From contig NZ_PDZR01000020.1 in the NCBI RefSeq assembly GCF_002891535.1, forward strand, positions 1 through 64,000: 64,000 bases of DNA, in the 5' to 3' direction. Source of the DNA: Methylocella silvestris. Its GTDB lineage: Bacteria > Pseudomonadota > Alphaproteobacteria > Rhizobiales > Beijerinckiaceae. Shown one piece after another: positions 1-64,000 of the stretch (positions are counted from its first letter, which is position 1; every line of letters begins with the position of its first letter). Below the pieces are notes generated by a model. The model worked only from the letters and a program-made list of their open reading frames with translations, was not told the origin of the DNA and searched no databases. The translations under genes were made by a program, and so were the position numbers.

Positions 1-41
1 ACAAACGGCTCGAAGAACGCCCACTCCTCGTCGCTCATCAT
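1..41 (-). CDS. IS5-family transposase, N-terminal end (partial, runs off left edge)
   Basis: Read on the minus strand, the first 41 bases encode MMSDEEWAFFEPF, which matches the start of IS5-superfamily transposases of the SDEEWAFFEPFV type common in alphaproteobacteria. Either of two adjacent ATG codons (41 or 38) could be the start. The bases between this start and about position 100 probably include the terminal inverted repeat of the element, but the other end is outside the window so this cannot be confirmed. The element abuts the polysaccharide cluster. Whether it is intact cannot be seen. Confidence 0.55.
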   Translation of the reverse strand, partial: MMSDEEWAFFEPF

Positions 42-114
42 GTCCCGAATCAAAGCCGCCTCCCTGAGAAAGCAACGTTGAATCACCGAAAGCCGGGACT
101 GGGAATCTTATTTG

Positions 115-1086
115 TCAACAGGACCTAGACTTGGTGATCCCCGACAGATTACCTTCCAAGTCGTCGATTTTGGTATTTGCCAAGTCGTCGATTTTGGCTT
201 TTGCAATGCCACACTCGTTTTGTAGAGCACTGATACGGCCGCGCTGCTCTTCAATTATTTCGAGGAGTGAAGCGCTGATTTCCTGGGCGGCTGCGTGACC
301 CAATAATATTGATTGTAGCGCACTTTTTGAGGAGGTAGTAAGCCAATTTTGCTCGGGCTCGACAACTGCTTCCTTACCACTATAAAGGCGACGGTAAGGC
401 CGCGATTTTTCCTGGACAAGCCTTTCTACAACAGCGATCGAATCGTAAAATGTAATGCTGCCGAGCGATCTGTTAAGATCAACAAACAGTCCCCGTTCTT
501 CATCAAGAATTTCATGGGAAGCGATGTGATCAAGATTGAGCGCATCTATTGCTGTTTTCAGCCACTCGATCGAGGACCCCGGCCGACGCAGACCGCCTTC
601 ATGAGACGCGTAATAGCTGCAGTGGAGATCTTCAATAAAAAAAACGCCTCCCGGATTAAGATGGTGGAACAATGCTTTGAAAGTAGCTACGACGTCTTTT
701 GAACGATGTGATCCATCATCGATAATGATATCGAACCCTCGTCCCTGGAAGGCGTCTTCCAGCTTCGCAGCGTCGGTGGCGTCGAGGATATGGACTTCGA
801 TATTTTCCGTCTCAAATCGCAGGGCGCCGACTGCGGTATCAATATCGATGCCTGTAATCTTAGATCCGGAGGGCAGATACTGGCTCCAGAGCTCCAGCGA
901 ACCACCGTTTTGTACTCCGATCTCAAGAAGATCGAGCGGTTTTTCCTGGCGCAAAAACCTCTTTAACTCGCGCTCATATACGCCAAGATATTGCTCCCAT
1001 TTATCGACGGTCTTTGAGTTCTTTTCGAAAAACAAATCAGCAAGTCGTGGTTGCACAGGCCCCTCGCTATTCGATAATGCCGCCAA
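115..1086 (-). CDS. Class I SAM-dependent methyltransferase of the polysaccharide cluster
   Basis: The protein has a Rossmann-type SAM-binding core: LLEIGVQNGGSLELW (motif I), GIDID (acidic end of strand 2), FDIIIDDGSH (metal/active-site loop) and a PGGVFFIEDLH segment. This resembles the macrocin O-methyltransferase/cephalosporin-hydroxylase-like group, which often methylates sugars. The last 60 or so residues form a likely coiled coil and include an 8-residue repeat (KIDDLA.TKIDDL) produced by a 24-base direct repeat at 156-197. The longest reading frame opens at a GTG at 1182 but that would lie 77 bases inside rmlD; a TTG at 1086, just after the rmlD stop, is my preferred start, though no strong ribosome site is visible. 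It is the last gene of a minus-strand operon. The substrate is unknown. Confidence 0.75.
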   Translation of the reverse strand: MAALSNSEGPVQPRLADLFFEKNSKTVDKWEQYLGVYERELKRFLRQEKPLDLLEIGVQNGGSLELWSQYLPSGSKITGIDIDTAVGALRFETENIEVHILDATDAAKLEDAFQGRGFDIIIDDGSHRSKDVVATFKALFHHLNPGGVFFIEDLHCSYYASHEGGLRRPGSSIEWLKTAIDALNLDHIASHEILDEERGLFVDLNRSLGSITFYDSIAVVERLVQEKSRPYRRLYSGKEAVVEPEQNWLTTSSKSALQSILLGHAAAQEISASLLEIIEEQRGRISALQNECGIAKAKIDDLANTKIDDLEGNLSGITKSRSC

Positions 1087-1105
1087 ATAAAAACTGCCGG
1101 TCTGG

Positions 1106-1966
1106 CTAAAGCGTTTCCACGTATCGCGCGAGCGCGGACTGCCAGGAAGGCAGCTTAATACCCAAAGACGCCACTTTCTCACAGCTCAGAACGGAATAGG
1201 GCGGCCGACGCGCTGGAGCATAGGCGCCGCCTCGATCGACGGGTATTACCTTGGTCGAAACCTTGGCCAGATCGAATATGGCCCCGGTGAAAGCCGCCCA
1301 GTCGCAAGCCCCCTCGTTCGTCACGTGATAATAGCCGGCGGGCGCATGCATTGCGATCATCGTTATAAGCGCCCCTGCCAAATCTGCCGCCGCCGTCGGG
1401 GTACAGACAAGATCAGAGCCGACTTCGATGTGCTTTCGCGTTCGCGCGTCGGCGAGGCGATTCAACACGAAATTGCCGCCCTTTTGCCGGCTCGACGCAT
1501 GACCATAGAGACCGCAACTGCGGACCACCAGGGCGCCATCCGGATGCGCCGCAAGCGCCGACATTTCACCGGCGACTTTGGATACGCCATAACATTGAAC
1601 AGGCGATGGCGCATCGGCTTCGCGATAAGGCGTCCGCCTGGCCCCATCGAAGGCATAATCCGTGCTAATCGTGACAAATCGTGCTTTGACCTCAGCAGCG
1701 GCCTTCGCCAGGTTCGACACCGCAAGAGCATTGATTGCTAACGCATCGCCAAACCTGTTTTCACATAGATCGACGACATGAAATGCGCTCGCATTGACTA
1801 TAAGGTCAGGTTGAATGGCCGCGACCGAGGCGCGCAGGATGTCCGGCATGGCGACATCGAGCTCGGCGTGGCTCGGCGAAACAATGTCCCACATATCAGC
1901 GGCCTGAGCGCGAAGCTCGGTCCCGAGCTGGCCTGAACCGCCGATAAGGAGAGCCCGCAGCGTCAT
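1106..1966 (-). CDS. rmlD: dTDP-4-dehydrorhamnose reductase-like NDP-sugar reductase (RmlD family)
   Basis: A short-chain dehydrogenase-type protein with the nucleotide-binding motif IGGSGQLG near the N-terminus and the YGVSK catalytic Tyr-Lys pair near residue 130, plus a TDYAFDG segment typical of RmlD. The family reduces the 4-keto group of a dTDP- or CDP-6-deoxy-4-ketohexose. An ATG at 1966 overlaps the upstream rmlC stop by four bases (ATGA), which implies translational coupling and is preferred to a TTG nine bases earlier. No rmlA or rmlB is in the window while rfbF and rfbG are, so the real substrate may be a CDP-linked sugar rather than dTDP-rhamnose precursors. Confidence 0.88.
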   Translation of the reverse strand: MTLRALLIGGSGQLGTELRAQAADMWDIVSPSHAELDVAMPDILRASVAAIQPDLIVNASAFHVVDLCENRFGDALAINALAVSNLAKAAAEVKARFVTISTDYAFDGARRTPYREADAPSPVQCYGVSKVAGEMSALAAHPDGALVVRSCGLYGHASSRQKGGNFVLNRLADARTRKHIEVGSDLVCTPTAAADLAGALITMIAMHAPAGYYHVTNEGACDWAAFTGAIFDLAKVSTKVIPVDRGGAYAPARRPPYSVLSCEKVASLGIKLPSWQSALARYVETL

Positions 1967-2499
1967 GGACGCCAATCGGCGAGGAGCGGCCAGGACCGAT
2001 CTGCATCGGCAATGACCGACACGGGCAACGGCCAGCCTATTGAAATCGCGGGATCGTCGAACCTCAATCCGGCGCCGCGGCCCGGGGTATAGGCGGGCGA
2101 GATCATGTAGAAGACCTCCGTTTCATCCTGCAGGGTTTGAAACCCGTGCGCGACATCCTGAGGGACATAAAGCGCATACCCATTGGCGGCGTCGAGCTCA
2201 AATCCGAGCCATTGCCTGAAGGTCGGCGAAAGGGGTCTGAGATCCACGACCACGTCGAAGACAGCGCCCCGGACGCAACGGACGAGCTTGGTCTCAGCAT
2301 GGGGCGCACGCTGGAAGTGCATGCCGCGGACCGTGCCCTTGCGCAGGTTGAATGACACGCTGCATTGCGCGAAATCGGTCAAGCCTCGATCGGCAAATTC
2401 ATCCCTGCAAAAGGTTCGCGCAAAGTAACCGCGGTCGTCCTCGCGTCGCTGCGGGACAACAAGCAGAACTCCGTTAATATTCGTCTTGGAAAAAATCAT
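1963..2499 (-). CDS. rmlC: dTDP-4-dehydrorhamnose 3,5-epimerase-like protein (RmlC family)
   Basis: At 178 residues it has the usual RmlC length and landmarks: DDRGYFARTF near the N-terminus, GTVRGMHFQ containing the catalytic His, VFDVVVDLR, and VPQDVAHGFQTL. The cupin-fold family epimerises C3 and/or C5 of 4-keto-6-deoxyhexoses bound to a nucleotide. It begins with ATG and overlaps rmlD by four bases. In this cluster it probably acts on the 4-keto intermediate made by RfbG. Whether it epimerises C3, C5 or both cannot be read from sequence. Confidence 0.9.
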   Translation of the reverse strand: MIFSKTNINGVLLVVPQRREDDRGYFARTFCRDEFADRGLTDFAQCSVSFNLRKGTVRGMHFQRAPHAETKLVRCVRGAVFDVVVDLRPLSPTFRQWLGFELDAANGYALYVPQDVAHGFQTLQDETEVFYMISPAYTPGRGAGLRFDDPAISIGWPLPVSVIADADRSWPLLADWRP

Positions 2500-2839
2500 C
2501 GATCACTCAAACCTGGCGCCGGCGACCCTGCTGGCGTCGCGCCCGAAAAAGACCGATCACCATGTCGAACGACCGTATTCGATTGTGAAGCGAAGTGGCA
2601 GAATTGATCTTGACTGTCAACTTTCTGACGCTTGCTATCCAGGTGCCCGTCTGAAAGCGCTGGCAGGATCTGCGCAGTGCGCGGAGGTCCCCTATTTGCG
2701 TTGTTTGATCGGCCGTCAAGCTGGGCGAGCATTGGCGCGCTTGGCGCGGGCCTCGCCTCTTTTAGTCATGCAAGGAGTGCGCCCCTATGTGCTCCCGCCA
2801 AAGGGCCGCCGCCTTGCAGCGAAGCAGGAACCCTCACGT
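2500..2839. other. Intergenic stretch, no gene seen
   Basis: These 340 bases separate rmlC from the epimerase gene on the same strand. Short frames exist on both strands but none has a recognisable domain, a convincing ribosome site or the local codon pattern. It should contain the promoter for the rmlC-rmlD-methyltransferase run, but I see no clear -35/-10 pair. Confidence 0.5.
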
Positions 2840-3766
2840 TTAAGCTCTTTTGTCGGACCAACCTGAAAGCGCTTGCAGCGTCGCCTCAATGCCATCGGCA
2901 AACGAAACAATTGGCGTCCAACCCAGTTCGACTTCCGCGCGGGAGACATCGAGGACCGATATTGGCACATCAAAACGGCGAGGTGGAAGGTAATTGACCT
3001 TGATCGAGCGTCCAGTCAGGGAACGAATGACATCGATTACGTCGTTCAACGAATGACCCGCCCCGCTCCCGACATTGATTACACGCGATTGACTTTGAAC
3101 TGAACCGGCAGCCACAATTGCCCGCACAAGATCGGAAATATAGAGATAATCGCGTACGACCGAGCCATCACCGTAGATGTTGATTGGTTTGTCGTCCAGA
3201 ACAAGGGAAGCGAAGGTCGCGATGGCGCCAAAGTTGCGCCCGGTCGACTGGCCCGGACCATACGGATTGCTGATTCGCAGCGAGACGGCGTTGAAGCCGT
3301 AAAGATCATGGTAGAAGTCCAAATATTTCTCGACTGTGAGTTTCGAAACTCCGTAAGCGCAAGTTGGGCGGGTCCGATGTATTTCGGGCGCCGGCAGGGT
3401 CGATAGCGGGCCATAAACCGTGCCGCCCGAGGAAGTAAAAACGAATCGAACGCCGCCCTTCTTGTTAGCCGCTTCGATCAACCGCAAGCTTCCCACAATA
3501 TTGTCGAGAGCATCTCCGACTGGATCGGAATTGGACGATTGTGGCAGGCTCGACCAAGCCAAATGGTAAATCGTGGACACGCCATCCAGCAGAGGCAGCC
3601 AATCGATCGCTTCGTAATTTGGGAGCGTCCGCCAGATCATCGATGGAGACGACCTTGCAATACGTGGTTTTCCGCTTACGACAATCACCTCTTCGTCACG
3701 CTGGGCGAGTTCCTTCAGCAATGCTTGACCTACAAACCCCGTCGCGCCGGTGATAAGAACAGTCAT
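2840..3766 (-). CDS. NAD-dependent epimerase/dehydratase (GalE-like extended SDR)
   Basis: From the ATG at 3766 the protein starts MTVLITGATGFVGQALL, the GxxGxxG Rossmann motif of extended SDRs. It carries a TSSGGTVYG segment with the catalytic Thr/Ser, YGVSK with the catalytic Tyr and Lys, and NPYGPGQ. The frame extends 24 codons further upstream but those codons do not look coding, so the internal ATG is chosen. Members interconvert or reduce NDP-hexoses at C4. In rfbF/rfbG clusters a homologue commonly finishes the CDP-6-deoxy sugar, which is the likely role here. The exact stereochemistry is unknown. Confidence 0.85.
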   Translation of the reverse strand: MTVLITGATGFVGQALLKELAQRDEEVIVVSGKPRIARSSPSMIWRTLPNYEAIDWLPLLDGVSTIYHLAWSSLPQSSNSDPVGDALDNIVGSLRLIEAANKKGGVRFVFTSSGGTVYGPLSTLPAPEIHRTRPTCAYGVSKLTVEKYLDFYHDLYGFNAVSLRISNPYGPGQSTGRNFGAIATFASLVLDDKPINIYGDGSVVRDYLYISDLVRAIVAAGSVQSQSRVINVGSGAGHSLNDVIDVIRSLTGRSIKVNYLPPRRFDVPISVLDVSRAEVELGWTPIVSFADGIEATLQALSGWSDKRA

Positions 3767-4427
3767 AAAAGCTCCAGGATAAAACGCTCCGCGATGCAAA
3801 AAGCACGAGCGCCGATTTCGTGCAATCGAGGCGCTCACATTACAGAATCTGGTCTCTCTCCAGGCATCGTTTTATCTGCAATTGCCCTCTTTGGGGATGA
3901 ACGATTCGCTTTTACGTAGGCTGGTGCAGTTGAGCATAAAATGGCGTCCGCGACGGGATTGGAGAAGCCGTCGTTAGAACGACCGATAGCGCTTGTCTCA
4001 TTCCCGCCTGTCTCGTTCCCGGCTCTGGAAGCGACGGTTCGCGCGAGGAGTTCGACCTGCATGTTTTTTTGAAGGTCTTGACCAACCCATACCGAAAATG
4101 GCCTTTGCCTCGACGCTGCAACGCGCCGCTTATTAAACCGGAAAAGCTGTCCAAACAACCGAGCCAGCTTCTTCTAGTGGTCCGATTCTGACATTCGCAT
4201 CCGCGACTATCAGGATAAATCGGCATACAACATGTTGATCTGGTGGATAAACTTATCCTGCCGCTTGGGATTCAAGCGTCAGGTTTTATCCACTAGGGTT
4301 TTGAAAGTAGGCCCGCGGGCGCGATTGACATTTCGAGCTTCGGTCGTCTAACACCCTTCGGGTGTGATGCGAAGGTCGTGTTTGCCAAAACATCGAGGTT
4401 CTGAAGCATTATTGAAGAGGCGCCACA
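3767..4427. other. Intergenic region between divergent sugar genes, with hairpins
   Basis: About 660 bases lie between the minus-strand epimerase and plus-strand rfbF, so promoters for both directions should be here. Two inverted repeats are visible: a long one at 4243-4293 (listed separately) and acaccc-ttc-gggtgt at 4351-4365, about 60 bases before rfbF, which could form a hairpin in the rfbF leader. No frame in the stretch resembles a known protein. A decayed mobile-element end is possible but not shown. Confidence 0.5.
4243..4293. repeat. Long imperfect inverted repeat upstream of rfbF
   Basis: The arms gtggataaa/tttatccac pair perfectly on the outside and cctgccgctt/aagcgtcagg pair with one mismatch on the inside, with a short bulge on the left and a seven-base loop. 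The element could act as a hairpin in either transcript, as an operator, or be a remnant of a small palindromic mobile repeat. Confidence 0.6.
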
Positions 4428-5195
4428 ATGAAGCTGGTTATACTTGCTGGAGGCTTTGGAACCCGCTTATCCGAGGAAACGGATTCCCGGCCCAAGCCAA
4501 TGGTGGAAATAGGCGGGCGTCCGATTCTTTGGCATATTATGAAAATATATTCAGCCTACGGAATCAACGAATTTATTATTTGCTTAGGCTATAAAGGCTA
4601 TTACGTAAAGGAATACTTCAATAATTATTTCATGCATATGACAGATGTCACAATAGATATAGGTAACAATAAGATAGAAATGCATCATTCCAGGGCCGAG
4701 CAATGGCGGATAACCCTCGTTGACACCGGTCTGGAAACAATGACTGGCGGGCGTTTAAAGCGCGTGAAAGATCATGTCGGCGACGAAACCTTTTGCATGA
4801 CCTACGGCGACGGAGTTGGCGATATAGATATCGGCGCGTTGATAGGCTTCCATGAAACGCACGGCCGCGAGGCCACGGTTACGGCCGTGAAGCCGCCCGG
4901 GCGTTTTGGCGCGCTGGATATTTCGAACGATCAGGTCAGGGGCTTCCTTGAAAAACCCCTGGGCGACGGCAACTGGATCAATGGCGGATTCTTCGTGCTG
5001 TCAAACAAGGTGTTCAGCCGCATTGCGGATGACAGCACTGTTTGGGAAAAGGATCCCCTTGAAAGCCTCGCACGCGACGGGCAATTGTCAGCGTACCGGC
5101 ATGAAGGATTTTGGCAACCGATGGATACGCTGCGCGACAAGCGTATCCTTGAAGACCTCTGGGACAGCGGCAAAGCCAAGTGGAAGACGTGGTGA
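4428..5195 (+). CDS. rfbF: Glucose-1-phosphate cytidylyltransferase
   Basis: The enzyme makes CDP-glucose from CTP and glucose 1-phosphate, the first committed step to CDP-linked 6-deoxy and dideoxy sugars. The N-terminus MKLVILAGGFGTRLSEET is the classic sugar-nucleotidyltransferase signature, followed by RPKPMVEIGGRPILWHIM and the YGDGVGD metal/base loop. At 255 residues it has the usual RfbF length. An ATG with gaggcg upstream is the start. The stop overlaps the GTG start of rfbG by four bases, so the two are coupled. Confidence 0.95.
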   Translation: MKLVILAGGFGTRLSEETDSRPKPMVEIGGRPILWHIMKIYSAYGINEFIICLGYKGYYVKEYFNNYFMHMTDVTIDIGNNKIEMHHSRAEQWRITLVDTGLETMTGGRLKRVKDHVGDETFCMTYGDGVGDIDIGALIGFHETHGREATVTAVKPPGRFGALDISNDQVRGFLEKPLGDGNWINGGFFVLSNKVFSRIADDSTVWEKDPLESLARDGQLSAYRHEGFWQPMDTLRDKRILEDLWDSGKAKWKTW

Positions 5196-6259
5196 TCCCC
5201 TCCTCTAGCTTCTGGGCCGGCAAGCGGGTCCTCCTCACGGGGCATACAGGTTTCAAAGGGTCCTGGGCGTCCCTTTGGCTGCGCAAGCTTGGGGCAGACG
5301 TTTTCGGGCTTGCGCTGGAGCCCGACACACAGCCCGCACTGTGGAATTTGCTCGGCCGGCCGTTCCTCGACGGGTCTCTCGGCGACATACGCAACAGCGC
5401 CGTGGTGAACGCGCTGTTCGACGCAAGACAGCCCGAGATCGTCATCCACATGGCGGCTCAGGCGCTGGTCCATCCATCCTACGCAGATCCGGTCACGACA
5501 TTCTCTACAAATATCATGGGCCTCATCCATGTCCTGGAGGCCGCTCGCAGGACGCCAAGCGTCCGGGCATTCGTTAACGTCACCAGCGACAAGTGCTACG
5601 AAAATCGCGAGCAGATTTGGGCTTACAGAGAAGACGAGCCGATGGGCGGCTCCGATCCCTATAGCGCGAGCAAGGGCTGCGCGGAGCTGGTCACGGCATC
5701 TTATCGACGCTCGTTCTTCAATCTTCCGCAAGGACCAAGGCTCGCCTCCGGCCGAGCCGGCAATGTGATCGGCGGCGGGGATTGGTCGGAGGATCGTCTT
5801 GTTGCCGATTGCGTGCGAGCTTTCCAGACCGGCAGCCTGGTCCTGCTTCGAAACCCCCTTGCAACGCGTCCGTGGCAGTTTGTGCTGGAGCCCATTAGCG
5901 GCTATCTGGCTTTGGCGCAGGCGCTCTATGAGCGCGGCTCAGAGGTTGCGGAGGGCTGGAATTTCGCTCCGCCTGACGAAGACGCATGGACTGTCGGTCG
6001 CGTGGTGGAGCGCTTGATTGATGCCTGGGGGTCAGGCGCTTCCTGGGCGCCCGACAAAGACATGCGCGCCAAGGAGGCCATGCTGCTGCGCGTCGACGCG
6101 ACGAAGGCCCGCTTGCGCCTCGGCTGGCGCCCGCGCCTGCCCTTGACGGAAGCTCTGGGTTGGACGGTCGACTGGCACAAAGCGGTTGCGGCAGGCGAGC
6201 CCGCTTTAGATGTGACGATCCGCCAGATCGAGTGCTTCGAAAAGCTTCTACCGGCGTGA
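5192..6259 (+). CDS. rfbG: CDP-glucose 4,6-dehydratase
   Basis: Converts CDP-glucose to CDP-4-keto-6-deoxyglucose using bound NAD. Visible landmarks are FWAGKRVLLTGHTGFKGSW (nucleotide-binding motif of the RfbG subgroup), NVTSDKCYEN, and DPYSASKGCAE with the catalytic Tyr and Lys. A GTG at 5192 overlaps the rfbF stop (GTGA); a GTG twelve bases earlier is also in frame. About 355 residues is the usual length. With RfbF it defines the CDP-sugar branch. There is no rfbH, so a 3,6-dideoxy sugar is not expected from this window alone. Confidence 0.95.
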   Translation: MIPSSSFWAGKRVLLTGHTGFKGSWASLWLRKLGADVFGLALEPDTQPALWNLLGRPFLDGSLGDIRNSAVVNALFDARQPEIVIHMAAQALVHPSYADPVTTFSTNIMGLIHVLEAARRTPSVRAFVNVTSDKCYENREQIWAYREDEPMGGSDPYSASKGCAELVTASYRRSFFNLPQGPRLASGRAGNVIGGGDWSEDRLVADCVRAFQTGSLVLLRNPLATRPWQFVLEPISGYLALAQALYERGSEVAEGWNFAPPDEDAWTVGRVVERLIDAWGSGASWAPDKDMRAKEAMLLRVDATKARLRLGWRPRLPLTEALGWTVDWHKAVAAGEPALDVTIRQIECFEKLLPA

Positions 6260-6274
6260 AGGGATCGAATTTAA

Positions 6275-7513
6275 ATGAACCACAGCTGCCGTTTTTGCGG
6301 CTCTCCTCTTGAAGTTACCTTTGCCGATCTCGGAATGTCGCCCATCTCCAACGATTATGTCGCCGCCGACAAGTTAATGGCGATGGAGCCTTTCTACCCG
6401 CTGCACGCCTATGTCTGCAGCGCCTGTTTACTTGTCCAGTTGATCGACTTTGAAAAGGCGGAAAACCTGTTTTCCAATGATTACGCCTATTTTTCTTCGT
6501 ACTCCGAGTCCTGGCTGCGCCACGCACAGCGCTACGCCGAAGCCGCCATCGAGGCGGAGAGGCTGGGACCACAGTCGATGGTGGTGGAGATCGCCTCCAA
6601 TGACGGCTATCTGCTGCAATATTTTCGCAAGTCAGGCATTCAGGTGCTTGGCGTGGAGCCCACCGCGAATACGGCTAAAGTGGCTCTTGAAGAACGCGGC
6701 GTGCCAAGCGAAATCGCTTTTTTCGGCCGGGAAACGGCGCAGCGGCTTGTCGATAGAGGGGTCCGCGCCGATGTCATGGCGGCAAATAATGTCCTGGCCC
6801 ACGTCCCCGATATTAATGATTTTGTATCCGGCTACCCAATTCTATTGAAGCCCGAAGGCGTCGCAAATGTGGAGTTTCCACACCTGCTGAGGCAAATTGA
6901 ATACCGGCAATTCGACACCATCTATCACGAGCACTTCAGCTATTTGTCGTTTACGGTCGCCTGCAAGATCTTCGCCGCGCATGCCATGCGCGTCTACGAT
7001 GTCGAAGAATTATCGACGCATGGCGGCTCCCTGCGCCTTTATATCTGCCATGAAAACAATGCGGCGCGTAAAAACACGCACCGCGTGGCGGCGATGCTGG
7101 AGCAGGAGATCTCCGCAGGCCTGCAAGACCTCGAAACCTACAGGCTTTTCTCGAAGGCCGTGATCGAAACGAAATGCGATCTCCTCGACTTTCTGGTGAA
7201 AGCAAAGCGCGAGGGCAAGGCAGTCGCCGGCTACGGCGCCCCGGCCAAAGGAAATACGCTCCTCAACTATTGCGGAGTGAAAAACGACCTTATCGAATTT
7301 ACCGTTGATCGCAGTCCGCAAAAGGCGGGTAAATTCCTGCCGGGCACGCGCATCCCGATTCTGACGCCTGACGCCATTTTGGCGCGCAGGCCGGATTACG
7401 TGCTCATCCTTCCCTGGAATTTGAAGGACGAAATCATGGAACAGATGAGCGCTGTAAGGACGTGGGGCGGGAAGTTCGTGACGCCCATTCCCACTGTAAA
7501 GATTTTCGATTGA
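6275..7513 (+). CDS. Zn-finger class I C-methyltransferase (NDP-hexose 3-C-methyltransferase type)
   Basis: The N-terminus has two Cys pairs (CRFCGS and CSACLL), the zinc-binding module of the TylC3-like sugar C-methyltransferases. A SAM-binding core (VVEIASNDGYLLQYF) follows, then the NVEFPHLL and TIYHEHFSY segments containing the Glu and Tyr/His residues used by this family, and the C-terminal GYGAPAKGNTLLNYCG domain. At 412 residues it is full length. The family adds a methyl to carbon 3 (occasionally another carbon) of a 4-keto-6-deoxy NDP-sugar, which fits the product of the adjacent RfbG. A branched sugar of this kind is the likely end product. Confidence 0.88.
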   Translation: MNHSCRFCGSPLEVTFADLGMSPISNDYVAADKLMAMEPFYPLHAYVCSACLLVQLIDFEKAENLFSNDYAYFSSYSESWLRHAQRYAEAAIEAERLGPQSMVVEIASNDGYLLQYFRKSGIQVLGVEPTANTAKVALEERGVPSEIAFFGRETAQRLVDRGVRADVMAANNVLAHVPDINDFVSGYPILLKPEGVANVEFPHLLRQIEYRQFDTIYHEHFSYLSFTVACKIFAAHAMRVYDVEELSTHGGSLRLYICHENNAARKNTHRVAAMLEQEISAGLQDLETYRLFSKAVIETKCDLLDFLVKAKREGKAVAGYGAPAKGNTLLNYCGVKNDLIEFTVDRSPQKAGKFLPGTRIPILTPDAILARRPDYVLILPWNLKDEIMEQMSAVRTWGGKFVTPIPTVKIFD

Positions 7514-7587
7514 GGTTGTGACACACGCGACGGCCTCGGAGGAAGGGCGTTGCGTTTCTCATTGACTGGCGCCATCGCTTCCGACTG

Positions 7588-7636
7588 GAGCATATTTTGA
7601 TCAGATTGAATCGATCCGATCGCCAGGAATATGCTC
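7588..7636. repeat. Palindromic intergenic repeat with gagcatatt/aatatgctc ends
   Basis: Nine-base perfect terminal inverted repeats (7588-7596 and 7628-7636) enclose gatcagattgaatcgatccg. The layout resembles the short dispersed intergenic palindromes ending in GAGCAT/ATGCTC found in many Hyphomicrobiales genomes. It lies in the 214-base gap between two cluster genes, where it could be a processing or termination hairpin. Confidence 0.55.
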
Positions 7637-7727
7637 TGGAGTGCTGATACGCCTGACGTTTTTATCGAAGGCAGGCGCTCTCGCAAAGGTTGCCGATTTC
7701 GCGAAGAACTTGACGGAAGGGTCTATC

Positions 7728-8807
7728 ATGTTACCCCAGGATGATCGAGCCGGAGCGCAAAATTCTGGTGAAACATACCTTGGCGACCAGTTCTTGGACC
7801 GTGTGCGCAGCAGCTATAGGCTTTCCCTGCGTACGGACGCCGTATCGAGCGACTCTATGTGGGTTCAAATTGGCGCCCTGCAAACTTCGGTGCATGAAGC
7901 GCTTCTGGCTCAGGACAATTCTTTATTAAGAGCGGCTTTTATTGATCCGTCTACTACAGACTTATATTATGGTGTAGATAATTTTGCTCGCTCAATTGTA
8001 GAACCCCTGGTCAATAGACCGGATCTTGAAGAAATTAAATCGCGAGCAGCCGAAGATGTACGAATTTCGATATTTCGTCTATCCGAGGCGGTGGGGGTGA
8101 GACGATGGCTACCGCTCGATTCTGCGCAAGCTTCAAATTATTATCCAGACGGCCATGAAGTAGCCCCTGACATTGACGATCTTCTATCAATTATCGCCAA
8201 GTTCATTGGGCTTGATATTCGTTTTCCAAATCCATTTATCGGTGAACTGGGCTTGAAAACTTCGAGAGGTCTTGCAAGCTATCGTGCAATCCAGGCGATT
8301 TACCAAACGCATCGTATCAATCAAGAACTGAATGGATCCGCGCGGAAGTCCGTTTTGGAGATTGGGCCCGGCATGGGGCGTACGGCATTCTACGCTAGAA
8401 AAGGTGGCATAGCGGCGTATTCGACGGTCGATCTTCCCCTCGGAGTTGTGGCGCAAGCCTGTTTTCTTGGCGCGACGCTCGGACCCGACGCCGTCTGGAT
8501 GATCGGCGATAGTCCGGCGCTCGCGGCTGAAAGGATATGCCTGTTTCCAAGCACCCATCCGCTGCCGGAGACGGAGAGATTTGGGCTCATCCTCAACGTC
8601 GATTCGATAACCGAGATGGGGGCAAGCGCCAGCGCCCGCTACGCAGAGTGGATCGCAAAGCGAGCCGATGTTTTTCTGTCGATTAATCATGAGGCGAATG
8701 CGGTGACAGTGGCAGATTTGGCTTCCCGTTTTTTCCCTTCGGCGGACTCCCGCCGGGTGATCTATTGGATGCGTCACGGCTACGCCGAGGAAGTGTTTCG
8801 TTTTTAG
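7728..8807 (+). CDS. Putative sugar O-methyltransferase
   Basis: The first two thirds have no motif I recognise with certainty; the rest is a SAM-dependent methyltransferase core (VLEIGPGMGRTAFYARK, then a TVDLP strand-2 end). The layout fits the putative sugar O-methyltransferase family found in lipopolysaccharide and capsule loci. The ATG at 7728 has a good ggaagg site seven bases upstream (7715-7720) and replaces an earlier in-frame ATG at 7641. Codons around 7900-8100 are clearly more AT-rich than in neighbouring core genes, a sign of acquisition. The methylated position is unknown. Confidence 0.72.
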   Translation: MLPQDDRAGAQNSGETYLGDQFLDRVRSSYRLSLRTDAVSSDSMWVQIGALQTSVHEALLAQDNSLLRAAFIDPSTTDLYYGVDNFARSIVEPLVNRPDLEEIKSRAAEDVRISIFRLSEAVGVRRWLPLDSAQASNYYPDGHEVAPDIDDLLSIIAKFIGLDIRFPNPFIGELGLKTSRGLASYRAIQAIYQTHRINQELNGSARKSVLEIGPGMGRTAFYARKGGIAAYSTVDLPLGVVAQACFLGATLGPDAVWMIGDSPALAAERICLFPSTHPLPETERFGLILNVDSITEMGASASARYAEWIAKRADVFLSINHEANAVTVADLASRFFPSADSRRVIYWMRHGYAEEVFRF

Positions 8808-8867
8808 GCTTCTATCGACTATCGTGCGACCGTTTGCCTGTCCTCGAATTCCAGCAGATGGGCGAAG

Positions 8868-11408
8868 ATGCGGGACCCCAACTGGCTCAAGAACAGGAAC
8901 CATCCTATGCTCTTCGGCAAGAGTCGGTCGTCCGGCGAACACGCGCGCTCGATCATTGAAAAATCCGGCATTTTTGATGAAGGCTGGTATCTGGAAACAT
9001 ATCCCGACGTGCGGGCGGAAGGCGTCGACCCTCTTGATCATTACATTCGGTTCGGCTCAGACGAAAATCGCAACCCCAATCTCCTGTTCGATGCCCTGTT
9101 CTACAAGCAGCAGGCGGCGTCAGGTGGGACAAATCCTCTTGTGCATTATATAACGACAGGAGAGAGAGCAGGGTTATCGCCCTCGATCTTTTTCCCTTTG
9201 CCTTGGTATTTGGCAAAATATCCCGACATAAAACAGGCTGGCGTATCCGCCCTAAGTCACTTTATGCTGTACGGGGCGAAAGAGCACAGGAATCCAAATC
9301 CGCTGTTCGATACAGCCTGGTTCATCCGGGAATTCAATTTGTCCCCGGATTTGGCGCCGTCGGCATTTCATTATTTCATGGCCAACTGGCGGACTGAAAA
9401 ACTAAGGCCAAATCCACTCTTTGATCCGTTATGGTATCTGAGCCGATACCCTGACGTTGCGCAGGCCGGCGTTGACCCATTTTTGCATTATTTAACCTCC
9501 GGAGGGCGTGAAGGCCGATCCCCCCATCCGCTCTTTGAAGCCGACTTTTATCTTGCGAGCTATCCGGACGTCTACCAGGCCGGGATTAACCCGCTTGCGC
9601 ATTACCTCGACCACGGCCGCTTCGAAGTTCGTAACGTCAATCGCTATTTCGATGCGACCTGGTATTTGACCAGCTACCCGGACGTCCAGCAGGCCAATCT
9701 TGACCCTGTTCGGCACTACATTGAACATGGAGCAAAAGAAGGCCGCAATCCATCGCCTCTTTTTGACTCGTCCTGGTATCTCGAAGCCTATCCGGACGTC
9801 GCCGCGACGGGCGTAAATCCCTTGCACCATTTTTTGGAATGCGGCAACCGCGAAGGGCGCGAACCGCTTGACCCAAATTTGACTTTTGCCAAGTACAATC
9901 TGGCAAAGACACAACGAAATGTTGTAGAAACCACCGAGATCGAAAGCCACATAGCGGTCATGACGTGGCGGCCCCGTTTCGCTATTGTCAGTCTGAACGA
10001 AATCGACGTTTTTTCCACGCCTTCCCTTAAGAATCAGCCCTACCCTTGCTGGGAGTTGGTCGAGGCGGATTCCCGCAGATTGGCGGATATAGAAGCCGAT
10101 TATTTAATATTTGTCGATGTGGCTGCCTCCTGCGACCGGCGGATGCTTTACGTCTATGCTTCATACATTATCGCCTATCCGGATGTTGATATTCTTTATT
10201 GTGATGCCGACTGTGTCAACACACAGGGGATGAATGAGCGCCCGTTCTTTAAACCCGATTGGAGCCCGGATTATCTTGAGGTGTTTAATTATATTGGCGC
10301 CGGCGCCTGCTACTCCCGTTCTTTAGTCCATAAACACTGGCCCGAGTCGCAATCCTATTATGACTTTGTGCTAAGGGCCGTGGAAGGCGAGAAAAAGATT
10401 CATCATCTCCGTGATATTCTGGTCCACCTGCGGTCGCCGACAGAGTTTTACACGGAGCAGAGCGAGGTAGAGCAGGCCTTGGCTGCACGCCTCCAGCGAA
10501 CCGGCAGGAATGGCGCAGCCGCGCGAATTGGCGGAACGGATTACTACAGGATCAACCTGAGGCGCGCGACGGCGCCGCTTGTCAGCGTGGTCATTCCTAC
10601 AGCAGGGAAAACGATCGACATTGAAGGGCAAAAAATTGACTTGATTGTGAATTGTATCGAGCAAATCTCGGCAAATAGCGCATACAAAAATCTTGAGTTT
10701 GTCATTGTAGATAATGGCGACCTTACTTTCCAACAAAGGCGGCGCCTTGCAGCATTTGGCGTCAAGCAGAGGGTTACCTATAGAGAACCCGTCTTTAACG
10801 TGTCGAAAAAACTCAATCTCGGCGCCCGTTACGCTTCCGGTGATTTTCTCTTGCTTATGAACGACGATATCGAACCGTTGACGACGGACTGGATCGAGAC
10901 TTTGCTGAACGAGTTTGACAAGCCTTGGGTCGGCGTTGTCGGCGCGAAGCTCCTCTTCCCCGCTGAATTGATTCAGCACGCCGGAGTGATCCTCCATGAC
11001 GGAAACCCCGACCATGTCCGAAAATTTTATCCACACGATGATGAAGGGTACTTTGGCAGCACATGCGCCAATCGCAACTATGTCGCGGTCACCGGCGCCT
11101 GCATGATGACAAGGACTGCGCTCTATCGCGAGGTCGGCGGGTACAATGAACATCTCGCGGTCAGCTACAATGACGTCGATTATTGCTTTAAGGTCCGTGA
11201 AGCTGGTTACACAGCGGTCTACGCCGCCGCCGCCGAACTAACGCATTTTGAGTCACAATCGCGGGCGCCGAAGCTCGATCTGTCGGAGGCGGATTATTTT
11301 CACAAGCGCTGGCGCCACATGCTCGCAAGAGATCCATTTTACAATGGGCAAATGCTATCCAGCGCGCCCCCCAATTACAAAATTGTGCATAGAACGCGGT
11401 CGTTTTAA
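8868..11408 (+). CDS. Large family 2 glycosyltransferase with eight N-terminal WYLxxYPDV repeats
   Basis: An 846-residue protein in three parts. Residues about 35-335 are eight 38-residue repeats of the form WYLxxYPDVxxAGxNPLxHYLxxG followed by xEGRxPxPLFD. Residues about 350-550 resemble the first half of double GT2 enzymes (YCDADC, then PFFKPDWSPDYLEVF). Residues about 560-800 are a GT-A GT2 domain with VSVVIPTAG, LLLMNDDIEPL (metal-binding Asp pair), VTGACMMTR and YNDVDYCFK. It probably adds a sugar to the glycan at the inner membrane face; no membrane segment is evident. The repeats may bind carbohydrate or partners. An ATG at 8907 is an alternative start. Confidence 0.85.
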   Translation: MRDPNWLKNRNHPMLFGKSRSSGEHARSIIEKSGIFDEGWYLETYPDVRAEGVDPLDHYIRFGSDENRNPNLLFDALFYKQQAASGGTNPLVHYITTGERAGLSPSIFFPLPWYLAKYPDIKQAGVSALSHFMLYGAKEHRNPNPLFDTAWFIREFNLSPDLAPSAFHYFMANWRTEKLRPNPLFDPLWYLSRYPDVAQAGVDPFLHYLTSGGREGRSPHPLFEADFYLASYPDVYQAGINPLAHYLDHGRFEVRNVNRYFDATWYLTSYPDVQQANLDPVRHYIEHGAKEGRNPSPLFDSSWYLEAYPDVAATGVNPLHHFLECGNREGREPLDPNLTFAKYNLAKTQRNVVETTEIESHIAVMTWRPRFAIVSLNEIDVFSTPSLKNQPYPCWELVEADSRRLADIEADYLIFVDVAASCDRRMLYVYASYIIAYPDVDILYCDADCVNTQGMNERPFFKPDWSPDYLEVFNYIGAGACYSRSLVHKHWPESQSYYDFVLRAVEGEKKIHHLRDILVHLRSPTEFYTEQSEVEQALAARLQRTGRNGAAARIGGTDYYRINLRRATAPLVSVVIPTAGKTIDIEGQKIDLIVNCIEQISANSAYKNLEFVIVDNGDLTFQQRRRLAAFGVKQRVTYREPVFNVSKKLNLGARYASGDFLLLMNDDIEPLTTDWIETLLNEFDKPWVGVVGAKLLFPAELIQHAGVILHDGNPDHVRKFYPHDDEGYFGSTCANRNYVAVTGACMMTRTALYREVGGYNEHLAVSYNDVDYCFKVREAGYTAVYAAAAELTHFESQSRAPKLDLSEADYFHKRWRHMLARDPFYNGQMLSSAPPNYKIVHRTRSF
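8970..9873 (+). repeat. Eight tandem 114-base coding repeats (WYLxxYPDV module)
   Basis: The aromatic start of each unit falls at residues 40, 78, 113, 151, 189, 227, 265 and 303 of the glycosyltransferase, giving a period of 38 residues with one shortened to 35. Units 2 and 4 are the most diverged (FYKQQ and WFIREF replace WYLxxYPDV). Divergence at DNA level shows that these are old duplications rather than recent slippage. Confidence 0.85.
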
Positions 11409-11469
11409 GCAATCTACAATGAGCGCCTACTAGCCGGTTCACAATTCCATTCCAAGGTGATAGATCGTC

Positions 11470-12264
11470 ATGAGCAGTGCAAAACCTGCAGTTCTTTACC
11501 TCGCTCGTGGTGCCGACAGCAATGCCGAGGCGAAATTCGCAGCTTTTGTCCGGTCATACTCGAATTTTCCCGCCGGCGTCGAGCACGATTTATTTATTGT
11601 CATGAAGGGTTTTGCCAGCACGTCAATGCTCCACTCGACAAAGGACGTGTTTAAGGGGCTCGCGCCTGTGTTTATCGAAGTAGACGATAATAGTTTCGAT
11701 ATTGGCGCCTACAGAGATACCTTGAAAACAATTCCGCATGAGCGCTTGTGTTTTCTCAACACCAATAGCGAAATATGCAGTGCGTCATGGCTATTGAAGC
11801 TTTGCGTCAATCTCGATCGGGACAACGTCGGGGTTGTCAGCGCGAGCGGCTCGTTCGAAAGCCTTTCGATGATGGGAAGGCGTTTCCCGGCATTCCCGAA
11901 TGTTCACATTCGTTCTAACGCCTTCCTGATGCATCGCAATCACTTCCTGGCCGTCGTCAGCAAGGCGAAGCTCAGCGCCAAATTGGACGCGTGGTTGCTT
12001 GAAAGCGGAGATTCCAGTTTCACGCGCTATGTGTTCTCGCTCGGCCTCGATGCTTTGATCGTTGGCAGAAACGGGCGCGGCTATTCATCGGCCTGGTGGA
12101 CGGCGAGCGACACGTTTCGGCAGGGCGAACAAAGCAATCTCCTGGTCAGCGACAATGTGACCCGAAGCTTCGATGACATGACCTGGTCCGATAAGGCAGA
12201 CGCGTGCCGTAGCGCCTGGGGCGATTATATCAATAACCCGGGCAACATTGTCGTTGCCGGGTAA
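11470..12264 (+). CDS. Uncharacterised glycan-cluster protein, possible glycosyltransferase-like
   Basis: A 264-residue soluble protein without a family I can name confidently. The layout (VLYLARGAD start, a central SASWLLKLCVNL, GVVSASGSFESLS, IRSNAFLMHRNHFL and a late SGDSSFTRYV) recalls the GT-A-like fold of RgpF-type rhamnan synthesis and other small polysaccharide glycosyltransferases, with FLNTNSEIC in the place of the usual DxD region. It follows the repeat-containing glycosyltransferase by 61 bases on the same strand, which supports a role in making or decorating the same polymer. Enzymatic activity is unproven. Confidence 0.5.
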   Translation: MSSAKPAVLYLARGADSNAEAKFAAFVRSYSNFPAGVEHDLFIVMKGFASTSMLHSTKDVFKGLAPVFIEVDDNSFDIGAYRDTLKTIPHERLCFLNTNSEICSASWLLKLCVNLDRDNVGVVSASGSFESLSMMGRRFPAFPNVHIRSNAFLMHRNHFLAVVSKAKLSAKLDAWLLESGDSSFTRYVFSLGLDALIVGRNGRGYSSAWWTASDTFRQGEQSNLLVSDNVTRSFDDMTWSDKADACRSAWGDYINNPGNIVVAG

Positions 12265-12464
12265 GAGGCGGCGCGAGTACGGAGAAAATGGCGATTTGGA
12301 TGACGCCTTCGGCGCTGGTGGTTCGGCGCCGAAGATGGCGGCGCGTCTTGGCCATAAGCGCGGTGAATTACTCATGCGCCGCTCCCGGGAGACGATTCGG
12401 CACGCTCCTAGGCATACACCCAAAATGGCTATAACTTTCTGATTCGGTAACGAGGCGGAGGAAT

Positions 12465-13256
12465 ATGTCCGAGACAGGGGAACCGCCGCCGGCCAGCGCG
12501 CTTGCGATTAACCTTGCGGTAATTCGCGCGATCCTGTTGCGCGATATAAATGTCCTCGTGGGGCCAAACGGCGTCGGCCTGCTCGTGCTGCTCCTGATGC
12601 CTCTTGGGCATCTTCTTGTAATTACGGTTATTTACAAAGTGCTCGGTCGGCTCGCGCCCGTCGGAATGGATGACACCGTCTATTACGGCATATCTATACT
12701 TCCGTTTGTAATGTTTGTTTATCCCTCGCGACAAATAATGATTGCAATTATCTCAAATAAATCACTTTTATATTTTAGCAGAGTTAAGACGTTCGACATT
12801 TTATACGCAAGAGTAACACTTGAAATTGTAACCGCAATCGTTGTTTTTGTTGTCGTAATGCTTGCTTTGTTAATATTTTCACGCGGATTTTCGCCCAGAG
12901 ATCCATCTGGATTCATTTTTGCGATTGGTGCAACAATCTATCTCGCGTGTTCGATCGGCATTATGAACGCCCTGCTGGCACAAGTCCTCCCTATCTGGTT
13001 TATGATTTTTAATCTCTGCGCACCTATCCTATGGATGATCTCCGGAATTATCTTTTTTCCGCCCGCCCTCCCGGACCAATATTCTTATTGGCTTGGTTTT
13101 AACCCATTACTTCATTGTGTGGAGTGGATACGATACGCCTACTACGAGGATTATCCGGAAAAGTGTCTGGACATCCCTTACATTTTCAGCTTCGCAACGG
13201 TGTGCCTTTTAGGGAGCTTGATTGGGGAAAGACTTTCCCGGGCCGCGCTTCGCTAG
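12465..13256 (+). CDS. ABC-2 type polysaccharide exporter permease (Wzm/KpsM family)
   Basis: A 263-residue inner-membrane protein with about six hydrophobic segments (for example LLVLLLMPLGHLLVITVIY and IVVFVVVMLALLIF) and the family ending in which ILWMISGIIFFPPALP precedes a NPLLHCVEWIRYAYY segment. Such permeases export finished O-antigen or capsule chains with an ATP-binding partner (Wzt/KpsT). No partner gene lies in the window; immediately downstream is an IS481 remnant. The ATG has ggagg well placed. The 12.7-12.9 kb part is strikingly AT-rich compared with core genes. Confidence 0.87.
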   Translation: MSETGEPPPASALAINLAVIRAILLRDINVLVGPNGVGLLVLLLMPLGHLLVITVIYKVLGRLAPVGMDDTVYYGISILPFVMFVYPSRQIMIAIISNKSLLYFSRVKTFDILYARVTLEIVTAIVVFVVVMLALLIFSRGFSPRDPSGFIFAIGATIYLACSIGIMNALLAQVLPIWFMIFNLCAPILWMISGIIFFPPALPDQYSYWLGFNPLLHCVEWIRYAYYEDYPEKCLDIPYIFSFATVCLLGSLIGERLSRAALR

Positions 13257-13313
13257 TTGTTTGATCTCGGCCTTTGATGGCGCGATTTTTTCTACCGAAT
13301 GGAAGGATGCGCT

Positions 13314-13546
13314 ATGGCTCCAGTTCTCCATGGGTGGCGCCACGACGACGACGGCCGCGCGTCGAGTAATACAAAATTGCCAGGAGAGCCTGAGGGCGCT
13401 GGCCAAACTGCGACGGGATCGACCAGAAGACCCTCCCCAAACGGAAGGAACGGACCTCGCCGGGCGATCTGCCGATCGGTTCGAAGGAGCCGAGGTCGAC
13501 GGTGCTCTCAGTTGAGGAGGAGGGGATCATTGTCGCCTTCACGCGC
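13314..13546 (+). pseudogene. IS481-family transposase remnant, N-terminal part with two frameshifts
   Basis: Joining three reading frames gives MAPVLHG, then GATTTTAARRVIQNCQESL continuing to ALAK, then GIDQKTLPKRKERTS and EPRSTVLSVEEEGIIVAF. This order matches the N-terminal helix-turn-helix region of IS481-type transposases known from Rhizobiales, whose next part (the RHTLLPLDD region and the DDE domain) is missing. The remnant is therefore truncated as well as frameshifted and cannot be active. It marks the right border of the polysaccharide cluster. Confidence 0.8.
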
Positions 13547-13598
13547 ATATGCACCGACGCGCCGGGCGGCGGGCGCTCTGCTGCCCAAACCGCGCCGG

Positions 13599-16500
13599 TC
13601 AGGCCGCGGGTTTAGCGTCGAGCCGTGCTCCAAAACGCGGTTCGATTCGCTTTTGCCGCAACAATTCGGCTGCCCGTTCCGCCTGAACTGGCTCGCTGTA
13701 ATAGAACCCTTGCACTTTCATCGGCAAGGGACCGGCCGTCAGCAGCGCGCGTTGCGCTTCGGTCTCCACGCCCTGGGCGACCACCTCCATGTTCAGTTCG
13801 CGCGCTATGGCAATAATCGCCCGCACCATCGCCAAACTGCCTGAATCAGATGTCGCAGACTCAATCACCGATCGCGGTATCTTCAGCCGGTTCACATGAT
13901 AAGTATTGAGATAGAAAAGCGATGAATATTGACTGCCAAACTCATCGATCGCGATCCGCACGCCGAACTGCTGAAGACGCTCAAGGACGTTATTTTGCAT
14001 TAAAGTGACATGGGCCAGCATCGCTTCGGTCACATCGAGCTCCAACGCCTTCGGTTCAAGGCGCCATTTCGCCAGGGTTTGCATAACGTCGTCAACCAAC
14101 TTGTCTCTGGTCTTGAGCTGACCCAGCGAGAGATTGACTGCGAGGGTTGGCGGAGCGATTGCGGCCTTTCGCCAGGCGCTCATTTGCTCGCAAGCATGGT
14201 CGAGCACCCAATGTCCGAGCGCGATAGAGGCGCCTGTCTTCTCTGCGATCGCCATGAAGTCAGCTGGTTTGAGGATGCCGTAACCGGGACGATTCCACCG
14301 GATCAGCGCTTCCATTCCGACGATTCGACATGTGGCGAGCTCCAGCTGGGGCTGGTAGTATAGTTCCATCTCGTCACGCTCGAGCGCACGCGCCAGATCT
14401 CCCCTGAGGGCGATTCGCTCGCGCGCCTCTTTGTCGAGTTCCTCGGAATGGAAGCGAAATTGATCGCGGCCTTCCTCCTTGGCGCGATAGAGCGCGAGAT
14501 CGGCTTGCTCCAGCATCTCCTTCGGCCCCAATACCTCGGAAGCGTAGGAGGCAATGCCGATGCTGACGGTGATCCGCAATTCGCTTTCGCCGAGTCGGTA
14601 AGGCGCCGTGAGTAGATCACGGATCGTCACCGCCAGGGCTGTTGCGCCCGAGAAATCCGTCAACTCCGTTTGCAGAATTGCGAATTCATCGCCACCCAAA
14701 CGCGCGGGAAGATCGGCTTCACGGCAACCGCTTTTCAGACGGCGCCCGACTGCCTGCAGCAGTAAATCGCCCATGCCATGGCCAAGCGTGTCGTTGATAT
14801 CCTTAAAGTGATCGAGATCAAGATAAAGAACGGCGAACGGGCTGGCGCCGCGCCTCGCGGCGGCGAAGGCTTGCTGGAGACGATCCATAAATGTCGCCCG
14901 ATTGGCCAGCCCGGTGAGGGAGTCAGTCCTGGCGAGCAAAACGATCTTCTCCGCCGCCTCCTTGCGCTCCGTGATATCGGTCATGGCGCCTTCGATTTCG
15001 AGCAGGCGCCCTGTGGTGTCGCGGACCGGCGTAACGTAGGTTTCGACCCAGCGATAAACGCCGTCGCGCCTCCGGAGCCGGAATTCGATGACAGAGGGGC
15101 CGGCGCCCTCCGTCGCTGCGGCCGCCTGAGCTTCCTGCACCTTCGTCACATCGTCTGGGTGCTGGAGGGTCTTGTAGAGCTCCGGAGAGGCGATCATTTC
15201 CGCCGGGTCATAGCCGAATTGGCTCACGTTATGCGAGACGTAGGTCATCGGCAGGGAAGGCTCGCCGCGCAGGCGAAAAAGCACCGTCGGACTTCTTTCG
15301 ATGATTGCGTTGGCATTCTTGAGTTGCGCAATGTAGCGCTCGCGCATTATCGAGCCGCCAATTAGATCGGCAACCGTCTGCAGGATGTCGACGTCGATCG
15401 AGGTCCATTCGCGCTCGGTCTTGCAATCGTCGAAGCCGATTCTTCCCCAGGATATTCCGTCGATGATCATGGGCACGTCCAGCATCGTGACGATCCCAAA
15501 GCGCGTAAACAGCGCCTTGGCCGCTCCATCCTTCATGGCGCGCGCCAGACCGGTGACGGCGCGCCCTTCGCCGAGCGGCGCCAGCCAGGGGTCCATCTCG
15601 AGCTCGGCCGGCGCCATTTGAGCGAAGGAGTTGTGATCGAGCAAATCAGGCGCGTTCGGCGAATTCCAGCTATAGCGGAGGACGGGAACAGGCGATTTCC
15701 CTTCCTGCTGCTTGGTCTCGACGATAAGGACCCGGTCGACGCGGGCTGCTTTTCCGATCGTCTCGAGCACCTTGGGGATCGCGTCCTTGATCGTCACGGC
15801 GTTCAGCAATTCGGCGGCTATGATCGATACCGCGCGGAGGAGTTCGCTGCGCAGTTGCAGCGTATCGGCAAGGCGCACACGCTCCGTGATGTCGCGCACG
15901 ATCGCGATCGAGCTCCAGGCGTCGCCGCGAGGGACCGCGGTAACCGAGAGCTCGATGGGAAATTCCGAGCCATCCTTGCGGAGACCGTGCAGTTCGACAG
16001 TTTTCCCCAGCGCGGCGCCTTTTCCCGTATGGCTGAAGCGCGCCAATTCCGCGTTCGCTTTTGCCCGATACCGTGCAGGGGTCAGCAGCTGGTGTACGCC
16101 GCGCCCGAGGATCTCCTTTTCGTTGTAGCCGAAGATGCGCTCCGCAGCCGGGTTCCAAAAATTCACATTGCCGTCAACATCGGCCTTGACAATCGCATCA
16201 TGAGCGTTGTCCGTCACGCGACGAAACCTTGCTTCGCTGTCGCGCAGGTTCGTCAACAATTGCCGGAGCTGCAAGGTATTTCGGCGGGAAATCCACACAT
16301 GAGTCATGATCGCCACGGTAAGGATCAGCCCCATCGCGGCAACCAATACGGCGCGTTCATGACCAGCCAGAAAGGATGCGGTTGGGATCGGCGTGACGAC
16401 CATCGTCCATCGGGTATCGGCGAGTGTAAGTTCGTTATTCCAATGTATTCCGGCTTCGAGTTCGCCGCGCGGCCTCGCCACAGCCGGCTCGGAACGCTGC

Positions 16501-17393
16501 AAGGAGGATCGGATGTAGAACGGAAGCGCCGTCGGACCGGCTCCCGCTTGAAAGAAGGAAATATCTATGCCCTGAGGCGATTTTTGGCCGCGAAGGGTCT
16601 CGTCGATCAGCGCGCCGGGAACAAGCGTCACCCGAACGAAACCTGTGAGGTTGCGGCGGCGATCTTGCGGCGTATCGTGCGGAAGCCCCAACGCAAATTC
16701 GGGCGCCAGCAAAAAGACAATTGAGGGGCGGCTGAAATCGGTTTGCTTCATCGGAGCTGTCGCGGCAAGCGCCGCGCCATTGCGAATGCGGTCCATGGCT
16801 TCTCGTTGCGCCGGGTCGGATTGAATATCGAAGCCAAGTTGCGACGATGTAGGGCTCCCGTTGCGTGTAAAGAGGATCGGGAAATACTCGTCCTGCCCCT
16901 CCGCTGGAACAGGCTTGGCGTCGGGACCAAAAGTGTTGATGCGATAGTCCGGATAGACCTCGCGCGCCGCCGCAACCTCGTGTTGGGCGCGCTCGCTCTG
17001 GCGCACGCGCGGCGCCCAGTCGATCTCCAATGAGAGATCGACGACCCCATTCTTTGGATGGGTGACGCGATCAAATTCAAGATGATTGACCGTCTCGTCG
17101 GAAAGCTCGAACTGGCGCGCGACCGCCAAGACTGTATGCTCGATGTCCGTCAGCCCGCTCTGTATCACCAGCCGGCGGTTTTCGCCGGAAAGCTCCAGTT
17201 CAGTCTGAACCTTCGCATCCTCCCAGGAATGCGCCACCCTGAAACCAGCGCCGACCGATAAGATGAAGCCGATGACGCCAATGATCAGAGCCGGCGAGAC
17301 GCGCGCGGCCCAACGCGCGCCAAATTGTCTCGCCGTTGTCGAGGCTGTCCGAACGCGATGGCCAAGTCGATACGCCGCGCCAAGCCATCTCAT
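13599..17393 (-). CDS. CHASE-PAS-GAF-PAS-GGDEF-EAL membrane signalling protein; GGDEF intact, EAL degraded
   Basis: A 1264-residue c-di-GMP protein. An N-terminal membrane segment (ALIIGVIGFILSVGAGF), a CHASE-like extracytoplasmic sensor and a second membrane segment (residue about 345) precede PAS, GAF and PAS domains. The cyclase domain keeps ARLGGDEFAIL and YLDLDHFKDINDTLGH, so it should make c-di-GMP. The EAL domain keeps MEALIRWN and VNLS but has IDEFGSQYSSL where active enzymes have DDFGTGYSSL, and LKIP for LKID, so phosphodiesterase activity is doubtful. The ATG at 17393 overlaps the upstream gene's stop by four bases; the frame upstream of it only shadows that gene. Confidence 0.9.
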   Translation of the reverse strand: MRWLGAAYRLGHRVRTASTTARQFGARWAARVSPALIIGVIGFILSVGAGFRVAHSWEDAKVQTELELSGENRRLVIQSGLTDIEHTVLAVARQFELSDETVNHLEFDRVTHPKNGVVDLSLEIDWAPRVRQSERAQHEVAAAREVYPDYRINTFGPDAKPVPAEGQDEYFPILFTRNGSPTSSQLGFDIQSDPAQREAMDRIRNGAALAATAPMKQTDFSRPSIVFLLAPEFALGLPHDTPQDRRRNLTGFVRVTLVPGALIDETLRGQKSPQGIDISFFQAGAGPTALPFYIRSSLQRSEPAVARPRGELEAGIHWNNELTLADTRWTMVVTPIPTASFLAGHERAVLVAAMGLILTVAIMTHVWISRRNTLQLRQLLTNLRDSEARFRRVTDNAHDAIVKADVDGNVNFWNPAAERIFGYNEKEILGRGVHQLLTPARYRAKANAELARFSHTGKGAALGKTVELHGLRKDGSEFPIELSVTAVPRGDAWSSIAIVRDITERVRLADTLQLRSELLRAVSIIAAELLNAVTIKDAIPKVLETIGKAARVDRVLIVETKQQEGKSPVPVLRYSWNSPNAPDLLDHNSFAQMAPAELEMDPWLAPLGEGRAVTGLARAMKDGAAKALFTRFGIVTMLDVPMIIDGISWGRIGFDDCKTEREWTSIDVDILQTVADLIGGSIMRERYIAQLKNANAIIERSPTVLFRLRGEPSLPMTYVSHNVSQFGYDPAEMIASPELYKTLQHPDDVTKVQEAQAAAATEGAGPSVIEFRLRRRDGVYRWVETYVTPVRDTTGRLLEIEGAMTDITERKEAAEKIVLLARTDSLTGLANRATFMDRLQQAFAAARRGASPFAVLYLDLDHFKDINDTLGHGMGDLLLQAVGRRLKSGCREADLPARLGGDEFAILQTELTDFSGATALAVTIRDLLTAPYRLGESELRITVSIGIASYASEVLGPKEMLEQADLALYRAKEEGRDQFRFHSEELDKEARERIALRGDLARALERDEMELYYQPQLELATCRIVGMEALIRWNRPGYGILKPADFMAIAEKTGASIALGHWVLDHACEQMSAWRKAAIAPPTLAVNLSLGQLKTRDKLVDDVMQTLAKWRLEPKALELDVTEAMLAHVTLMQNNVLERLQQFGVRIAIDEFGSQYSSLFYLNTYHVNRLKIPRSVIESATSDSGSLAMVRAIIAIARELNMEVVAQGVETEAQRALLTAGPLPMKVQGFYYSEPVQAERAAELLRQKRIEPRFGARLDAKPAA

Positions 17394-20011
17394 GGGTTTT
17401 CTCCGTCGATCATTGCCGTGGGGGCGGGGTCGTCGATCTTGTCCGTCAAGGGCGCCGGCTCGCCGCCGTCTTTCGCAGTCCCGAGCGCGCGCCGACGCAG
17501 CATCTCGGTGACCTGCGCAGCCGGCGCCGGGCGGCCGAAGTAATAGCCTTGAGCGCTGCCGCACCCGGCGGCGCTGAGAAATTCGACCTGGCCTGCGGTT
17601 TCAACGCCTTCGGCAATGACTTCGATGCCTAACTCGCGCGCGAGCCCAATCGTTGCGCGCACGATGGTTGCGCTGCGTTCGTCTGAGGGCAGGCGACTCA
17701 CGAATTCCTGCGCGATCTTGATTCGATCGACGCGGTAGTCGCGCAAATATTCGAGCGAGGAATAGCCCGTGCCGAAGTCGTCGATCGCGATGCGCACGCC
17801 GAGCGCGCGCAAGCGTTCGATCACGCTGACTCGCGCGTGGACTGTTTGCATGAGCACGGTTTCGGTGAGCTCGAGCTCGATCGTCGTCGGATGGAAGCCG
17901 CCAACAGCGAGGATTTGCGCCAGATGGCGCTCGAAATCGGATTCGACGGCAAGCTGCGCCGCGGAGAGGTTGGCGGCCATGATGGGCGGATTGATTCTCT
18001 CGGCGCGCCAGATCCGGAGCTGGCGCGCGATCTCGGTCACGACCCACCGGCCAATCGGAGAGATCAATCCCCGCTTCTCGGCTATAGGGATGAAGACGCC
18101 AGGCGAGATCAGGCCGCGCAGTGGGTGATTCCAGCGCAGCAACGCCTCGACCCCTGTGACCGCGCCCGACGGCAGTTCGACCTGCGGCTGATAGTAAACT
18201 TCGAACTCGCCTCGATCGAGCGCCAAGTGAAGGTCTTCGGTCACGCTCACGCGGTCGCGCACGGCAAGATCGAGCGCTTCGGAATAGAAGCAGTAACGGT
18301 TGAGCCCCACATCCTTTGCTTCGTAAACAGCGACGTTTGCCTCTCGCATCATATCCTCGGGCTCCGTCATCACGGTTCGATAGACCGAGACGCCAATGCT
18401 TATCGTGATATGAATCTCGGCCGCGCCGATGTCGAACGGCGCGGCCATCAAACCGCAAATCCAAGTCGCAAGCGTCGCAACCTGGGTGGTATCCGCGAGA
18501 CCGCTGAGAACAACCGCGAATTTGTCGCCCCCGATGCGAGCAAACAAATCCCCCTCACGCAAACCGCCGTTCAGACGTTCCGCCACGGCCTTCAGCAGCA
18601 CATCGCCTTTTGAATGACCAAGCGTCGCATTGATGTCGTTGAAGCGGTCAATATCGAGGTAAAGAAAAGCGAGCGGTTTGGCGCCGCGTTTTGCCGCCGT
18701 GAACGCCTCCGAAAGCTCCTTCATGAAGGCCGCGCGATTGGGCAAACCGGTGAGGAGATCCGTATACGCCAAGCGCGTCATCTCCGTTTTGACCATCCCG
18801 GCGGCGTCCGTCATCGCCTTGAAAGTCTGCGCGCAGTTGGTCGCGGCGCCGATAAGTTCCGCAACGGTGCGAAGGGTATCTCTATCGACCGCCGACCACG
18901 CGCGTTCCGCCATGCAATCGTCAACTCCGACTACCCCCCAACGTTTCCCGTCCACGATCACCGGCGCAGCGAGAAATGACAGAACGCCGCGGGAGTTGAG
19001 AAGACGCCTGGCGGACTCATCGGCCTCCCGCGTGATAATCCCCTCAGTCTCTCCCTCGGACAGAGACGGAAGCAAAAGAGACGAAGCTTTGTTCGCCCTG
19101 ACGCGCAAGGGAATCTGCGCATCGCGCATTGGCGGGATTCCCGGGGCGCTCCATCCCTGGCGCGCCGGCCGTAAAAGAGTTCCATCAGCCGCGCTATCGC
19201 GCTCATACAATTGCACGCGGCTCACGCCCATGGCCAGGCCGATAAGCTCCAGCACTCTTGAGACCGACCGATCGAAATCCAATGAATGCAGAATTTCGAT
19301 GGCGCCGGCTGCGACAATCTTCAGATCTTGATTGGCCCGACGCAATTCGCTTTCCGTCAGCTTTCGCTCGGCGATTTCTTTTTCGACCTCGGCCGCCCGC
19401 GACGCCCGCGTGATTTCGCGCCGAACACGGGAGACGATCCACCGATTGGCGTTAAGGCCGGCAATCCCAACCAGCGTAGCGAATGCGGCCAGGAGAAGAG
19501 CCGCCGAAATTGATGTCGGATCAGATCGGATGAGGAAGGCAAGGATCACGGGCAGAACGGCCGGCGCGACAAAGGCGACGAGCGCGGGCAAATAGGCTGA
19601 ATTGCCGACGAGCGCGCCCGCCATCACGCCGGCCAGCATGAGAGCTATGAAAGCATGGTACGCCGGATCGGGCGTCAACAGGATAACCGACCCGGCTAGC
19701 GCCCAAAGACAACCTGTCGCAGCGGCCCCGAAGGCGAACCGCCGGCCCCAGCCCTCGGTCGATTCGACGGATTGCAGTTCATGTTTGTAGCGCCAGCGAC
19801 TGAAGATTTGCGCCAAGATGACAAGGCAGAACAGCCCAACCCATACGGCGAGAATCCACACCGGAAAGATCGGCCGCAATATGAAAGCGCAAAGCAAAGC
19901 CGCGACCGCATTGATCGCCAGGATCGCAGGCGTCTGGTAGAGGATCCGGACCTGTTCGCGGAGCGCCTCCATTTCCAGCGCGACCGGATCGGCCGCGCGC
20001 GACTGCTCCAT
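17390..20011 (-). CDS. Membrane GAF-GGDEF-EAL protein; EAL intact, GGDEF degraded to GGDKF
   Basis: An 873-residue protein with a six-to-seven-segment N-terminal membrane region (residues about 30-190), a short coiled linker (EKEIAERKLTESELRR), a GAF domain and GGDEF-EAL. The cyclase signature reads ARIGGDKFAVV: the essential Glu is Lys (codon aaa near 18517), which should abolish c-di-GMP synthesis, though GTP binding could still regulate the EAL domain. The EAL domain keeps GVEALLRWNH, ANLS, LELTET, IDDFGTGYSSL and AEGVET, so it is a likely phosphodiesterase. ATG at 20011 follows ggagacg. It is translationally coupled (ATGA) to the CHASE-GGDEF-EAL gene. Confidence 0.9.
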   Translation of the reverse strand: MEQSRAADPVALEMEALREQVRILYQTPAILAINAVAALLCAFILRPIFPVWILAVWVGLFCLVILAQIFSRWRYKHELQSVESTEGWGRRFAFGAAATGCLWALAGSVILLTPDPAYHAFIALMLAGVMAGALVGNSAYLPALVAFVAPAVLPVILAFLIRSDPTSISAALLLAAFATLVGIAGLNANRWIVSRVRREITRASRAAEVEKEIAERKLTESELRRANQDLKIVAAGAIEILHSLDFDRSVSRVLELIGLAMGVSRVQLYERDSAADGTLLRPARQGWSAPGIPPMRDAQIPLRVRANKASSLLLPSLSEGETEGIITREADESARRLLNSRGVLSFLAAPVIVDGKRWGVVGVDDCMAERAWSAVDRDTLRTVAELIGAATNCAQTFKAMTDAAGMVKTEMTRLAYTDLLTGLPNRAAFMKELSEAFTAAKRGAKPLAFLYLDIDRFNDINATLGHSKGDVLLKAVAERLNGGLREGDLFARIGGDKFAVVLSGLADTTQVATLATWICGLMAAPFDIGAAEIHITISIGVSVYRTVMTEPEDMMREANVAVYEAKDVGLNRYCFYSEALDLAVRDRVSVTEDLHLALDRGEFEVYYQPQVELPSGAVTGVEALLRWNHPLRGLISPGVFIPIAEKRGLISPIGRWVVTEIARQLRIWRAERINPPIMAANLSAAQLAVESDFERHLAQILAVGGFHPTTIELELTETVLMQTVHARVSVIERLRALGVRIAIDDFGTGYSSLEYLRDYRVDRIKIAQEFVSRLPSDERSATIVRATIGLARELGIEVIAEGVETAGQVEFLSAAGCGSAQGYYFGRPAPAAQVTEMLRRRALGTAKDGGEPAPLTDKIDDPAPTAMIDGENP

Positions 20012-20628
20012 GTGGCGTCTCCGCTATTCGCAGCATGACGTCCCTCGTCGACGCATATTCTCCGGCTCTTGGTCGCTTCGTCGGTGAAGCGACCGCCAAA
20101 ACCCGGCCGCGCAGGCCCCGTCCCAGACGTTCGCCCGCGTTGCATTGCGTTGACTTGAGGCAGTTACTGCCGACACCCAAGTTCGAGGCGCTCTCGGGCG
20201 ATCGCGGCTGCGAAAGAACTTCTTACTTATTCTTGATGATTGATCATATATCTTCTGCGCACATTTAACAATGTGAAACGACGCTTACGTCTGCCACGCT
20301 CGTGAACGGCAGCTAATTGTTATGCTCTCGCTGTCGCCCGGCGGCGCCGTTTCAGCTGTCGGCGCCGCGGCGTGCAACAATAGCCTTGACGATTATGCGG
20401 AACGGCAACCGCGTTTGCTGGCCGACAAGCCTCGCCTGCGCAGATCGTTTAGGCAAAGGAAGGTCAAGTCGGTCATTCCATCGACCGACGGACGCCCTGT
20501 TCGCTCGACGCCTAACCTTAGAACTGGCGGCGCGCAGCATTCAGAAATGATCGCCACGCGCAAAACGACCTATCCGGCCTTGCGCTTGCAGCCCATCATC
20601 ATCTCATGGATCAGATCTTGTCCTCGAT
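20012..20628. other. Intergenic region, no gene seen
   Basis: About 617 bases lie between the GGDEF-EAL pair and the XRE-cupin regulator, all transcribed leftward. An AT-rich patch at 20215-20275 is the best place for the promoter of the GGDEF-EAL genes, but no clear boxes can be assigned. Short frames on both strands show no recognisable motif and I do not call them. Confidence 0.5.
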
Positions 20629-21309
20629 CTAATCCAGCGGATAGATGATGATCGAAAGATAGGTCATCGGCAGCTGCGTCAGCTCCTCGGGGCCATGCGG
20701 CGCCCCGGCGTCGAAAAACAGCGTGTCGCCCGGCTCCAGCGCATAGCTTCGATCGGCGTGGCGATAGAGTACTTTTCCGGTCAGCATATAGATGAGTTCG
20801 ATGCCGGCGTGCTGGAATGAGGCGTAAGGCCGGGCCTCCTCGGACAGCGTAATCAGATAGGGCTCGACCATGACGTCCTTGCCGAGCGAATGCCCGAGCA
20901 ATTGGTAATGATGACCAGCCTTGGTGCCGCGCCGTTCGATGTTGACGCCGCGCCCGGCCTTGACGAAAGAGCAGTCGTGATGCTCCTCAAAGGGCGTAAA
21001 GAACGACGACAGCGGCTGATTGAGCGCGCGCGCCAGCGACTGAAGGGTCGAGAGCGAGGGCGAAATCTGGCCATTTTCGATCTTGGACAGCATGCCTGTC
21101 GAAAGGCCCGCCGCGGCCGCGAGTTCGCCGCCGGTGATGTCGAGCCGCTTGCGATGCATGCGGATCTGCGCCCCGATCGCCTCCTCGAGCGTGCGTTCCG
21201 CGACATGCGGCGCGCTCGAGCCGGTTTCAAGCGTTTCTTCAGGCCGCGCTTTTCCGGAACTGGTCACGGGAGGCTCCGTCATGGCAAAAACCGCCTCGGG
21301 GCGGTTCAT
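20629..21309 (-). CDS. XRE-family HTH plus cupin-domain transcriptional regulator
   Basis: An N-terminal helix-turn-helix (IGAQIRMHRKRLDITGGELA, then GLSTGMLSKIENGQISPSLS) is followed by a single C-terminal cupin domain (YASFQHAGIELIYMLTGK, LEPGDTLFFDAGAPHGPEEL). This is the PuuR/SutR-type layout in which the cupin senses a small metabolite. It is divergent from yjcH-actP, so it probably controls acetate uptake and itself. ATG at 21309 is chosen over a TTG-type start at 21336 because the latter would put a perfect palindrome inside the coding region; ATG at 21282 is also possible. The ligand is unknown. Confidence 0.85.
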   Translation of the reverse strand: MNRPEAVFAMTEPPVTSSGKARPEETLETGSSAPHVAERTLEEAIGAQIRMHRKRLDITGGELAAAAGLSTGMLSKIENGQISPSLSTLQSLARALNQPLSSFFTPFEEHHDCSFVKAGRGVNIERRGTKAGHHYQLLGHSLGKDVMVEPYLITLSEEARPYASFQHAGIELIYMLTGKVLYRHADRSYALEPGDTLFFDAGAPHGPEELTQLPMTYLSIIIYPLD

Positions 21310-21323
21310 CGGGAAAGACGACT

Positions 21324-21338
21324 TTGTGCATAGCACAA
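21324..21338. promoter_or_regulatory. Candidate operator, perfect palindrome ttgtgc-ata-gcacaa
   Basis: A 6-3-6 inverted repeat lies 15 bases before the chosen start of the XRE-cupin regulator. Its size and position fit a dimeric HTH repressor acting on its own promoter. I did not find a second copy near yjcH. Confidence 0.45.
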
Positions 21339-21745
21339 CACGACGGGCAAGGAGGCCGATGATTTATCGTTGCGCACGGCCGTTTTAGGCGCGAATTTCG
21401 CCGCAAATCGGGACGACGGGCTACGCTGCCCCGCTTAAGCCATAAGTCGTAAAATCGCGGGACGCCGGCCCGTTGCGGCCGCGGCCTTGCCGGTGCCGCA
21501 ACGCCGAAGAGATTCCGCCACACTGTAAAAGATGATAATCCATCTATCTTTCAATGCCTTACTCAACAACATAGGCAACATAAGCGCGCCGCGGCCGGCG
21601 CGAGCGCGAGCGCTCCGGCGCGAATCCGGCGGCGCTGATTTGGCGCCGCAAAGGATTGCGCAAGAAATGCCGATGGAGCAATGTGTGGCGCCAAGTCGAA
21701 ACAATAAGGCGCCTCAAACGGCGCCGTAAAAGGGGGCCACGTCTC
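21339..21745. other. Regulatory gap between the XRE-cupin gene and yjcH
   Basis: Some 400 bases hold the divergent promoters of the regulator and the acetate operon. An AT-rich patch at about 21525-21585 is the likely promoter area for yjcH; a GC-rich, self-complementary stretch follows at about 21585-21630. No frame here resembles a protein. Confidence 0.45.
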
Positions 21746-22051
21746 ATGGCGGTGCAGGGATACGAATCCATCCAGCGCAATCCAAAATACATAGAGCTTG
21801 TCAAAACCCGGTCTTCCTTCGGCTGGACGCTCGCGGCGATCATGCTCGCCATCTATTTCGGATTTATTTTGCTGATCGCCTATGCGCCGAAATTTCTCGG
21901 CACGCCGATCGGTACGGGCGTCATGACCATCGGCATTCCGATCGGTCTCGCCGTGATCGTTTCCGCATTTGTCCTCGTCGGAATCTATGTGCTGCGCGCA
22001 AACGCCACCTATGACGGACTGATCCGCGACATTGTTGAGGAGTCCCGCTGA
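21746..22051 (+). CDS. yjcH: DUF485 inner-membrane protein YjcH, partner of ActP
   Basis: A 101-residue protein with two hydrophobic segments ([20 protein letters not shown] and [20 protein letters not shown]) and the DUF485 pattern of a short polar N-terminus ([15 protein letters not shown]). It is routinely encoded directly before ActP-type acetate symporters. ATG at 21746 has agggggcc upstream, while the frame before it is not coding-like. Its stop overlaps the actP start by one base (TGATG). The molecular role of the family is not established. Confidence 0.93.
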
Positions 22052-23742
22052 TGATCCGCCTCAACACGATCGTCCCCGCCGCGGCGCTCGCCGTGCTTCC
22101 CGCCGCCGCTTTCGCGGCCGGCGATCTTTCGGGAGGAACGCAGCAGGCCACCAACTGGCATGCGATATTTATGTTCCTCGCATTCGTGCTGCTAACGCTC
22201 GGCATCACCTATTGGGCCGCCAAGCGGACGAAATCCGCGGCGCAATTCTATTCCGCCGGCGGCGGCATCACCGGCTTCCAGAACGGCATCGCCATTGCGG
22301 GCGACTATATGTCCGCCGCCTCCTTCCTCGGCATTTCCGGCCTCGTCTATCTGTCCGGATATGACGGGCTCATCTATTCCGTCGGCTTTCTCGTCGGCTG
22401 GCCGATCGTCACCTTCCTGATCGCCGAACCGCTGCGCAACCTCGGCAAATATACGTTCGCCGACGTCGCCTCGTTCCGGCTCGGCCAGACTCCAATCCGC
22501 ATTCTCGCCGCCTGCGGCTCGCTCGTCACCGTCGCCTTCTACCTGATCGCCCAGATGGTCGGAGCCGGCAAGCTGATCCAGATCCTTTTCGGCCTCGACT
22601 ATTGGATCGCGGTCGTGATCGTCGGCGCGCTGATGATCATTTATGTCACCTTCGGCGGCATGCTCGCCACCACCTGGGTGCAGATCATCAAGGCCGTGCT
22701 GCTGCTGTTCGGGGCGAGCTTCATGGCGCTGGCGGTGCTCTGGCATTTCGGCTTCAGCCTCGAGGCGATGTTCGCCAAGGCGGTCGAAGTGCATCCAAAG
22801 CACCTCGCCATCATGCAACCCGGAAGCCTCGTCACGAACCCGATCTCGGCGATATCGCTTGGCGTCGCGCTGATCTTCGGCACCGCCGGGCTGCCGCATA
22901 TTCTGATGCGCTTCTTTACCGTGTCAGACGCCAAGGCCGCGCGCAAATCGGTGTTCTACGCAACCGGCTTCATCGGCTATTTCTACATCCTGACCTTCAT
23001 CATCGGCTTTGGCGCGATCACGCTGGTTTCGACCAACCCAATGTTCCTCGATGAGGCGATCGTTGCGGCGAAAGGTCCGATCGCGGCGATCAAGGGCGGC
23101 TCCAACATGGCCGCCATCCATCTTGCCGATGCCGTCGGCGGCGACCTCTTCCTCGGCTTCATCTCAGCCGTCGCCTTCGCCACCATCCTTGCCGTCGTGT
23201 CCGGACTGGCGCTCGCCGGCGCCTCGGCGATCAGCCACGATCTCTACGCGACCGTGGTCAAGGGGGGCAGGGCGAACGAAAAGGACGAAATGCGCGTGTC
23301 GAAGATCGCCACGATCTGCCTCGGCCTGCTCGCCATCGTGCTCGGCATCATCTTCGAGAAGCAGAACGTTGCCTTCATGGTCGGCCTCGCCTTCTGCATC
23401 GCCGCCTCGTGCAACTTCCCGGTGCTGCTGTTGTCGATGTTCTGGCGCGGCCTCACCACCCGCGGCGCGCTCATCGGCGGCTTCCTCGGCCTGTTCGCCG
23501 CGGTCATCATGGTCGTGCTTTCGCCCGCCGTGTGGGAAGTGACGTTTGGCAATCCGAAGGGAACGGCGCCGTTCCCCTATGAAAACCCCGCGTTGTTCTC
23601 GATGAGCCTCGCCTTCGTCGCCATCTGGCTGATCTCGCTGCTTGACAATTCAAAGCGGGCGCAGCTCGACCGCGCCGGCTTCGACGCGCAATTCGTCCGC
23701 TGCCAGACCGGCATCGGCGCAACCGGCGCCTCCGCGCACTAG
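22051..23742 (+). CDS. actP: Cation:acetate symporter ActP (sodium:solute symporter family)
   Basis: A 563-residue permease starting with a cleavable-looking signal ([16 protein letters not shown]), as in ActP of other proteobacteria, and about 13 membrane helices. SSS-family segments such as [35 protein letters not shown] and [16 protein letters not shown] are present. It imports acetate and related short carboxylates with a cation. It is coupled to yjcH, and the next two genes (DUF294/CBS and DnaQ-like) follow closely on the same strand, an arrangement seen in many proteobacteria. Control by the divergent XRE-cupin protein is inferred. Confidence 0.95.
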
Positions 23743-23795
23743 ATCCGAGATATCCGGGCGCGGATCGCTTCACCCCGCGCCCGGAGCATCCGGCG

Positions 23796-25607
23796 ATGCC
23801 CAACGCCTTCGACAGCGCCAATCCCCCCTTCGACCGGCTTAACCCGCAGGAGCTCGAAACCCTGCGCCGCGCCCTCGACATCGGCTACTTCCGGCCGGGC
23901 GAGTGCATCATCAAGGAAGGCTCGCCCCCCGAAGCCCTCTACGTCGTAATCAAGGGGGTCGTCGAGGAGCGTTCCGGCGACGAACTCGTCGCCCTGCTCG
24001 AGACAAATGATTTCTTCGACAGCCGCGGCCTGATCCAGGGGCACAGCGGACATGGCTTTTTTTCGCGGGAAGAGTCGCTGCTCTATGTCCTGCCAAAGGC
24101 CATCGCGCTCGATCTCGTCAAAGCCAATCCCCGCTTCGCCGCTTTTTTCTATCTCGAAATTTCGCACAAGCTTGACGCCATCGCGCGCGAAGAAGAAGAG
24201 ACGACCGTCGGCGCCCTGATGCGCGCGCGCGTCGGCGACATGAATTTGCAGCCGGCCCATTTCATCGACGCGTCCGATTCGATCGAGACCGCCGGCCATC
24301 GCATGCGCGAGATCAACTCCAACGCCTTGTTCGTCCGCGACGGCGATCGCATCGGCATCATCACCGGCATGAATCTGTCGAAAGCCGTCGTGCTGAAGCG
24401 CATGCCCATCGCGGCTCCCGTCGGACCGGTGACGCATTTCGACCTCGTCTCGCTCGACCGCCAGGATTTCGTTTATGCAGCTCTGATCCTGATGACGAAG
24501 ACCAACAAGCGCCGCGTCGCGGTGCGCGATGGCGGCGTTTATATCGGCATCCTCGAGGACATCGAGCTGCTCAGCTTCGTCGCCGGCAATGCGCAGCTGG
24601 TCGCCGGCCGCGTCGACCGCGCCAAAGGCATGCCGGATCTTGTCATCGCCGCGCGCGAAATCGGCGATCAGGTCCGCCTGCTGCGCCGGCAGGGCGTCAA
24701 GATCGCCGTCGTCGCCGAGATCGTCTCGGACCTTAACCGGCGGCTATTTTCGAAACTTTTCGAATTTCTCGCGCCGCCCGCGATCCGGGCCGGGGCCTGC
24801 CTCATCGTAATGGGCAGCGAGGGACGCGGCGAGCAGACGGTGCGCACGGATCAGGACAATGCGCTGATCCTTGCGCAACCGGTCGATGCAGCCGAACTTG
24901 ACGCATTCCGCCGCGACTTCACTGCCGCGCTGGAAAGCTTCGGCTTCGCGCCCTGCCCGGGAAACGTCATGGTCCGCAATCCGATGTGGTCGCAGCCGCT
25001 CGACGCCTATCTCGGCTCCTTCCGTCGCTGGATCGCCATCCCCGACGAGAACGCGCATATGAATGTCGCGATTTTTTACGACGCCGACGCCGTCGCCGGA
25101 GACGCCTCCCTGCTGGCCACGGCAAAGGCTGCGCTGATTGGCGAGGCGCGGCAGTCAAGCGCCTATCTGTCGCATTTCGCCAAAGCCACCGAAGCCTTTC
25201 CGATGCCGATCGGCTTTTTCAACAATCTCCTGACGCTCGATGGCCGCGGCGACGCCGTCGATCTGAAGAAGGGCGGCATTTTTCCGATCGTTCACGGCGT
25301 GCGCAGCCTCGCGCTCGAGCGCGGGCTCGTCGAGACGAGCACGGCGCAGCGGATCCAGCGGCTCGTCGAGCTTGGCGCGCTCAGCCGCGATTTTGGACGC
25401 GAGCTGACGCAATCACTCTATTTTCTGATGACTTTGCGGCTCGATGCGCAGCTCGCCGCAGAGCTCGCGAGGACCTCCGCGCAATCCGCGCTGGTGCGCC
25501 CCGCCGAGCTTTCGAGTTTGCAGCGCGACCTGCTGCGCGACGCTTTTCAGGTGGTGAAGCAGTTTCGCGAGATCGTGCGCCGCCACTTCAATCTCGGCAT
25601 GTTCTGA
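23796..25607 (+). CDS. cNMP-binding/CBS/DUF294 nucleotidyltransferase-like signalling protein
   Basis: Three parts are visible in 603 residues: a cyclic-nucleotide-binding-like domain (1-120, with YFRPGECIIKEGSPPEALYV), a CBS pair (about 145-270, HRMREINSNALFVRDGDRI, then FVYAALILMTKTNKRRV), and a DUF294 nucleotidyltransferase-like domain (about 310-440) with GSEGRGEQTVRTDQDNAL, which resembles GlnD, plus its helical C-terminal domain. The family is thought to sense adenylate or energy status and act with the neighbouring acetate permease. The reaction is undefined. It lies 53 bases after actP and two bases before the exonuclease gene. Confidence 0.88.
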   Translation: MPNAFDSANPPFDRLNPQELETLRRALDIGYFRPGECIIKEGSPPEALYVVIKGVVEERSGDELVALLETNDFFDSRGLIQGHSGHGFFSREESLLYVLPKAIALDLVKANPRFAAFFYLEISHKLDAIAREEEETTVGALMRARVGDMNLQPAHFIDASDSIETAGHRMREINSNALFVRDGDRIGIITGMNLSKAVVLKRMPIAAPVGPVTHFDLVSLDRQDFVYAALILMTKTNKRRVAVRDGGVYIGILEDIELLSFVAGNAQLVAGRVDRAKGMPDLVIAAREIGDQVRLLRRQGVKIAVVAEIVSDLNRRLFSKLFEFLAPPAIRAGACLIVMGSEGRGEQTVRTDQDNALILAQPVDAAELDAFRRDFTAALESFGFAPCPGNVMVRNPMWSQPLDAYLGSFRRWIAIPDENAHMNVAIFYDADAVAGDASLLATAKAALIGEARQSSAYLSHFAKATEAFPMPIGFFNNLLTLDGRGDAVDLKKGGIFPIVHGVRSLALERGLVETSTAQRIQRLVELGALSRDFGRELTQSLYFLMTLRLDAQLAAELARTSAQSALVRPAELSSLQRDLLRDAFQVVKQFREIVRRHFNLGMF

Positions 25608-25609
25608 AG

Positions 25610-26278
25610 ATGATCCCGCGCGCCCTGAAGCGGCTGTTCCATCAGATCAGCATCGGCGATCAATCCTACCGCTTCATGTTCAAGCCCGGACCGGAGGACG
25701 AGGCGGTCGCCTTCGACTGCGAAACCACCGGGCTCGACCCGCATCGCGACGACATCATCACCATCGCCGCCGTCAAGATTCGTGGCAACCGTATCCTGAC
25801 CAGCGAGCGCTTCGAGGCGGTGATCCGGCCCGAAGCGCGCATGAACGCCGAAGCAATCAAGGTGCACCGGCTGCGCGAGGCCGACGTCGAAGCCGGCAAG
25901 CGCATCGAGAAGATCATGCCGCAGTTTCTGCATTTCATCGGCGGACGGCCGCTGATCGGCTATTATCTCGAATTCGACGTCAGGATGATCGACAAATATC
26001 TCATCGGTCTGCTCGGCATCGAGCTGCCCAATCCGCTGATCGAAGTCTCAAATCTCTACTATGAGCGCAAATATGGCGACGCGCCGCCGGGCGCAACGAT
26101 CGATCTTTCCTTTGCGGCGATCCTGAAGGACCTCGATCTGCCGATGCTGGACCAGCACGATGCTTTCAACGACGCGCTGATGACGGCGATGATGTACATC
26201 AAATTGCGCGACATGAAGGAGCGCGGCGTCCGCATTCCTCGCCCGCGCCAGGGCGGCGCGCCGCAAACAGTGGGGTAG
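25610..26278 (+). CDS. DnaQ-like 3'-5' exonuclease (DEDD family)
   Basis: A 222-residue protein whose core matches the DNA polymerase III epsilon exonuclease fold: AFDCETTGLDP (ExoI, Asp and Glu), GYYLEFDVRMID (ExoII region) and a late QHDAFNDALMT (ExoIII, His and Asp). ATG at 25610 follows the DUF294 stop by two bases, so the pair is probably coupled. Proteins of this type frequently accompany ActP-DUF294 operons; the substrate in that context is unknown, and it is probably not the replicative proofreading subunit. Confidence 0.88.
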   Translation: MIPRALKRLFHQISIGDQSYRFMFKPGPEDEAVAFDCETTGLDPHRDDIITIAAVKIRGNRILTSERFEAVIRPEARMNAEAIKVHRLREADVEAGKRIEKIMPQFLHFIGGRPLIGYYLEFDVRMIDKYLIGLLGIELPNPLIEVSNLYYERKYGDAPPGATIDLSFAAILKDLDLPMLDQHDAFNDALMTAMMYIKLRDMKERGVRIPRPRQGGAPQTVG

Positions 26279-26433
26279 ATGTCGTGAGGACTGCATTTTC
26301 GGATTGATGCAATCCCGATGCTCTACGCTGCAGGCGCGCGATGTTGGCGAACTCTCGCCGCCAACATCGTTTGTCGATTGGCGTCCTCACCGGCGCGCCC
26401 CGACGATCCGGCGCGCCGAAGACGAATGCTGTG

Positions 26434-27699
26434 TTATGGCTTGTTGAAGCAGTTGCCGTAGTAGGTGGCAGTGCCGGGCCAGTCGGAGAAGATGCCGAGG
26501 ATGCCGACCTTCGACGACAGCACGTCGAGCACATTATAGTAGTCGCCCGGACCCTTGATGACGCTTGAGACGCTCTGGTAGTAATAGCCGCCGCCGTCGG
26601 TCAGGGGTCCCGAACGCTCCAGCGACCAGGGGATGATCTTGAAGCCATTCTGTTTGATGGCGTTGGCGTAGGCGGACGGGACGATCTTGCCATTTCCGTC
26701 GAGCGCAACCAGCGCCCAGATCGGCGGGGCGACGATCTGCACCCCCTTGGCGCGCATGCCGGGCAGTGCGGCGATAGCGGGCGGCAGATCAGCCGGGACG
26801 TCGGTCTCGGCCAGCGCCACCGCCTGTTTGCCAAACGCCGGTTCGTTTTTGATCCAGTAATAGATGTCGTTGATGTTGAACGATTGGGCCCACACGCGCT
26901 TCGGCGAGACGCCAGCAGCTTTATAGGTATCAATCATTTTCTGCGCGTATTTTTCCTGCGTAAAATCACCCTGGTAGGGCATCGGCACGCGCGCCTCTTT
27001 CAGCTCGGGCGTCATGTTCACGCCGAACTTGTTCATCAGCGCGATATGCTCCTTGAGCGTCACGAGCGTTCCCGTCGCGGAGTAGGCCTCGGTGCGCCAG
27101 CTCGGCGTGCCGTTCTGGTATTCTTCCGGCGTCGTCGCGTTCGGGTTGAAGCCGTCCATCTTGCCCTTGAGCAGCCTGAACTCGGCGAGCGTGATGTCGC
27201 TGGTGCAGCAAGTGGCGGAGGCTTGGGTCCCCCCATTCGCCGGCGTGAACGGCTGCGTGCATTTTGCCGCAAGCGCGGGAATCGTCAGAATGTTGGTTGT
27301 GGTGTGAAGATCGCATTGATCGTGACGGCACACGAGTTCGCGGTCCTTCGTAAAGGTCACGTCGCATTCGATAATGCCTGCGCCCATGCGCGCCGCCGCC
27401 TCATAGCCTTCCACCGTGTGCTCGGGGAATTGCATCGGCGCGCCGCGATGCGAAATCGAAAACTTCGTCCGCGTCAAATGCTTCTCCGAGCAGGCCTCGA
27501 GTTTGGTCTTCAGCGGACCATTCTGAAGCTGGTCGACGAGATAATAAGGGCGCGGCCCGACCTGCACGTTCAGCGCCTTGCCGAAGCCGGAGCTGCTGGA
27601 TTCAACCGAATCATCGAACGCCAGGGCCTTGCCCATCGGCAACGCCAAAGCGGCCAGCAGCGCCGTCGCAAGCAGCTGGTGTTGTCGTTTAAAAATCAT
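26434..27699 (-). CDS. Secreted glycerophosphodiester phosphodiesterase
   Basis: A 421-residue protein beginning with a Sec signal ([20 protein letters not shown]). The GDPD active-site pattern is present: [13 protein letters not shown] (His, Arg and Glu), [11 protein letters not shown] (Glu and Asp for calcium) and [13 protein letters not shown] (second His). The enzyme splits glycerophosphodiesters to glycerol 3-phosphate and an alcohol in the periplasm. Extra Cys pairs (CTQPF, TCCTSD) suggest disulphides. ATG is preceded by ggggggatttcac. It stands alone, convergent with the exonuclease gene. Confidence 0.9.
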
Positions 27700-27960
27700 G
27701 TGAAATCCCCCCCGAGCCTATGAACGAGGCAATGCAACAGCGACCTACCGGGTCCCGCCAGGCAAGCCGATGCGACACTGCATCCAATGGATAGCGCCGA
27801 CGCGCCCACCCGCGCCGACGCCAACAAACGCGGCCCTGTCTAATGATCTTGCATGAACGGCTTGTGACGACGCCAACACTTGCGCGGTTGGCGAGCCGGC
27901 GCCCGCGTGCGGAAGCCGGCCGCACGCGATCGGGATGTAAGAGGATGTGCGGCCGCGGCT

Positions 27961-28383
27961 CTACCGCGGCGCGGGGTCGAGCAGCCAGACGGCGGCGGCG
28001 GCCGATAGCGGGCGCGAGCGCCGCGTCGCCTCATCCGTCAGCACGATCACGCTCTCGGCTGTCGCGGCGCATCGCCCATGCTGGAACAGTCCTTGTTCGA
28101 GCTTGATCGAACTGCGTCCGACCGAGGCGACGCGCGTTGCGATCGCAACTTCGCCCGGCCATGTGATCTCGGCCTTGAAATCGATCACGAGCCGCGCGAT
28201 GACCAGCGCGGTCCCGGGCTCCAGAACAGGCGAGGCGGCGGACAGGAGCGCCTCGACCCGACCGAGTTCGAGAAAGGTGGCGAACACCGCATTATTGACG
28301 TGGCCCTGGCGATCGGTGTCGCCGTAGCGGATCTTGTCTGACGTCCGGAACGCGTAATGTTCGAGCTGGACGTCCTCGGTCAT
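27961..28383 (-). CDS. Acyl-CoA thioesterase (4HBT hot-dog family)
   Basis: From ATG 28383 the product is 140 residues with the 4HBT signature RYGDTDRQGHVNNAVFATFLE, in which Asp and His surround the active site, followed by IARLVIDFKAEITWPG. The family hydrolyses acyl-CoA thioesters in the cytosol as dimers or tetramers. The frame continues 35 codons upstream into the GST gene but these codons shadow it. It begins 13 bases after the GST stop and is probably co-transcribed with it. The substrate is unknown. Confidence 0.87.
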   Translation of the reverse strand: MTEDVQLEHYAFRTSDKIRYGDTDRQGHVNNAVFATFLELGRVEALLSAASPVLEPGTALVIARLVIDFKAEITWPGEVAIATRVASVGRSSIKLEQGLFQHGRCAATAESVIVLTDEATRRSRPLSAAAAVWLLDPAPR

Positions 28384-28396
28384 GCGGACGATCCTC

Positions 28397-29107
28397 TTAA
28401 GGCTGATAGCGTGGAGCGGATCGAGCGAGGCCGCCGAAAGCGTCAAGCAGGCGGTCGCGCCAGGCGAACACGACATCCTCCTTCTCAATCAGTTCGACGG
28501 GGCTGACGCAGCGCGCCCACATGAACATTCCGAACACGCAATAATCGGCATAGGCCGGCGCCTCGCCGGATAAAAAGGGCTGATGCTTCAGCGTCTCGCG
28601 GAGCGGCGCGAGAACGCGTTTCAAATTCGCAAGCTGCGTCGGCCGGTCGGCGACGACGTCCTCCAGACTTTGCCCATATCTTATCTCGCGGGAAGCGCGA
28701 AAATAGACTCTGTCGGCGTCGCCGAGACGGTCATGGATATCACGCAGGATAATGCGGCCGATCGCCGGCGAAAGCGCGCCGTCGGCCCAGCTGTTGATGA
28801 AGCGGACGGGCGCGATGGCGTCCGCGACGCCAAACAGCGACGGCGCATCCGGAAAGCGCTCGTCGAGATAGAGCGCGATGCGCCATGAATCGGCAATGGT
28901 TTCAGCGCCGTTGACGAGCACCGGCACACGGCTTTGGCCCGAAAAGGCGAGCGCCTCCGTCTCCGTAAAACGCCACGGCAGGCGCAGCACGTCGAGCCCC
29001 TTATGCGCCAGCGCCATCCGGATCTTCCAGCAATGCGAGCTGAATCGCAGAGCGGGATCGGCTCCCGCCAGCTCATAGAGCGTGAGTGTGGTTGCTGCAG
29101 AATTCAT
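28397..29107 (-). CDS. Glutathione S-transferase family protein
   Basis: A 236-residue two-domain protein. The N-terminal thioredoxin-like domain shows SSHCWKIRMALAHKGL and SRVPVLVNGAETIADSWRIA, the glutathione-binding loop with cis-Pro and Ser; the C-terminal helical domain includes APAYADYCVFGMFMWA with the GST N-capping-type Asp. Cys in the SHCW position suggests a reductase-type or thiol-active GST. ATG at 29107 lies 49 bases after tamB on the same strand. The physiological substrate is not predictable. Confidence 0.87.
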   Translation of the reverse strand: MNSAATTLTLYELAGADPALRFSSHCWKIRMALAHKGLDVLRLPWRFTETEALAFSGQSRVPVLVNGAETIADSWRIALYLDERFPDAPSLFGVADAIAPVRFINSWADGALSPAIGRIILRDIHDRLGDADRVYFRASREIRYGQSLEDVVADRPTQLANLKRVLAPLRETLKHQPFLSGEAPAYADYCVFGMFMWARCVSPVELIEKEDVVFAWRDRLLDAFGGLARSAPRYQP

Positions 29108-29156
29108 TCGCTCGTCCTGACTTTCGAGATTTGCCGCGCGCGCCTCGCCGCGCCCG

Positions 29157-32100
29157 CTACCATTCCTTCTCGGCGCCGACGCCGACCGAGACCGCGCCCG
29201 TCGCGTCGATCACGCCGCGCGCCTTGAAAGCCTTCCAGATGTTGATGGTCATGCCGACGCCGGTCTGTTGCGGCGTCGCGCCGGTCTGCACGCCGAGGCT
29301 GACGCGATCGCCAAGGAAATTCGATAAGGGATTGCTCGAATTGTCCGCCCCGAGCCCGAGCGAACGGCGCAACCCCTCCAGCGCGTCATTGCCGCCCGTA
29401 TAGATCGCGACCGCCTGCGCCAGAGCCAGCGCCTGCGTCGGCGAGAGCTGGCCCGAAGGCGAGCCGAACAACAAGCGCGAGATGACCTCATCCTGCGGCA
29501 TGTCCGGACTCGAAGTGAAGGCGAAGATGGGATCAGCCGGATCGCCGGTGATCGCGACGCTGATCGAGGCGCCGCCCGTTTGCGTCGTCGCCAAGAAGTC
29601 GAGGGAAGGCGAGAGGTCGCCGGCGAAGGTGAGGTTCGCCCGCGTAAAATCGAGATCCGCGGTCAACACTTTCAAATGCCCATTCACCAGATTGAAGGCG
29701 CCAACGGGCTTTGGCGCGGCGAGCGTGCCGGTGAGGCGCAGGCTGCCGCCGAGCGAGGCTTCGAGACCGCGCCCGCGCACCCTGATCCGCCCCGGCGCGT
29801 CGATCAAAAGGTCGAGCATGGCGTCAAACGTCGGGCCGCCGTGGCCGCGCCTTTGCCGCGCGATCTCGAGCCGCGCCGCCGCCGTCGGCGTCGGGTCGAT
29901 ATGCCGCGTGCCGGGCAGCGGCTGCAGCGCGCGAGGCAGCCGGTCGGGAATGAGGATATCGAGCGAGGCGATATCGATTTTGCCGCCGATGCGCGGGTTT
30001 CGCGCCAGCGGGCCGGAGAGCGTGAGGTCGAGACTGGCAACCGCCGTCGCGACCGGGCTCTGCATGAGCTGCGCGTTGCGCCCGGCGACGCGTATGTCGC
30101 CGGGAAAGCCGGCCGCCGGATCGAGCCGGACAGAGCCCGTCGCAGTGATCGTTCCGCCATTCGGCGTTGTCGCCGAGGCGCTTTCGATGGTGATCCGGTC
30201 GCCATTGGCGACAAGCCGCGCGCGAACGCTGTCAAGGCGCATGCCCTGCACGGCGTCCTGGAACGAGCCATTGGCGAAGGTGATCGCGCCGAACGCCTGC
30301 GGGCGCGCCACCGAGCCGCGCACGCCGCCGTCGATGGTCAACCGGCCGGCGACGCTGCGCCCCGCCGCCGCCAGATTGCGATTGGCGAGGGCGGCGTCGA
30401 GATTTCCCTTGACGGTAAGATCGAGCGCGCCGTCGGCAGCGAGCGGCGCGGAGCCGGTGATCCTCAGCCGCCCGGCCTGTCCGGCGACGACATTGGCGTC
30501 CGTCGTCACGCGGCCGCGCTCGAAGCGGCCATTGGCGTTAATATCGATCAGCGGCAGCCCGGCGTTTTTGGTCTGCGCGGCCGCCAGTTGCGAAATCTTG
30601 ATTTTATAACCGCCCGCCGGCGCAGCAGCCGGCCCGCTGACGGTCGCCTCGCCTTCGAGGGAACCGGACAGGCCAAGCCCGGGGCTGAAAATATCGGCGA
30701 CCGAGAGCGGGATTTTGCGCGCCAGAATTTTAAGGTCGAGCGTTTTGGCCGCGCGACCGTCGAGGGCAAGCCGCCCGCCGTTCAGATTGAGCTCGAGGTT
30801 CCTGAGGTCGGCGCCCGCGTCGCGGACGATGATCGTCGCGGGGCCAGCAAGGCCGATTCGGTCGCGGTCGCGTGTGATGTCGAGCTTGGAGAGCTCGATC
30901 CGCACGGGATCGGCGGCGATCAGCTTCGCCCGTCCGGAAAAAGCGAAGCCGCGCGCATTAGCGACCAGCGTGATGTCGCTTGCCTCGCCCAAGGGCTTGG
31001 CGTCGAAGCGGATGCGCGAGATGGTCTCGCCGGCGATGTGCGCCTGATCGACCGACAGCGCGCCCGAAATGGCCGGCCGGCGATAGAGGTCCGTCACAGC
31101 AAGGTCCGCGGCAAGCTTGTCGAGCGCAACGTCAAACGCTGCAACCTGTTTGCCGCTCGCCTTCAGCGCGGCGTCCTGCCGGCCGCCGTCATGGCTGAAG
31201 CTGGCGTCGAGATCGAGCGCGCCGGAGAGCTTTTGCAGCGCCAGCGCCGAGACATCGTCGAGGTTGGGCGCATGGACGGCGAGTTGGCCCGCCGCGAAAT
31301 TTTCCGCGTCAAGCGTCGCCCCCCCCTTGATCGTCGCCGCGCCGATGCCGACGTCGACGGCGTCGAGCACGAGACCACCCGCGGCGGGACGCGCGACATG
31401 CAGCGAGCCGGTCGCAGGCTTGCGGTCGATTTCGCCATCAAGCGTTATCCGCGCGTCCGGCGCCTCCCTGAGATTGGTCGCGACGGCTTCAAGATCGAGG
31501 CGCGGAACTGGCCGGCCGAGCAGGCTCGCGTCGTGGATCGCGATCGAGGCTGTTGCGTCCGGCTTTTGCAGCGTCCCCGTGACATGGGCGGCGATGTCGC
31601 CACGTCCCGTCGCCCGCTTGTCGGCTTTGGAGAGATCGGGAATGGCGATAGCGGCGGAAAGATCGGCGAGCGCCGGCGTCGCCGCGCCGTCGATTCGCGC
31701 CGTCGCATTCGGCGCGACAAGCTTCAGATCCTTGAAGCAAAAACCGCCGTCGGGATCGAGCCGCGCCCCGCCCGCGAGCGTCAAAGCGCCGCCAAACAGC
31801 CCGTCGACCTGATCGAGGCCAGTCGCGAAATGATCGGCCCTTGCGTCGATCATCGCCCGAAAACTGTTGGCGCGCGGCGTGCCTTCGACATCGGCCTTGA
31901 GCGCGGCGTCGCCCTTGAGCGAAAGGCCGGAGATCGCGCCGAAACGGGAGAGATCGGGGATTGTGGCCTGAAGACGGCCCTTCAGCTCGCTGCCTGCGGC
32001 CCGGCCCTTGAAGCCGGCTTGAAGCGTCTGCGATTTGATGTCGAGCGCGTCGAAGTCGATGACGCCTTTGACGCTGCTTTTGCCGCGCATCGTAAACGTC

Positions 32101-33431
32101 GCCGTTGAGCCGACCGCCTGCGCCAGCGCGGGATTGGTCAAGGCGAGGCCCTTGACGCTGGCGTCGGCGGCTAGCTGCAGCATCGTCGCGGCATTGGCGA
32201 TCGAGCCGGTCGGCGTCGCCTTGAAGCTCGCCTCGAGCCGGTCAAGCGCCGCCGCCGGCAGCTTCGCCTTCTCCGCCGTGAGCGTTGAATCGATCGTCGG
32301 CGAATCGAGCGCGCCCGTCACATGAGCGTCGAGCGCCAGGCGTCCGATCTCGACGTCGCGGAGCCGCGTCGCAGTCCCATCGTTTGGCACATTTTCCGCC
32401 GTGATCCTGATATCGGCGATCTGCTCCTTCGAGACGGCGCCCTTGACGACGAGCCGCGCCGCCGCGGCGCGCAGCTCGACGCCGGGAATGGCGACGCTGG
32501 CGTCGTCGTTGAAGGCGATATTGCCGGAGAGCCGCGTCGTGCCGGCGAACACCGGGGCGGCGATGTCCGGCAGCATGCCGGAAACTTGCGCGGAGAGATC
32601 AAGGCCGAGCCGGCGTCCCGCGCCCTCGCGATTAAGCGAGGCGTCACCGGTCGCGCCAATGCCCGGACCGGCGTCGAAGACGAGCTTGGCGTTGAACGCG
32701 TCGAGCACGCCCGATCCGTCAATATTGAGACGCACGGGGGGCCGCCCGGGAATATTGCCAAGCTCCGAAAGGATGCCGCCGGCGGGCTCATCAAGATTGA
32801 CCTTGAGGTCGAGCCGCTGCGTGCCCGGAACCAGGTTGAGCCTGAGGTTAAAGGTCGCCGGTTTGTCGAGCCGCTGCGCGTCGAGAAACAGCTGAAGTCC
32901 TTCGGCCGGGGCGCCAAGCTGAGCGTGGCCGCCAGTCGAAAAGGCTGATTTCACGCCGAGTACCGGCTCGCCGAGATCGGCGCGGGCGAGGGCGAATTGC
33001 TTGATGTCGACCCGCACCGGCAGTTCCGGCAGCAGTGGCTGTTCTTCGCCGGAAACCGGCGCCTCCGCCGGGATCGGCCGACGGCTCATGGTCATCTGGT
33101 CGATGTCGAGCTGATCGACCTCGAGCCGCCGCTGCAGCAGCGCCAGGCGGCGCCAGACGATGCGGATGCGGTTGATCGTCAGCCAGACGCCGTCGCGGTC
33201 GGCGATGCTGAGATCGTGCACCGTCGCGTCCGAGGAGAGCGCGCCCTCGACGGAGCCGATCGAGACGCGGCTCGAGGGCGTCGACAAAGCGCGCGAAATG
33301 AGATCGGCGAGGACGCCCTTGTCCTGTTCGGCGGCGCGGCTCGCCGGCGTCAGCAGATAAAGCGCGGCGACAACGCAGAGCGCCACCATGGCCGCGACGA
33401 GGCCGAGCGGGAGAAGAGCGCGGCGCGCCAT
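29157..33431 (-). CDS. tamB: Translocation and assembly module protein TamB
   Basis: A 1424-residue envelope protein with a single N-terminal membrane anchor (LGLVAAMVALCVVAALYLL) and a very long beta-rich repetitive body, ending in the conserved DUF490 domain (PDMPQDEVISRLLFG, LGLGADNSSNP and VGVGAEKEW). TamB spans the periplasm and works with TamA in outer-membrane protein insertion and/or lipid transport. The ATG at 33431 overlaps the tamA stop by one base (TGATG); the longer upstream frame only shadows tamA. A large antisense frame covers much of it and is not coding. Confidence 0.95.
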   Translation of the reverse strand: MARRALLPLGLVAAMVALCVVAALYLLTPASRAAEQDKGVLADLISRALSTPSSRVSIGSVEGALSSDATVHDLSIADRDGVWLTINRIRIVWRRLALLQRRLEVDQLDIDQMTMSRRPIPAEAPVSGEEQPLLPELPVRVDIKQFALARADLGEPVLGVKSAFSTGGHAQLGAPAEGLQLFLDAQRLDKPATFNLRLNLVPGTQRLDLKVNLDEPAGGILSELGNIPGRPPVRLNIDGSGVLDAFNAKLVFDAGPGIGATGDASLNREGAGRRLGLDLSAQVSGMLPDIAAPVFAGTTRLSGNIAFNDDASVAIPGVELRAAAARLVVKGAVSKEQIADIRITAENVPNDGTATRLRDVEIGRLALDAHVTGALDSPTIDSTLTAEKAKLPAAALDRLEASFKATPTGSIANAATMLQLAADASVKGLALTNPALAQAVGSTATFTMRGKSSVKGVIDFDALDIKSQTLQAGFKGRAAGSELKGRLQATIPDLSRFGAISGLSLKGDAALKADVEGTPRANSFRAMIDARADHFATGLDQVDGLFGGALTLAGGARLDPDGGFCFKDLKLVAPNATARIDGAATPALADLSAAIAIPDLSKADKRATGRGDIAAHVTGTLQKPDATASIAIHDASLLGRPVPRLDLEAVATNLREAPDARITLDGEIDRKPATGSLHVARPAAGGLVLDAVDVGIGAATIKGGATLDAENFAAGQLAVHAPNLDDVSALALQKLSGALDLDASFSHDGGRQDAALKASGKQVAAFDVALDKLAADLAVTDLYRRPAISGALSVDQAHIAGETISRIRFDAKPLGEASDITLVANARGFAFSGRAKLIAADPVRIELSKLDITRDRDRIGLAGPATIIVRDAGADLRNLELNLNGGRLALDGRAAKTLDLKILARKIPLSVADIFSPGLGLSGSLEGEATVSGPAAAPAGGYKIKISQLAAAQTKNAGLPLIDINANGRFERGRVTTDANVVAGQAGRLRITGSAPLAADGALDLTVKGNLDAALANRNLAAAGRSVAGRLTIDGGVRGSVARPQAFGAITFANGSFQDAVQGMRLDSVRARLVANGDRITIESASATTPNGGTITATGSVRLDPAAGFPGDIRVAGRNAQLMQSPVATAVASLDLTLSGPLARNPRIGGKIDIASLDILIPDRLPRALQPLPGTRHIDPTPTAAARLEIARQRRGHGGPTFDAMLDLLIDAPGRIRVRGRGLEASLGGSLRLTGTLAAPKPVGAFNLVNGHLKVLTADLDFTRANLTFAGDLSPSLDFLATTQTGGASISVAITGDPADPIFAFTSSPDMPQDEVISRLLFGSPSGQLSPTQALALAQAVAIYTGGNDALEGLRRSLGLGADNSSNPLSNFLGDRVSLGVQTGATPQQTGVGMTINIWKAFKARGVIDATGAVSVGVGAEKEW

Positions 33432-35458
33432 CAAAATGGCTGCCCTATGCTGACATAGAAAACGACCGGATAATCCCCCGGACGCGGATCGAGCGGCTTG
33501 GCGACGTCGACCCGGATCGGGCCGATCGGCGTGTAATAGATGAGGCCGAGGCCGGCGGAAAAACGCGTGTCGCCGCAGCCGCCGTGGGGGATGGAGTCGC
33601 AATAGGCTCCGCCGGCGTCGAAGAAGGGCGCGACGCCGATATTGTCCCACACCTTGATGCGCGCTTCGAGGCTGGCGTTGAAGGCGCTGAGGCCGCCAAC
33701 CGTGTAGCCCTGCGACGTCTGCGGCCCGATCGTCTGGAAGCGGTAGCCGCGCACCGTCGCAAGGCCGCCCGCGTAAAAGCGATAATTGGCCGGGATGGCG
33801 GCGAGGCCGCCGTCATTGCCAAAGATCGACCCGAAGCCGGCCCGGGCGGCCAGAATATAATTCGCGTCCTCGTCGATCGCGTAATAGGCCGATGCCGTGA
33901 CGCTTGCCTTGGTGAAGCCGGCGTTGCCGAACAGATTGGGGTAGGGCGTCGCCGTCGCCGCGACGCGAAAGCCGCTGCTCGGGTTCAGCAGATTGTCGGT
34001 CCCGTCATATTTCAAGGTCAGCGGAACGCCGAGAAACGTATAATTCACGGTCCCGAGCGCGTCGGTCGCCTCGCCTTTCTCGAATTTGAGCCCCGCCTGA
34101 ACAGACAGCGTCTCGTCAATGCGATAGCGCAGCGCCGCCGTCCCGCCGGCGTCCTGCCAGGCGTAGCCGCCGAAACTGCCGCCGCCGGAGCGATTGCTTT
34201 CCGCAGCGGCGCCGAGCAGAAGATCGACCCGCGAACCGGCCAGGGCCGGCTTGACGAAGCTCGCCGACACTCTGCCGCCGATGCCGGAACTGTCAAAATT
34301 CTGCGTCCCGGTGAAGCTGTTGAAGCTGTTCGAGGCGACGCCATAGATCGGCGGCGCATAGAAAACATCGCCCTCGAGCCGGAGGCTTTCGGCGCCGCCG
34401 AACAGATTGCGGTTCTCATAATAAAGGGCGCCCGTCGGCCCGTCGACGGTGGAATAGCCGGCGGTAAAGCCGACGAGATTGTTGGGGCGGTCGCCGACCT
34501 CGATGAAGATCGGCAGATTGCCGTTGGCGTCGAGCTTGTCGCCCTCGCGGATGCGGACCGAACCGACGGCGGCGATCGAACTGATCGATCTGCGCGTCTC
34601 GGCGAGCGCCTTCGGCGTATAGGGCTGGCCCTCGCGCAGATAGGTGAATGAGCGCACGATCGACGGATCAAAGCCCTGTGGGCCGCTGATCGAGACCGCG
34701 CCGAACCCCGCCTGCGACCCCGGATCGACGGTAAAGGCGACGTCCATCGTTAATGTCGCGTGATTGACCACCGGCTGCGGCAGCGGCGCCTTGACGAGCG
34801 GGTAGGATTTGCCGCGAAAAAAATCGATCAGCCTTGCGTTGGCGGCGCGCAGATCTGCGGCTCTGGCGGGGTCGCCAGGCTTCAATTTCAGAACATAAGC
34901 CGGAAGGGTTTCGGGCGGAAAGGGGGCGCGCGTCGCTGAATCGAGAATGGACACGTCGCGCAGATGGAACAGATCGCCCGTCTCGACGGTGATCGTCACG
35001 GGCGCGACGGCGCGGCCGGCGAAGGCGCTTGCAGCCCTGGCGAAAGCTTCGGGATCGGCGCCTTTGAGTTCGCGTTCGAAATCGCCGACACGGGCGAAAA
35101 TCCGTGCATTGTAGTAGCCAACCGCCCAGAGCGCGTCGAGCATGGGCGCGAAATCGGCGGCAAGCCGCTGCGCCAGCGCCGCGGCGTCGGGCGGCGGATC
35201 CTGCCGCAATTTATAAAGATTGGAGGCGTCCTGCAGCGATTGCTTGACGCTGTCGTCGCCGCGGATGACGAATTCCACTTTGTAGGGCGCCGTCGTGGGC
35301 GTTGGCGCGGGCGGCTCGTCCGAGCCGAAAAGCCCGAAGAAATCGAAGGCGGCGGCAGATTGCGGCGCCGACGCCCCGGCCGCCAGCGCAAGCACTGCTG
35401 CGAGCGGGGGGCCGAACAGCGCACGGCTTGCCATCTTTCGTCTCGATAAACGCATCAA
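33431..35458 (-). CDS. tamA: Translocation and assembly module outer-membrane protein TamA (Omp85 family)
   Basis: A 675-residue protein with a signal sequence (AAVLALAAGASAPQSAAAF), POTRA-type repeats (residues about 55-330, for example FRGKSYPLVKAPLPQPVV) and a 16-strand barrel typical of Omp85, including GGLATVRGYRF with the conserved lid-loop VRGY motif. It ends in Phe, the usual outer-membrane terminal signal. It acts in the outer membrane with TamB, whose gene overlaps its stop by one base. Length and order are standard for alphaproteobacteria. Confidence 0.95.
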   Translation of the reverse strand: MMRLSRRKMASRALFGPPLAAVLALAAGASAPQSAAAFDFFGLFGSDEPPAPTPTTAPYKVEFVIRGDDSVKQSLQDASNLYKLRQDPPPDAAALAQRLAADFAPMLDALWAVGYYNARIFARVGDFERELKGADPEAFARAASAFAGRAVAPVTITVETGDLFHLRDVSILDSATRAPFPPETLPAYVLKLKPGDPARAADLRAANARLIDFFRGKSYPLVKAPLPQPVVNHATLTMDVAFTVDPGSQAGFGAVSISGPQGFDPSIVRSFTYLREGQPYTPKALAETRRSISSIAAVGSVRIREGDKLDANGNLPIFIEVGDRPNNLVGFTAGYSTVDGPTGALYYENRNLFGGAESLRLEGDVFYAPPIYGVASNSFNSFTGTQNFDSSGIGGRVSASFVKPALAGSRVDLLLGAAAESNRSGGGSFGGYAWQDAGGTAALRYRIDETLSVQAGLKFEKGEATDALGTVNYTFLGVPLTLKYDGTDNLLNPSSGFRVAATATPYPNLFGNAGFTKASVTASAYYAIDEDANYILAARAGFGSIFGNDGGLAAIPANYRFYAGGLATVRGYRFQTIGPQTSQGYTVGGLSAFNASLEARIKVWDNIGVAPFFDAGGAYCDSIPHGGCGDTRFSAGLGLIYYTPIGPIRVDVAKPLDPRPGDYPVVFYVSIGQPF

Positions 35459-35507
35459 ATCTCCGGCGCTCGCCCGTCCGTCCCCGCGGCGGCCTATCTC
35501 CTGACTT

Positions 35508-35537
35508 GAGTTGCCGCGCTGTTCAACGCGGCAACTC
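35508..35537. terminator. Perfect 11-bp inverted repeat between ndh and tamA
   Basis: The arms gagttgccgcg and cgcggcaactc surround an eight-base loop. It lies 80 bases after the ndh stop and 50 bases before tamA, both leftward, so it could end the ndh transcript; there is no clear U tract in that direction, making an intrinsic terminator uncertain. A regulatory or processing hairpin is the alternative. Confidence 0.5.
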
Positions 35538-35617
35538 GTTTGATGGAGGCAAAATATGAATATTGCGCGTCGGGATTGAGTTAACCGGCCATTAAATGGC
35601 GCGGCGCCGCGAAGGCC

Positions 35618-36946
35618 TCAGGTCTTTTCCTCGCCGGCCCATTGCTTTCCTTGCGTAATCAGCCGCGCGCTGCGATGGCCGAGCAAATAGGCCCAAAGCC
35701 AGCTGAGCGCGACGCCAAGACGGTTGCGGAAACCGATCAGGAAGTAGATGTGGATGAAACCCCACAGCCACCAGGCGAGCGAGCCGCGCACTTTCAGCCA
35801 GCCGAAATCAGCGATCGCCGCGCGCTTGCCGATGGTCGCAAGGCTGCCGACATGTTTGTAATGGAATGGCGCCGGCGCGGGCTTTTCTGCGAGGCGGGCC
35901 TTGATGACGGAGGCGACATAGGTGCCTTCCTGCTTCGCGGCAGGCGCAATGCCCGGCACCGGGTGTCCGTCAGGCCCCGTGATCGAGACGGTGTCGCCGA
36001 TCGCGAAAATCTGCGGATGTCCCGGCACGCTGAGATCGGGCTCGACGAGGAGCCGGCCGACCCGGTCGGCCGCAGCGCCAAGCCATTGCGCCGCGCGCGA
36101 GGCCTGCACGCCCGCCGCCCAGAGGATCGTCCGCGCCGGGAGCGTTACCCCGCCGAAGACGACGCCTTCCGCCGAACATTCTGAAACCGGTGCGCCAAGC
36201 TTGACCTCGACGCCGAGCTTCTCCAGCGCCTTGGTCGCGTAGGCCGAGAGGTCTTCGGTAAAGCCCGGCAGGATGCGCGGGCCGGCCTCGATCAGCACGA
36301 TCCGCGCCTTGCGCGTGTCGATGTGCCGGAAATCTTCGACGATATTTTCATGGGCGAGCTCGGCGATGGTGCCGGCGAGTTCGACGCCGGTCGGGCCGGC
36401 GCCGATGATGACGAAGGTCAGCAGCGCCGCCAGCCGGTCGGGATCGGTCTCGCGCTCCGCCCGCTCGAAGGCGAGCAGCATGCGCCGCCGGATCGTTGTG
36501 GCGTCCTCCAGCGTCTTGAGCCCCGGCGCGTAGGGCTCCCATTCGTCATGGCCGAAATAGGCGTGGCGTGCGCCCGTCGCCAGCACCAGCGTGTCATAGG
36601 CGACCGAACCGCCATCCTCGAACAGCACTTTGCGCGCAGCGGCGTCGACGCCGTTCACCGCCGCGAGGAGGACTTCGACATCCTTGCGCCTGGCGAAAAC
36701 ATGGCGGATCGGCCACGCGATCTCCGAGGTCGCGAGCGAGGTCGTCGCCACCTGATAGAGGAGGGGCTGGAACAGATGATGATTGCGCCGGTCGACGACG
36801 GTTATTCTGACGGGCGCCCCGGCAAGGCTGTTGACGCAGTGCAATCCGCCAAATCCGGCGCCGACGACGACGACGTGATGAAGGTCTGAAGGTTCGGGCA
36901 AGCGCCATCCTGTCTGATTACGTCGGCGGCGCGCCGGCCGCCGCAC
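35618..36946 (-). CDS. ndh: Type II NADH dehydrogenase (NAD(P)/FAD-dependent oxidoreductase)
   Basis: A 442-residue flavoprotein with two dinucleotide-binding folds: VVVVGAGFGGLHCVNSL (FAD) and FVIIGAGPTGVELAGTIAEL (NADH), then IFAIGDTVSI and PAAKQEGTYVA, the quinone-site AxxQxG-like element. The C-terminal 80 residues (SLAWWLWGFIHIYFLIGFRN) form the hydrophobic membrane-binding part of NDH-2. It oxidises NADH and reduces quinone without proton pumping. The listed start is a GTG at 36946; the first 20 basic residues may not be real, and a start closer to LHHVVVVG cannot be excluded. Confidence 0.9.
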   Translation of the reverse strand: MRRPARRRRNQTGWRLPEPSDLHHVVVVGAGFGGLHCVNSLAGAPVRITVVDRRNHHLFQPLLYQVATTSLATSEIAWPIRHVFARRKDVEVLLAAVNGVDAAARKVLFEDGGSVAYDTLVLATGARHAYFGHDEWEPYAPGLKTLEDATTIRRRMLLAFERAERETDPDRLAALLTFVIIGAGPTGVELAGTIAELAHENIVEDFRHIDTRKARIVLIEAGPRILPGFTEDLSAYATKALEKLGVEVKLGAPVSECSAEGVVFGGVTLPARTILWAAGVQASRAAQWLGAAADRVGRLLVEPDLSVPGHPQIFAIGDTVSITGPDGHPVPGIAPAAKQEGTYVASVIKARLAEKPAPAPFHYKHVGSLATIGKRAAIADFGWLKVRGSLAWWLWGFIHIYFLIGFRNRLGVALSWLWAYLLGHRSARLITQGKQWAGEEKT

Positions 36947-37136
36947 GGATGTTTGATCTCGAGCAACCGAGCGAAGTTATTGGCCAGATTGGCCCCCGGC
37001 ACAAGCGCCGCAGCTTTGTTTGAGGCTGGCGGCGCCCCGCCGCCAGCCGGCTATCCCCCGCAGCCGGCGGCTGCTATTTCTCTTCCCCCTGCGGCGCAGC
37101 CTGCTCCGCCCCGCAAATCTTTCGCAGAAAGAACGC

Positions 37137-38153
37137 ATGATCTGGCGGCTCTCACGAAGTTTCGCCATCGGCGGCTTTATCTTCGTCCTCCTGTTGTCAG
37201 CGCTGTGGGGCAGTTTTGCGCTCTGGTTTCAGCTGCCTCTCGAGGTCGCCGCGAAGGCTGGCGTGATCGCGCTGTTCAATCTCCTGGCTGCGCTGACCAT
37301 CGCCGGGACATTCTGGCGGCGCGCGCGGCGCGCCTTCATCGCCTATGGCGCGGCCTATCTCGCGCTGATCCTGTGGTGGGGAACGATCCACCCGACGAAC
37401 GATCGCGACTTCGCCCCGCCCGTCGCCCATGGCGCCACCGGCGTCCTGCGCGGGGACGTCCTGACGATGCAGAATGTGCGCAATTTCAGCTGGCGCTCCG
37501 CCAGTGATTTCTCCGAAAACTGGGAGGAGCGCAGCTACAAGCTCTCCGACCTCACCTCGGCCGATTTCTATCTCGTCTATTTCATGGGTCCGCTGATCGC
37601 CCATTCGATGGTCAGCTTCGGCTTCAAGGACGGCCGCCATCTTCTGTTCTCGATCGAGATTCGCCCAGAGCGCGGCGAAGCCTTTTCGGCGATCGCAGGT
37701 TTCTTCAAGAGGTATGAACTCGTCTTCCTCGCCGGCGACGAGCGCGACTATCTGTTTTTGCGCAAGGCGCAGGACGAGGACACCCGACTTTACCGGCTTG
37801 CCGTCACGCCGGAGCAGGCGCGCGCGCTTTTGCTCCAATATGTACGGGAGGCGAACCGGCTCGAATTGCATCCCCAATTCTACAATACGCTGACGGCGAA
37901 TTGCACGACGACCATCTTCGTTCTGATCCGCTCGATTTTTCCCTACTTTCCGCTCGACTGGCGCGTGCTGCTCAATGGCTTCCTGCCATCCTTCGCCTAT
38001 CAGCACGGCCTCGTCGATACGCGCATTCCGCTCGACGAATTGATCCGCCGCGCCGCGGTCTCCGACCGCATCAAGATGGGGCTTTCGGAAGTCGCGTTCG
38101 GGCAGAGGCTGCGCGAAAACGTCCCCGACCCCAACGCGCCGTTGCGGCCCTGA
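37137..38153 (+). CDS. DUF4105 (Lnb N-terminal periplasmic domain) membrane protein
   Basis: A 338-residue protein with three N-terminal membrane segments (residues about 8-30, 38-56 and 62-80), then a periplasmic DUF4105 domain with FYLVYFMGPLIAHSMVSF and the characteristic TANCTTTIFVLIRSI. The invariant Cys and an upstream His suggest a papain-like hydrolase fold; the domain also forms the N-terminal part of Lnb acyltransferases. ATG at 37137 (MIWRLSRSF) is chosen because the 39 codons before it are repetitive and Pro/Arg-rich. The function in this organism is unknown. A small secreted protein gene follows on the same strand. Confidence 0.8.
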   Translation: MIWRLSRSFAIGGFIFVLLLSALWGSFALWFQLPLEVAAKAGVIALFNLLAALTIAGTFWRRARRAFIAYGAAYLALILWWGTIHPTNDRDFAPPVAHGATGVLRGDVLTMQNVRNFSWRSASDFSENWEERSYKLSDLTSADFYLVYFMGPLIAHSMVSFGFKDGRHLLFSIEIRPERGEAFSAIAGFFKRYELVFLAGDERDYLFLRKAQDEDTRLYRLAVTPEQARALLLQYVREANRLELHPQFYNTLTANCTTTIFVLIRSIFPYFPLDWRVLLNGFLPSFAYQHGLVDTRIPLDELIRRAAVSDRIKMGLSEVAFGQRLRENVPDPNAPLRP

Positions 38154-38227
38154 TTCAGCTGCATCTTTGGGAGATTTGAAACAAGTTGACGCGCTATTCG
38201 GCCCACATCGAAAAAGGGAGACAAAAG

Positions 38228-38488
38228 ATGAGGAAATGCGCTTTGTTGGTTTCAGCCCTGGTCCTGATGGGCGCCGGGTCCGCGCGGGCCGACCAGCCCG
38301 GCGCCGACTGGATGAATAAAGACGTTCTGAAAAAGCAACTCCAGGCGAAGGGTTATAGCTCCATTCTGGTCTGGGCGGACGACGGATATTGGGAGGGCGA
38401 GGCCATCAAGGACGGAATTATCGTCGAGTTTCACGCCGATCCACACACGGGCGCGCTGTTGAAAGCCCTTCCAAAAAAAGAAGATTAG
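38228..38488 (+). CDS. Small secreted PepSY-like protein
   Basis: An 86-residue protein with a Sec signal (MRKCALLVSALVLMGAGSARA), leaving a mature domain of about 65 residues (VLKKQLQAKGYSSILVWADD, GYWEGEAI, VEFHADPHTGALLK) that matches the compact PepSY/YpeB-like fold seen in small periplasmic proteins. ATG at 38228 has gggagac upstream. PepSY domains are proposed to bind or inhibit proteases or sense ligands; no partner is evident besides the DUF4105 gene before it. Confidence 0.72.
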   Translation: MRKCALLVSALVLMGAGSARADQPGADWMNKDVLKKQLQAKGYSSILVWADDGYWEGEAIKDGIIVEFHADPHTGALLKALPKKED

Positions 38489-38541
38489 CGCTTCCGTCGC
38501 GCCGGGGCGGCTCCGGCCAATAATCGCCCGCGCTGTTGCCC

Positions 38542-39192
38542 TTAGACGATCCCCGCCACCAGCTTCAGCTCCAGCGCTTCGGTCGCGTCGAGATACCAGT
38601 TTTGCGGCGCCTTGCGGATGACCTCGTCGAGCGTCAGCGGCGACTCGCTGATGAGCGCTTCAAACCCCTCGCGCTCGATCCGGACGCCATTTTCGATCTC
38701 ATGCACGAGCGCCAGCGCCATATTGAGGCACCCTTCGAGCGGCCCGGAAAAATGCACGTTTTTTTCGAGCTTGCGCTCATGGATCATGAGGCGCGTGTCG
38801 CGCTCGAGCCAGCGCTCGGCGCGGGGAAATCCGGCCATGAAGGTGACCCCGGCAGAATAGACTGCGGATTTGCCCAGAAAAATGAAGCGTGCGTCCTCGG
38901 CGGCGCGCAGAAGGCGCAAATCCGCGGCCATCGCGCGCGCGACCTCCGGATCGCCGCCAAGCGTCGTCATGGCGATGACGAACGGCCCTGCTCCCGACAG
39001 CGCGGCAAGCTGGCCCTGGAATTTCTCGTGCATGGAATCATTCACCTGGCCGGCGAGGCGGATGTCCGGCCGCGACAGGCGTCCGAGCAGACCGTCCTCA
39101 AGGCGCAGTTCAGCGCCGGCGCCGGGCGCGGATCGGAGAAGGGCGCCGGCGTCCGTCGCGACATTTTCGTGCGGCGCTTCGATATCGTCCAA
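38542..39192 (-). CDS. ClpP-class serine protease-like protein (S14 family)
   Basis: A 216-residue crotonase-fold protein related to ClpP: RPDIRLAGQVNDSM, TTLGGDPEVARAMA in place of the usual NSPGG loop, KSAVYSAGVTFMAGF holding the presumed catalytic Ser, and LMIHERK holding the presumed catalytic His. The listed start is TTG at 39192. Rhizobiales often carry such solitary ClpP paralogues separate from the clpP-clpX locus. No ATPase partner is nearby, so its substrate and partner are unknown. Its neighbours belong to a glycan locus transcribed on the same strand. Confidence 0.78.
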   Translation of the reverse strand: MDDIEAPHENVATDAGALLRSAPGAGAELRLEDGLLGRLSRPDIRLAGQVNDSMHEKFQGQLAALSGAGPFVIAMTTLGGDPEVARAMAADLRLLRAAEDARFIFLGKSAVYSAGVTFMAGFPRAERWLERDTRLMIHERKLEKNVHFSGPLEGCLNMALALVHEIENGVRIEREGFEALISESPLTLDEVIRKAPQNWYLDATEALELKLVAGIV

Positions 39193-39294
39193 GGGGCGGC
39201 TCCGTGATGCAAGCCAAGCTTAAACTCGACGCCACACGAACGGTTCCGCCTTTTGTGCGCCGCAAAGGCCCGCGAGCTCGCGAGGCGCTTGAGA

Positions 39295-40458
39295 CTATTT
39301 GGCCGCGGCCAGCTCGGAATAGATCGCCATCGCCTCGTCGCCATATTGGCGCCAGCCGCCGAAGCCCTGCATCCGCGCCAGCGCGCGCGCGCCCATGGCG
39401 CTGCGGGCATCGGGATTATCCGCGAGGAACTGCATTTTTTCGGCAAGCGCATCGACGTCGCGGGCGGGGACGATAAAGCCTTCGACGCCGTCGGTGACGA
39501 TGTCCTCCGCCCCTGTATTCGGGGTCGCGAGGATCGGGCAGCCGCAAGCCATGGTCTGGGCGAGAACCATGGCGAGCCCCTCCTCGACGCTGGGCAGAAC
39601 CATGACATGGCTCCGGCTCATGAGCGTCTTCAGTTCCGACTGAGGCACATGCCCGACCGCCTGCGCCTCCTGCGGCCAAAGCTTCCGCTGCCTCAAGAGA
39701 TCGATGACCGGGGCGGAGGTCGATCCGACGAAGGTCAGGCTTTTCGCCGGATGCCGCACCTGCTGGAAGGCGGCCGCCAGATAGGGCAGCCCCTTGCGCA
39801 GGCTCATGCCGCCAACGAACAGGACGTCGAACCGTCCCTCGTCCGGCGCGCCGGCCGGCTCGAACCGTTTGAGATTGACGCCATAGGAGAGCTTGCGCAG
39901 CTTTTGCGCCGGAACGCCCTGGCTCAGAAAGGTGCGGTAGACGAAGCTTGAGGGAACGGTGATGAGATCGGCCTCTTCATATTCCGCCTCCTCGGCCGCG
40001 ATGACGCGCGCGTCGACAGGGTGAGACGGGAACCCCCAATGCGCAAATTCCTCGGTGAGAATCTGATCCTGCGCCCGGATATGGGTCGAGCCGCGGTCGC
40101 AGACATAGCGCGCGCCCCTTTTATGAGCGAGCTTGCCAGCCTTGAGCGTCGACCCTGACAAGCCGACGTAAACGTCGCACGGCGGCAGCTTCCAGGCCGC
40201 GTAGCTGGCGAAGGTTTGGGCGTCGAGCCATTCCCATTGCAGCATCGCCTTGTCCGGCAGCCGATCCTTCCAGGGAAAAGCCATATAGGCGCCATGCACC
40301 AGCGAAAAGCTGTGGATCAGTTCCGGCGGCAGGCCTTCGTTCTTCAGCTTGAAGCGCGGATAGCCGGTGACGACGCTGGCGAGCGCGCCACGCGCATAAA
40401 GCTCGCGGGCGAGATCGAAGGTGTGAAACTTGCCGATCGTTGAGAGGGCGACTTTCAA
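39295..40458 (-). CDS. Family 4 glycosyltransferase (GT-B fold)
   Basis: A 387-residue protein. The N-terminal half (MKVALSTIGKFHTFDLAREL) and C-terminal half (DVLFVGGMSLRKGLPYLAAA, then MVLPSVEEGLAMVLAQTMAC with the GT4 Glu-rich donor motif, and GVEGFIVPARD) define GT4. It begins with TTG at 40458 overlapping the preceding small frame by four bases (TTGA); MKVALST is the natural N-terminus. It probably transfers a sugar from a nucleotide donor during synthesis of the second surface glycan. Donor and acceptor are unknown. Confidence 0.87.
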   Translation of the reverse strand: MKVALSTIGKFHTFDLARELYARGALASVVTGYPRFKLKNEGLPPELIHSFSLVHGAYMAFPWKDRLPDKAMLQWEWLDAQTFASYAAWKLPPCDVYVGLSGSTLKAGKLAHKRGARYVCDRGSTHIRAQDQILTEEFAHWGFPSHPVDARVIAAEEAEYEEADLITVPSSFVYRTFLSQGVPAQKLRKLSYGVNLKRFEPAGAPDEGRFDVLFVGGMSLRKGLPYLAAAFQQVRHPAKSLTFVGSTSAPVIDLLRQRKLWPQEAQAVGHVPQSELKTLMSRSHVMVLPSVEEGLAMVLAQTMACGCPILATPNTGAEDIVTDGVEGFIVPARDVDALAEKMQFLADNPDARSAMGARALARMQGFGGWRQYGDEAMAIYSELAAAK

Positions 40459-40718
40459 GGCATGACTTCCTGCAACGCGGCCAAAATTCGGTGTACGATC
40501 TTGCGCGTCTGCGCTTGATCGCCGGCCCGAAAGGCGATGGGTATCTGGTCAAATTCCGAACCGCCATCATCATTTGGACTTCGGCCCAAACGATTGTGAC
40601 GCCGGTCCGGGACCTTGCCGGCGCTTTTTTTAGGTGCTGGCGACACAGGCGAATCCATTCCGGCGCGCTCCCTTATCGAAGTGAAGCAGTCCGGCGGGGG
40701 CGCGGCCTCCAGGATCAA
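40455..40718 (-). CDS. Small unknown frame wedged between FkbM and GT4 genes
   Basis: An 87-codon frame fits exactly between its neighbours, overlapping the FkbM stop (TTGA at 40715-40718) and the GT4 start (TTGA at 40455-40458) by four bases on each side. That exact fit is the only evidence for it. The product is polar with no membrane segment or known motif; the C-terminal half (IPIAFRAGDQAQTRKIVHRI) could be helical. The TTG start and GC-rich composition mean chance cannot be ruled out. Confidence 0.4.
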   Translation of the reverse strand: MILEAAPPPDCFTSIRERAGMDSPVSPAPKKSAGKVPDRRHNRLGRSPNDDGGSEFDQIPIAFRAGDQAQTRKIVHRILAALQEVMP

Positions 40719-41389
40719 TTTGCTCCAACAAGTCGTTGCTGCTTGGAAAACGTAAAATCCATGTTTCTATTATATATGACACGGTATCCATGTCTAAAAA
40801 GCTTGATGATTAGAAGCGCCGCGTCCGCCACTGTCTTATCAATGGCGATCACCTTGTTATGATGAATTTCCACGCAGATCTGCTCAACATCAAGCTTTTT
40901 CTCGAAAATGGACTCGATGATCTCATACTCGAATCCCTCGACGTCTATCTTTAAAAGGTCTATTTTATTCTTGTCGTATTTGGCAAGAAGTTCGTCCAAA
41001 GATATGCATTCAAAGACGATCCCTTCCTCTTTCCCGCCTTTCCTGAAAGATCCCTCGTCGGTTCGGTCCGGACGTCCGAAGGAGATTTCGCCGCCCTGGC
41101 TGGCGAGCCCCATCTCCAGGAAATCAATATTTCGCTTATCCGTCTTTTTCCTCATCGTCTCGACCCCGGTCGGGGACGGATCGAGCAGAATCACCGTCGC
41201 GTCAAATTTTTCAATGATCGCCTCTTCAAAGGTGATCGAGCGGCCGACGCCTGCAGAAATGATGAAGGACTGCGCATTGATCGAGTTCCGGAGAACCGCC
41301 CATTGATCGGCTTCGCCCAGAAGCTCGGTCGGCGCCTTCCTTGAAAATGGAAGGATAAAAAGCTCTTTCAGTTTTTTGAAAACGCTCAC
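40715..41389 (-). CDS. FkbM-family SAM-dependent methyltransferase
   Basis: A 224-residue protein with the FkbM domain: ISAGVGRSITFEEAIIEKF, VILLDPSPTGVETM, and IDLLKIDVEGFEYEIIESI, the family hallmark. Such enzymes O-methylate sugars or other small molecules. The start is GTG at 41389 with gagaag seven bases upstream. Some codons near 40750-40900 are AT-rich, suggesting acquired origin. The position between a flippase and a GT4 gene points to methylation of a glycan. Confidence 0.85.
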   Translation of the reverse strand: MSVFKKLKELFILPFSRKAPTELLGEADQWAVLRNSINAQSFIISAGVGRSITFEEAIIEKFDATVILLDPSPTGVETMRKKTDKRNIDFLEMGLASQGGEISFGRPDRTDEGSFRKGGKEEGIVFECISLDELLAKYDKNKIDLLKIDVEGFEYEIIESIFEKKLDVEQICVEIHHNKVIAIDKTVADAALLIIKLFRHGYRVIYNRNMDFTFSKQQRLVGAN

Positions 41390-41496
41390 TTCACTTCTCC
41401 CATCGTTATTCGCGACAGATAAATTGCAAGCTGCGTTCCAGTCAGCGACCGCCCGTCGCCGACAAATCTCAACCGTGCTGGAGGTGAGTGGCCCCG

Positions 41497-42798
41497 TTAC
41501 TCGCCCGGCGTTGGCTTTACTTTAACCTCCGTCTTCGTCTGCGCAAACAAATCGGCGACAATATAGATGCAGATCGCAGCGATAAAAGCTTCGGAGACGA
41601 ACATTGCGGCGCCGACGCCGTCAACCTGCCAGAAATGACCGAACGCCCATGCGAGCGCCACCGACAGAACGCCAGCGACGAGGGACCAGCCAGCAATGCC
41701 GACATGCTGGTTGGTCGCCTGCAGCAGGACGCGCGGCGCGTGCCACATCCCGCCGACCGCGGCGTAAAGGAGGAGCCAGCCCATAAGGCCTGGGTTGAAT
41801 TCGATCCGGCCGTGCGTCCAGACCTGCAACAGCCACGGCGAGACAAAATACAGCACGACGCTGACAGCGATCGACTGGACGGCGCTGAGCGTCGCCGAGT
41901 GGCGGAACACCGCCTGCAGCGTCGCCATATCGCCATTGCCAAACAACCGCGAGAATTCGGGACCGAGCGCATGGCTGAACATGCTGGTGACCTGCACCGC
42001 CACCCGCGCGATTGTGCGATAGGTGTTGAACACAGCCACCGCGGAGGCGCCCGCGAGCGCTCCGACGAGCAGGGTCACGCCCTGGAAACTCAGCGCGTTC
42101 GCGAGCGGAAAGGCCATGAAGGAGATTGCCGGCCGAGCCATGCTTTTCAGCTCGTCCGTGCTGGCGTGGCGAAAGCCAAGCAAAAGACCCTGACCGCCCC
42201 GCTGCGCCATATAGATTCCGATTCCGGCGCCAAGGGCGCGGGCGAACAGGCTGCATAGCGCGACGCCGGAAAAGCTGCGGAACAGGATGAGGCCGACCAT
42301 GGCGCCGCCCCATTCCGCGAGGCGAATTAGCTGCCCGAGCATGGTGCCGACGGCGTAGCGGCCGGTCGCCCTGAACACAGCTTCGGAAAGGCCGCCGTAA
42401 AGAGCGATAAGAACGCCGCACAGCATCGCCGCGAGCGCGACCCTCATATCGGTGGTCATATAGTCGGGCAGCGGCCCGAACAGCGCGAACGGCGTCAATA
42501 TAATGGCGAGCGACAGGCAGACGATCGCCATAAACAGCTGGGCGCTTTGGAAGACGTTATTCGCCTCCGCAAGATCGCTGCGCCCAACGGCCATCGCCAT
42601 TTTATTGCCAGCGGTGGTGACCATGCCTACATCGGCCATGTTGACATAGGCCGGAATGGCAGACAGCAGAAGCCATGTGCCGTAGGTCGAAGAATCCCAG
42701 TAGAGAAGAAACAGCGGCAGCGAAAAAAGCTGGATCGCGATGCTGACGCCTTGACTAAACGCGTTGGCGCCAAAGCCTAAAAGGATCCTGCGAAGCAT
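41497..42798 (-). CDS. Polysaccharide flippase (Wzx/MATE-like, MOP superfamily)
   Basis: A 433-residue integral membrane protein with about 12 hydrophobic helices (for example FSQGVSIAIQLFSLPLFLLY, GVLIALYGGLSEAVFRATG) and no extensive soluble domain, as in oligosaccharide flippases of the MOP superfamily. It would move a lipid-linked oligosaccharide across the inner membrane. It is first of a minus-strand group with FkbM and GT4 genes, forming a second glycan locus separate from the 1-13 kb cluster. No polymerase (Wzy) was recognised in the window. Confidence 0.82.
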   Translation of the reverse strand: MLRRILLGFGANAFSQGVSIAIQLFSLPLFLLYWDSSTYGTWLLLSAIPAYVNMADVGMVTTAGNKMAMAVGRSDLAEANNVFQSAQLFMAIVCLSLAIILTPFALFGPLPDYMTTDMRVALAAMLCGVLIALYGGLSEAVFRATGRYAVGTMLGQLIRLAEWGGAMVGLILFRSFSGVALCSLFARALGAGIGIYMAQRGGQGLLLGFRHASTDELKSMARPAISFMAFPLANALSFQGVTLLVGALAGASAVAVFNTYRTIARVAVQVTSMFSHALGPEFSRLFGNGDMATLQAVFRHSATLSAVQSIAVSVVLYFVSPWLLQVWTHGRIEFNPGLMGWLLLYAAVGGMWHAPRVLLQATNQHVGIAGWSLVAGVLSVALAWAFGHFWQVDGVGAAMFVSEAFIAAICIYIVADLFAQTKTEVKVKPTPGE

Positions 42799-43058
42799 GC
42801 GTTACGCTGTCCGTAAGTTAAAGTTATGCTTAGCCTGCTTCTGTTATAGAGCTAGTTGTTTCAAGTCAAGTTTTGCGCGCTTAGAAAAAGCGTCACATAA
42901 TCTCAATAAGCCATCCATTTTCCGATAAGACTAGGCGTTTTCAACCCACAACCTGACGGGCACGACCGGATCTGCGGCAGTATGTCTCGCCCGTGCGACA
43001 GCAACGGCCCTGCCCGCTCTGTCCAGAACTGGCAGGCAATCCACGTGCCAAGCCGCGC

Positions 43059-43775
43059 CTATAAAGCCGTCGGGTCAAAATCGTGATCGCTGCTTCGCGC
43101 ATCGAGCGCGATCAAAAAAGTGAAGAAGGCGAGACAGGCGAAAGCGCCGGCCATGACCCCGAGATTTGCGACGAGACTCGATCCCGCAAGCGAAAAAGCG
43201 CCGCCGGCCGCGCCGGCGGCGAAACAGAACCATGTCGCCAGAAACACCAGCCATTCGCCGCGAGGCGCCTTGCCTGTCATCGCCCGCGCCAGCGACTGGC
43301 CCGCCGAAAACAGCGCGCCGGTGACGAAGCTCTTGCCGATGTCCGCGCGTCCAACCATTTGCCTGAGGCCGTTCTGCATGCCCATGGCGACGGCGACGGG
43401 CAGCAGCGCGGCAAAGCCGGGCGCCAACCCTGTCAGCGCAATCGCCGCGCAAAACAATATAGTCTCGACGGCGAGAAGCGAAGGCGTACGGAAGAGGCGC
43501 GCCGCGTCAGCGATAAGGGTCCCCAACACGGCGCCGGCAAAAAAGGCCGCGATGACGGCGGCGCCGCGCCAAATCGTCGCGTCGTCGCCGCCGGCGATTG
43601 CGACGCCCAATTGCGTCGTGTTGCCGCTCATGAAGGAAAGGTAGAAGCTGCCAAGGGAAACGAAACCGATGGCGTCGACCCATCCGGCGGCGAAAGCGAC
43701 CATCAACCCAAAGCCGAAGCGCGCGGCCCCGGAGGGAAGAATTTCCAGTGAGCGCGCGTCCGACCTCTCCATCAT
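43059..43775 (-). CDS. DUF1275 (YoaK-like) membrane protein
   Basis: About 238 residues with six hydrophobic segments and the family signature AAGWVDAIGFVSLGSFYLSF followed by MSGNTTQLGVAIAGGD. Members are small inner-membrane proteins of unknown function, sometimes suggested to be transporters. The frame extends upstream to 43892 but tandem ATG codons at 43775/43772 fit the family's length better. It stands alone between the glycan locus and the OYE-family gene, divergent from the latter. Confidence 0.85.
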   Translation of the reverse strand: MMERSDARSLEILPSGAARFGFGLMVAFAAGWVDAIGFVSLGSFYLSFMSGNTTQLGVAIAGGDDATIWRGAAVIAAFFAGAVLGTLIADAARLFRTPSLLAVETILFCAAIALTGLAPGFAALLPVAVAMGMQNGLRQMVGRADIGKSFVTGALFSAGQSLARAMTGKAPRGEWLVFLATWFCFAAGAAGGAFSLAGSSLVANLGVMAGAFACLAFFTFLIALDARSSDHDFDPTAL

Positions 43776-43942
43776 CAAAAACGATCCGACTTTGTCGCCC
43801 GCGATTTGCGGCGAATCGCCGAACAAGATCACATTGCGGCGAAACGCATTGCCGGATTGAATCGCAATCGCGCGGCGCAGTCGAGGCCGCATTCCTTTAA
43901 GGCGCCGCGTCGATGCGGGACGCCAGAACGACGGAAGATCAC

Positions 43943-45058
43943 ATGAGCGCCCTGTTTTCGCCCCTCCGCCTGCGCGGCCTCGCCCTCGCCAACCGGATCG
44001 TCATCTCGCCGATGTGCCAATATTCGGCCCATGACGACGGCAAGCCGAATGAGTGGCACCTCATTCACGTCGGCAGCCTGGCGCTTTCCGGCGCGGGCAT
44101 GTTCTGCTTCGAGGCGACCGCCGTCGAGCCCGCGGGGCGCATCACGCCCGGCTGCCTCGGCCTGTGGGACGACGCGACCGAAGACTCCTTCCGACTGCTG
44201 ATGGCCGCCGTGCGCGCCCATTCGAAGATCGCCATGGCGATGCAACTCGCCCATGCGGGCCGCAAGGGGTCGAGCCGCGTCCCCTGGGAGGGCGGCCAGC
44301 AGATTCGCCTGTCTGGCGGCGGCTGGCAGACCTGTGCGCCGTCCCCGCTGGCGCATCAGCCCGGCGAGGAAACGCCGCTGGCGCTTGACGCCGAGGGGCT
44401 GATCCGCGTCCGCGAGGCTTTCGCGGAGGCGGCGAGACGCGCGCACCGGCTGGGGATCGACGCCATCGAGCTTCACGCCGCGCATGGCTATCTGCTGCAT
44501 GAATTTCTGTCGCCGCTCGCCAACCAGCGCGGCGACCAATATGGCGGCTCGCTGGAAAACCGCATGCGCTATCCGCTTGAAGTCTTCGACGCGGTGCGCG
44601 CGGCCTTCCCGGCCGACAAGCCAGTCGGCGTCAAAGTGTCGGCGACGGATTGGGTCGAAGGCGGCCTCGACCTCGCCCAGACCATCGCCTTCGCCAAAGA
44701 GCTCGAAAAACGCGGCGCCGACTGGATTACCGCCTCATCGGGCGGCGTCTCGCCTTTGCAAAAAATCCCTGTCGCGCCAAATTATCAGGTCCCCTTCGCT
44801 GAAGGACTCAAAGGCGCCGTCGGCTTTCCGGTGATGGCGGTCGGCCTGATTACGGAGGCGCAACAGGCCGAAGAGATTATTGCCGACGGCAAGGCCGATT
44901 TCGTCGCGCTCGCCCGCGCGATGCTTTACGATCCGCGCTGGCCCTGGCATGCGGCGGCAACACTCGGCGCGACCGTCGAGGCGCCGCCGCAATATTGGCG
45001 CTCGCAGCCGCGCGAAATGAAGGGGCTGTTCGGCTATACGCCGATCGGCCAGCGCTGA
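43943..45058 (+). CDS. NADH:flavin oxidoreductase, Old Yellow Enzyme family (YqjM-like)
   Basis: A 371-residue TIM-barrel flavoprotein. It carries the YqjM-class features VISPMCQYSA (active-site Cys), MQLAHAGRKGSS, ELHAAHGYLLHEFLSPLANQ and a QYGGSLENR segment that binds FMN. The family reduces activated carbon-carbon double bonds of enals, enones or nitro compounds using NAD(P)H. ATG at 43943 is preceded by ggaag. It is divergent from the DUF1275 gene and convergent with the guanidine operon end. The natural substrate is unknown. Confidence 0.92.
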   Translation: MSALFSPLRLRGLALANRIVISPMCQYSAHDDGKPNEWHLIHVGSLALSGAGMFCFEATAVEPAGRITPGCLGLWDDATEDSFRLLMAAVRAHSKIAMAMQLAHAGRKGSSRVPWEGGQQIRLSGGGWQTCAPSPLAHQPGEETPLALDAEGLIRVREAFAEAARRAHRLGIDAIELHAAHGYLLHEFLSPLANQRGDQYGGSLENRMRYPLEVFDAVRAAFPADKPVGVKVSATDWVEGGLDLAQTIAFAKELEKRGADWITASSGGVSPLQKIPVAPNYQVPFAEGLKGAVGFPVMAVGLITEAQQAEEIIADGKADFVALARAMLYDPRWPWHAAATLGATVEAPPQYWRSQPREMKGLFGYTPIGQR

Positions 45059-45074
45059 GCGGCGACAGCCGACG

Positions 45075-46880
45075 TTACTTGCTCGCCAGATAGGCGCGCC
45101 AGCCGCCAAAGCCGGTGACGTCGGCTGCGCCCTCAAGCGCGAAAGCCTCGCATAGGAAGCCGGGAACGACGGCGCCGCTCGCAAGCGTCACCTTGCCGAT
45201 CCCCATCGGCGCCGGCACGCCGGCAATGAAGCGGCCGAAATTTTCGGGGCTGAGCGACCACACCTCCACCTCGATGCCCGGCCCTGCAAACCCCGGCGTG
45301 CGGACGAGGCCCGGCTTTGGCGGAACCGTTCCCGGAAGCGCCATCAGCCGATAGGACGGCGCCGTCCGGGTCGTCTCAATGAGCCTCCCGTTGAGTTTGG
45401 TTAGCTCATGATTGAGCGGCAGGCCCGACATATGCGCGCCCGCGACAACCACCTGTATGGCTTCAGCCGGGACGGGCGAGAGGGCGGCGACCGGACGTTC
45501 GGCGCCCTCGCCAACCGCGCGCCCGACGCCTTGCCCCAGAGCGCGATGCAGCCGGTCGGCCAGCACAAGAAGGTCGGCGTCCGAAAAAGCCGGGCCGATC
45601 AGCGTGACGCCGAACGGAAGCTTGCTCGCGGGGCGAAACCCGGCGGGGACGGCGACCGCGGCATAATCGAGCAGATTGACGAAATTGGTGTAGAGACCGA
45701 GGCGGCTGTTGTTTCCGATCGGATCTTCCGCCATCTGCGCCACGGTGAAGATCGTGGGGGCCGTCGGCAACAGCATAAAATCGAATTTCCCCCACTCGCC
45801 TTCAGCCTTTCTCGCGAAGGCGCGTAGCTTGTAGGCAGCCCTGAAGGTGTCAGCCGCCGAAAAGTTTTGGCCCTTGCCGATAATCGCGCGCACATTCGGG
45901 TCCATATCCTGGGCATGGGCGGCAAAAAACGCCTCGATCCCGGCGAGCCGTTCGGCGACGAAAGCGTCTTCATAAAGAAGCGCCGCAGCGTCGCGGAACG
46001 GCGCATAATCGAAAGCGACGGCCTGGCCGCCCAGCGCCGCCAGACGGTCGATTGCGGCCTCATAAAGGGCGCTGGCCTCCTCATCGCCGAAAAACTCACG
46101 CTGTTCAGCGGCGAGCACGCCGAACCGAAATTTTTCAAGCGGGAGGCGGACCGCAGGGCCCTGACGTGAATATTCATCGCTCGCATCAAACCCTTGCGCA
46201 ATCTCCGCAACCGCTTGCGCGTCGGCGGCGCTCGCTGCGAAAATGCTGACGCAGTCAAGCGAACGGCAGGCGGGCGCGACCCCCGCCGTGCTGATCAACC
46301 CCTTCGTCGGCTTGACGCCGACGAGATTGTTGAAGGCCGCGGGAACGCGGCCGGAGCCGGCCGTATCCGTTCCCAGCGAGAAAGCGACCAGCCCCGCCGC
46401 GACCGCCACCGCCGAGCCGGAACTCGAACCGCCGGAAATATAGCGGTTGTCGAACACGCATCGCGGCGCCCCATAGGGCGAGCGCGTTCCGTTAAGGCCT
46501 GTTGCGAACTGGTCAAGATTGGTCTTGCCGATCAACATCGCCCCGGCGGCAAGGAGCCTGGCGACAACCGTTGCTTGGACCTCCGGCGTATAGGCGAAGG
46601 ACGGGCACGCCGCCGTCGTCGGCAGGCCGGCGACGTCTATATTGTCCTTGACCGCGAAGGGCACGCCATAGAGCGGCAGCCGCTCCAGCGCGTCCGCGTC
46701 CTCTTCCAGCTCATGCGCGCGCGCAAATACGTCGGCGTCTTTGACGCGACAAATCCACACGGCCGGATCATCATAGGCGTCGATCCGCCGCAACACGTCC
46801 AGCGCCACATCCTTCGGCGACAATGTCTTTTGACGATAGGCCTCGCGAAGCGTCACGATTTGCAGCATGTCAGGCGTCAT
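45075..46880 (-). CDS. atzF: Allophanate hydrolase (AtzF type)
   Basis: A 601-residue amidase-signature enzyme splitting allophanate to ammonia and carbon dioxide. The Ser-cisSer-Lys triad is visible: VPFAVKDNIDVAG (Lys), YISGGSSSGSAVAVA (cis-Ser) and LGTDTAGSGRVPAAF (nucleophilic Ser). A C-terminal AtzF domain (residues about 470-600, AGAHMSGLPLNHELTKLNG, then GFGGWRAYLAS) follows. Its ATG overlaps the carboxylase stop by four bases. As last gene of the riboswitch-led operon it performs the final step after carboxyguanidine is deaminated to allophanate. Confidence 0.93.
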   Translation of the reverse strand: MTPDMLQIVTLREAYRQKTLSPKDVALDVLRRIDAYDDPAVWICRVKDADVFARAHELEEDADALERLPLYGVPFAVKDNIDVAGLPTTAACPSFAYTPEVQATVVARLLAAGAMLIGKTNLDQFATGLNGTRSPYGAPRCVFDNRYISGGSSSGSAVAVAAGLVAFSLGTDTAGSGRVPAAFNNLVGVKPTKGLISTAGVAPACRSLDCVSIFAASAADAQAVAEIAQGFDASDEYSRQGPAVRLPLEKFRFGVLAAEQREFFGDEEASALYEAAIDRLAALGGQAVAFDYAPFRDAAALLYEDAFVAERLAGIEAFFAAHAQDMDPNVRAIIGKGQNFSAADTFRAAYKLRAFARKAEGEWGKFDFMLLPTAPTIFTVAQMAEDPIGNNSRLGLYTNFVNLLDYAAVAVPAGFRPASKLPFGVTLIGPAFSDADLLVLADRLHRALGQGVGRAVGEGAERPVAALSPVPAEAIQVVVAGAHMSGLPLNHELTKLNGRLIETTRTAPSYRLMALPGTVPPKPGLVRTPGFAGPGIEVEVWSLSPENFGRFIAGVPAPMGIGKVTLASGAVVPGFLCEAFALEGAADVTGFGGWRAYLASK

Positions 46881-49800
46881 CTTGCGTCCTCCATCGCGAT
46901 CACCACAAGTCTTTGGCCATTCTGCACCGGGCGTCCCGCCTGACAGGCGATCTCGGCAATGCGGCCGGCCGCCGGGGCCGGAATCGCGATCTCCATTTTC
47001 ATCGATTCCAGCACGACCAATGTGTCGCCGATAGCGACTCTATCGCCGACCGCCATCTCGATCTTCCAGACATTTCCCGGCATCGGCGCTTCGACGGCGA
47101 TCGCGTTGTCGGGCAGCGCGACGTCCTCCAACGGGTCGGACGATTGATCCTCGACGAAGAGGCTGAGACCCTGTTCCTCCCAGCGGCGGCGCTCCGCCTC
47201 GAAGGCCGCGCGCTGGCGCGTCTGCGCCGTTTCAATCTCCTCGGCATGTTCGGCAAGAAACGCCTTATGCTGCTTCAGGCTGAACCTTGCCGGCTCGATC
47301 TTCAGGGGATAGCGGCCGTGCGGAAAAGCCTCTCGCGCGTCGGCCAGCTCCTCGCCGCTGACGGGATAGAAGCGGATCTGATCGAAGAAACGCAACAGCC
47401 ACGGCTTGCCAGGCTCGAAGACATCGGTCGAGCGCCAGCTGTTCCACATCTGTATGGTGCGGCCAAACAGCTGATAGCCGCCCGGTCCCTCCATGCCATA
47501 GACGCACATATAGGCGCCGCCGATGCCGACCGCGTTCTCGGGAGTCCAGGTGCGGGCTGGATTATATTTCGTCGTGACGAGACGGTGGCGCGGATCGATC
47601 GGCGTCGCGACCGGCGCCCCGAGATAGACGTCGCCAAGCCCCATCACGAGATAGCTCGCGTTGAAGATGATGTCGCGCACCTCGTCGACGCCGCCAAGAC
47701 CATTGATCCGGCGGATAAATTCGATATTCGACGGGCACCAGGGCGCGTCCGGCCGCACCAGCTCTTGATATTTGCGCATGGCGAGCTGCGCTTCAACGTC
47801 GTTCCACGACACCGGCAGATGCACGATGCGGCTTTCGATCTCGACTTCGTCCACGGGCGGAAGCGCGCGTTCAAGCTCGACCGTCCGCTCCAGCAGATGC
47901 TCTTGCGATATGATATTGTCGTCATAATGGATTTGCAGCGATCTTATGCCGGGCGTCAGATCGATGACGCCGTCTATCGCGGCCGCGAGCAAAGCTTCAT
48001 GCAGGAGATGCGCGCGAAGGCGCAAGCCAAGATCAAGCGCGAGGGGTCCGAATTCAATCAGCAGATAGCTGTCGCCAGCGCGGCGGCAGCAGACGGCGCC
48101 GTCCCCCTCGCCATATTGGCGTAGGACCGGATCGCCAAGCTCCCGCGCGCCGGCCGCATTGGGCGCGGGCCGGAAGCGGACCTTGTCGCCCGGCCGCAAC
48201 TGGCCCGTCTTCCAGAGATCGTTTTTGACGATCACCACGGGACAGACGAAGCCGCCGAGACTTGGGCCGTCCGGTCCCAAAATGATCGGCATGTCGCCGG
48301 TGAAATCCACCGCGCCGATCGCATAGGCATTATCATGGATGTTCGAGGGATGGAGGCCCGCCTCGCCGCCGTCCGGACGCGCAAAGCGGGGCTTTGGCCC
48401 GATCAGCCTGACGCCCGTGCGTGCGCTGTTGTAATGCACTTCATAGTCTGTTGCGAACAGCTCCGCTATGTCTTCATCGGTAAAGAAATCCGGCGCGCCA
48501 TGCGGACCGTAGAGCACATCGATCTCCCACCGATGCGATAGATCCGCACTCGCCTTTTCCTCGCGCGGCGCGGCGACGGCCCCGGCGGCCGCAACCCGCA
48601 ACACATCGCCGGTACGAAGCGTCCCCGCCGCATGGCCGCCGAATTTGCCGAGCGCGAAGGTCGCCTTCGAACCGAGATAATCGGGCGCCTCAAAGCCGTT
48701 GCGGATCGCAAGATAGGTCCGGTTGCCGGCGCCCGCCACCGCGCCGAGAGTCAACACCTGACCGGCCGCGACGCTGACCGGCGCGTCATAGGCGACCGGG
48801 GCGCCGTCCAGCATCGCCGCCATGCGCGCGCCGGTGAGCGCGATCACCGTATCGATGTTGAATTTCAGCGTCGGGCCGCGCAGGGTGAGTTCGAGCCCGG
48901 CGGCGCCTTCGAGATTGCCAACGATCCTGTTGGCCAGCCGAAAATGCCAGTCATCCATCGGCCCGGATGGCGGCACGCCGACATTCCAGTAGCCAAGCCG
49001 CCCGGGCCAATCCTGAACGCTCGACAGCGTGCCGCCCGCCAGCACATCGACCGTACGCGGCGTAAAGGTAAATTCACCGAGCGTCTTCGTAATCATCTCG
49101 CCGCTGCGGAAAGCCGGCAGGTCGAGGATCGCCGCAAGATAGGAGAGATTGCTCTCGATGCCGGAGATATCGCTCGCAAGCAGCGCACGGGACAGGTTGT
49201 CGATCGCCTCCTCACGCGTCGCGCCGGCGGCGATGACTTTCGCCAGCAGAGGATCATAATAGGGCGAGACTTCGACCCCGGTCTCGATCCAGCCGTCGAT
49301 GCGGACATCCTCCGGAAATTTTACCCGCGTGAGGAGGCCCGTCGACGGCCGAAAGTCCTTCGACGCGTCCTCGGCGTAGACGCGCGCCTCGATCGCCGCG
49401 CCCTTGGCCTGCAGGCCGCTCTGCGCTGGCAGGGTGAAGTCACCAGCCGCCTGACGCACCATCCATTCGACCAGATCGACGCCGAATATCATTTCGGTTA
49501 CGCAATGCTCGACCTGCAGTCTTGTGTTGACTTCGAGAAAATAGAATTTTTGCTGATCCGCGTCATATATGAATTCGACGGTGCCGGCGGATTCATAATT
49601 GACCGCCTGACCGAGCGCGATCGCGGCCTCGCGGAGCGCGGCGCGGTTCACGTCCGTCAGGCCGGGGGCAGGGGTCTCCTCGATAACTTTCTGGTTGCGC
49701 CGTTGCAGCGAGCAATCGCGCTCGCCGAGAGCGACGACGCCGCCTCTTCCATCGCCAAAGATCTGCACCTCGACATGGCGCGCGCGCGCGATGAATTTTT

Positions 49801-50395
49801 CCAGATAAACACGATTGTCGCCGAAATTATTCGCCCCCAGCCGCCGCACCGAATCAAATCGCGTCGCCAACTCATCCGGACCAAAACAGAGCTGCATGCC
49901 GATGCCGCCGCCGCCGGCGGTGCTTTTCAACATCACCGGATAGCCGATACGCTCGGCTTCCTTCAGCGCCTCTTCAGCTGAGCTGAGCAGCCCGCTCCCT
50001 GGCAGCAGCGGCGTGTTGGCCCGCTGCGCCACCTCGCGCGCGCTATGCTTGAGGCCGAAAGAGCGCATATGCTGCGGTTGAGGGCCGATAAATTTGATGC
50101 CTTCCGCCGCCAGCCTTTCGGCGAAGTCCGGATTCTCGCTCAAGAACCCATAGCCCGGATGCACCGCCTCGGCGCCCGTCGCCTTGCAGGCGGCGATGAC
50201 CGCCTCGACATTGAGATAGCTTTGCGCGGGAGGCGAAGGACCGAGCCTTGCCTGTTCGTCCGCCGCAAGCACGGTCGGCGAGAAACGATCGGCGTCGGAG
50301 TAAACAGCGACGGAGCCGACGCCCATCCCGCGCAAGGTGCGCACGACGCGGCCGACAATCTCGCCTCTGTTGGCGATCAGAACTTTCCTGAACAT
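46877..50395 (-). CDS. Biotin-dependent guanidine carboxylase (annotated elsewhere as urea carboxylase)
   Basis: A 1172-residue protein with a biotin carboxylase region (MFRKVLIANRGEIVGRVVRT, ATP-grasp TAGGGGIGMQ, EVNTRLQVEHCVTE), a central carboxyltransferase region of KipA/KipI-like domains (about 480-1000), and a C-terminal biotin carrier domain with ESMKM, whose Lys is biotinylated. ATG at 50395 begins the biotin carboxylase fold; the frame upstream only shadows the next gene. Homologues under guanidine-I riboswitches with DUF1989 partners prefer guanidine over urea, so guanidine is the predicted substrate. Sequence alone does not exclude urea. Confidence 0.9.
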   Translation of the reverse strand: MFRKVLIANRGEIVGRVVRTLRGMGVGSVAVYSDADRFSPTVLAADEQARLGPSPPAQSYLNVEAVIAACKATGAEAVHPGYGFLSENPDFAERLAAEGIKFIGPQPQHMRSFGLKHSAREVAQRANTPLLPGSGLLSSAEEALKEAERIGYPVMLKSTAGGGGIGMQLCFGPDELATRFDSVRRLGANNFGDNRVYLEKFIARARHVEVQIFGDGRGGVVALGERDCSLQRRNQKVIEETPAPGLTDVNRAALREAAIALGQAVNYESAGTVEFIYDADQQKFYFLEVNTRLQVEHCVTEMIFGVDLVEWMVRQAAGDFTLPAQSGLQAKGAAIEARVYAEDASKDFRPSTGLLTRVKFPEDVRIDGWIETGVEVSPYYDPLLAKVIAAGATREEAIDNLSRALLASDISGIESNLSYLAAILDLPAFRSGEMITKTLGEFTFTPRTVDVLAGGTLSSVQDWPGRLGYWNVGVPPSGPMDDWHFRLANRIVGNLEGAAGLELTLRGPTLKFNIDTVIALTGARMAAMLDGAPVAYDAPVSVAAGQVLTLGAVAGAGNRTYLAIRNGFEAPDYLGSKATFALGKFGGHAAGTLRTGDVLRVAAAGAVAAPREEKASADLSHRWEIDVLYGPHGAPDFFTDEDIAELFATDYEVHYNSARTGVRLIGPKPRFARPDGGEAGLHPSNIHDNAYAIGAVDFTGDMPIILGPDGPSLGGFVCPVVIVKNDLWKTGQLRPGDKVRFRPAPNAAGARELGDPVLRQYGEGDGAVCCRRAGDSYLLIEFGPLALDLGLRLRAHLLHEALLAAAIDGVIDLTPGIRSLQIHYDDNIISQEHLLERTVELERALPPVDEVEIESRIVHLPVSWNDVEAQLAMRKYQELVRPDAPWCPSNIEFIRRINGLGGVDEVRDIIFNASYLVMGLGDVYLGAPVATPIDPRHRLVTTKYNPARTWTPENAVGIGGAYMCVYGMEGPGGYQLFGRTIQMWNSWRSTDVFEPGKPWLLRFFDQIRFYPVSGEELADAREAFPHGRYPLKIEPARFSLKQHKAFLAEHAEEIETAQTRQRAAFEAERRRWEEQGLSLFVEDQSSDPLEDVALPDNAIAVEAPMPGNVWKIEMAVGDRVAIGDTLVVLESMKMEIAIPAPAAGRIAEIACQAGRPVQNGQRLVVIAMEDAR

Positions 50396-50399
50396 TTCC

Positions 50400-51053
50400 T
50401 CACCCTTCCGCGCAATCATAGATGACGACGCGGATCGGCGTCGGGTTGAAGCCATTGCACGGATTGTTGACCTGCGGGCAGTTCGAGAACAGGCACAGCA
50501 CATCCATCTCGGCCTTGAGGTCGACATAACCGCCCGGAGCCGAGACGCCATCGACAATGGCGAGCTCGCCGCTTGGCTCGATCGGCACATTCATGAAGAA
50601 GTTGATGTTGCTCACCAGATCGCGCTTGCCCATGCCATATTTGCCGATTTCCAGCGCAAAATTCTCGCGGCAGGCGTGCATATATTTCGTGTGATGACCG
50701 AAGCGCACCGTGTTGCTCTCGCAGCTGCACGCGCCCGCCGAGGTGTCATGCAGGCCGCAGCTGTCGCCAACCACTGTCAGCATGAGATTGCCCTCATTCG
50801 AGATAAGCTTGGAGCCGAGGCCGATATAGGCCGAGCCCTGCTCGCGCAGCGTATCCTGCGCGCTGTAGCGCTCCTCGAAATGGTCGGCGCGGTAGAACAG
50901 CGCGTCGACGGCCTGCTGGCCTTCGAGATCAATGATGCGCAGGATCTGGCCTTTCTTCAGAAAGCCGGACCAGGGCGCCCGCGCGGGCACGATTTCATCG
51001 AAGATCGCCGTCGCGCGATCGACCGAAAAGGCGTCATTTCCCATGATAGTCAT
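50400..51053 (-). CDS. Carboxyguanidine deiminase subunit (DUF1989, UAAP2 type)
   Basis: A 217-residue DUF1989 protein known by the older name urea amidolyase-associated protein 2. It has ISNEGNLMLTVVGDSCGLHD, NFFMNVPIEP and LFSNCPQVNNPCNGFNPTP, the Cys-rich family signature. Published work assigned the paired DUF1989 proteins as subunits of carboxyguanidine deiminase, which converts carboxyguanidine to allophanate and ammonia. ATG at 51053 or 51044 may start it. It ends five bases before the carboxylase gene and starts 15 bases after its partner. Confidence 0.88.
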   Translation of the reverse strand: MTIMGNDAFSVDRATAIFDEIVPARAPWSGFLKKGQILRIIDLEGQQAVDALFYRADHFEERYSAQDTLREQGSAYIGLGSKLISNEGNLMLTVVGDSCGLHDTSAGACSCESNTVRFGHHTKYMHACRENFALEIGKYGMGKRDLVSNINFFMNVPIEPSGELAIVDGVSAPGGYVDLKAEMDVLCLFSNCPQVNNPCNGFNPTPIRVVIYDCAEG

Positions 51054-51067
51054 CCTTTGATCGGACG

Positions 51068-51892
51068 TCAGACGCCAAACAGCGCGTCGTTGTTTTCAAA
51101 TCCGCGAGCGCCTTCTTCGCTCGCCGTGCGGCAGGAATCATTTGCGTCGGCTTGCGCCCCGCGCCAGACGGTCGCCTCGATTTCGCCCGGCGCATAATCG
51201 GGACGCGGATCGTAGGGATGCGGACAATTGGAGAGAGCGACCAGCAGATTCATCTCGGCCCGAAGCTCAACGAAGTCTCCCGCCTGCGCGTCCTGGCCTG
51301 ACCAACCGAGCTTGCCTTCGCCGTCGGTGCGCACCGGCGCGAAAAAGGTGAGGCAGGGCATGATGTCGCGACGGGTCAGGCCGAGCTTTGCAGCGGCGAG
51401 ACAGAAATTGTCGCGCGTATTGCGATAGCCGGCGCCATAGCGTCGATCGGTCGTCGCCTTCGTGCCGCCGCCAACGAGGAAATCATGGCCCGCGCCGCTA
51501 TCTTCGACAATCGAGGCGAGCACGCGCCCCATGTCGGAAAAAAGCACATAGCCCTTGCCAAGCAGCGCGTTCCACTGGATTTTTACAGTGTCGCCGGCGT
51601 TGTAGCGCTCGCTCACATCATCGGCGTTCCATATCAGGATCGAGGCTGCGGCGCGGCCTGTTTTGTTGACGATGCGCAGCGTCTCGCCGCGCCCGATCTT
51701 ACGCGTCGAGTACCAGCCGTCGGGAATCTGTTCGCGCCAGACGATCTCGGCGTCGTCAAGCGGCCGCAGCGCGGAAGGCACGCGTTCGCGTGGAGCGTGC
51801 AGCCGCTCCGCGGCGTTGCTTTTCAGTTCAAGGTAACGCGCCCTATGTTGTTCGGGCGTTGAAGCGTCCAACAGGCTCATGGGTTCATCCAT
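51068..51892 (-). CDS. Carboxyguanidine deiminase subunit (DUF1989, UAAP1 type)
   Basis: About 274 residues from the ATG at 51892 (51880 is an alternative). DUF1989 landmarks are RKIGRGETLRIVNKTGRAA, KGYVLFSDMGRVLASIVED, RRDIMPCLTFFAPV and NLLVALSNCPHPYDP, paralogous to the next gene. The two are thought to form the heteromeric carboxyguanidine deiminase acting between the carboxylase and AtzF. The listed frame can start at 51955 but the first 21 codons lack family similarity. It follows the ABC ATPase gene in the operon. Confidence 0.87.
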   Translation of the reverse strand: MDEPMSLLDASTPEQHRARYLELKSNAAERLHAPRERVPSALRPLDDAEIVWREQIPDGWYSTRKIGRGETLRIVNKTGRAAASILIWNADDVSERYNAGDTVKIQWNALLGKGYVLFSDMGRVLASIVEDSGAGHDFLVGGGTKATTDRRYGAGYRNTRDNFCLAAAKLGLTRRDIMPCLTFFAPVRTDGEGKLGWSGQDAQAGDFVELRAEMNLLVALSNCPHPYDPRPDYAPGEIEATVWRGAQADANDSCRTASEEGARGFENNDALFGV

Positions 51893-51963
51893 ACTGGTGA
51901 GCGCCAGGTCGTCCCGGCCGTTGAGGATCAGATCGCCGGGCCGTCCCGGCGACATGCGTTGGC

Positions 51964-52734
51964 TCAGCGAGCGGGCGTCTTCTTTCCCGCCGGCGTCGCC
52001 CAGGCCGCGTGTTTGGGCGGCCAGACGTCGATGTCGCGCGTAATCGTCGCGCCGAAGCGATCGGGCTCCAGCGCGCTATTTTCCTTGCGCTCGAATACAA
52101 GCACCCTCGTGCCAAGGCGAAACGCCTCGCTGAGATCATGCGTGACCATGACGACCGTCATTTTTGTTTCCTTCCACAGCCGCAGCATCAAGACATGGAT
52201 ATCCGCCTTGATGCCGGGATCGAGCGCGCCGAAGGGTTCGTCGAGCAACAGGATTTTGGGACGCGTGATCAGCGCCTGCGCCAGCGCAAGACGCTGCTGC
52301 ATGCCGCCGGAAAGCTGCGCCGGATATTTGGACGCCGCTCCCGTCAGCCCGACTTCCGCGAGCAGGGCGTCAGCCTCCTCGATCGCCTTGCGCCTTGCCT
52401 TCCCGTAAAGCATTCCGAGGAACTTCGACTGGGCGAACTCCTTGCCGAGCAGCACATTCTCCGTGACCGTCAGATGCGGAAACACCGAATAGCGCTGGAA
52501 CACAACGCCGCGATCGACCGTCGGCTCTGGCGCGAGCGGCGCGCCGTCGATGAGAATGCGGCCGCGCGTGGGCGTCTCCTCGCTGAGCAGCATCCGCAAA
52601 AACGTCGTCTTGCCGCATCCAGAAGGGCCGACAAGAGCGACGAAGGATTGCGGCGCAATCTCGAGCGAAATCTTTTCAAGGACGACCTTGCCTTCATATT
52701 CCTTCCAGACATTCTGCAGGCTGATGGTCGTCAT
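51964..52734 (-). CDS. ABC transporter ATP-binding protein, guanidine/urea-type import
   Basis: A 256-residue nitrate/taurine-class ATPase with GPSGCGKTTFLRMLL (Walker A), VVFQRYSVFPHLTV (Q loop), LSGGMQQRLALAQAL (signature), ILLLDEPFGALDP (Walker B) and a THDLSEAF H loop. ATG at 52734 overlaps the permease stop by four bases. With the permease and binding protein it forms a complete importer; its position under a guanidine riboswitch predicts uptake of guanidine or a guanidino compound. Confidence 0.93.
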   Translation of the reverse strand: MTTISLQNVWKEYEGKVVLEKISLEIAPQSFVALVGPSGCGKTTFLRMLLSEETPTRGRILIDGAPLAPEPTVDRGVVFQRYSVFPHLTVTENVLLGKEFAQSKFLGMLYGKARRKAIEEADALLAEVGLTGAASKYPAQLSGGMQQRLALAQALITRPKILLLDEPFGALDPGIKADIHVLMLRLWKETKMTVVMVTHDLSEAFRLGTRVLVFERKENSALEPDRFGATITRDIDVWPPKHAAWATPAGKKTPAR

Positions 52735-53549
52735 TTTGCGCGCGCCCCCGCGAACCAGGGATAGAGGCCGCTCTGCAGCCGCCTCAGGATCAAGTCGAAC
52801 AGGAAGGCGAGGAAGGTGATCCAGGCGACGTAAGGCAAGATCACATCCATTGCGAGATAGCGCCGCATCAGAAAGATGCGAAAGCCAAGACCGCTCTCGG
52901 AGGCGATCGCCTCCGCCGCGATGAGATAAAGCCACGCCGCTCCGAGCGACAAACGCACGGAGTCAATGAGCCGTGGCATCATCTGCGGCGCGACGACGCG
53001 CGCGAGAATCTGCCAGGTGGTCGCGCCGAGAGTCTGAGCCTTGATCAGTTGCTCGGCCGGAAGCTCGCTCACCCGTAACGCCAGATCGCGCGTCATGAAG
53101 GGCGCAATGCCAATCACGATCAACACGATTTTTGAAGCCTCGCCCAGCCCGAACATGATGAACAAAATAGGCAAGATCGCCAAAGGCGGGATCATCGACA
53201 ACACCGCAATGAACGGCGTCAGCAACACACGCAGATAGGGCAACAACCCCACCGTGAGGCCGATCACGCAGCTTGTCACGGTGGCGATCGCAAGGCCGGC
53301 GCAAAGGCGCGTGAGGCTCGCCAGCGTATCGCTCCATAATAGATATTCCCCCGTCCGCTTGTCGGGGGAGAAAGCGACCCGCCGCACGGCCCCGACAAGA
53401 GCGTCGAGGCCAGGCAGCAGCTTGTCGTCCGGATTGCCGGCGTGCCGGAGCGCCGAGCCGATCGTGTAGGCGAGGATCAACAAGATGAAGGGGATCGCGG
53501 GGAGCAGGAGATTTGCTCCCCGGCCGGGGCGAAGCGAGAGCAGTCGCAT
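52731..53549 (-). CDS. ABC transporter permease, guanidine/urea-type import
   Basis: A 272-residue inner-membrane protein with about six helices and the binding-protein-dependent permease loop (MTRDLALRVSELPAEQLIKA, then LGATTWQILARVVAPQMMPR), the EAA motif region of the NitT/TauT class. The second gene of the operon, it starts six bases after the binding-protein stop and its own stop overlaps the ATPase start. Confidence 0.92.
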   Translation of the reverse strand: MRLLSLRPGRGANLLLPAIPFILLILAYTIGSALRHAGNPDDKLLPGLDALVGAVRRVAFSPDKRTGEYLLWSDTLASLTRLCAGLAIATVTSCVIGLTVGLLPYLRVLLTPFIAVLSMIPPLAILPILFIMFGLGEASKIVLIVIGIAPFMTRDLALRVSELPAEQLIKAQTLGATTWQILARVVAPQMMPRLIDSVRLSLGAAWLYLIAAEAIASESGLGFRIFLMRRYLAMDVILPYVAWITFLAFLFDLILRRLQSGLYPWFAGARAK

Positions 53550-53555
53550 CGCCGG

Positions 53556-54629
53556 CTAGTTCTTCGCGGCCGCGGCGGCCGAGTCCATATAGGTGGTGAC
53601 GAATCGCAAGCCGATCTTGTTCGGGTCGCCAAACACGGAGCCGTCAGGGAATTTTACGCCGATGACTTCAGCGCTTTTGGCGTTATCGCCCAGCAATCCG
53701 TGCTCGAACAGAAACTCATTGACGAGCTTTGTCGTCTTCGGCAACGCCGCGCCCTTGGCGAAGGCCATGGCGTCGCCCGGCGTGAAGAACATGCGCGTCG
53801 TCTTGAGTTGCGATTCAAACCCGGCGAGATCCGTGCCGGAGGCCTTGCCCATCGCTTCGCGCGCGGCCTCGCCGGCGGGCGTGTTGGCGCTCATGATCGC
53901 CATGGTTTCATACCAGATCCCGGCCAGCGCCTTGCCGAAATCCGGGTTGTCTTCCAGCGTCTTGGTGTTGGCGATGGCAAGGTCCATGATCTCGCCCGGA
54001 ATCTGGCTCGAGTTGAAGACGTTGTGCGCGTCCTTGCGCTTGAGGATTTCCGAGACGATCGGATTCCAGGTTGTGACGGCTGTAACGTCCGGCGTCGCGA
54101 AAGCGGCGGCGATATCGGCGTCGGAGGTGTTGACGACCGTCACATCGCGCTCCTTGAGGCCGATCGAGTCGAGCGCCCGCGCGAGCAGATAATGCGACAC
54201 CGAGAACTGGACGAGATTGATCTTCTGGCCCTTGACGTCCTTGAGGCTCGTCTTGTCTTTCAAGATGACCGCGTCATTGCCGTTCGAGAAGTCGCCGATA
54301 ATCACCGCGGTCGAATCTACGCCGCCGACCGCGGGCACAGCCACGGTGTCCATGTTGGTGACGGTCAGGGCGTCGAAGGCGCCGGCAGTGTATTGATTGA
54401 TCGATTCGACATAATCGTTGAACTGAACGACGTCGATCTTGATGCCGTATTTATCGGCCCATTTCTTGACGATTCCCGTCTCGTCGGCCCATTGCCACGG
54501 CATCCAGCCGACATAGATCGACCAGGCGAGCTTGAACTCTTTCTTCGGCGCGGCGAATGCGGCGTCGGCGGCTCCGAAGAGAAGCGCGGCGCTGAGACAA
54601 AGGGAAATGAGCTTTTTCGTCGGCAACAT
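53556..54629 (-). CDS. ABC transporter substrate-binding protein, NitT/TauT class
   Basis: A 357-residue periplasmic protein with a Sec signal (SLCLSAALLFGAADAAFA) and an NMT1-like body beginning EFKLAWSIYVGWMPWQWADE. ATG at 54629 has ggagg six bases upstream and is preferred to an in-frame ATG at 54641. It is first in the operon, directly behind the riboswitch. It should capture the imported ligand, presumably guanidine, in the periplasm. Confidence 0.9.
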   Translation of the reverse strand: MLPTKKLISLCLSAALLFGAADAAFAAPKKEFKLAWSIYVGWMPWQWADETGIVKKWADKYGIKIDVVQFNDYVESINQYTAGAFDALTVTNMDTVAVPAVGGVDSTAVIIGDFSNGNDAVILKDKTSLKDVKGQKINLVQFSVSHYLLARALDSIGLKERDVTVVNTSDADIAAAFATPDVTAVTTWNPIVSEILKRKDAHNVFNSSQIPGEIMDLAIANTKTLEDNPDFGKALAGIWYETMAIMSANTPAGEAAREAMGKASGTDLAGFESQLKTTRMFFTPGDAMAFAKGAALPKTTKLVNEFLFEHGLLGDNAKSAEVIGVKFPDGSVFGDPNKIGLRFVTTYMDSAAAAAKN

Positions 54630-54647
54630 CCAATCCTCCATTGTGAG

Positions 54648-54679
54648 GGGATTGGCGAGACCATTCTGACGCCAATCCC
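54648..54679 (-). promoter_or_regulatory. Expression-platform hairpin of the guanidine riboswitch
   Basis: In the leader RNA gggattggcg pairs with cgccaatccc around a 12-base loop. The loop contains ggtctc, complementary to the gagacc at the 3' end of the riboswitch, so ligand-bound and unbound folds appear mutually exclusive. There is no U tract after it, and ccccuc just after the stem could pair with the ggagg of the first gene, which points to translational rather than termination control. This is inference from base pairing by eye. Confidence 0.6.
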
Positions 54680-54689
54680 TGACGTCGTT

Positions 54690-54797
54690 TGGTCTCCCGG
54701 GCTTTTGTCCCGCCGTGCCTCCAGCCGATTTCTCCCAGCTGGATCGCAGCTCTCGGACCAGCACCGCAAAAAGCGATCGGAACCCTAGCCGCCTACG
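54690..54797 (-). ncRNA. Guanidine-I riboswitch (ykkC motif, subtype 1)
   Basis: The leader carries the conserved ykkC blocks in order: ctagggttccg, ctggtccgagag, ggcacggcggga and aaaagcccgggaga. The Shine-Dalgarno site of the first importer gene lies about 50 bases downstream. This class binds guanidinium and turns on genes for guanidine export or degradation. Its place here reassigns the whole 45-54.6 kb operon from urea to guanidine use. Confidence 0.96.
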
Positions 54798-54807
54798 TCT
54801 GGTTTTA

Positions 54808-54824
54808 AGCAAGCGAGGCGCCAA
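54808..54824 (-). promoter_or_regulatory. Sigma-54 (RpoN) promoter of the guanidine operon
   Basis: TTGGcgcctcgcTTGC matches the -24/-12 consensus with exactly ten bases between the GG and GC pairs. Counting twelve bases on places the start of transcription at about 54797, precisely the 5' boundary of the riboswitch. Nitrogen-limitation control through an enhancer-binding protein such as NtrC is inferred; I did not find its binding site by eye. Confidence 0.82.
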
Positions 54825-55106
54825 CCCTGGATTCGCCCATGCGCCGGCCGTTATTCCCTTTAAAACAAGGATGTGGGGGCCTCGAAGGTGCGCCTATCGC
54901 TGTCGCCGCTTTCTCCGCCGCCGATAAAATAGTCACCTTGGCGGCAATGCAGTCACGCTTGCCCGAAAATCAGGGGATTTTAGCCCTCCGGCCGGACGAA
55001 CAACCGGGCGTGATTGTTCGCGTCGCGCTGGCGTTCTAGAGTTCGCCGCTCGCCGATCGAGAGCCATGATGAATGGCGCAGGCGGCAGTATTGGAAAGGA
55101 CGGGAA
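54825..55106. other. Divergent promoter region between the guanidine operon and panE-like gene
   Basis: Besides the sigma-54 promoter at its left edge, these 280 bases should hold any enhancer site for the guanidine operon and the promoter for the rightward reductase gene. Nothing else specific was recognised. Confidence 0.45.
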
Positions 55107-56042
55107 ATGCGCATACTCGTGGTTGGAGCGGGAGCCATTGGCGGCTATTTCGGCGCGCGTCTCTTGAAGGCAGGCCGTGACGTGACCTTCCTGACCCGGC
55201 CGAGACGCACGGGGCAGCTGGCGACGACCGGCCTCATCGTCAAAAGCGCGTTCGGCGATATCGATTGGCCCGCCCCGCCAACCATTTCCGCCGAACGGCT
55301 GAGCGAAAATTTCGACCTCATTATCCTGTCCTGCAAGGCCTATGATCTCGACGCAGCGATCGAATCCTTCGCGCCCGCTGTCGGGCCGAACAGCTTGATT
55401 CTGCCGCTGTTGAACGGCATGCGCCACCTTGATGCGCTCGACGGGAGGTTTGGCGCCGAGCAAGTGCTTGGCGGCCTCTGCTCCATCTCCACGACGCTCG
55501 ATGATGAGGGCCGGATCCATCATTTCGGCAATTTCCACAATCTGGCTTACGGCGCGCGAAGCGTCGGGCAGGCGGAGCGCATCGCCCCCGTTGCCGCGGC
55601 GCTCTCGAACGCCGGCTTCGACGAGCGCCGCAGCGACAAAATCGCGCTGGAAATGTGGGAGAAGTGGACGTTCATCGCCGCCGCTGCGAGCATAACCTGC
55701 CTCATGCGCGCCGCCGCCGGCGACATTGCCGCCGCGGGCGCTTCAGACCTTGCCATCGCCATCCTCGATGAATGCGCGGGGATCGCCGCCGACAATGGCT
55801 ATGCGCCACGGGAGCCGTCGATCATCCGCGGCCGCACCATGCTGACCGCGCCGGGATCGGAATTCGTCGCCTCCATGCTTCGCGACATCGAGCGCGGGGC
55901 GCCGATCGAGGCCGACCACATCGTCGGCGATCTTGTGGGGCGGAGCAAAGCCGAACCCGACCCGTTTTCGCTGCTCCGCATCGCCTATGCGCATCTGAAA
56001 GCCTATGAGGCGCGGCGCGCGCGTGAATTTCCGAAGACCTAG
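55107..56042 (+). CDS. 2-dehydropantoate 2-reductase family protein (PanE/ApbA-like)
   Basis: A 311-residue NADPH-dependent reductase beginning MRILVVGAGAIGGYFGARLL, the ketopantoate reductase dinucleotide motif, with LLNGMRHLDAL and LEMWEKWTFIAAAASITCLM in the positions of the conserved Asn and Lys. ATG at 55107 has a ggaaagg site upstream; the earlier frame is not similar to the family. Several paralogues usually occur per genome, so the pantothenate role is possible but not assured. It is divergent from the guanidine operon. Confidence 0.85.
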   Translation: MRILVVGAGAIGGYFGARLLKAGRDVTFLTRPRRTGQLATTGLIVKSAFGDIDWPAPPTISAERLSENFDLIILSCKAYDLDAAIESFAPAVGPNSLILPLLNGMRHLDALDGRFGAEQVLGGLCSISTTLDDEGRIHHFGNFHNLAYGARSVGQAERIAPVAAALSNAGFDERRSDKIALEMWEKWTFIAAAASITCLMRAAAGDIAAAGASDLAIAILDECAGIAADNGYAPREPSIIRGRTMLTAPGSEFVASMLRDIERGAPIEADHIVGDLVGRSKAEPDPFSLLRIAYAHLKAYEARRAREFPKT

Positions 56043-56067
56043 TTTCAGGCGCGGGAGACAGACAACC

Positions 56068-56448
56068 ATGACCGAATTCTGGAATTATTATCTGGGCGCC
56101 CTGCGCAAATATGCGGTTTTCACAGGGCGCGCCTCGCGTGCGGAGTTTTGGGGGTTTGTCCTCATCTATGTCCTGATCTGCATCGCGGCGCTGCTCGTCG
56201 ATCGCCTGTTTGGGATGAGCGGCGGGGGATCCGGCCTCTTCCTCAGCATCGCCGAGATCGGGCAGCTGCTGCCATTGACCGCCGTTTCGGTGCGGCGGCT
56301 GCACGATACCGATCGCACCGGCTGGTGGCAGCTCTTGATGCTCAGCGGCATCGGGCTGGTGCTTCTCATCTTCTTCTATTCGGAGCGCGGCGCCCTTGCA
56401 CCCAACCGCTTCGGCCTTCCGCCGGCAGGAGCGCCGTCCATCCTTTAA
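56068..56448 (+). CDS. DUF805 inner-membrane protein
   Basis: A 126-residue protein with three to four hydrophobic segments and the DUF805 hallmarks FTGRASRAEFWGFVL near the N-terminus and PLTAVSVRRLHDTDRTGWW in the middle. The family (YhaH-like) is widespread and its function is unknown. ATG at 56068 follows gggagac. It begins 25 bases after the PanE-like gene and could be co-transcribed with it. Confidence 0.92.
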   Translation: MTEFWNYYLGALRKYAVFTGRASRAEFWGFVLIYVLICIAALLVDRLFGMSGGGSGLFLSIAEIGQLLPLTAVSVRRLHDTDRTGWWQLLMLSGIGLVLLIFFYSERGALAPNRFGLPPAGAPSIL

Positions 56449-56502
56449 AGCTGGTGCGCCGAGAAGATCACGAACCCTGCGACAGTGTCTAAGGAGCATT
56501 CC

Positions 56503-57390
56503 ATGCATATTGCGTTTCTCGGGCTCGGCAACATGGGCAGCGCCATGGTCCGCAATCTTGTGAAAAACGGACATAAAGTCGTCGCCTGGAACCGCAGCCT
56601 TGAGCCGACGAAGCCGATCAATGCGCTCGGCGTCGCCATCGAGCGCACGCCCGCCGAGGCCTGCAAGAACGCCGAGATCGCCATCACCATGCTCGCCGAC
56701 GACGGTGCCGCCGAAGCCGTGACGCTTGGCAAGGACGGGCTGATCGAGGGTCTGGCGGAAGGCGCCGTCCATGTCTCGATGAGCACCATCTCCGTGGCGC
56801 TGTCGGAAAAATTTACCGAGGCGCATGCGGCGCGCGGGCAGCTTTATGCGGCCGCGCCGGTGTTCGGCCGGCCCGAGGCCGCGGAAGCGCAAAAGCTTAC
56901 CGTCGCCGCGGCGGGCAAGCGGCAGACGATCGCGAAAATCCGGCCGGCGCTCGAATCGATCGGCCAGAAAATCTTCGTGATGGGGGAGGAGCCGTCACAG
57001 GCCAATCTCGTCAAACTCACGGGCAATTTTCTGATTACCTGTGTCATAGAAAGCCTCGCCGAAGCCTTTGCGCTAACCGCCAAGGGCGGAATTGAAACGC
57101 AGAAGGTTTTCGAGCTGTTGACCGAATCGCTCTTTTCCGCGCCGGTCTACAAGACCTATGGCGGGTTGATTCTAGAAGGCAAGTTTTCGCCGCCCGGCTT
57201 TAAAATGCCGCTCGGCCAGAAGGACAACCGACTGTTGCAGCAGGCGGCGGAAAAGCTCGAAGTGCCGCTGCCCTTCGCCGCCATTATCCGCGATCGCTTT
57301 CTCGCCGCCAGAGCCAATGGCGACAGCGAACTCGACTGGTCTGCGATCGCCAAACGCGCCGCGGAGGACGCGGGGTTCGAGGTGAAGTGA
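56503..57390 (+). CDS. NAD(P)-dependent beta-hydroxyacid dehydrogenase (3-hydroxyisobutyrate dehydrogenase family)
   Basis: A 295-residue enzyme with MHIAFLGLGNMGSAMVRNL (cofactor motif), the substrate-binding MSTISV loop and a central NLVKLTGNFLITCVIESLAE with the catalytic Lys. Members reduce or oxidise small beta-hydroxyacids or semialdehydes such as tartronate or succinic semialdehyde. ATG at 56503 with aaggagc upstream is preferred to a GTG/ATG at 56485. The substrate is unknown. Confidence 0.88.
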   Translation: MHIAFLGLGNMGSAMVRNLVKNGHKVVAWNRSLEPTKPINALGVAIERTPAEACKNAEIAITMLADDGAAEAVTLGKDGLIEGLAEGAVHVSMSTISVALSEKFTEAHAARGQLYAAAPVFGRPEAAEAQKLTVAAAGKRQTIAKIRPALESIGQKIFVMGEEPSQANLVKLTGNFLITCVIESLAEAFALTAKGGIETQKVFELLTESLFSAPVYKTYGGLILEGKFSPPGFKMPLGQKDNRLLQQAAEKLEVPLPFAAIIRDRFLAARANGDSELDWSAIAKRAAEDAGFEVK

Positions 57391-57507
57391 GGAGGGGCCG
57401 TTGAGGGCGCGCGGGAGCCAAGGAGCACCACGATGCACAACTTCGGCCCCTGTCGGATCCGGCGACGCCCGATCGTCCTTCGGACTTTGCCAGCAAAGGA
57501 GCGTCCA

Positions 57508-57861
57508 ATGCCCTATGTCGATGGTTTCGTTCTCGCCGTGCCGAAAGAGAAAATCGAAGACTATAAGAAGGCGGCTCAGACCGCCGGCGCGCTCTGGAAG
57601 GAATATGGCGCCCTCGCCTTCATCGAATGCGTCGCTGACGACGTGCCCTATGGCGAACTCACCTCCTTTCCGCGCGCTGTGCAGGCCAAGGAGGATGAAA
57701 CGGTCGTGTTTTCCTGGATCTTGTATGAGTCCCGCGATCAGCGTGACGCAATCAACGCCAAGGTGATGGCCGACCCGCGGCTGAAAGAAACCATGGTCAA
57801 TCCGCCCTTTGACGCCAAGCGCATGATTTATGGCGGATTCCAAACGCTGTTGGAGATTTAG
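57508..57861 (+). CDS. DUF1428 protein (dimeric alpha/beta barrel family)
   Basis: A 117-residue protein starting MPYVDGFVLAVPKEKIEDYK and ending DAKRMIYGGFQTLLE, the fixed ends of DUF1428 (YbaA-like). The ferredoxin-like fold is shared with small oxygenase-type and antibiotic-biosynthesis-monooxygenase-like proteins, but no function is established. ATG at 57508 has aaggag correctly placed. Confidence 0.92.
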   Translation: MPYVDGFVLAVPKEKIEDYKKAAQTAGALWKEYGALAFIECVADDVPYGELTSFPRAVQAKEDETVVFSWILYESRDQRDAINAKVMADPRLKETMVNPPFDAKRMIYGGFQTLLEI

Positions 57862-58157
57862 CGGGGCGGGGGCCTCAGGCGATCCGTCCCGGAATAGGCG
57901 CTCCGCTTACACCCGCCGCTCGCCGTTCAAGTTGAGCGGGGCGCGTTTGCGTTCGGCTGCGAGTCGTCGGCAGAGCGAAATATCTCGCTCACTGACGCTG
58001 GACGACGATGGCCCATACGGGTGTCGACATGCGGGCTTCTTATTGGAATGGTACGCGGGGGAAGCGGTTCGCGGGGAACACGCGGAAGCTGCTTTGCCGG
58101 CGTCGCTCGCGGAAAAATCCGCCCCCGTAAAATCTTCCGGCCAAAGCCTTTTATGAT
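57862..58157. other. Intergenic region before the Grr RiPP genes
   Basis: About 300 bases with no supported frame. It separates the DUF1428 gene from the RiPP pair and shows no terminator I can identify with confidence. Confidence 0.45.
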
Positions 58158-58186
58158 TTGACATCAGAAGCCGCAGGTTGATTATC
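58158..58186 (+). promoter_or_regulatory. Candidate sigma-70 promoter of the Grr RiPP genes
   Basis: A perfect TTGACA (58158-58163) is followed after 17 bases by ATTATC (58181-58186) in an AT-rich stretch that stands out from its surroundings. Transcription would start near 58193, leaving a leader of about 20 bases containing the gaggggg ribosome site of the precursor gene. Confidence 0.55.
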
Positions 58187-58215
58187 TTACATTAAAATAT
58201 GAGGGGGGCTTGCTT

Positions 58216-58617
58216 GTGCGCAACCGGACTCTAGACGCTCTAACGGTACTCCTGCCTGCCGGCGCTCTCGGCGTCTCTGTGGCGCTGGCCGCGGTTCGCG
58301 CCGAGGCGCTTCCCGTTTCAGGCCAGTCCGCCGCCGCCGGCGCTGTCGGCTCCGACGAAGGCATCGCGGCGCGGCTCAAAGCGATTCGCAATGGCGTTTC
58401 GCAAATCATCGGCGATCAGCCGGACCAGCAGCAAAATATGGTCGAAGGCTACCCGAACGTTCTCAAGGCGTGGTGGGGCAACGGCTGGCGACGCGGATGG
58501 CGCAACGGCGGCTGGCATCCCTGGCGCAACGGCGGCTGGGGCTGGCGCAACGGCGGCTGGGCGCCCTGGCGCAATGGCTGGCGTAACGGCGGCTGGAGGA
58601 ATTGGCGCAACTGGTAA
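58216..58617 (+). CDS. grrA: GrrA-type cyclophane RiPP precursor with W-R-N repeats
   Basis: A 133-residue precursor. The leader has a signal-like hydrophobic segment (ALTVLLPAGALGVSVALAAV), then a helical section (GIAARLKAIRNGVSQIIGD), and the last 48 residues are composed almost only of Trp, Arg, Asn and Gly, with seven W-R-N motifs, most as WRNGGW. It is followed 26 bases later by the maturase. GrrA/OscA-family peptides are modified on aromatic-x-Asn/Arg triads into three-residue cyclophanes. GTG at 58216 has gaggggg seven bases upstream; TTG at 58210 is an alternative. Trp-based WRN repeats are unlike the Gly-Arg-Arg repeats that named the family. Confidence 0.85.
   Translation: MRNRTLDALTVLLPAGALGVSVALAAVRAEALPVSGQSAAAGAVGSDEGIAARLKAIRNGVSQIIGDQPDQQQNMVEGYPNVLKAWWGNGWRRGWRNGGWHPWRNGGWGWRNGGWAPWRNGWRNGGWRNWRNW
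58471..58614 (+). repeat. Coding tandem repeats (tggcgcaacggcggc units) in the RiPP precursor
   Basis: Short units encoding W-R-N-G-G, sometimes with an added H-P, G or A-P spacer, recur seven times. Nearly identical codons (tgg cgc aac ggc) imply recent expansion or slippage. Confidence 0.85.
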
Positions 58618-58643
58618 CCCCACGCCGGGGCCTGGAGAGCGCC

Positions 58644-59846
58644 ATGCTGAATCCGCTGCCAACTGGCCGGCCTGCGCCGATGATCGAAACGGTGGTGGTG
58701 CAGCCGACCCCGTTCTGCAACATCAACTGCCGCTATTGCTATTTGCCGGACCGCAATCAGAAGGCGCAGATGGAGCTGAGCGTGATCACCACGCTCTTTT
58801 CCAAGATCTTCGCCTCGGGCTGGGCTGCGGACCAACTGACCGTCATTTGGCACGCCGGCGAGCCGCTCGTGCTGCCGGTTTCCTATTATGAGACCGCCTT
58901 CCAGGCGATCGAGGCGCTGCGCCCGCCCGAGATCGTCGTTCGCCATGCGATCCAGACCAATGGCATGCTGCTCACGCCGGATTGGTGCGCGCTGTTCAAG
59001 CAATGGGACGTCGGAGTCGGCGTCAGCATCGACGGCCCGCAGGCATTGCACGACGCCAATCGCGTGACGCGCTCCGGACGCGGCACCTTCGCGCAAACCA
59101 TCGCCGGCCTGCGGCTGCTGCGGCGGGAGAATGTGCAGTTCCATGTCATCTCCGTGCTGTCGGCGGAGAGCTTGCAGTCGCCTGAAGCGATGCTTGATTT
59201 CTATCTTGCCGAAGGCGTCGAGGACATTTGCTTCAATGTGGAGGAATCGGAAGGCGATCACGTCTCCGGCCTCTTCGCCGCCGCCGACACGCCGCGCCGC
59301 TTCCGTGAATTCCTCAGCCGCTTCTGGACGCTCGCGCGCCAAAGCGGGCGGGTGCGATTCATCCGCGAGATCGACGACATGCTGGAGCGGATATTCCGGC
59401 CCGAGAGCTGCGGCATGGGCAATGCGCAGGTCGAGCCCTTCAGCATGCTGAATGTCGGCTGTGACGGGTCGACGTCGAGCTTTTCGCCGGAGCTGCTCGG
59501 CCTCAAGAACGCGGCCTATAATGACTTCATCGTCGGCAATATTTTGACGGACTCGCTTGAGGCCATGCTGGCCGGCGAAGCGATGACGGCGATGACGCGC
59601 GACATCGCGGCGGGCGTTGAGATCTGCCGCCGATCCTGCGAATATTTTTCGGTCTGCGGTGGCGGCGCGCCCGTCAACAAACTTTCAGAAAATGGCGGTT
59701 TTTCAAGCGGCGCCACGTCGTTTTGCAAATTGACCGAAATGATCCCCGCCGATCTCGCGCTGGCGGCCTTCGACCAGCTCGAGCGCACAATGGGCGAACA
59801 GGCGCCGCCCACGACCGACATCGCGGCATTGGCGGCGGCCAAGTGA
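58644..59846 (+). CDS. grrM: Radical SAM/SPASM cyclophane-forming peptide maturase GrrM
   Basis: A 400-residue enzyme. The radical SAM cluster motif CNINCRYC has Cys at residues 25, 29 and 32, followed by VIWHAGEPLV and GVSIDGPQALHD. A C-terminal SPASM region holds the auxiliary-cluster Cys residues (ESCGMGNAQ, GCDGSTSS, CRRSCEYFSVCGGG and SFCKL). The GrrM/OscB family links Trp or other aromatic side chains to a downstream residue in three-residue cyclophanes. ATG at 58644 with tggagag upstream is preferred to an ATG at 58602 that overlaps the precursor. The pair is probably co-transcribed and ends at the terminator near 60000. Confidence 0.9.
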   Translation: MLNPLPTGRPAPMIETVVVQPTPFCNINCRYCYLPDRNQKAQMELSVITTLFSKIFASGWAADQLTVIWHAGEPLVLPVSYYETAFQAIEALRPPEIVVRHAIQTNGMLLTPDWCALFKQWDVGVGVSIDGPQALHDANRVTRSGRGTFAQTIAGLRLLRRENVQFHVISVLSAESLQSPEAMLDFYLAEGVEDICFNVEESEGDHVSGLFAAADTPRRFREFLSRFWTLARQSGRVRFIREIDDMLERIFRPESCGMGNAQVEPFSMLNVGCDGSTSSFSPELLGLKNAAYNDFIVGNILTDSLEAMLAGEAMTAMTRDIAAGVEICRRSCEYFSVCGGGAPVNKLSENGGFSSGATSFCKLTEMIPADLALAAFDQLERTMGEQAPPTTDIAALAAAK

Positions 59847-59984
59847 CGTGCGCCGTTTGCGGCTCCAGTGCTGAGTTTGCCGGAGCCCGTCCCCGGTGGA
59901 GAGCCGGGCTCTGTCTAGCTTTCAGTTAGCCGGCGTCCGAGCCCACAAGCTCCGGAAAACCTCAATTCGGACAAAGCCGAGCTC

Positions 59985-60012
59985 CGCATCACGAATTTCG
60001 TGATGCGTTTTC
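59985..60012 (+). terminator. Intrinsic terminator of the Grr RiPP operon
   Basis: A perfect ten-base-pair stem (cgcatcacga/tcgtgatgcg) with an att loop is followed by ttttctc on the plus strand, 138 bases after grrM. The leftward strand lacks a U tract, so it serves the rightward genes. Confidence 0.75.
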
Positions 60013-60045
60013 TCTCGAGACTGAGGCGCCAAGCCCTAGCGGGCG

Positions 60046-60279
60046 TTAATGCCTGCGCAGACGGTGCGTCGGATAGGCGAGGCGGAACTGGAGATCATTC
60101 CAAAAGTCGGCCTCGGCGATGTCGATCGTCCGCACCTCGGCCTTTTGGGGCTCCGCCTTCTCGGTATGAAGGTCAGCCCAAAGATCAAAGATAGGGGCCT
60201 CGACGACTGCTGTATTGTCTCCAGCCTGCGTGCGCGCAGCGCGGCGGCTGGCGAATTGCGAGAAGTTGATCAGTTCCAT
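60046..60279 (-). CDS. Small uncharacterised protein
   Basis: A 77-residue frame with ATG start; the product is MELINFSQF at the N-terminus, then a basic stretch and an acidic C-terminal part (IDIAEADFWNDLQFRLAYP). It has no membrane segment or known domain. Codon use and amino-acid make-up look coding and the ATG start is plausible. It follows the third GGDEF-EAL gene on the same strand, about 200 bases downstream. I do not recognise a family. Confidence 0.5.
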   Translation of the reverse strand: MELINFSQFASRRAARTQAGDNTAVVEAPIFDLWADLHTEKAEPQKAEVRTIDIAEADFWNDLQFRLAYPTHRLRRH

Positions 60280-60325
60280 AACTTAGCCTTATCATCCGAA
60301 ATCGGCGCCGATGAGCGGATTGCGC

Positions 60326-60391
60326 TTAAAAAATCGGCCAAATCCGCCGTCTCATGACGAATTTGGCGATAGAATACACGATTTCAAGCAT
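60326..60391 (-). CDS. Candidate 21-residue amphipathic microprotein
   Basis: A short frame starting ATG with gagggg nine bases upstream encodes MLEIVYSIAKFVMRRRIWPI plus a final Phe. It combines a hydrophobic helix with a basic patch, as small membrane-associated peptides do. It lies between the GGDEF-EAL gene and the 77-residue frame on the same strand. The evidence is only the ribosome site and composition. Confidence 0.25.
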   Translation of the reverse strand: MLEIVYSIAKFVMRRRIWPIF

Positions 60392-60479
60392 TTTGTCGCC
60401 CCTCGCGACCAATGGCGCATATCCAGGCTCCAAATCTTCGCGCCTCGGCCATCCTCCGCGAGATCCAAAAGACGCACAG

Positions 60480-62468
60480 CTAATGCTTGCGCACGGGCGC
60501 GAAACGGGGATCGGCGGTCTCATTCGCCTTCAGCATGGCCGCGATCTTGCGGGCAGGCACCGGGGGGCTGAAGTAAAAGCCCCGCATTTCCGTGCAGCCT
60601 TCGGCGCGAAGCCAGGCGAGTTGCTCGCTCGTCTCAACGCCCTCCGCCGTCGTCGCGACCCCAAGGCTGGAGCCAAGGCCGGCGACCGCGCGCACGATCG
60701 CCATGGAGCCGCCGCCATTGCCGAGTTCGCTCACAAAGGAACGGTCGATTTTGATTTTGTCGAAAGGGAAGGCCCGCAAATAGCTGAGGCTCGAATAGCC
60801 GGTGCCAAAATCATCCGTCGAGACGCTGACTCCGAGACCGCGCAGCCGGTGCAGGGTCGCGAGATTGGCTTCGCTCTCCACCAGCAGGATGGATTCGGTA
60901 ATCTCGAGCTCAAGCCTTGAGGCGGGCAGCCCGGAATGGGCGAGCGCGGTCAGCACCGAATGGATCAGATTGCCGCTCTTGAATTGCACCGACGACAGAT
61001 TGACCGCGACCTTGAGGTGGTTCGGCCATTTTGCAGCCTCGGCGCAAGCCTGGCGCAGCGCCCATTCGCCGAGCGGCACGATCAGTCCCGTCTCTTCGGC
61101 AAGGCCAATGAAGGCGGCCGGCGGAACCATGCCGCGGATCGGATGACGCCAGCGCAGCAGCGCCTCGAAACCGGTGATGGCGCCCGTCTGCAAGGCGACA
61201 AGAGGTTGATAATAGAGATCAAACTCGCTGGCCGCGAGGGCATGGCGCAGGTCGACTTCAAGCCGCCGCCGCGCCTGCGCCCGCGCGTCCATCTCGGGCT
61301 CGAAGAAGCGGCAGGCGCGCCGCCCCTCCTCCTTGGCGCGGTATAACGCCATATCCGCGTTTTTGAGAAGCAGATCCGAATCGCGCCCGTCGCCCGGCGC
61401 CATCGCAACGCCTATGCTGGTTCCGATTTCGACAGAATGGCCCTGGATCACATAGGGCCGGCTCACCACATCCGCGGCCAAAGAGGCGAGTTTGCTGGCC
61501 TCATCGGGTCCGCTGAGGCCGCCGCACAGGAAAGCAAATTCGTCGCCGCCAAACCGCGCCAGCATATCGCCTGGGCGCAGGCAGGCGCGCAGCCGGTCCG
61601 CGACAGCGCGCAAAAGCGCGTCGCCGACCCTGTGGCCAAGCGTGTCGTTGATCGCCTTGAACTGGTCGAGATCGAGATAAAGGATGGCGAGTTCATCCTG
61701 CTCGCAATTGAGGCGCGCCAGGGCCTCGTCGAGCCTTATGCGGAAGAGCGCGCGATTGGGAAGATCGGTCAGCGCGTCATGATGCTCAAGATGGGCCAGC
61801 CGGGTCTCGGCGCGCTGCTTTTCGGTCACGTCTATGATGGTGACAAGATTTGCCTGACGATCGCGAAAGGTGATCGCGCGGGAGTGTACGATGACGTCGA
61901 TCATGCTGCGGTCGGATCTGAGGTGACGGCCGATGCGCTGGTTCGACGCGCTTTCGCGATCGCGCTGTGCAAAGGCCCGCACATCTTCCCAATCCGCCTC
62001 CGGCGTAATGTCGAAAGCCGTCATGGCCAGCAACGCCGAAGCCGAAAATCCCCACAGCGCGGCGGCCGCGTCGTTGACGACGAGAAATCGTAGCGACTCC
62101 GGATCGCATAAGGCTGTCGGCATGGGGCTGCCGTGGAACAACAGCCGGAATGACTCTTGAAGCATGGGATCCTGATCGGGGGGAAGCGTGGCTGACGGGC
62201 GAAGAGCGGCGCGGCACATATGGCTAAGCACCTCGAATTCCTGCGCGCGCGGCGATGGTTGAATGAGAGCGCACTTTTGCAGCCGCGCACGAGCCGTCCC
62301 GGTCTTGGCGGGAACCGCGCTCGCGTCAGGCGGCGGGGCCTTTCCGATCGGGTCGGGATCGAGCGTAAGTTTCCTCGTCGGCGCCGGCATCAAATTGCTC
62401 CCTTGCGCATTCGTTCGACGAAACTTGTCAGATGAAAATTGCCTTCCACTGTCTGAGATCAATCGCAT
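60480..62468 (-). CDS. PAS-GGDEF-EAL cyclic di-GMP signalling protein, both domains intact
   Basis: A 662-residue soluble protein. A PAS domain (residues about 100-230, LLFHGSPMPTALCDPESLRF) is followed by GGDEF (ARFGGDEFAFLC, YLDLDQFKAINDTLGHRVGD) and EAL (FEALLRWRHP, VNLSSVQF, ELEITESIL, TDDFGTGYSSLSYL, KIKIDRSFV, TTAEGVET). All catalytic positions appear present in both enzymatic domains, so either activity could occur depending on the PAS input. No membrane segment is seen. ATG at 62468 starts it, but the first 90 residues are poorly conserved and a later start is possible. It is divergent from bacterioferritin. Confidence 0.92.
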   Translation of the reverse strand: MRLISDSGRQFSSDKFRRTNAQGSNLMPAPTRKLTLDPDPIGKAPPPDASAVPAKTGTARARLQKCALIQPSPRAQEFEVLSHMCRAALRPSATLPPDQDPMLQESFRLLFHGSPMPTALCDPESLRFLVVNDAAAALWGFSASALLAMTAFDITPEADWEDVRAFAQRDRESASNQRIGRHLRSDRSMIDVIVHSRAITFRDRQANLVTIIDVTEKQRAETRLAHLEHHDALTDLPNRALFRIRLDEALARLNCEQDELAILYLDLDQFKAINDTLGHRVGDALLRAVADRLRACLRPGDMLARFGGDEFAFLCGGLSGPDEASKLASLAADVVSRPYVIQGHSVEIGTSIGVAMAPGDGRDSDLLLKNADMALYRAKEEGRRACRFFEPEMDARAQARRRLEVDLRHALAASEFDLYYQPLVALQTGAITGFEALLRWRHPIRGMVPPAAFIGLAEETGLIVPLGEWALRQACAEAAKWPNHLKVAVNLSSVQFKSGNLIHSVLTALAHSGLPASRLELEITESILLVESEANLATLHRLRGLGVSVSTDDFGTGYSSLSYLRAFPFDKIKIDRSFVSELGNGGGSMAIVRAVAGLGSSLGVATTAEGVETSEQLAWLRAEGCTEMRGFYFSPPVPARKIAAMLKANETADPRFAPVRKH

Positions 62469-62585
62469 TTTAATACGATCCGAGCCCCAGAGTGTCGCAG
62501 GCGCCTCATATGGCGCGCCGAGGCGATATCGACTATGGCTTTATATATCGACAAATGCTTGCGCGAGGCTTGGCGCCCCTCTTAT

Positions 62586-62602
62586 TTTAGAATACTTCTA
62601 GG
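62586..62602 (+). promoter_or_regulatory. Candidate Irr box (ICE) upstream of bacterioferritin
   Basis: The sequence TTTAGAA-tac-TTCTAgg is close to the alphaproteobacterial iron-control element TTTAGAA-N3-TTCTAAA (first half perfect, second half five of seven). It lies 62 bases before the bfr start. Irr is known to control bfr genes in Rhizobiales in response to iron and haem. Confidence 0.6.
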
Positions 62603-62664
62603 AATAAGGTGGCCATCGCCGCCAGCCTCGCGCTCGACGCAGCTGAAATTTAGGGAGTCTTAAT

Positions 62665-63150
62665 ATGAAGGGTGACGAGAGAGTCATCGACTATTTAAAT
62701 CGCAGCCTGCGCAGCGAACTGACGGCGATCAATCAATATTGGCTGCATTTCCGCATCCTGGACAATTGGGGCTTCAAGGATCTCGCCAAGCAATGGCGCG
62801 AGGAATCCATCGAAGAGATGCGCCACGCTGACAAGATCACCGCGCGCATTCTGTTCCTTGAGGGATTCCCGAACATGCAGGTTCTGGATCCGCTGCGCAT
62901 CGGCCAGTCGGTCGAGGAGATCTTGTCCTGCGATCTCGCCGCCGAGCTCGGCGCCCGCGAACTCTACACCGAAGCGGCCGAATATTGCATCACCGTGCAT
63001 GACCGCGTGACGAAGGAGCTTTACGACGCACTTCTGATCGACGAGGAACATCATATCGACTTCCTCGAGACGCAGCAGGAGTTGATTCGGCAGGTCGGCG
63101 TGCAGCTCTACAGCCAGAAACACATCGGTAAGCTGTCGGAAGATTTGTAG
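62665..63150 (+). CDS. bfr: Bacterioferritin
   Basis: A 161-residue iron-storage subunit. The di-iron ferroxidase ligands are all present at the canonical numbers (Glu18, Glu51, His54, Glu94, Glu127, His130), and Met52, which binds haem between subunits, is also present. Twenty-four subunits form a shell that oxidises and stores iron. ATG follows a gggag site. The upstream Irr-box-like element suggests iron control. Confidence 0.97.
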   Translation: MKGDERVIDYLNRSLRSELTAINQYWLHFRILDNWGFKDLAKQWREESIEEMRHADKITARILFLEGFPNMQVLDPLRIGQSVEEILSCDLAAELGARELYTEAAEYCITVHDRVTKELYDALLIDEEHHIDFLETQQELIRQVGVQLYSQKHIGKLSEDL

Positions 63151-63161
63151 TCTTTATATAC

Positions 63162-63185
63162 GCCGCGCCGCTGGAACGGCGCGGC
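63162..63185 (+). terminator. GC-rich hairpin after bfr
   Basis: gccgcgccg and cggcgcggc form a perfect nine-base stem around ctggaa, 12 bases after the bfr stop. There is no U tract, so it may stabilise the mRNA end rather than act as an intrinsic terminator. Confidence 0.5.
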
Positions 63186-63380
63186 CCTGCGGGGTGGCCG
63201 CCTTGGAGCAAAAGCCGATCCAACCGGAACGGACTTTTGCTTCAACCCATTGTTTCAACGCATCCGTGATTCCCTTTGGCCGGTTGCATCGCAACGGGCG
63301 TAAAGGCTGAAGCCTGAACATCGTCTGGCGGGGATGCGGCCTTCGTTATCCGATGCCCCGAAGGCGTTGCGGGCGACGGC

Positions 63381-64000
63381 TCACGCAGACCAGAGCAGAT
63401 CTTCCATCGGCCCGTCGGGCGTTTGCCTGTCTGCCGGAGGCGCGTTGACGCTTGCGAGGACGGCGCGATGGATGTCGCGCTCAACGGCCATCGTATAGAA
63501 TGCGCTCACGAGATCGCCAACCCTGCCGCAAACCCGCTCTTCCTGATCTTCCGTTGCAAATTCGCCCGGCGCTACCCCCGCGCCGATCGATTGGACAAGA
63601 TCGCGGAGCGTTTCATTGACCAACTCCATCGCCAAAATATTGCTTTGCGCATTGCCCAAAACGGCGCCGAACTCTGCGGCGTCCTTCGTCAGTTCGGCGA
63701 GGCCGCCGCTGAGGCGAAGATTGCTCTGGCGCAGCTGATCAAGAACCGTGCGCAGCGTCGCGTCGATGGCGGCGATCTGGCCCCCGCCTTGGCTCTGCGT
63801 GCGATCGAGACCCTTCGTCGCCTGTTGCAGCAGAGCGACGACCGGCGCGAGCTGCTTGCCCTCATCCGATATATGCCGGGCGACATCCTTCAGTTCCTGC
63901 GCGATGACGATCAGCCCGCGCCCCTCTGCGCCGAGCCTCGCTGCTTTGAGACCGGAATTGACGCCAATGCGGGAAATGTCGCGGATGATCGCGTTCAACG
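63381..64000 (-). CDS. Methyl-accepting chemotaxis-like signalling protein, C-terminal part (runs off right edge)
   Basis: The visible 200 or so residues contain SRIGVNSGLKAARLGAEGRG and LIVIAQELKDVARHISDEG, which match the hairpin-tip region of chemoreceptor signalling domains (IGxNAxIEAARAGExGRG, then FAVVAxEIRxLA). The rest is helical and ends MEDLLWSA. A TTG near 63998 could start a frame, but the reading frame is open to the edge and the protein almost certainly extends beyond it, so sensor and membrane parts are not visible. The tip is diverged, so it may not signal to a standard CheA. Confidence 0.65.
   Translation of the reverse strand, partial: LNAIIRDISRIGVNSGLKAARLGAEGRGLIVIAQELKDVARHISDEGKQLAPVVALLQQATKGLDRTQSQGGGQIAAIDATLRTVLDQLRQSNLRLSGGLAELTKDAAEFGAVLGNAQSNILAMELVNETLRDLVQSIGAGVAPGEFATEDQEERVCGRVGDLVSAFYTMAVERDIHRAVLASVNAPPADRQTPDGPMEDLLWSA

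Follow-up and report, generated by a model that had tools for sequence, protein, structure and literature searches.

The closest described relatives of the cassette reported here are the GrrA/GrrM, or OscA/OscB, triceptides (TIGR04260, TIGR04261, IPR026357), in which a precursor with C-terminal aromatic-x-Asn repeats lies directly upstream of a radical SAM maturase. According to passages of PMC11002830, OscB joins C7 of Trp to the beta carbon of an Asn or Asp at i+2, and C4 of Phe to the beta carbon of an Asn at i+2; the same passages give XncB and YhhB as relatives that make three-residue cyclophanes. NCBIfam likewise names the AmcB, YhhB, FxsB and XyeB maturases as cyclophane-forming. Pathways of two or three genes, encoding a peptide, a radical SAM enzyme and optionally a transporter, are described as common in parts of PMC9062424. 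A resemblance of logistics only extends to the bufferins and oxazolins, MNIO-modified RiPPs whose precursors carry a Sec-type signal within a few-gene cluster (sections of PMC12452194); these differ in their unrelated enzyme and Cys-based chemistry and, for bufferins, in a partner protein with an RRE-type domain. Our literature search on GrrM together with cyclophane returned nothing but unrelated chemistry.

In the window, a 64,000-nucleotide stretch of contig NZ_PDZR01000020.1 (Methylocella silvestris), positions 58158-60012 hold a grrA-grrM cassette that is a well-assigned member of this RiPP family. It shares the repeats and the gene order of the described triceptides and differs from them in a middle motif residue that is mostly Arg in its lineage, and in that a third gene of its near relatives was not found. 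The first-pass annotation had described a compact unit of promoter, precursor, maturase and terminator in under 2 kb, and the coordinates of all four elements hold (Table 1). The two genes lie on the same strand with 26 bases between them. A purine-rich stretch at 58201-58208 precedes the GTG start of grrA, which aligns with the ATG of M. palsarum. Promoter-like sites number three against a shuffle mean of 0.5. For terminator-like sites the figures are two against 2.4, so the terminator call is based on the long stem of the hairpin rather than on the number of sites.

Table 1. Features of the grrA-grrM cassette in window coordinates
Feature	Position	Strand	Basis
Promoter-like site TTGACA-N16-GATTAT	58158..58185	+	Pattern scan; TTGACA also 5' of grrA in G331 and M. 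palsarum (by eye)
grrA, precursor peptide, 133 aa, GTG start	58216..58617	+	TIGR04260, 86.1 bits (cut-off 31), residues 1-130, model positions 1-117 of 118
Signal-peptide-like segment, grrA residues 1-31, A-E-A at end	58216..58308	+	Crude hydrophobicity and AxA test, untrained
grrA leader block AARLKAIRNGVS, A-x-R-L-x-x-I-R-x-x-V-S	58366..58401	+	Conservation in 39 precursors
grrA core, nine aromatic-x-Asn motifs	58450..58614	+	Motif count; pairing predicted from OscB chemistry
grrM, radical SAM peptide maturase, 400 aa	58644..59846	+	TIGR04261, 400.5 bits (cut-off 310), model positions 1-362 of 363
Terminator-like hairpin, then TTTTCTCTC	59985..60007	+	10-bp stem and T-run

To the right, a convergent likely gene (60046-60279, minus strand) without a Pfam or NCBIfam match is followed by a GGDEF/EAL protein; on the left are a DUF1428 gene and a pair of reductase-type genes. 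A periplasmic protein at 53556-54761 was considered as a Grr companion and rejected, since NCBIfam identifies it as a urea-type ABC binding protein. The window genome (99.99% complete, 79 contigs), that of a relative of methanotrophs and treated here as a Methylocapsa alongside M. palsarum, holds one GrrM match. In M. palsarum (L040, 700-5093), genes for a PepSY-like membrane protein, a TonB-dependent-receptor-like and a sigma-factor-like protein follow grrM on the same strand, an arrangement not seen in the window.

A Grr-family, cyclophane-type maturase had been proposed from motifs, and profile searches bear this out: GrrA and GrrM both exceed curated cut-offs, and the best-scoring maturase family is GrrM rather than an unrelated SPASM family. 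The AmcB model comes next at 312.1 bits, short of its cut-off of 425, and the YhhB, FxsB and XyeB models also score the window maturase below their cut-offs. Pfam finds Radical_SAM in GrrM, with SPASM at 16.4 bits against a cut-off of 21.5. The CxxxCxxC motif (C25/C29/C32) and C328, C332, C338 and C361 of the window GrrM are present in all 45 fetched maturases; part of CxxxCxxC was itself required by the motif pattern used to retrieve these loci. The four universal C-terminal cysteines would be more easily reconciled with one full auxiliary cluster than with two. Other cysteines recur in 42 (C115), 37 (C196), four (C256; three Methylocapsa and Streptomyces) and five (C273; three Methylocapsa, L006 and Nostoc) of the 45. 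By sequence, the nearest solved relatives, both distant, are the ChlB radical SAM domain and the anaerobic sulfatase-maturating enzyme, and a structure model of GrrM was poor (mean pLDDT 51.4) and lends no support. TIGR04262, which we took from its name as a substrate-binding companion and which is not known as defining for a GrrA/GrrM system, gave no match over its cut-off in 18 genomes (M. palsarum entered twice). Its weak matches in 16 of these 18 are judged background because 9 of 14 control genomes give weak matches as well, none over the cut-off.

The first-pass annotation counted seven W-R-N motifs in the window core, correctly; one W-G-N and one Y-P-N went unmentioned. The nine pairs are Y79-N81, W87-N89, W95-N97, W103-N105, W110-N112, W118-N120, W122-N124, W127-N129 and W130-N132, and the core contains no Cys. 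An aromatic residue with Asn or Asp at i+2 occurs nine times, against a shuffle mean of 2.4 and maximum of 7 (2000 shuffles), with a slight bias toward higher counts because the start of the core was set at such a motif. Across 39 cores we counted 332 aromatic-to-Asn/Asp pairs at i+2 (shuffle mean 90.3, maximum 114), compared with 19 at i+1 and only 2 at i+3; the counts are not independent, given the related rows and the tandem repeats among them. Distant relatives use F-P-N, F-T-N and W-S-N, among others. The repeats are also conserved in relatives, with 40 of 45 fetched maturase loci carrying an aromatic-x-Asn/Asp precursor directly upstream. Since OscB bridges Trp to Asn at i+2, the W-R-N units are the expected maturase substrate, and the bridge positions in the window peptide are predicted on this basis. 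By the same token, the repeat is less novel than first held, as W-x-N is already the published bridge motif of OscB/GrrM in the passages of PMC11002830 cited above.

The leader of GrrA contains two recurrent features. A signal-like N-terminus had been noted for the window precursor, and a crude test indeed detects a hydrophobic stretch followed by AxA in 38 of 39 precursors; the test is weak given Ala-rich leaders and, in some rows, a scanned stretch without a start-codon boundary. Behind it lies the A-x-R-L-x-x-I-R-x-x-V-S block, in which, among the 39 precursors, the first basic position is Arg in 37 and Lys in 2, the next residue is Leu in 36 and Ile in 3, and the second Arg is kept in 38. 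This block is the probable recognition element for the maturase. Since it lies behind the predicted signal peptidase cut, it would remain on the exported product unless trimmed. Sec export of the GrrA product is plausible. Residues 32-133, the part predicted to leave the cell, would have an average mass of 11,560.6 Da before modification and a pI of 11.8. The original description of the core as cationic and Trp-rich was right. The lack of an obvious exporter had been presented as a novelty. That was overstated, as was the novelty of the small size, given the common two- and three-gene pathways with optional transporters in the parts of PMC9062424 mentioned earlier, and the missing exporter may reflect the signal-peptide-like leader that 38 of 39 precursors carry. 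Sec export is not general in the Grr family, because the precursors of a Rhizomicrobium MAG (L007) and a Nostoc plasmid lack the signal segment.

GrrM was matched in few of the genomes sampled: 3 of 297 at the level of the order, 7 of 199 for the family, 5 of 385 for the class and 2 of 398 for the phylum. These draws overlap, and each includes the window genome. Within the genus Methylocapsa, GrrA occurs in 3 of 15 genomes. In the maturase tree, in which several deep branches are long and flagged unsure, the three Methylocapsa maturases form a clade with that of a Rhodospirillales MAG, L006 (100/100), and this clade is nested within g226 (97/91), a genus of the same class and another order. 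The cassette thus probably came from another alphaproteobacterial order, as judged from these sequence relationships. The same genes neighbor it in the window and G331 and do not flank it in M. palsarum. A relative of the DUF1428 gene is present in three Methylocapsa genomes with the other flanking genes absent within about 6 kb, so an empty site could not be shown. A close-relative search of viral contigs found no relative. In Phaeobacter piscinae, a Grr cassette (L036) lies on plasmid pP18_a, which is typed as conjugative, with a RelE/ParE-type toxin gene some 2 kb away; such a location offers a possible route of transfer.

A conserved third gene of the neighboring lineages is absent here and was overlooked in the first-pass annotation. 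Of 34 maturase loci fetched from the neighboring clade (L006, three genomes of genus g133 and 30 g226 loci), 33 carry this gene, X (about 245 aa), next to grrM, 29 of them in g226. The match to X starts at the earliest 4 bases ahead of the grrM stop and at the latest about 50 bases beyond it, and several loci are cut by contig ends; the sole locus without X (L057) lies at a contig edge with 55 bases left. We counted X by HMM because our crude gene caller missed many X genes. Among the 65 g226 genomes searched, 37 of the 44 that are GrrM-positive (E up to 1e-60; 41 of the 44 over the family cut-off) and none of the 21 GrrM-negative ones have X at E up to 1e-10 (Fisher 2e-11, relatedness ignored). 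Seven GrrM genomes lack such an X match; in six of them the contig stops less than 300 bases from grrM, and the start of X is visible in five of the six. In L006 the gene spans 1308-2045. A second grrA and a second X follow in some g226 genomes, and L048 has two X copies.

The X proteins have a signal-like N-terminus (by eye) and, in six of seven aligned examples and in L006, a CxxC motif; X of L073 lacks both Cys. Two X proteins had no Pfam match at E up to 1; against NCBIfam, one had none and the other a chance-level match (E 0.021, 14 bits against a cut-off of 575). Neither solved structures in the PDB nor plasmids gave a match to X of L006. A search of the window genome at E up to 0.01 gave no match to X, and in the 15 Methylocapsa genomes the sole match was weak (E 8e-4) and fell in a genome without GrrA. 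Candidate relics near grrM in Methylocapsa were dismissed as chance-level tblastn matches (best E 0.097). Farther afield, no X follows grrM within the 516 to 5949 bases covered at the loci of G117, G024, two g325 genomes, Rhizomicrobium, Phaeobacter, Nostoc or Streptomyces. Given X in L006, g226 and g133, the simplest reading is transfer of the cassette into Methylocapsa followed by loss of X.

These neighbors otherwise resemble the window cassette: the Grr cassettes of g226, g133 and L006 share the leader block and signal-like segment, and the core ends W-x-N-W in 32 of the 33 X-clade plus Methylocapsa precursors (the L006 precursor lies off its contig). They differ in carrying X directly 3' of grrM and in their mostly W-H-N/W-G-N repeats. 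Arg occupies the middle position in 22 of the 28 motifs that the three Methylocapsa cores contain. In the 30 X-clade cores it does so in 34 of 263 motifs, most of the others having His (120) or Gly (105) there. Each core carries 9-10 Arg in Methylocapsa versus 0-3 in the X clade, and Methylocapsa cores hold 0-2 His each. Middle-position Arg is therefore specific to the Methylocapsa lineage among near relatives, a point missed at first reading. The three related Methylocapsa cores probably reflect one event, so that loss of X and gain of Arg form a single coincidence and not a correlation. The Methylocapsa cassette thus looks stripped and re-tuned. Within the literature searched, gene X and the Arg variant appear to be the new points here, and X looks undescribed.

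We consider it likely that the locus is a GrrA/GrrM (OscA/OscB-type) triceptide cassette whose leader guides formation of several cyclophane rings on a Sec-exported peptide, and that it was transferred into Methylocapsa and lost X. In the order of steps that we infer, GrrM would bind the GrrA leader in the cytosol, with the conserved A-x-R-L-x-x-I-R-x-x-V-S block as the probable contact. It would then join the Trp of each W-x-N, and perhaps also Tyr79, to the i+2 Asn at its beta carbon. Up to eight or nine three-residue cyclophanes could result, with 2 Da lost per ring. The general Sec system would export the peptide and signal peptidase would cut after A-E-A, delivering a strongly basic product of about 100 residues to the periplasm or the outside, where another protease might cut it later. 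Methylocapsa would have lost partner X, with repeats that are mostly W-R-N as against W-H-N/W-G-N of the X clade. A counter-point is that a Sec signal on a precursor modified in the cytosol requires export to await modification. We know of no biological role for OscB-type products, whose chemistry is published; that the product is secreted and, as a cationic peptide, acts on envelopes or competitors is a guess only.

Other readings of export and function were weighed against the same data. The hydrophobic segment could be only a maturase-binding helix, with an unlinked transporter exporting the cyclophane peptide after leader cleavage. The LLPxGxxGLS stretch does look unusually conserved for a signal peptide among near relatives, and L007 lacks the hydrophobic segment yet keeps the leader block and repeats. 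We nevertheless regard this as unlikely in light of the AxA-bounded stretch in 38 of 39 precursors and because, besides X, no gene stood out as a shared same-strand neighbor on clustering (most loci covering about 1.5 kb per side; some antisense frames remained among the clusters). A role in metal handling would be compatible with the chemistry and export that we favor: a ringed His- or Arg-rich tail would bind periplasmic metal, with X as partner in relatives, much as bufferins do with copper. The Sec-type leader, shared with bufferins in the sections of PMC12452194 noted above, is consistent with such a role, as are His at the middle of 120 of 263 X-clade motifs, the CxxC of most aligned X proteins, the PepSY-, receptor- and sigma-factor-like genes (by eye) after grrM in M. 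palsarum, and a receptor-like gene after X in one g226 genome. A similar receptor adjoins the cassette in just 2 of 39 analyzed loci (crude gene caller; three loci dropped), for which reason TonB-receptor linkage was rejected as a general rule. This count, the scarcity of His in Methylocapsa cores, the missing Cys pair in X of L073 and the lack of Cys in the window core leave metal handling distinctly improbable.

Decay offers another account, in which the transferred cassette makes no working product in Methylocapsa once X is gone. The lack of an X match in the window genome and the detection of GrrA in just three of the 15 Methylocapsa genomes would agree with decay. Against it, the frames are intact in three genomes, and synonymous changes are in excess in both genes (82 synonymous to 36 non-synonymous codon differences from the nearest relative in grrM, 30 to 13 in grrA). 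Most repeat differences between relatives are repeat segments inserted or lost, with W-x-N retained, and TTGACA is kept. Decay accordingly seems to us very improbable. A broader proposal extends the triceptide reading and is doubtful though possible: alphaproteobacterial Grr systems would be an unrecognized class of Sec-exported cyclophane proteins with a dedicated exported partner X, and Methylocapsa, a natural case of the two being separated, would have shed X and have Arg-type in place of His/Gly-type rings. Were this true, ring composition and partner dependence would co-evolve and the role of the product would have changed; it might, for example, have bound metal or a partner before and now be a free cationic peptide.

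What deserves following up is the partner gene of the relatives and its absence from this cassette. The tie between X and the maturase in g226 provides a concrete handle on function, and X-less Methylocapsa a built-in comparison. Since two genes seem to suffice for the Methylocapsa cassette, it could be a simple means of making peptides that bear as many as eight or nine stapled cationic rings, as well as a direct test of whether a radical SAM-modified precursor can exit by Sec.

Other genes near grrM were observed outside the X clade. Proteins of about 260-290 aa are encoded near grrM in Nostoc (L038, 3593-4441), Streptomyces (L037, 5116-5904) and Rhizomicrobium (L007, 6933-7793); those of Rhizomicrobium and Nostoc match each other, that of Streptomyces resembles the Nostoc protein by eye, and the two that were scanned matched no Pfam family over cut-off. 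In two g325 genomes, two other genes (251 aa and about 930-1040 aa) lie directly after grrM at L109 11133-14986 and L102 7133-10665 (the latter read with grrM on the plus strand), the pairs being alike by eye. Finally, the maturase of G761 seems to start with a grrA-like leader start (L014, around 1417), as if a first grrA had been deleted into grrM, and an intact grrA lies downstream of grrM in the same locus.
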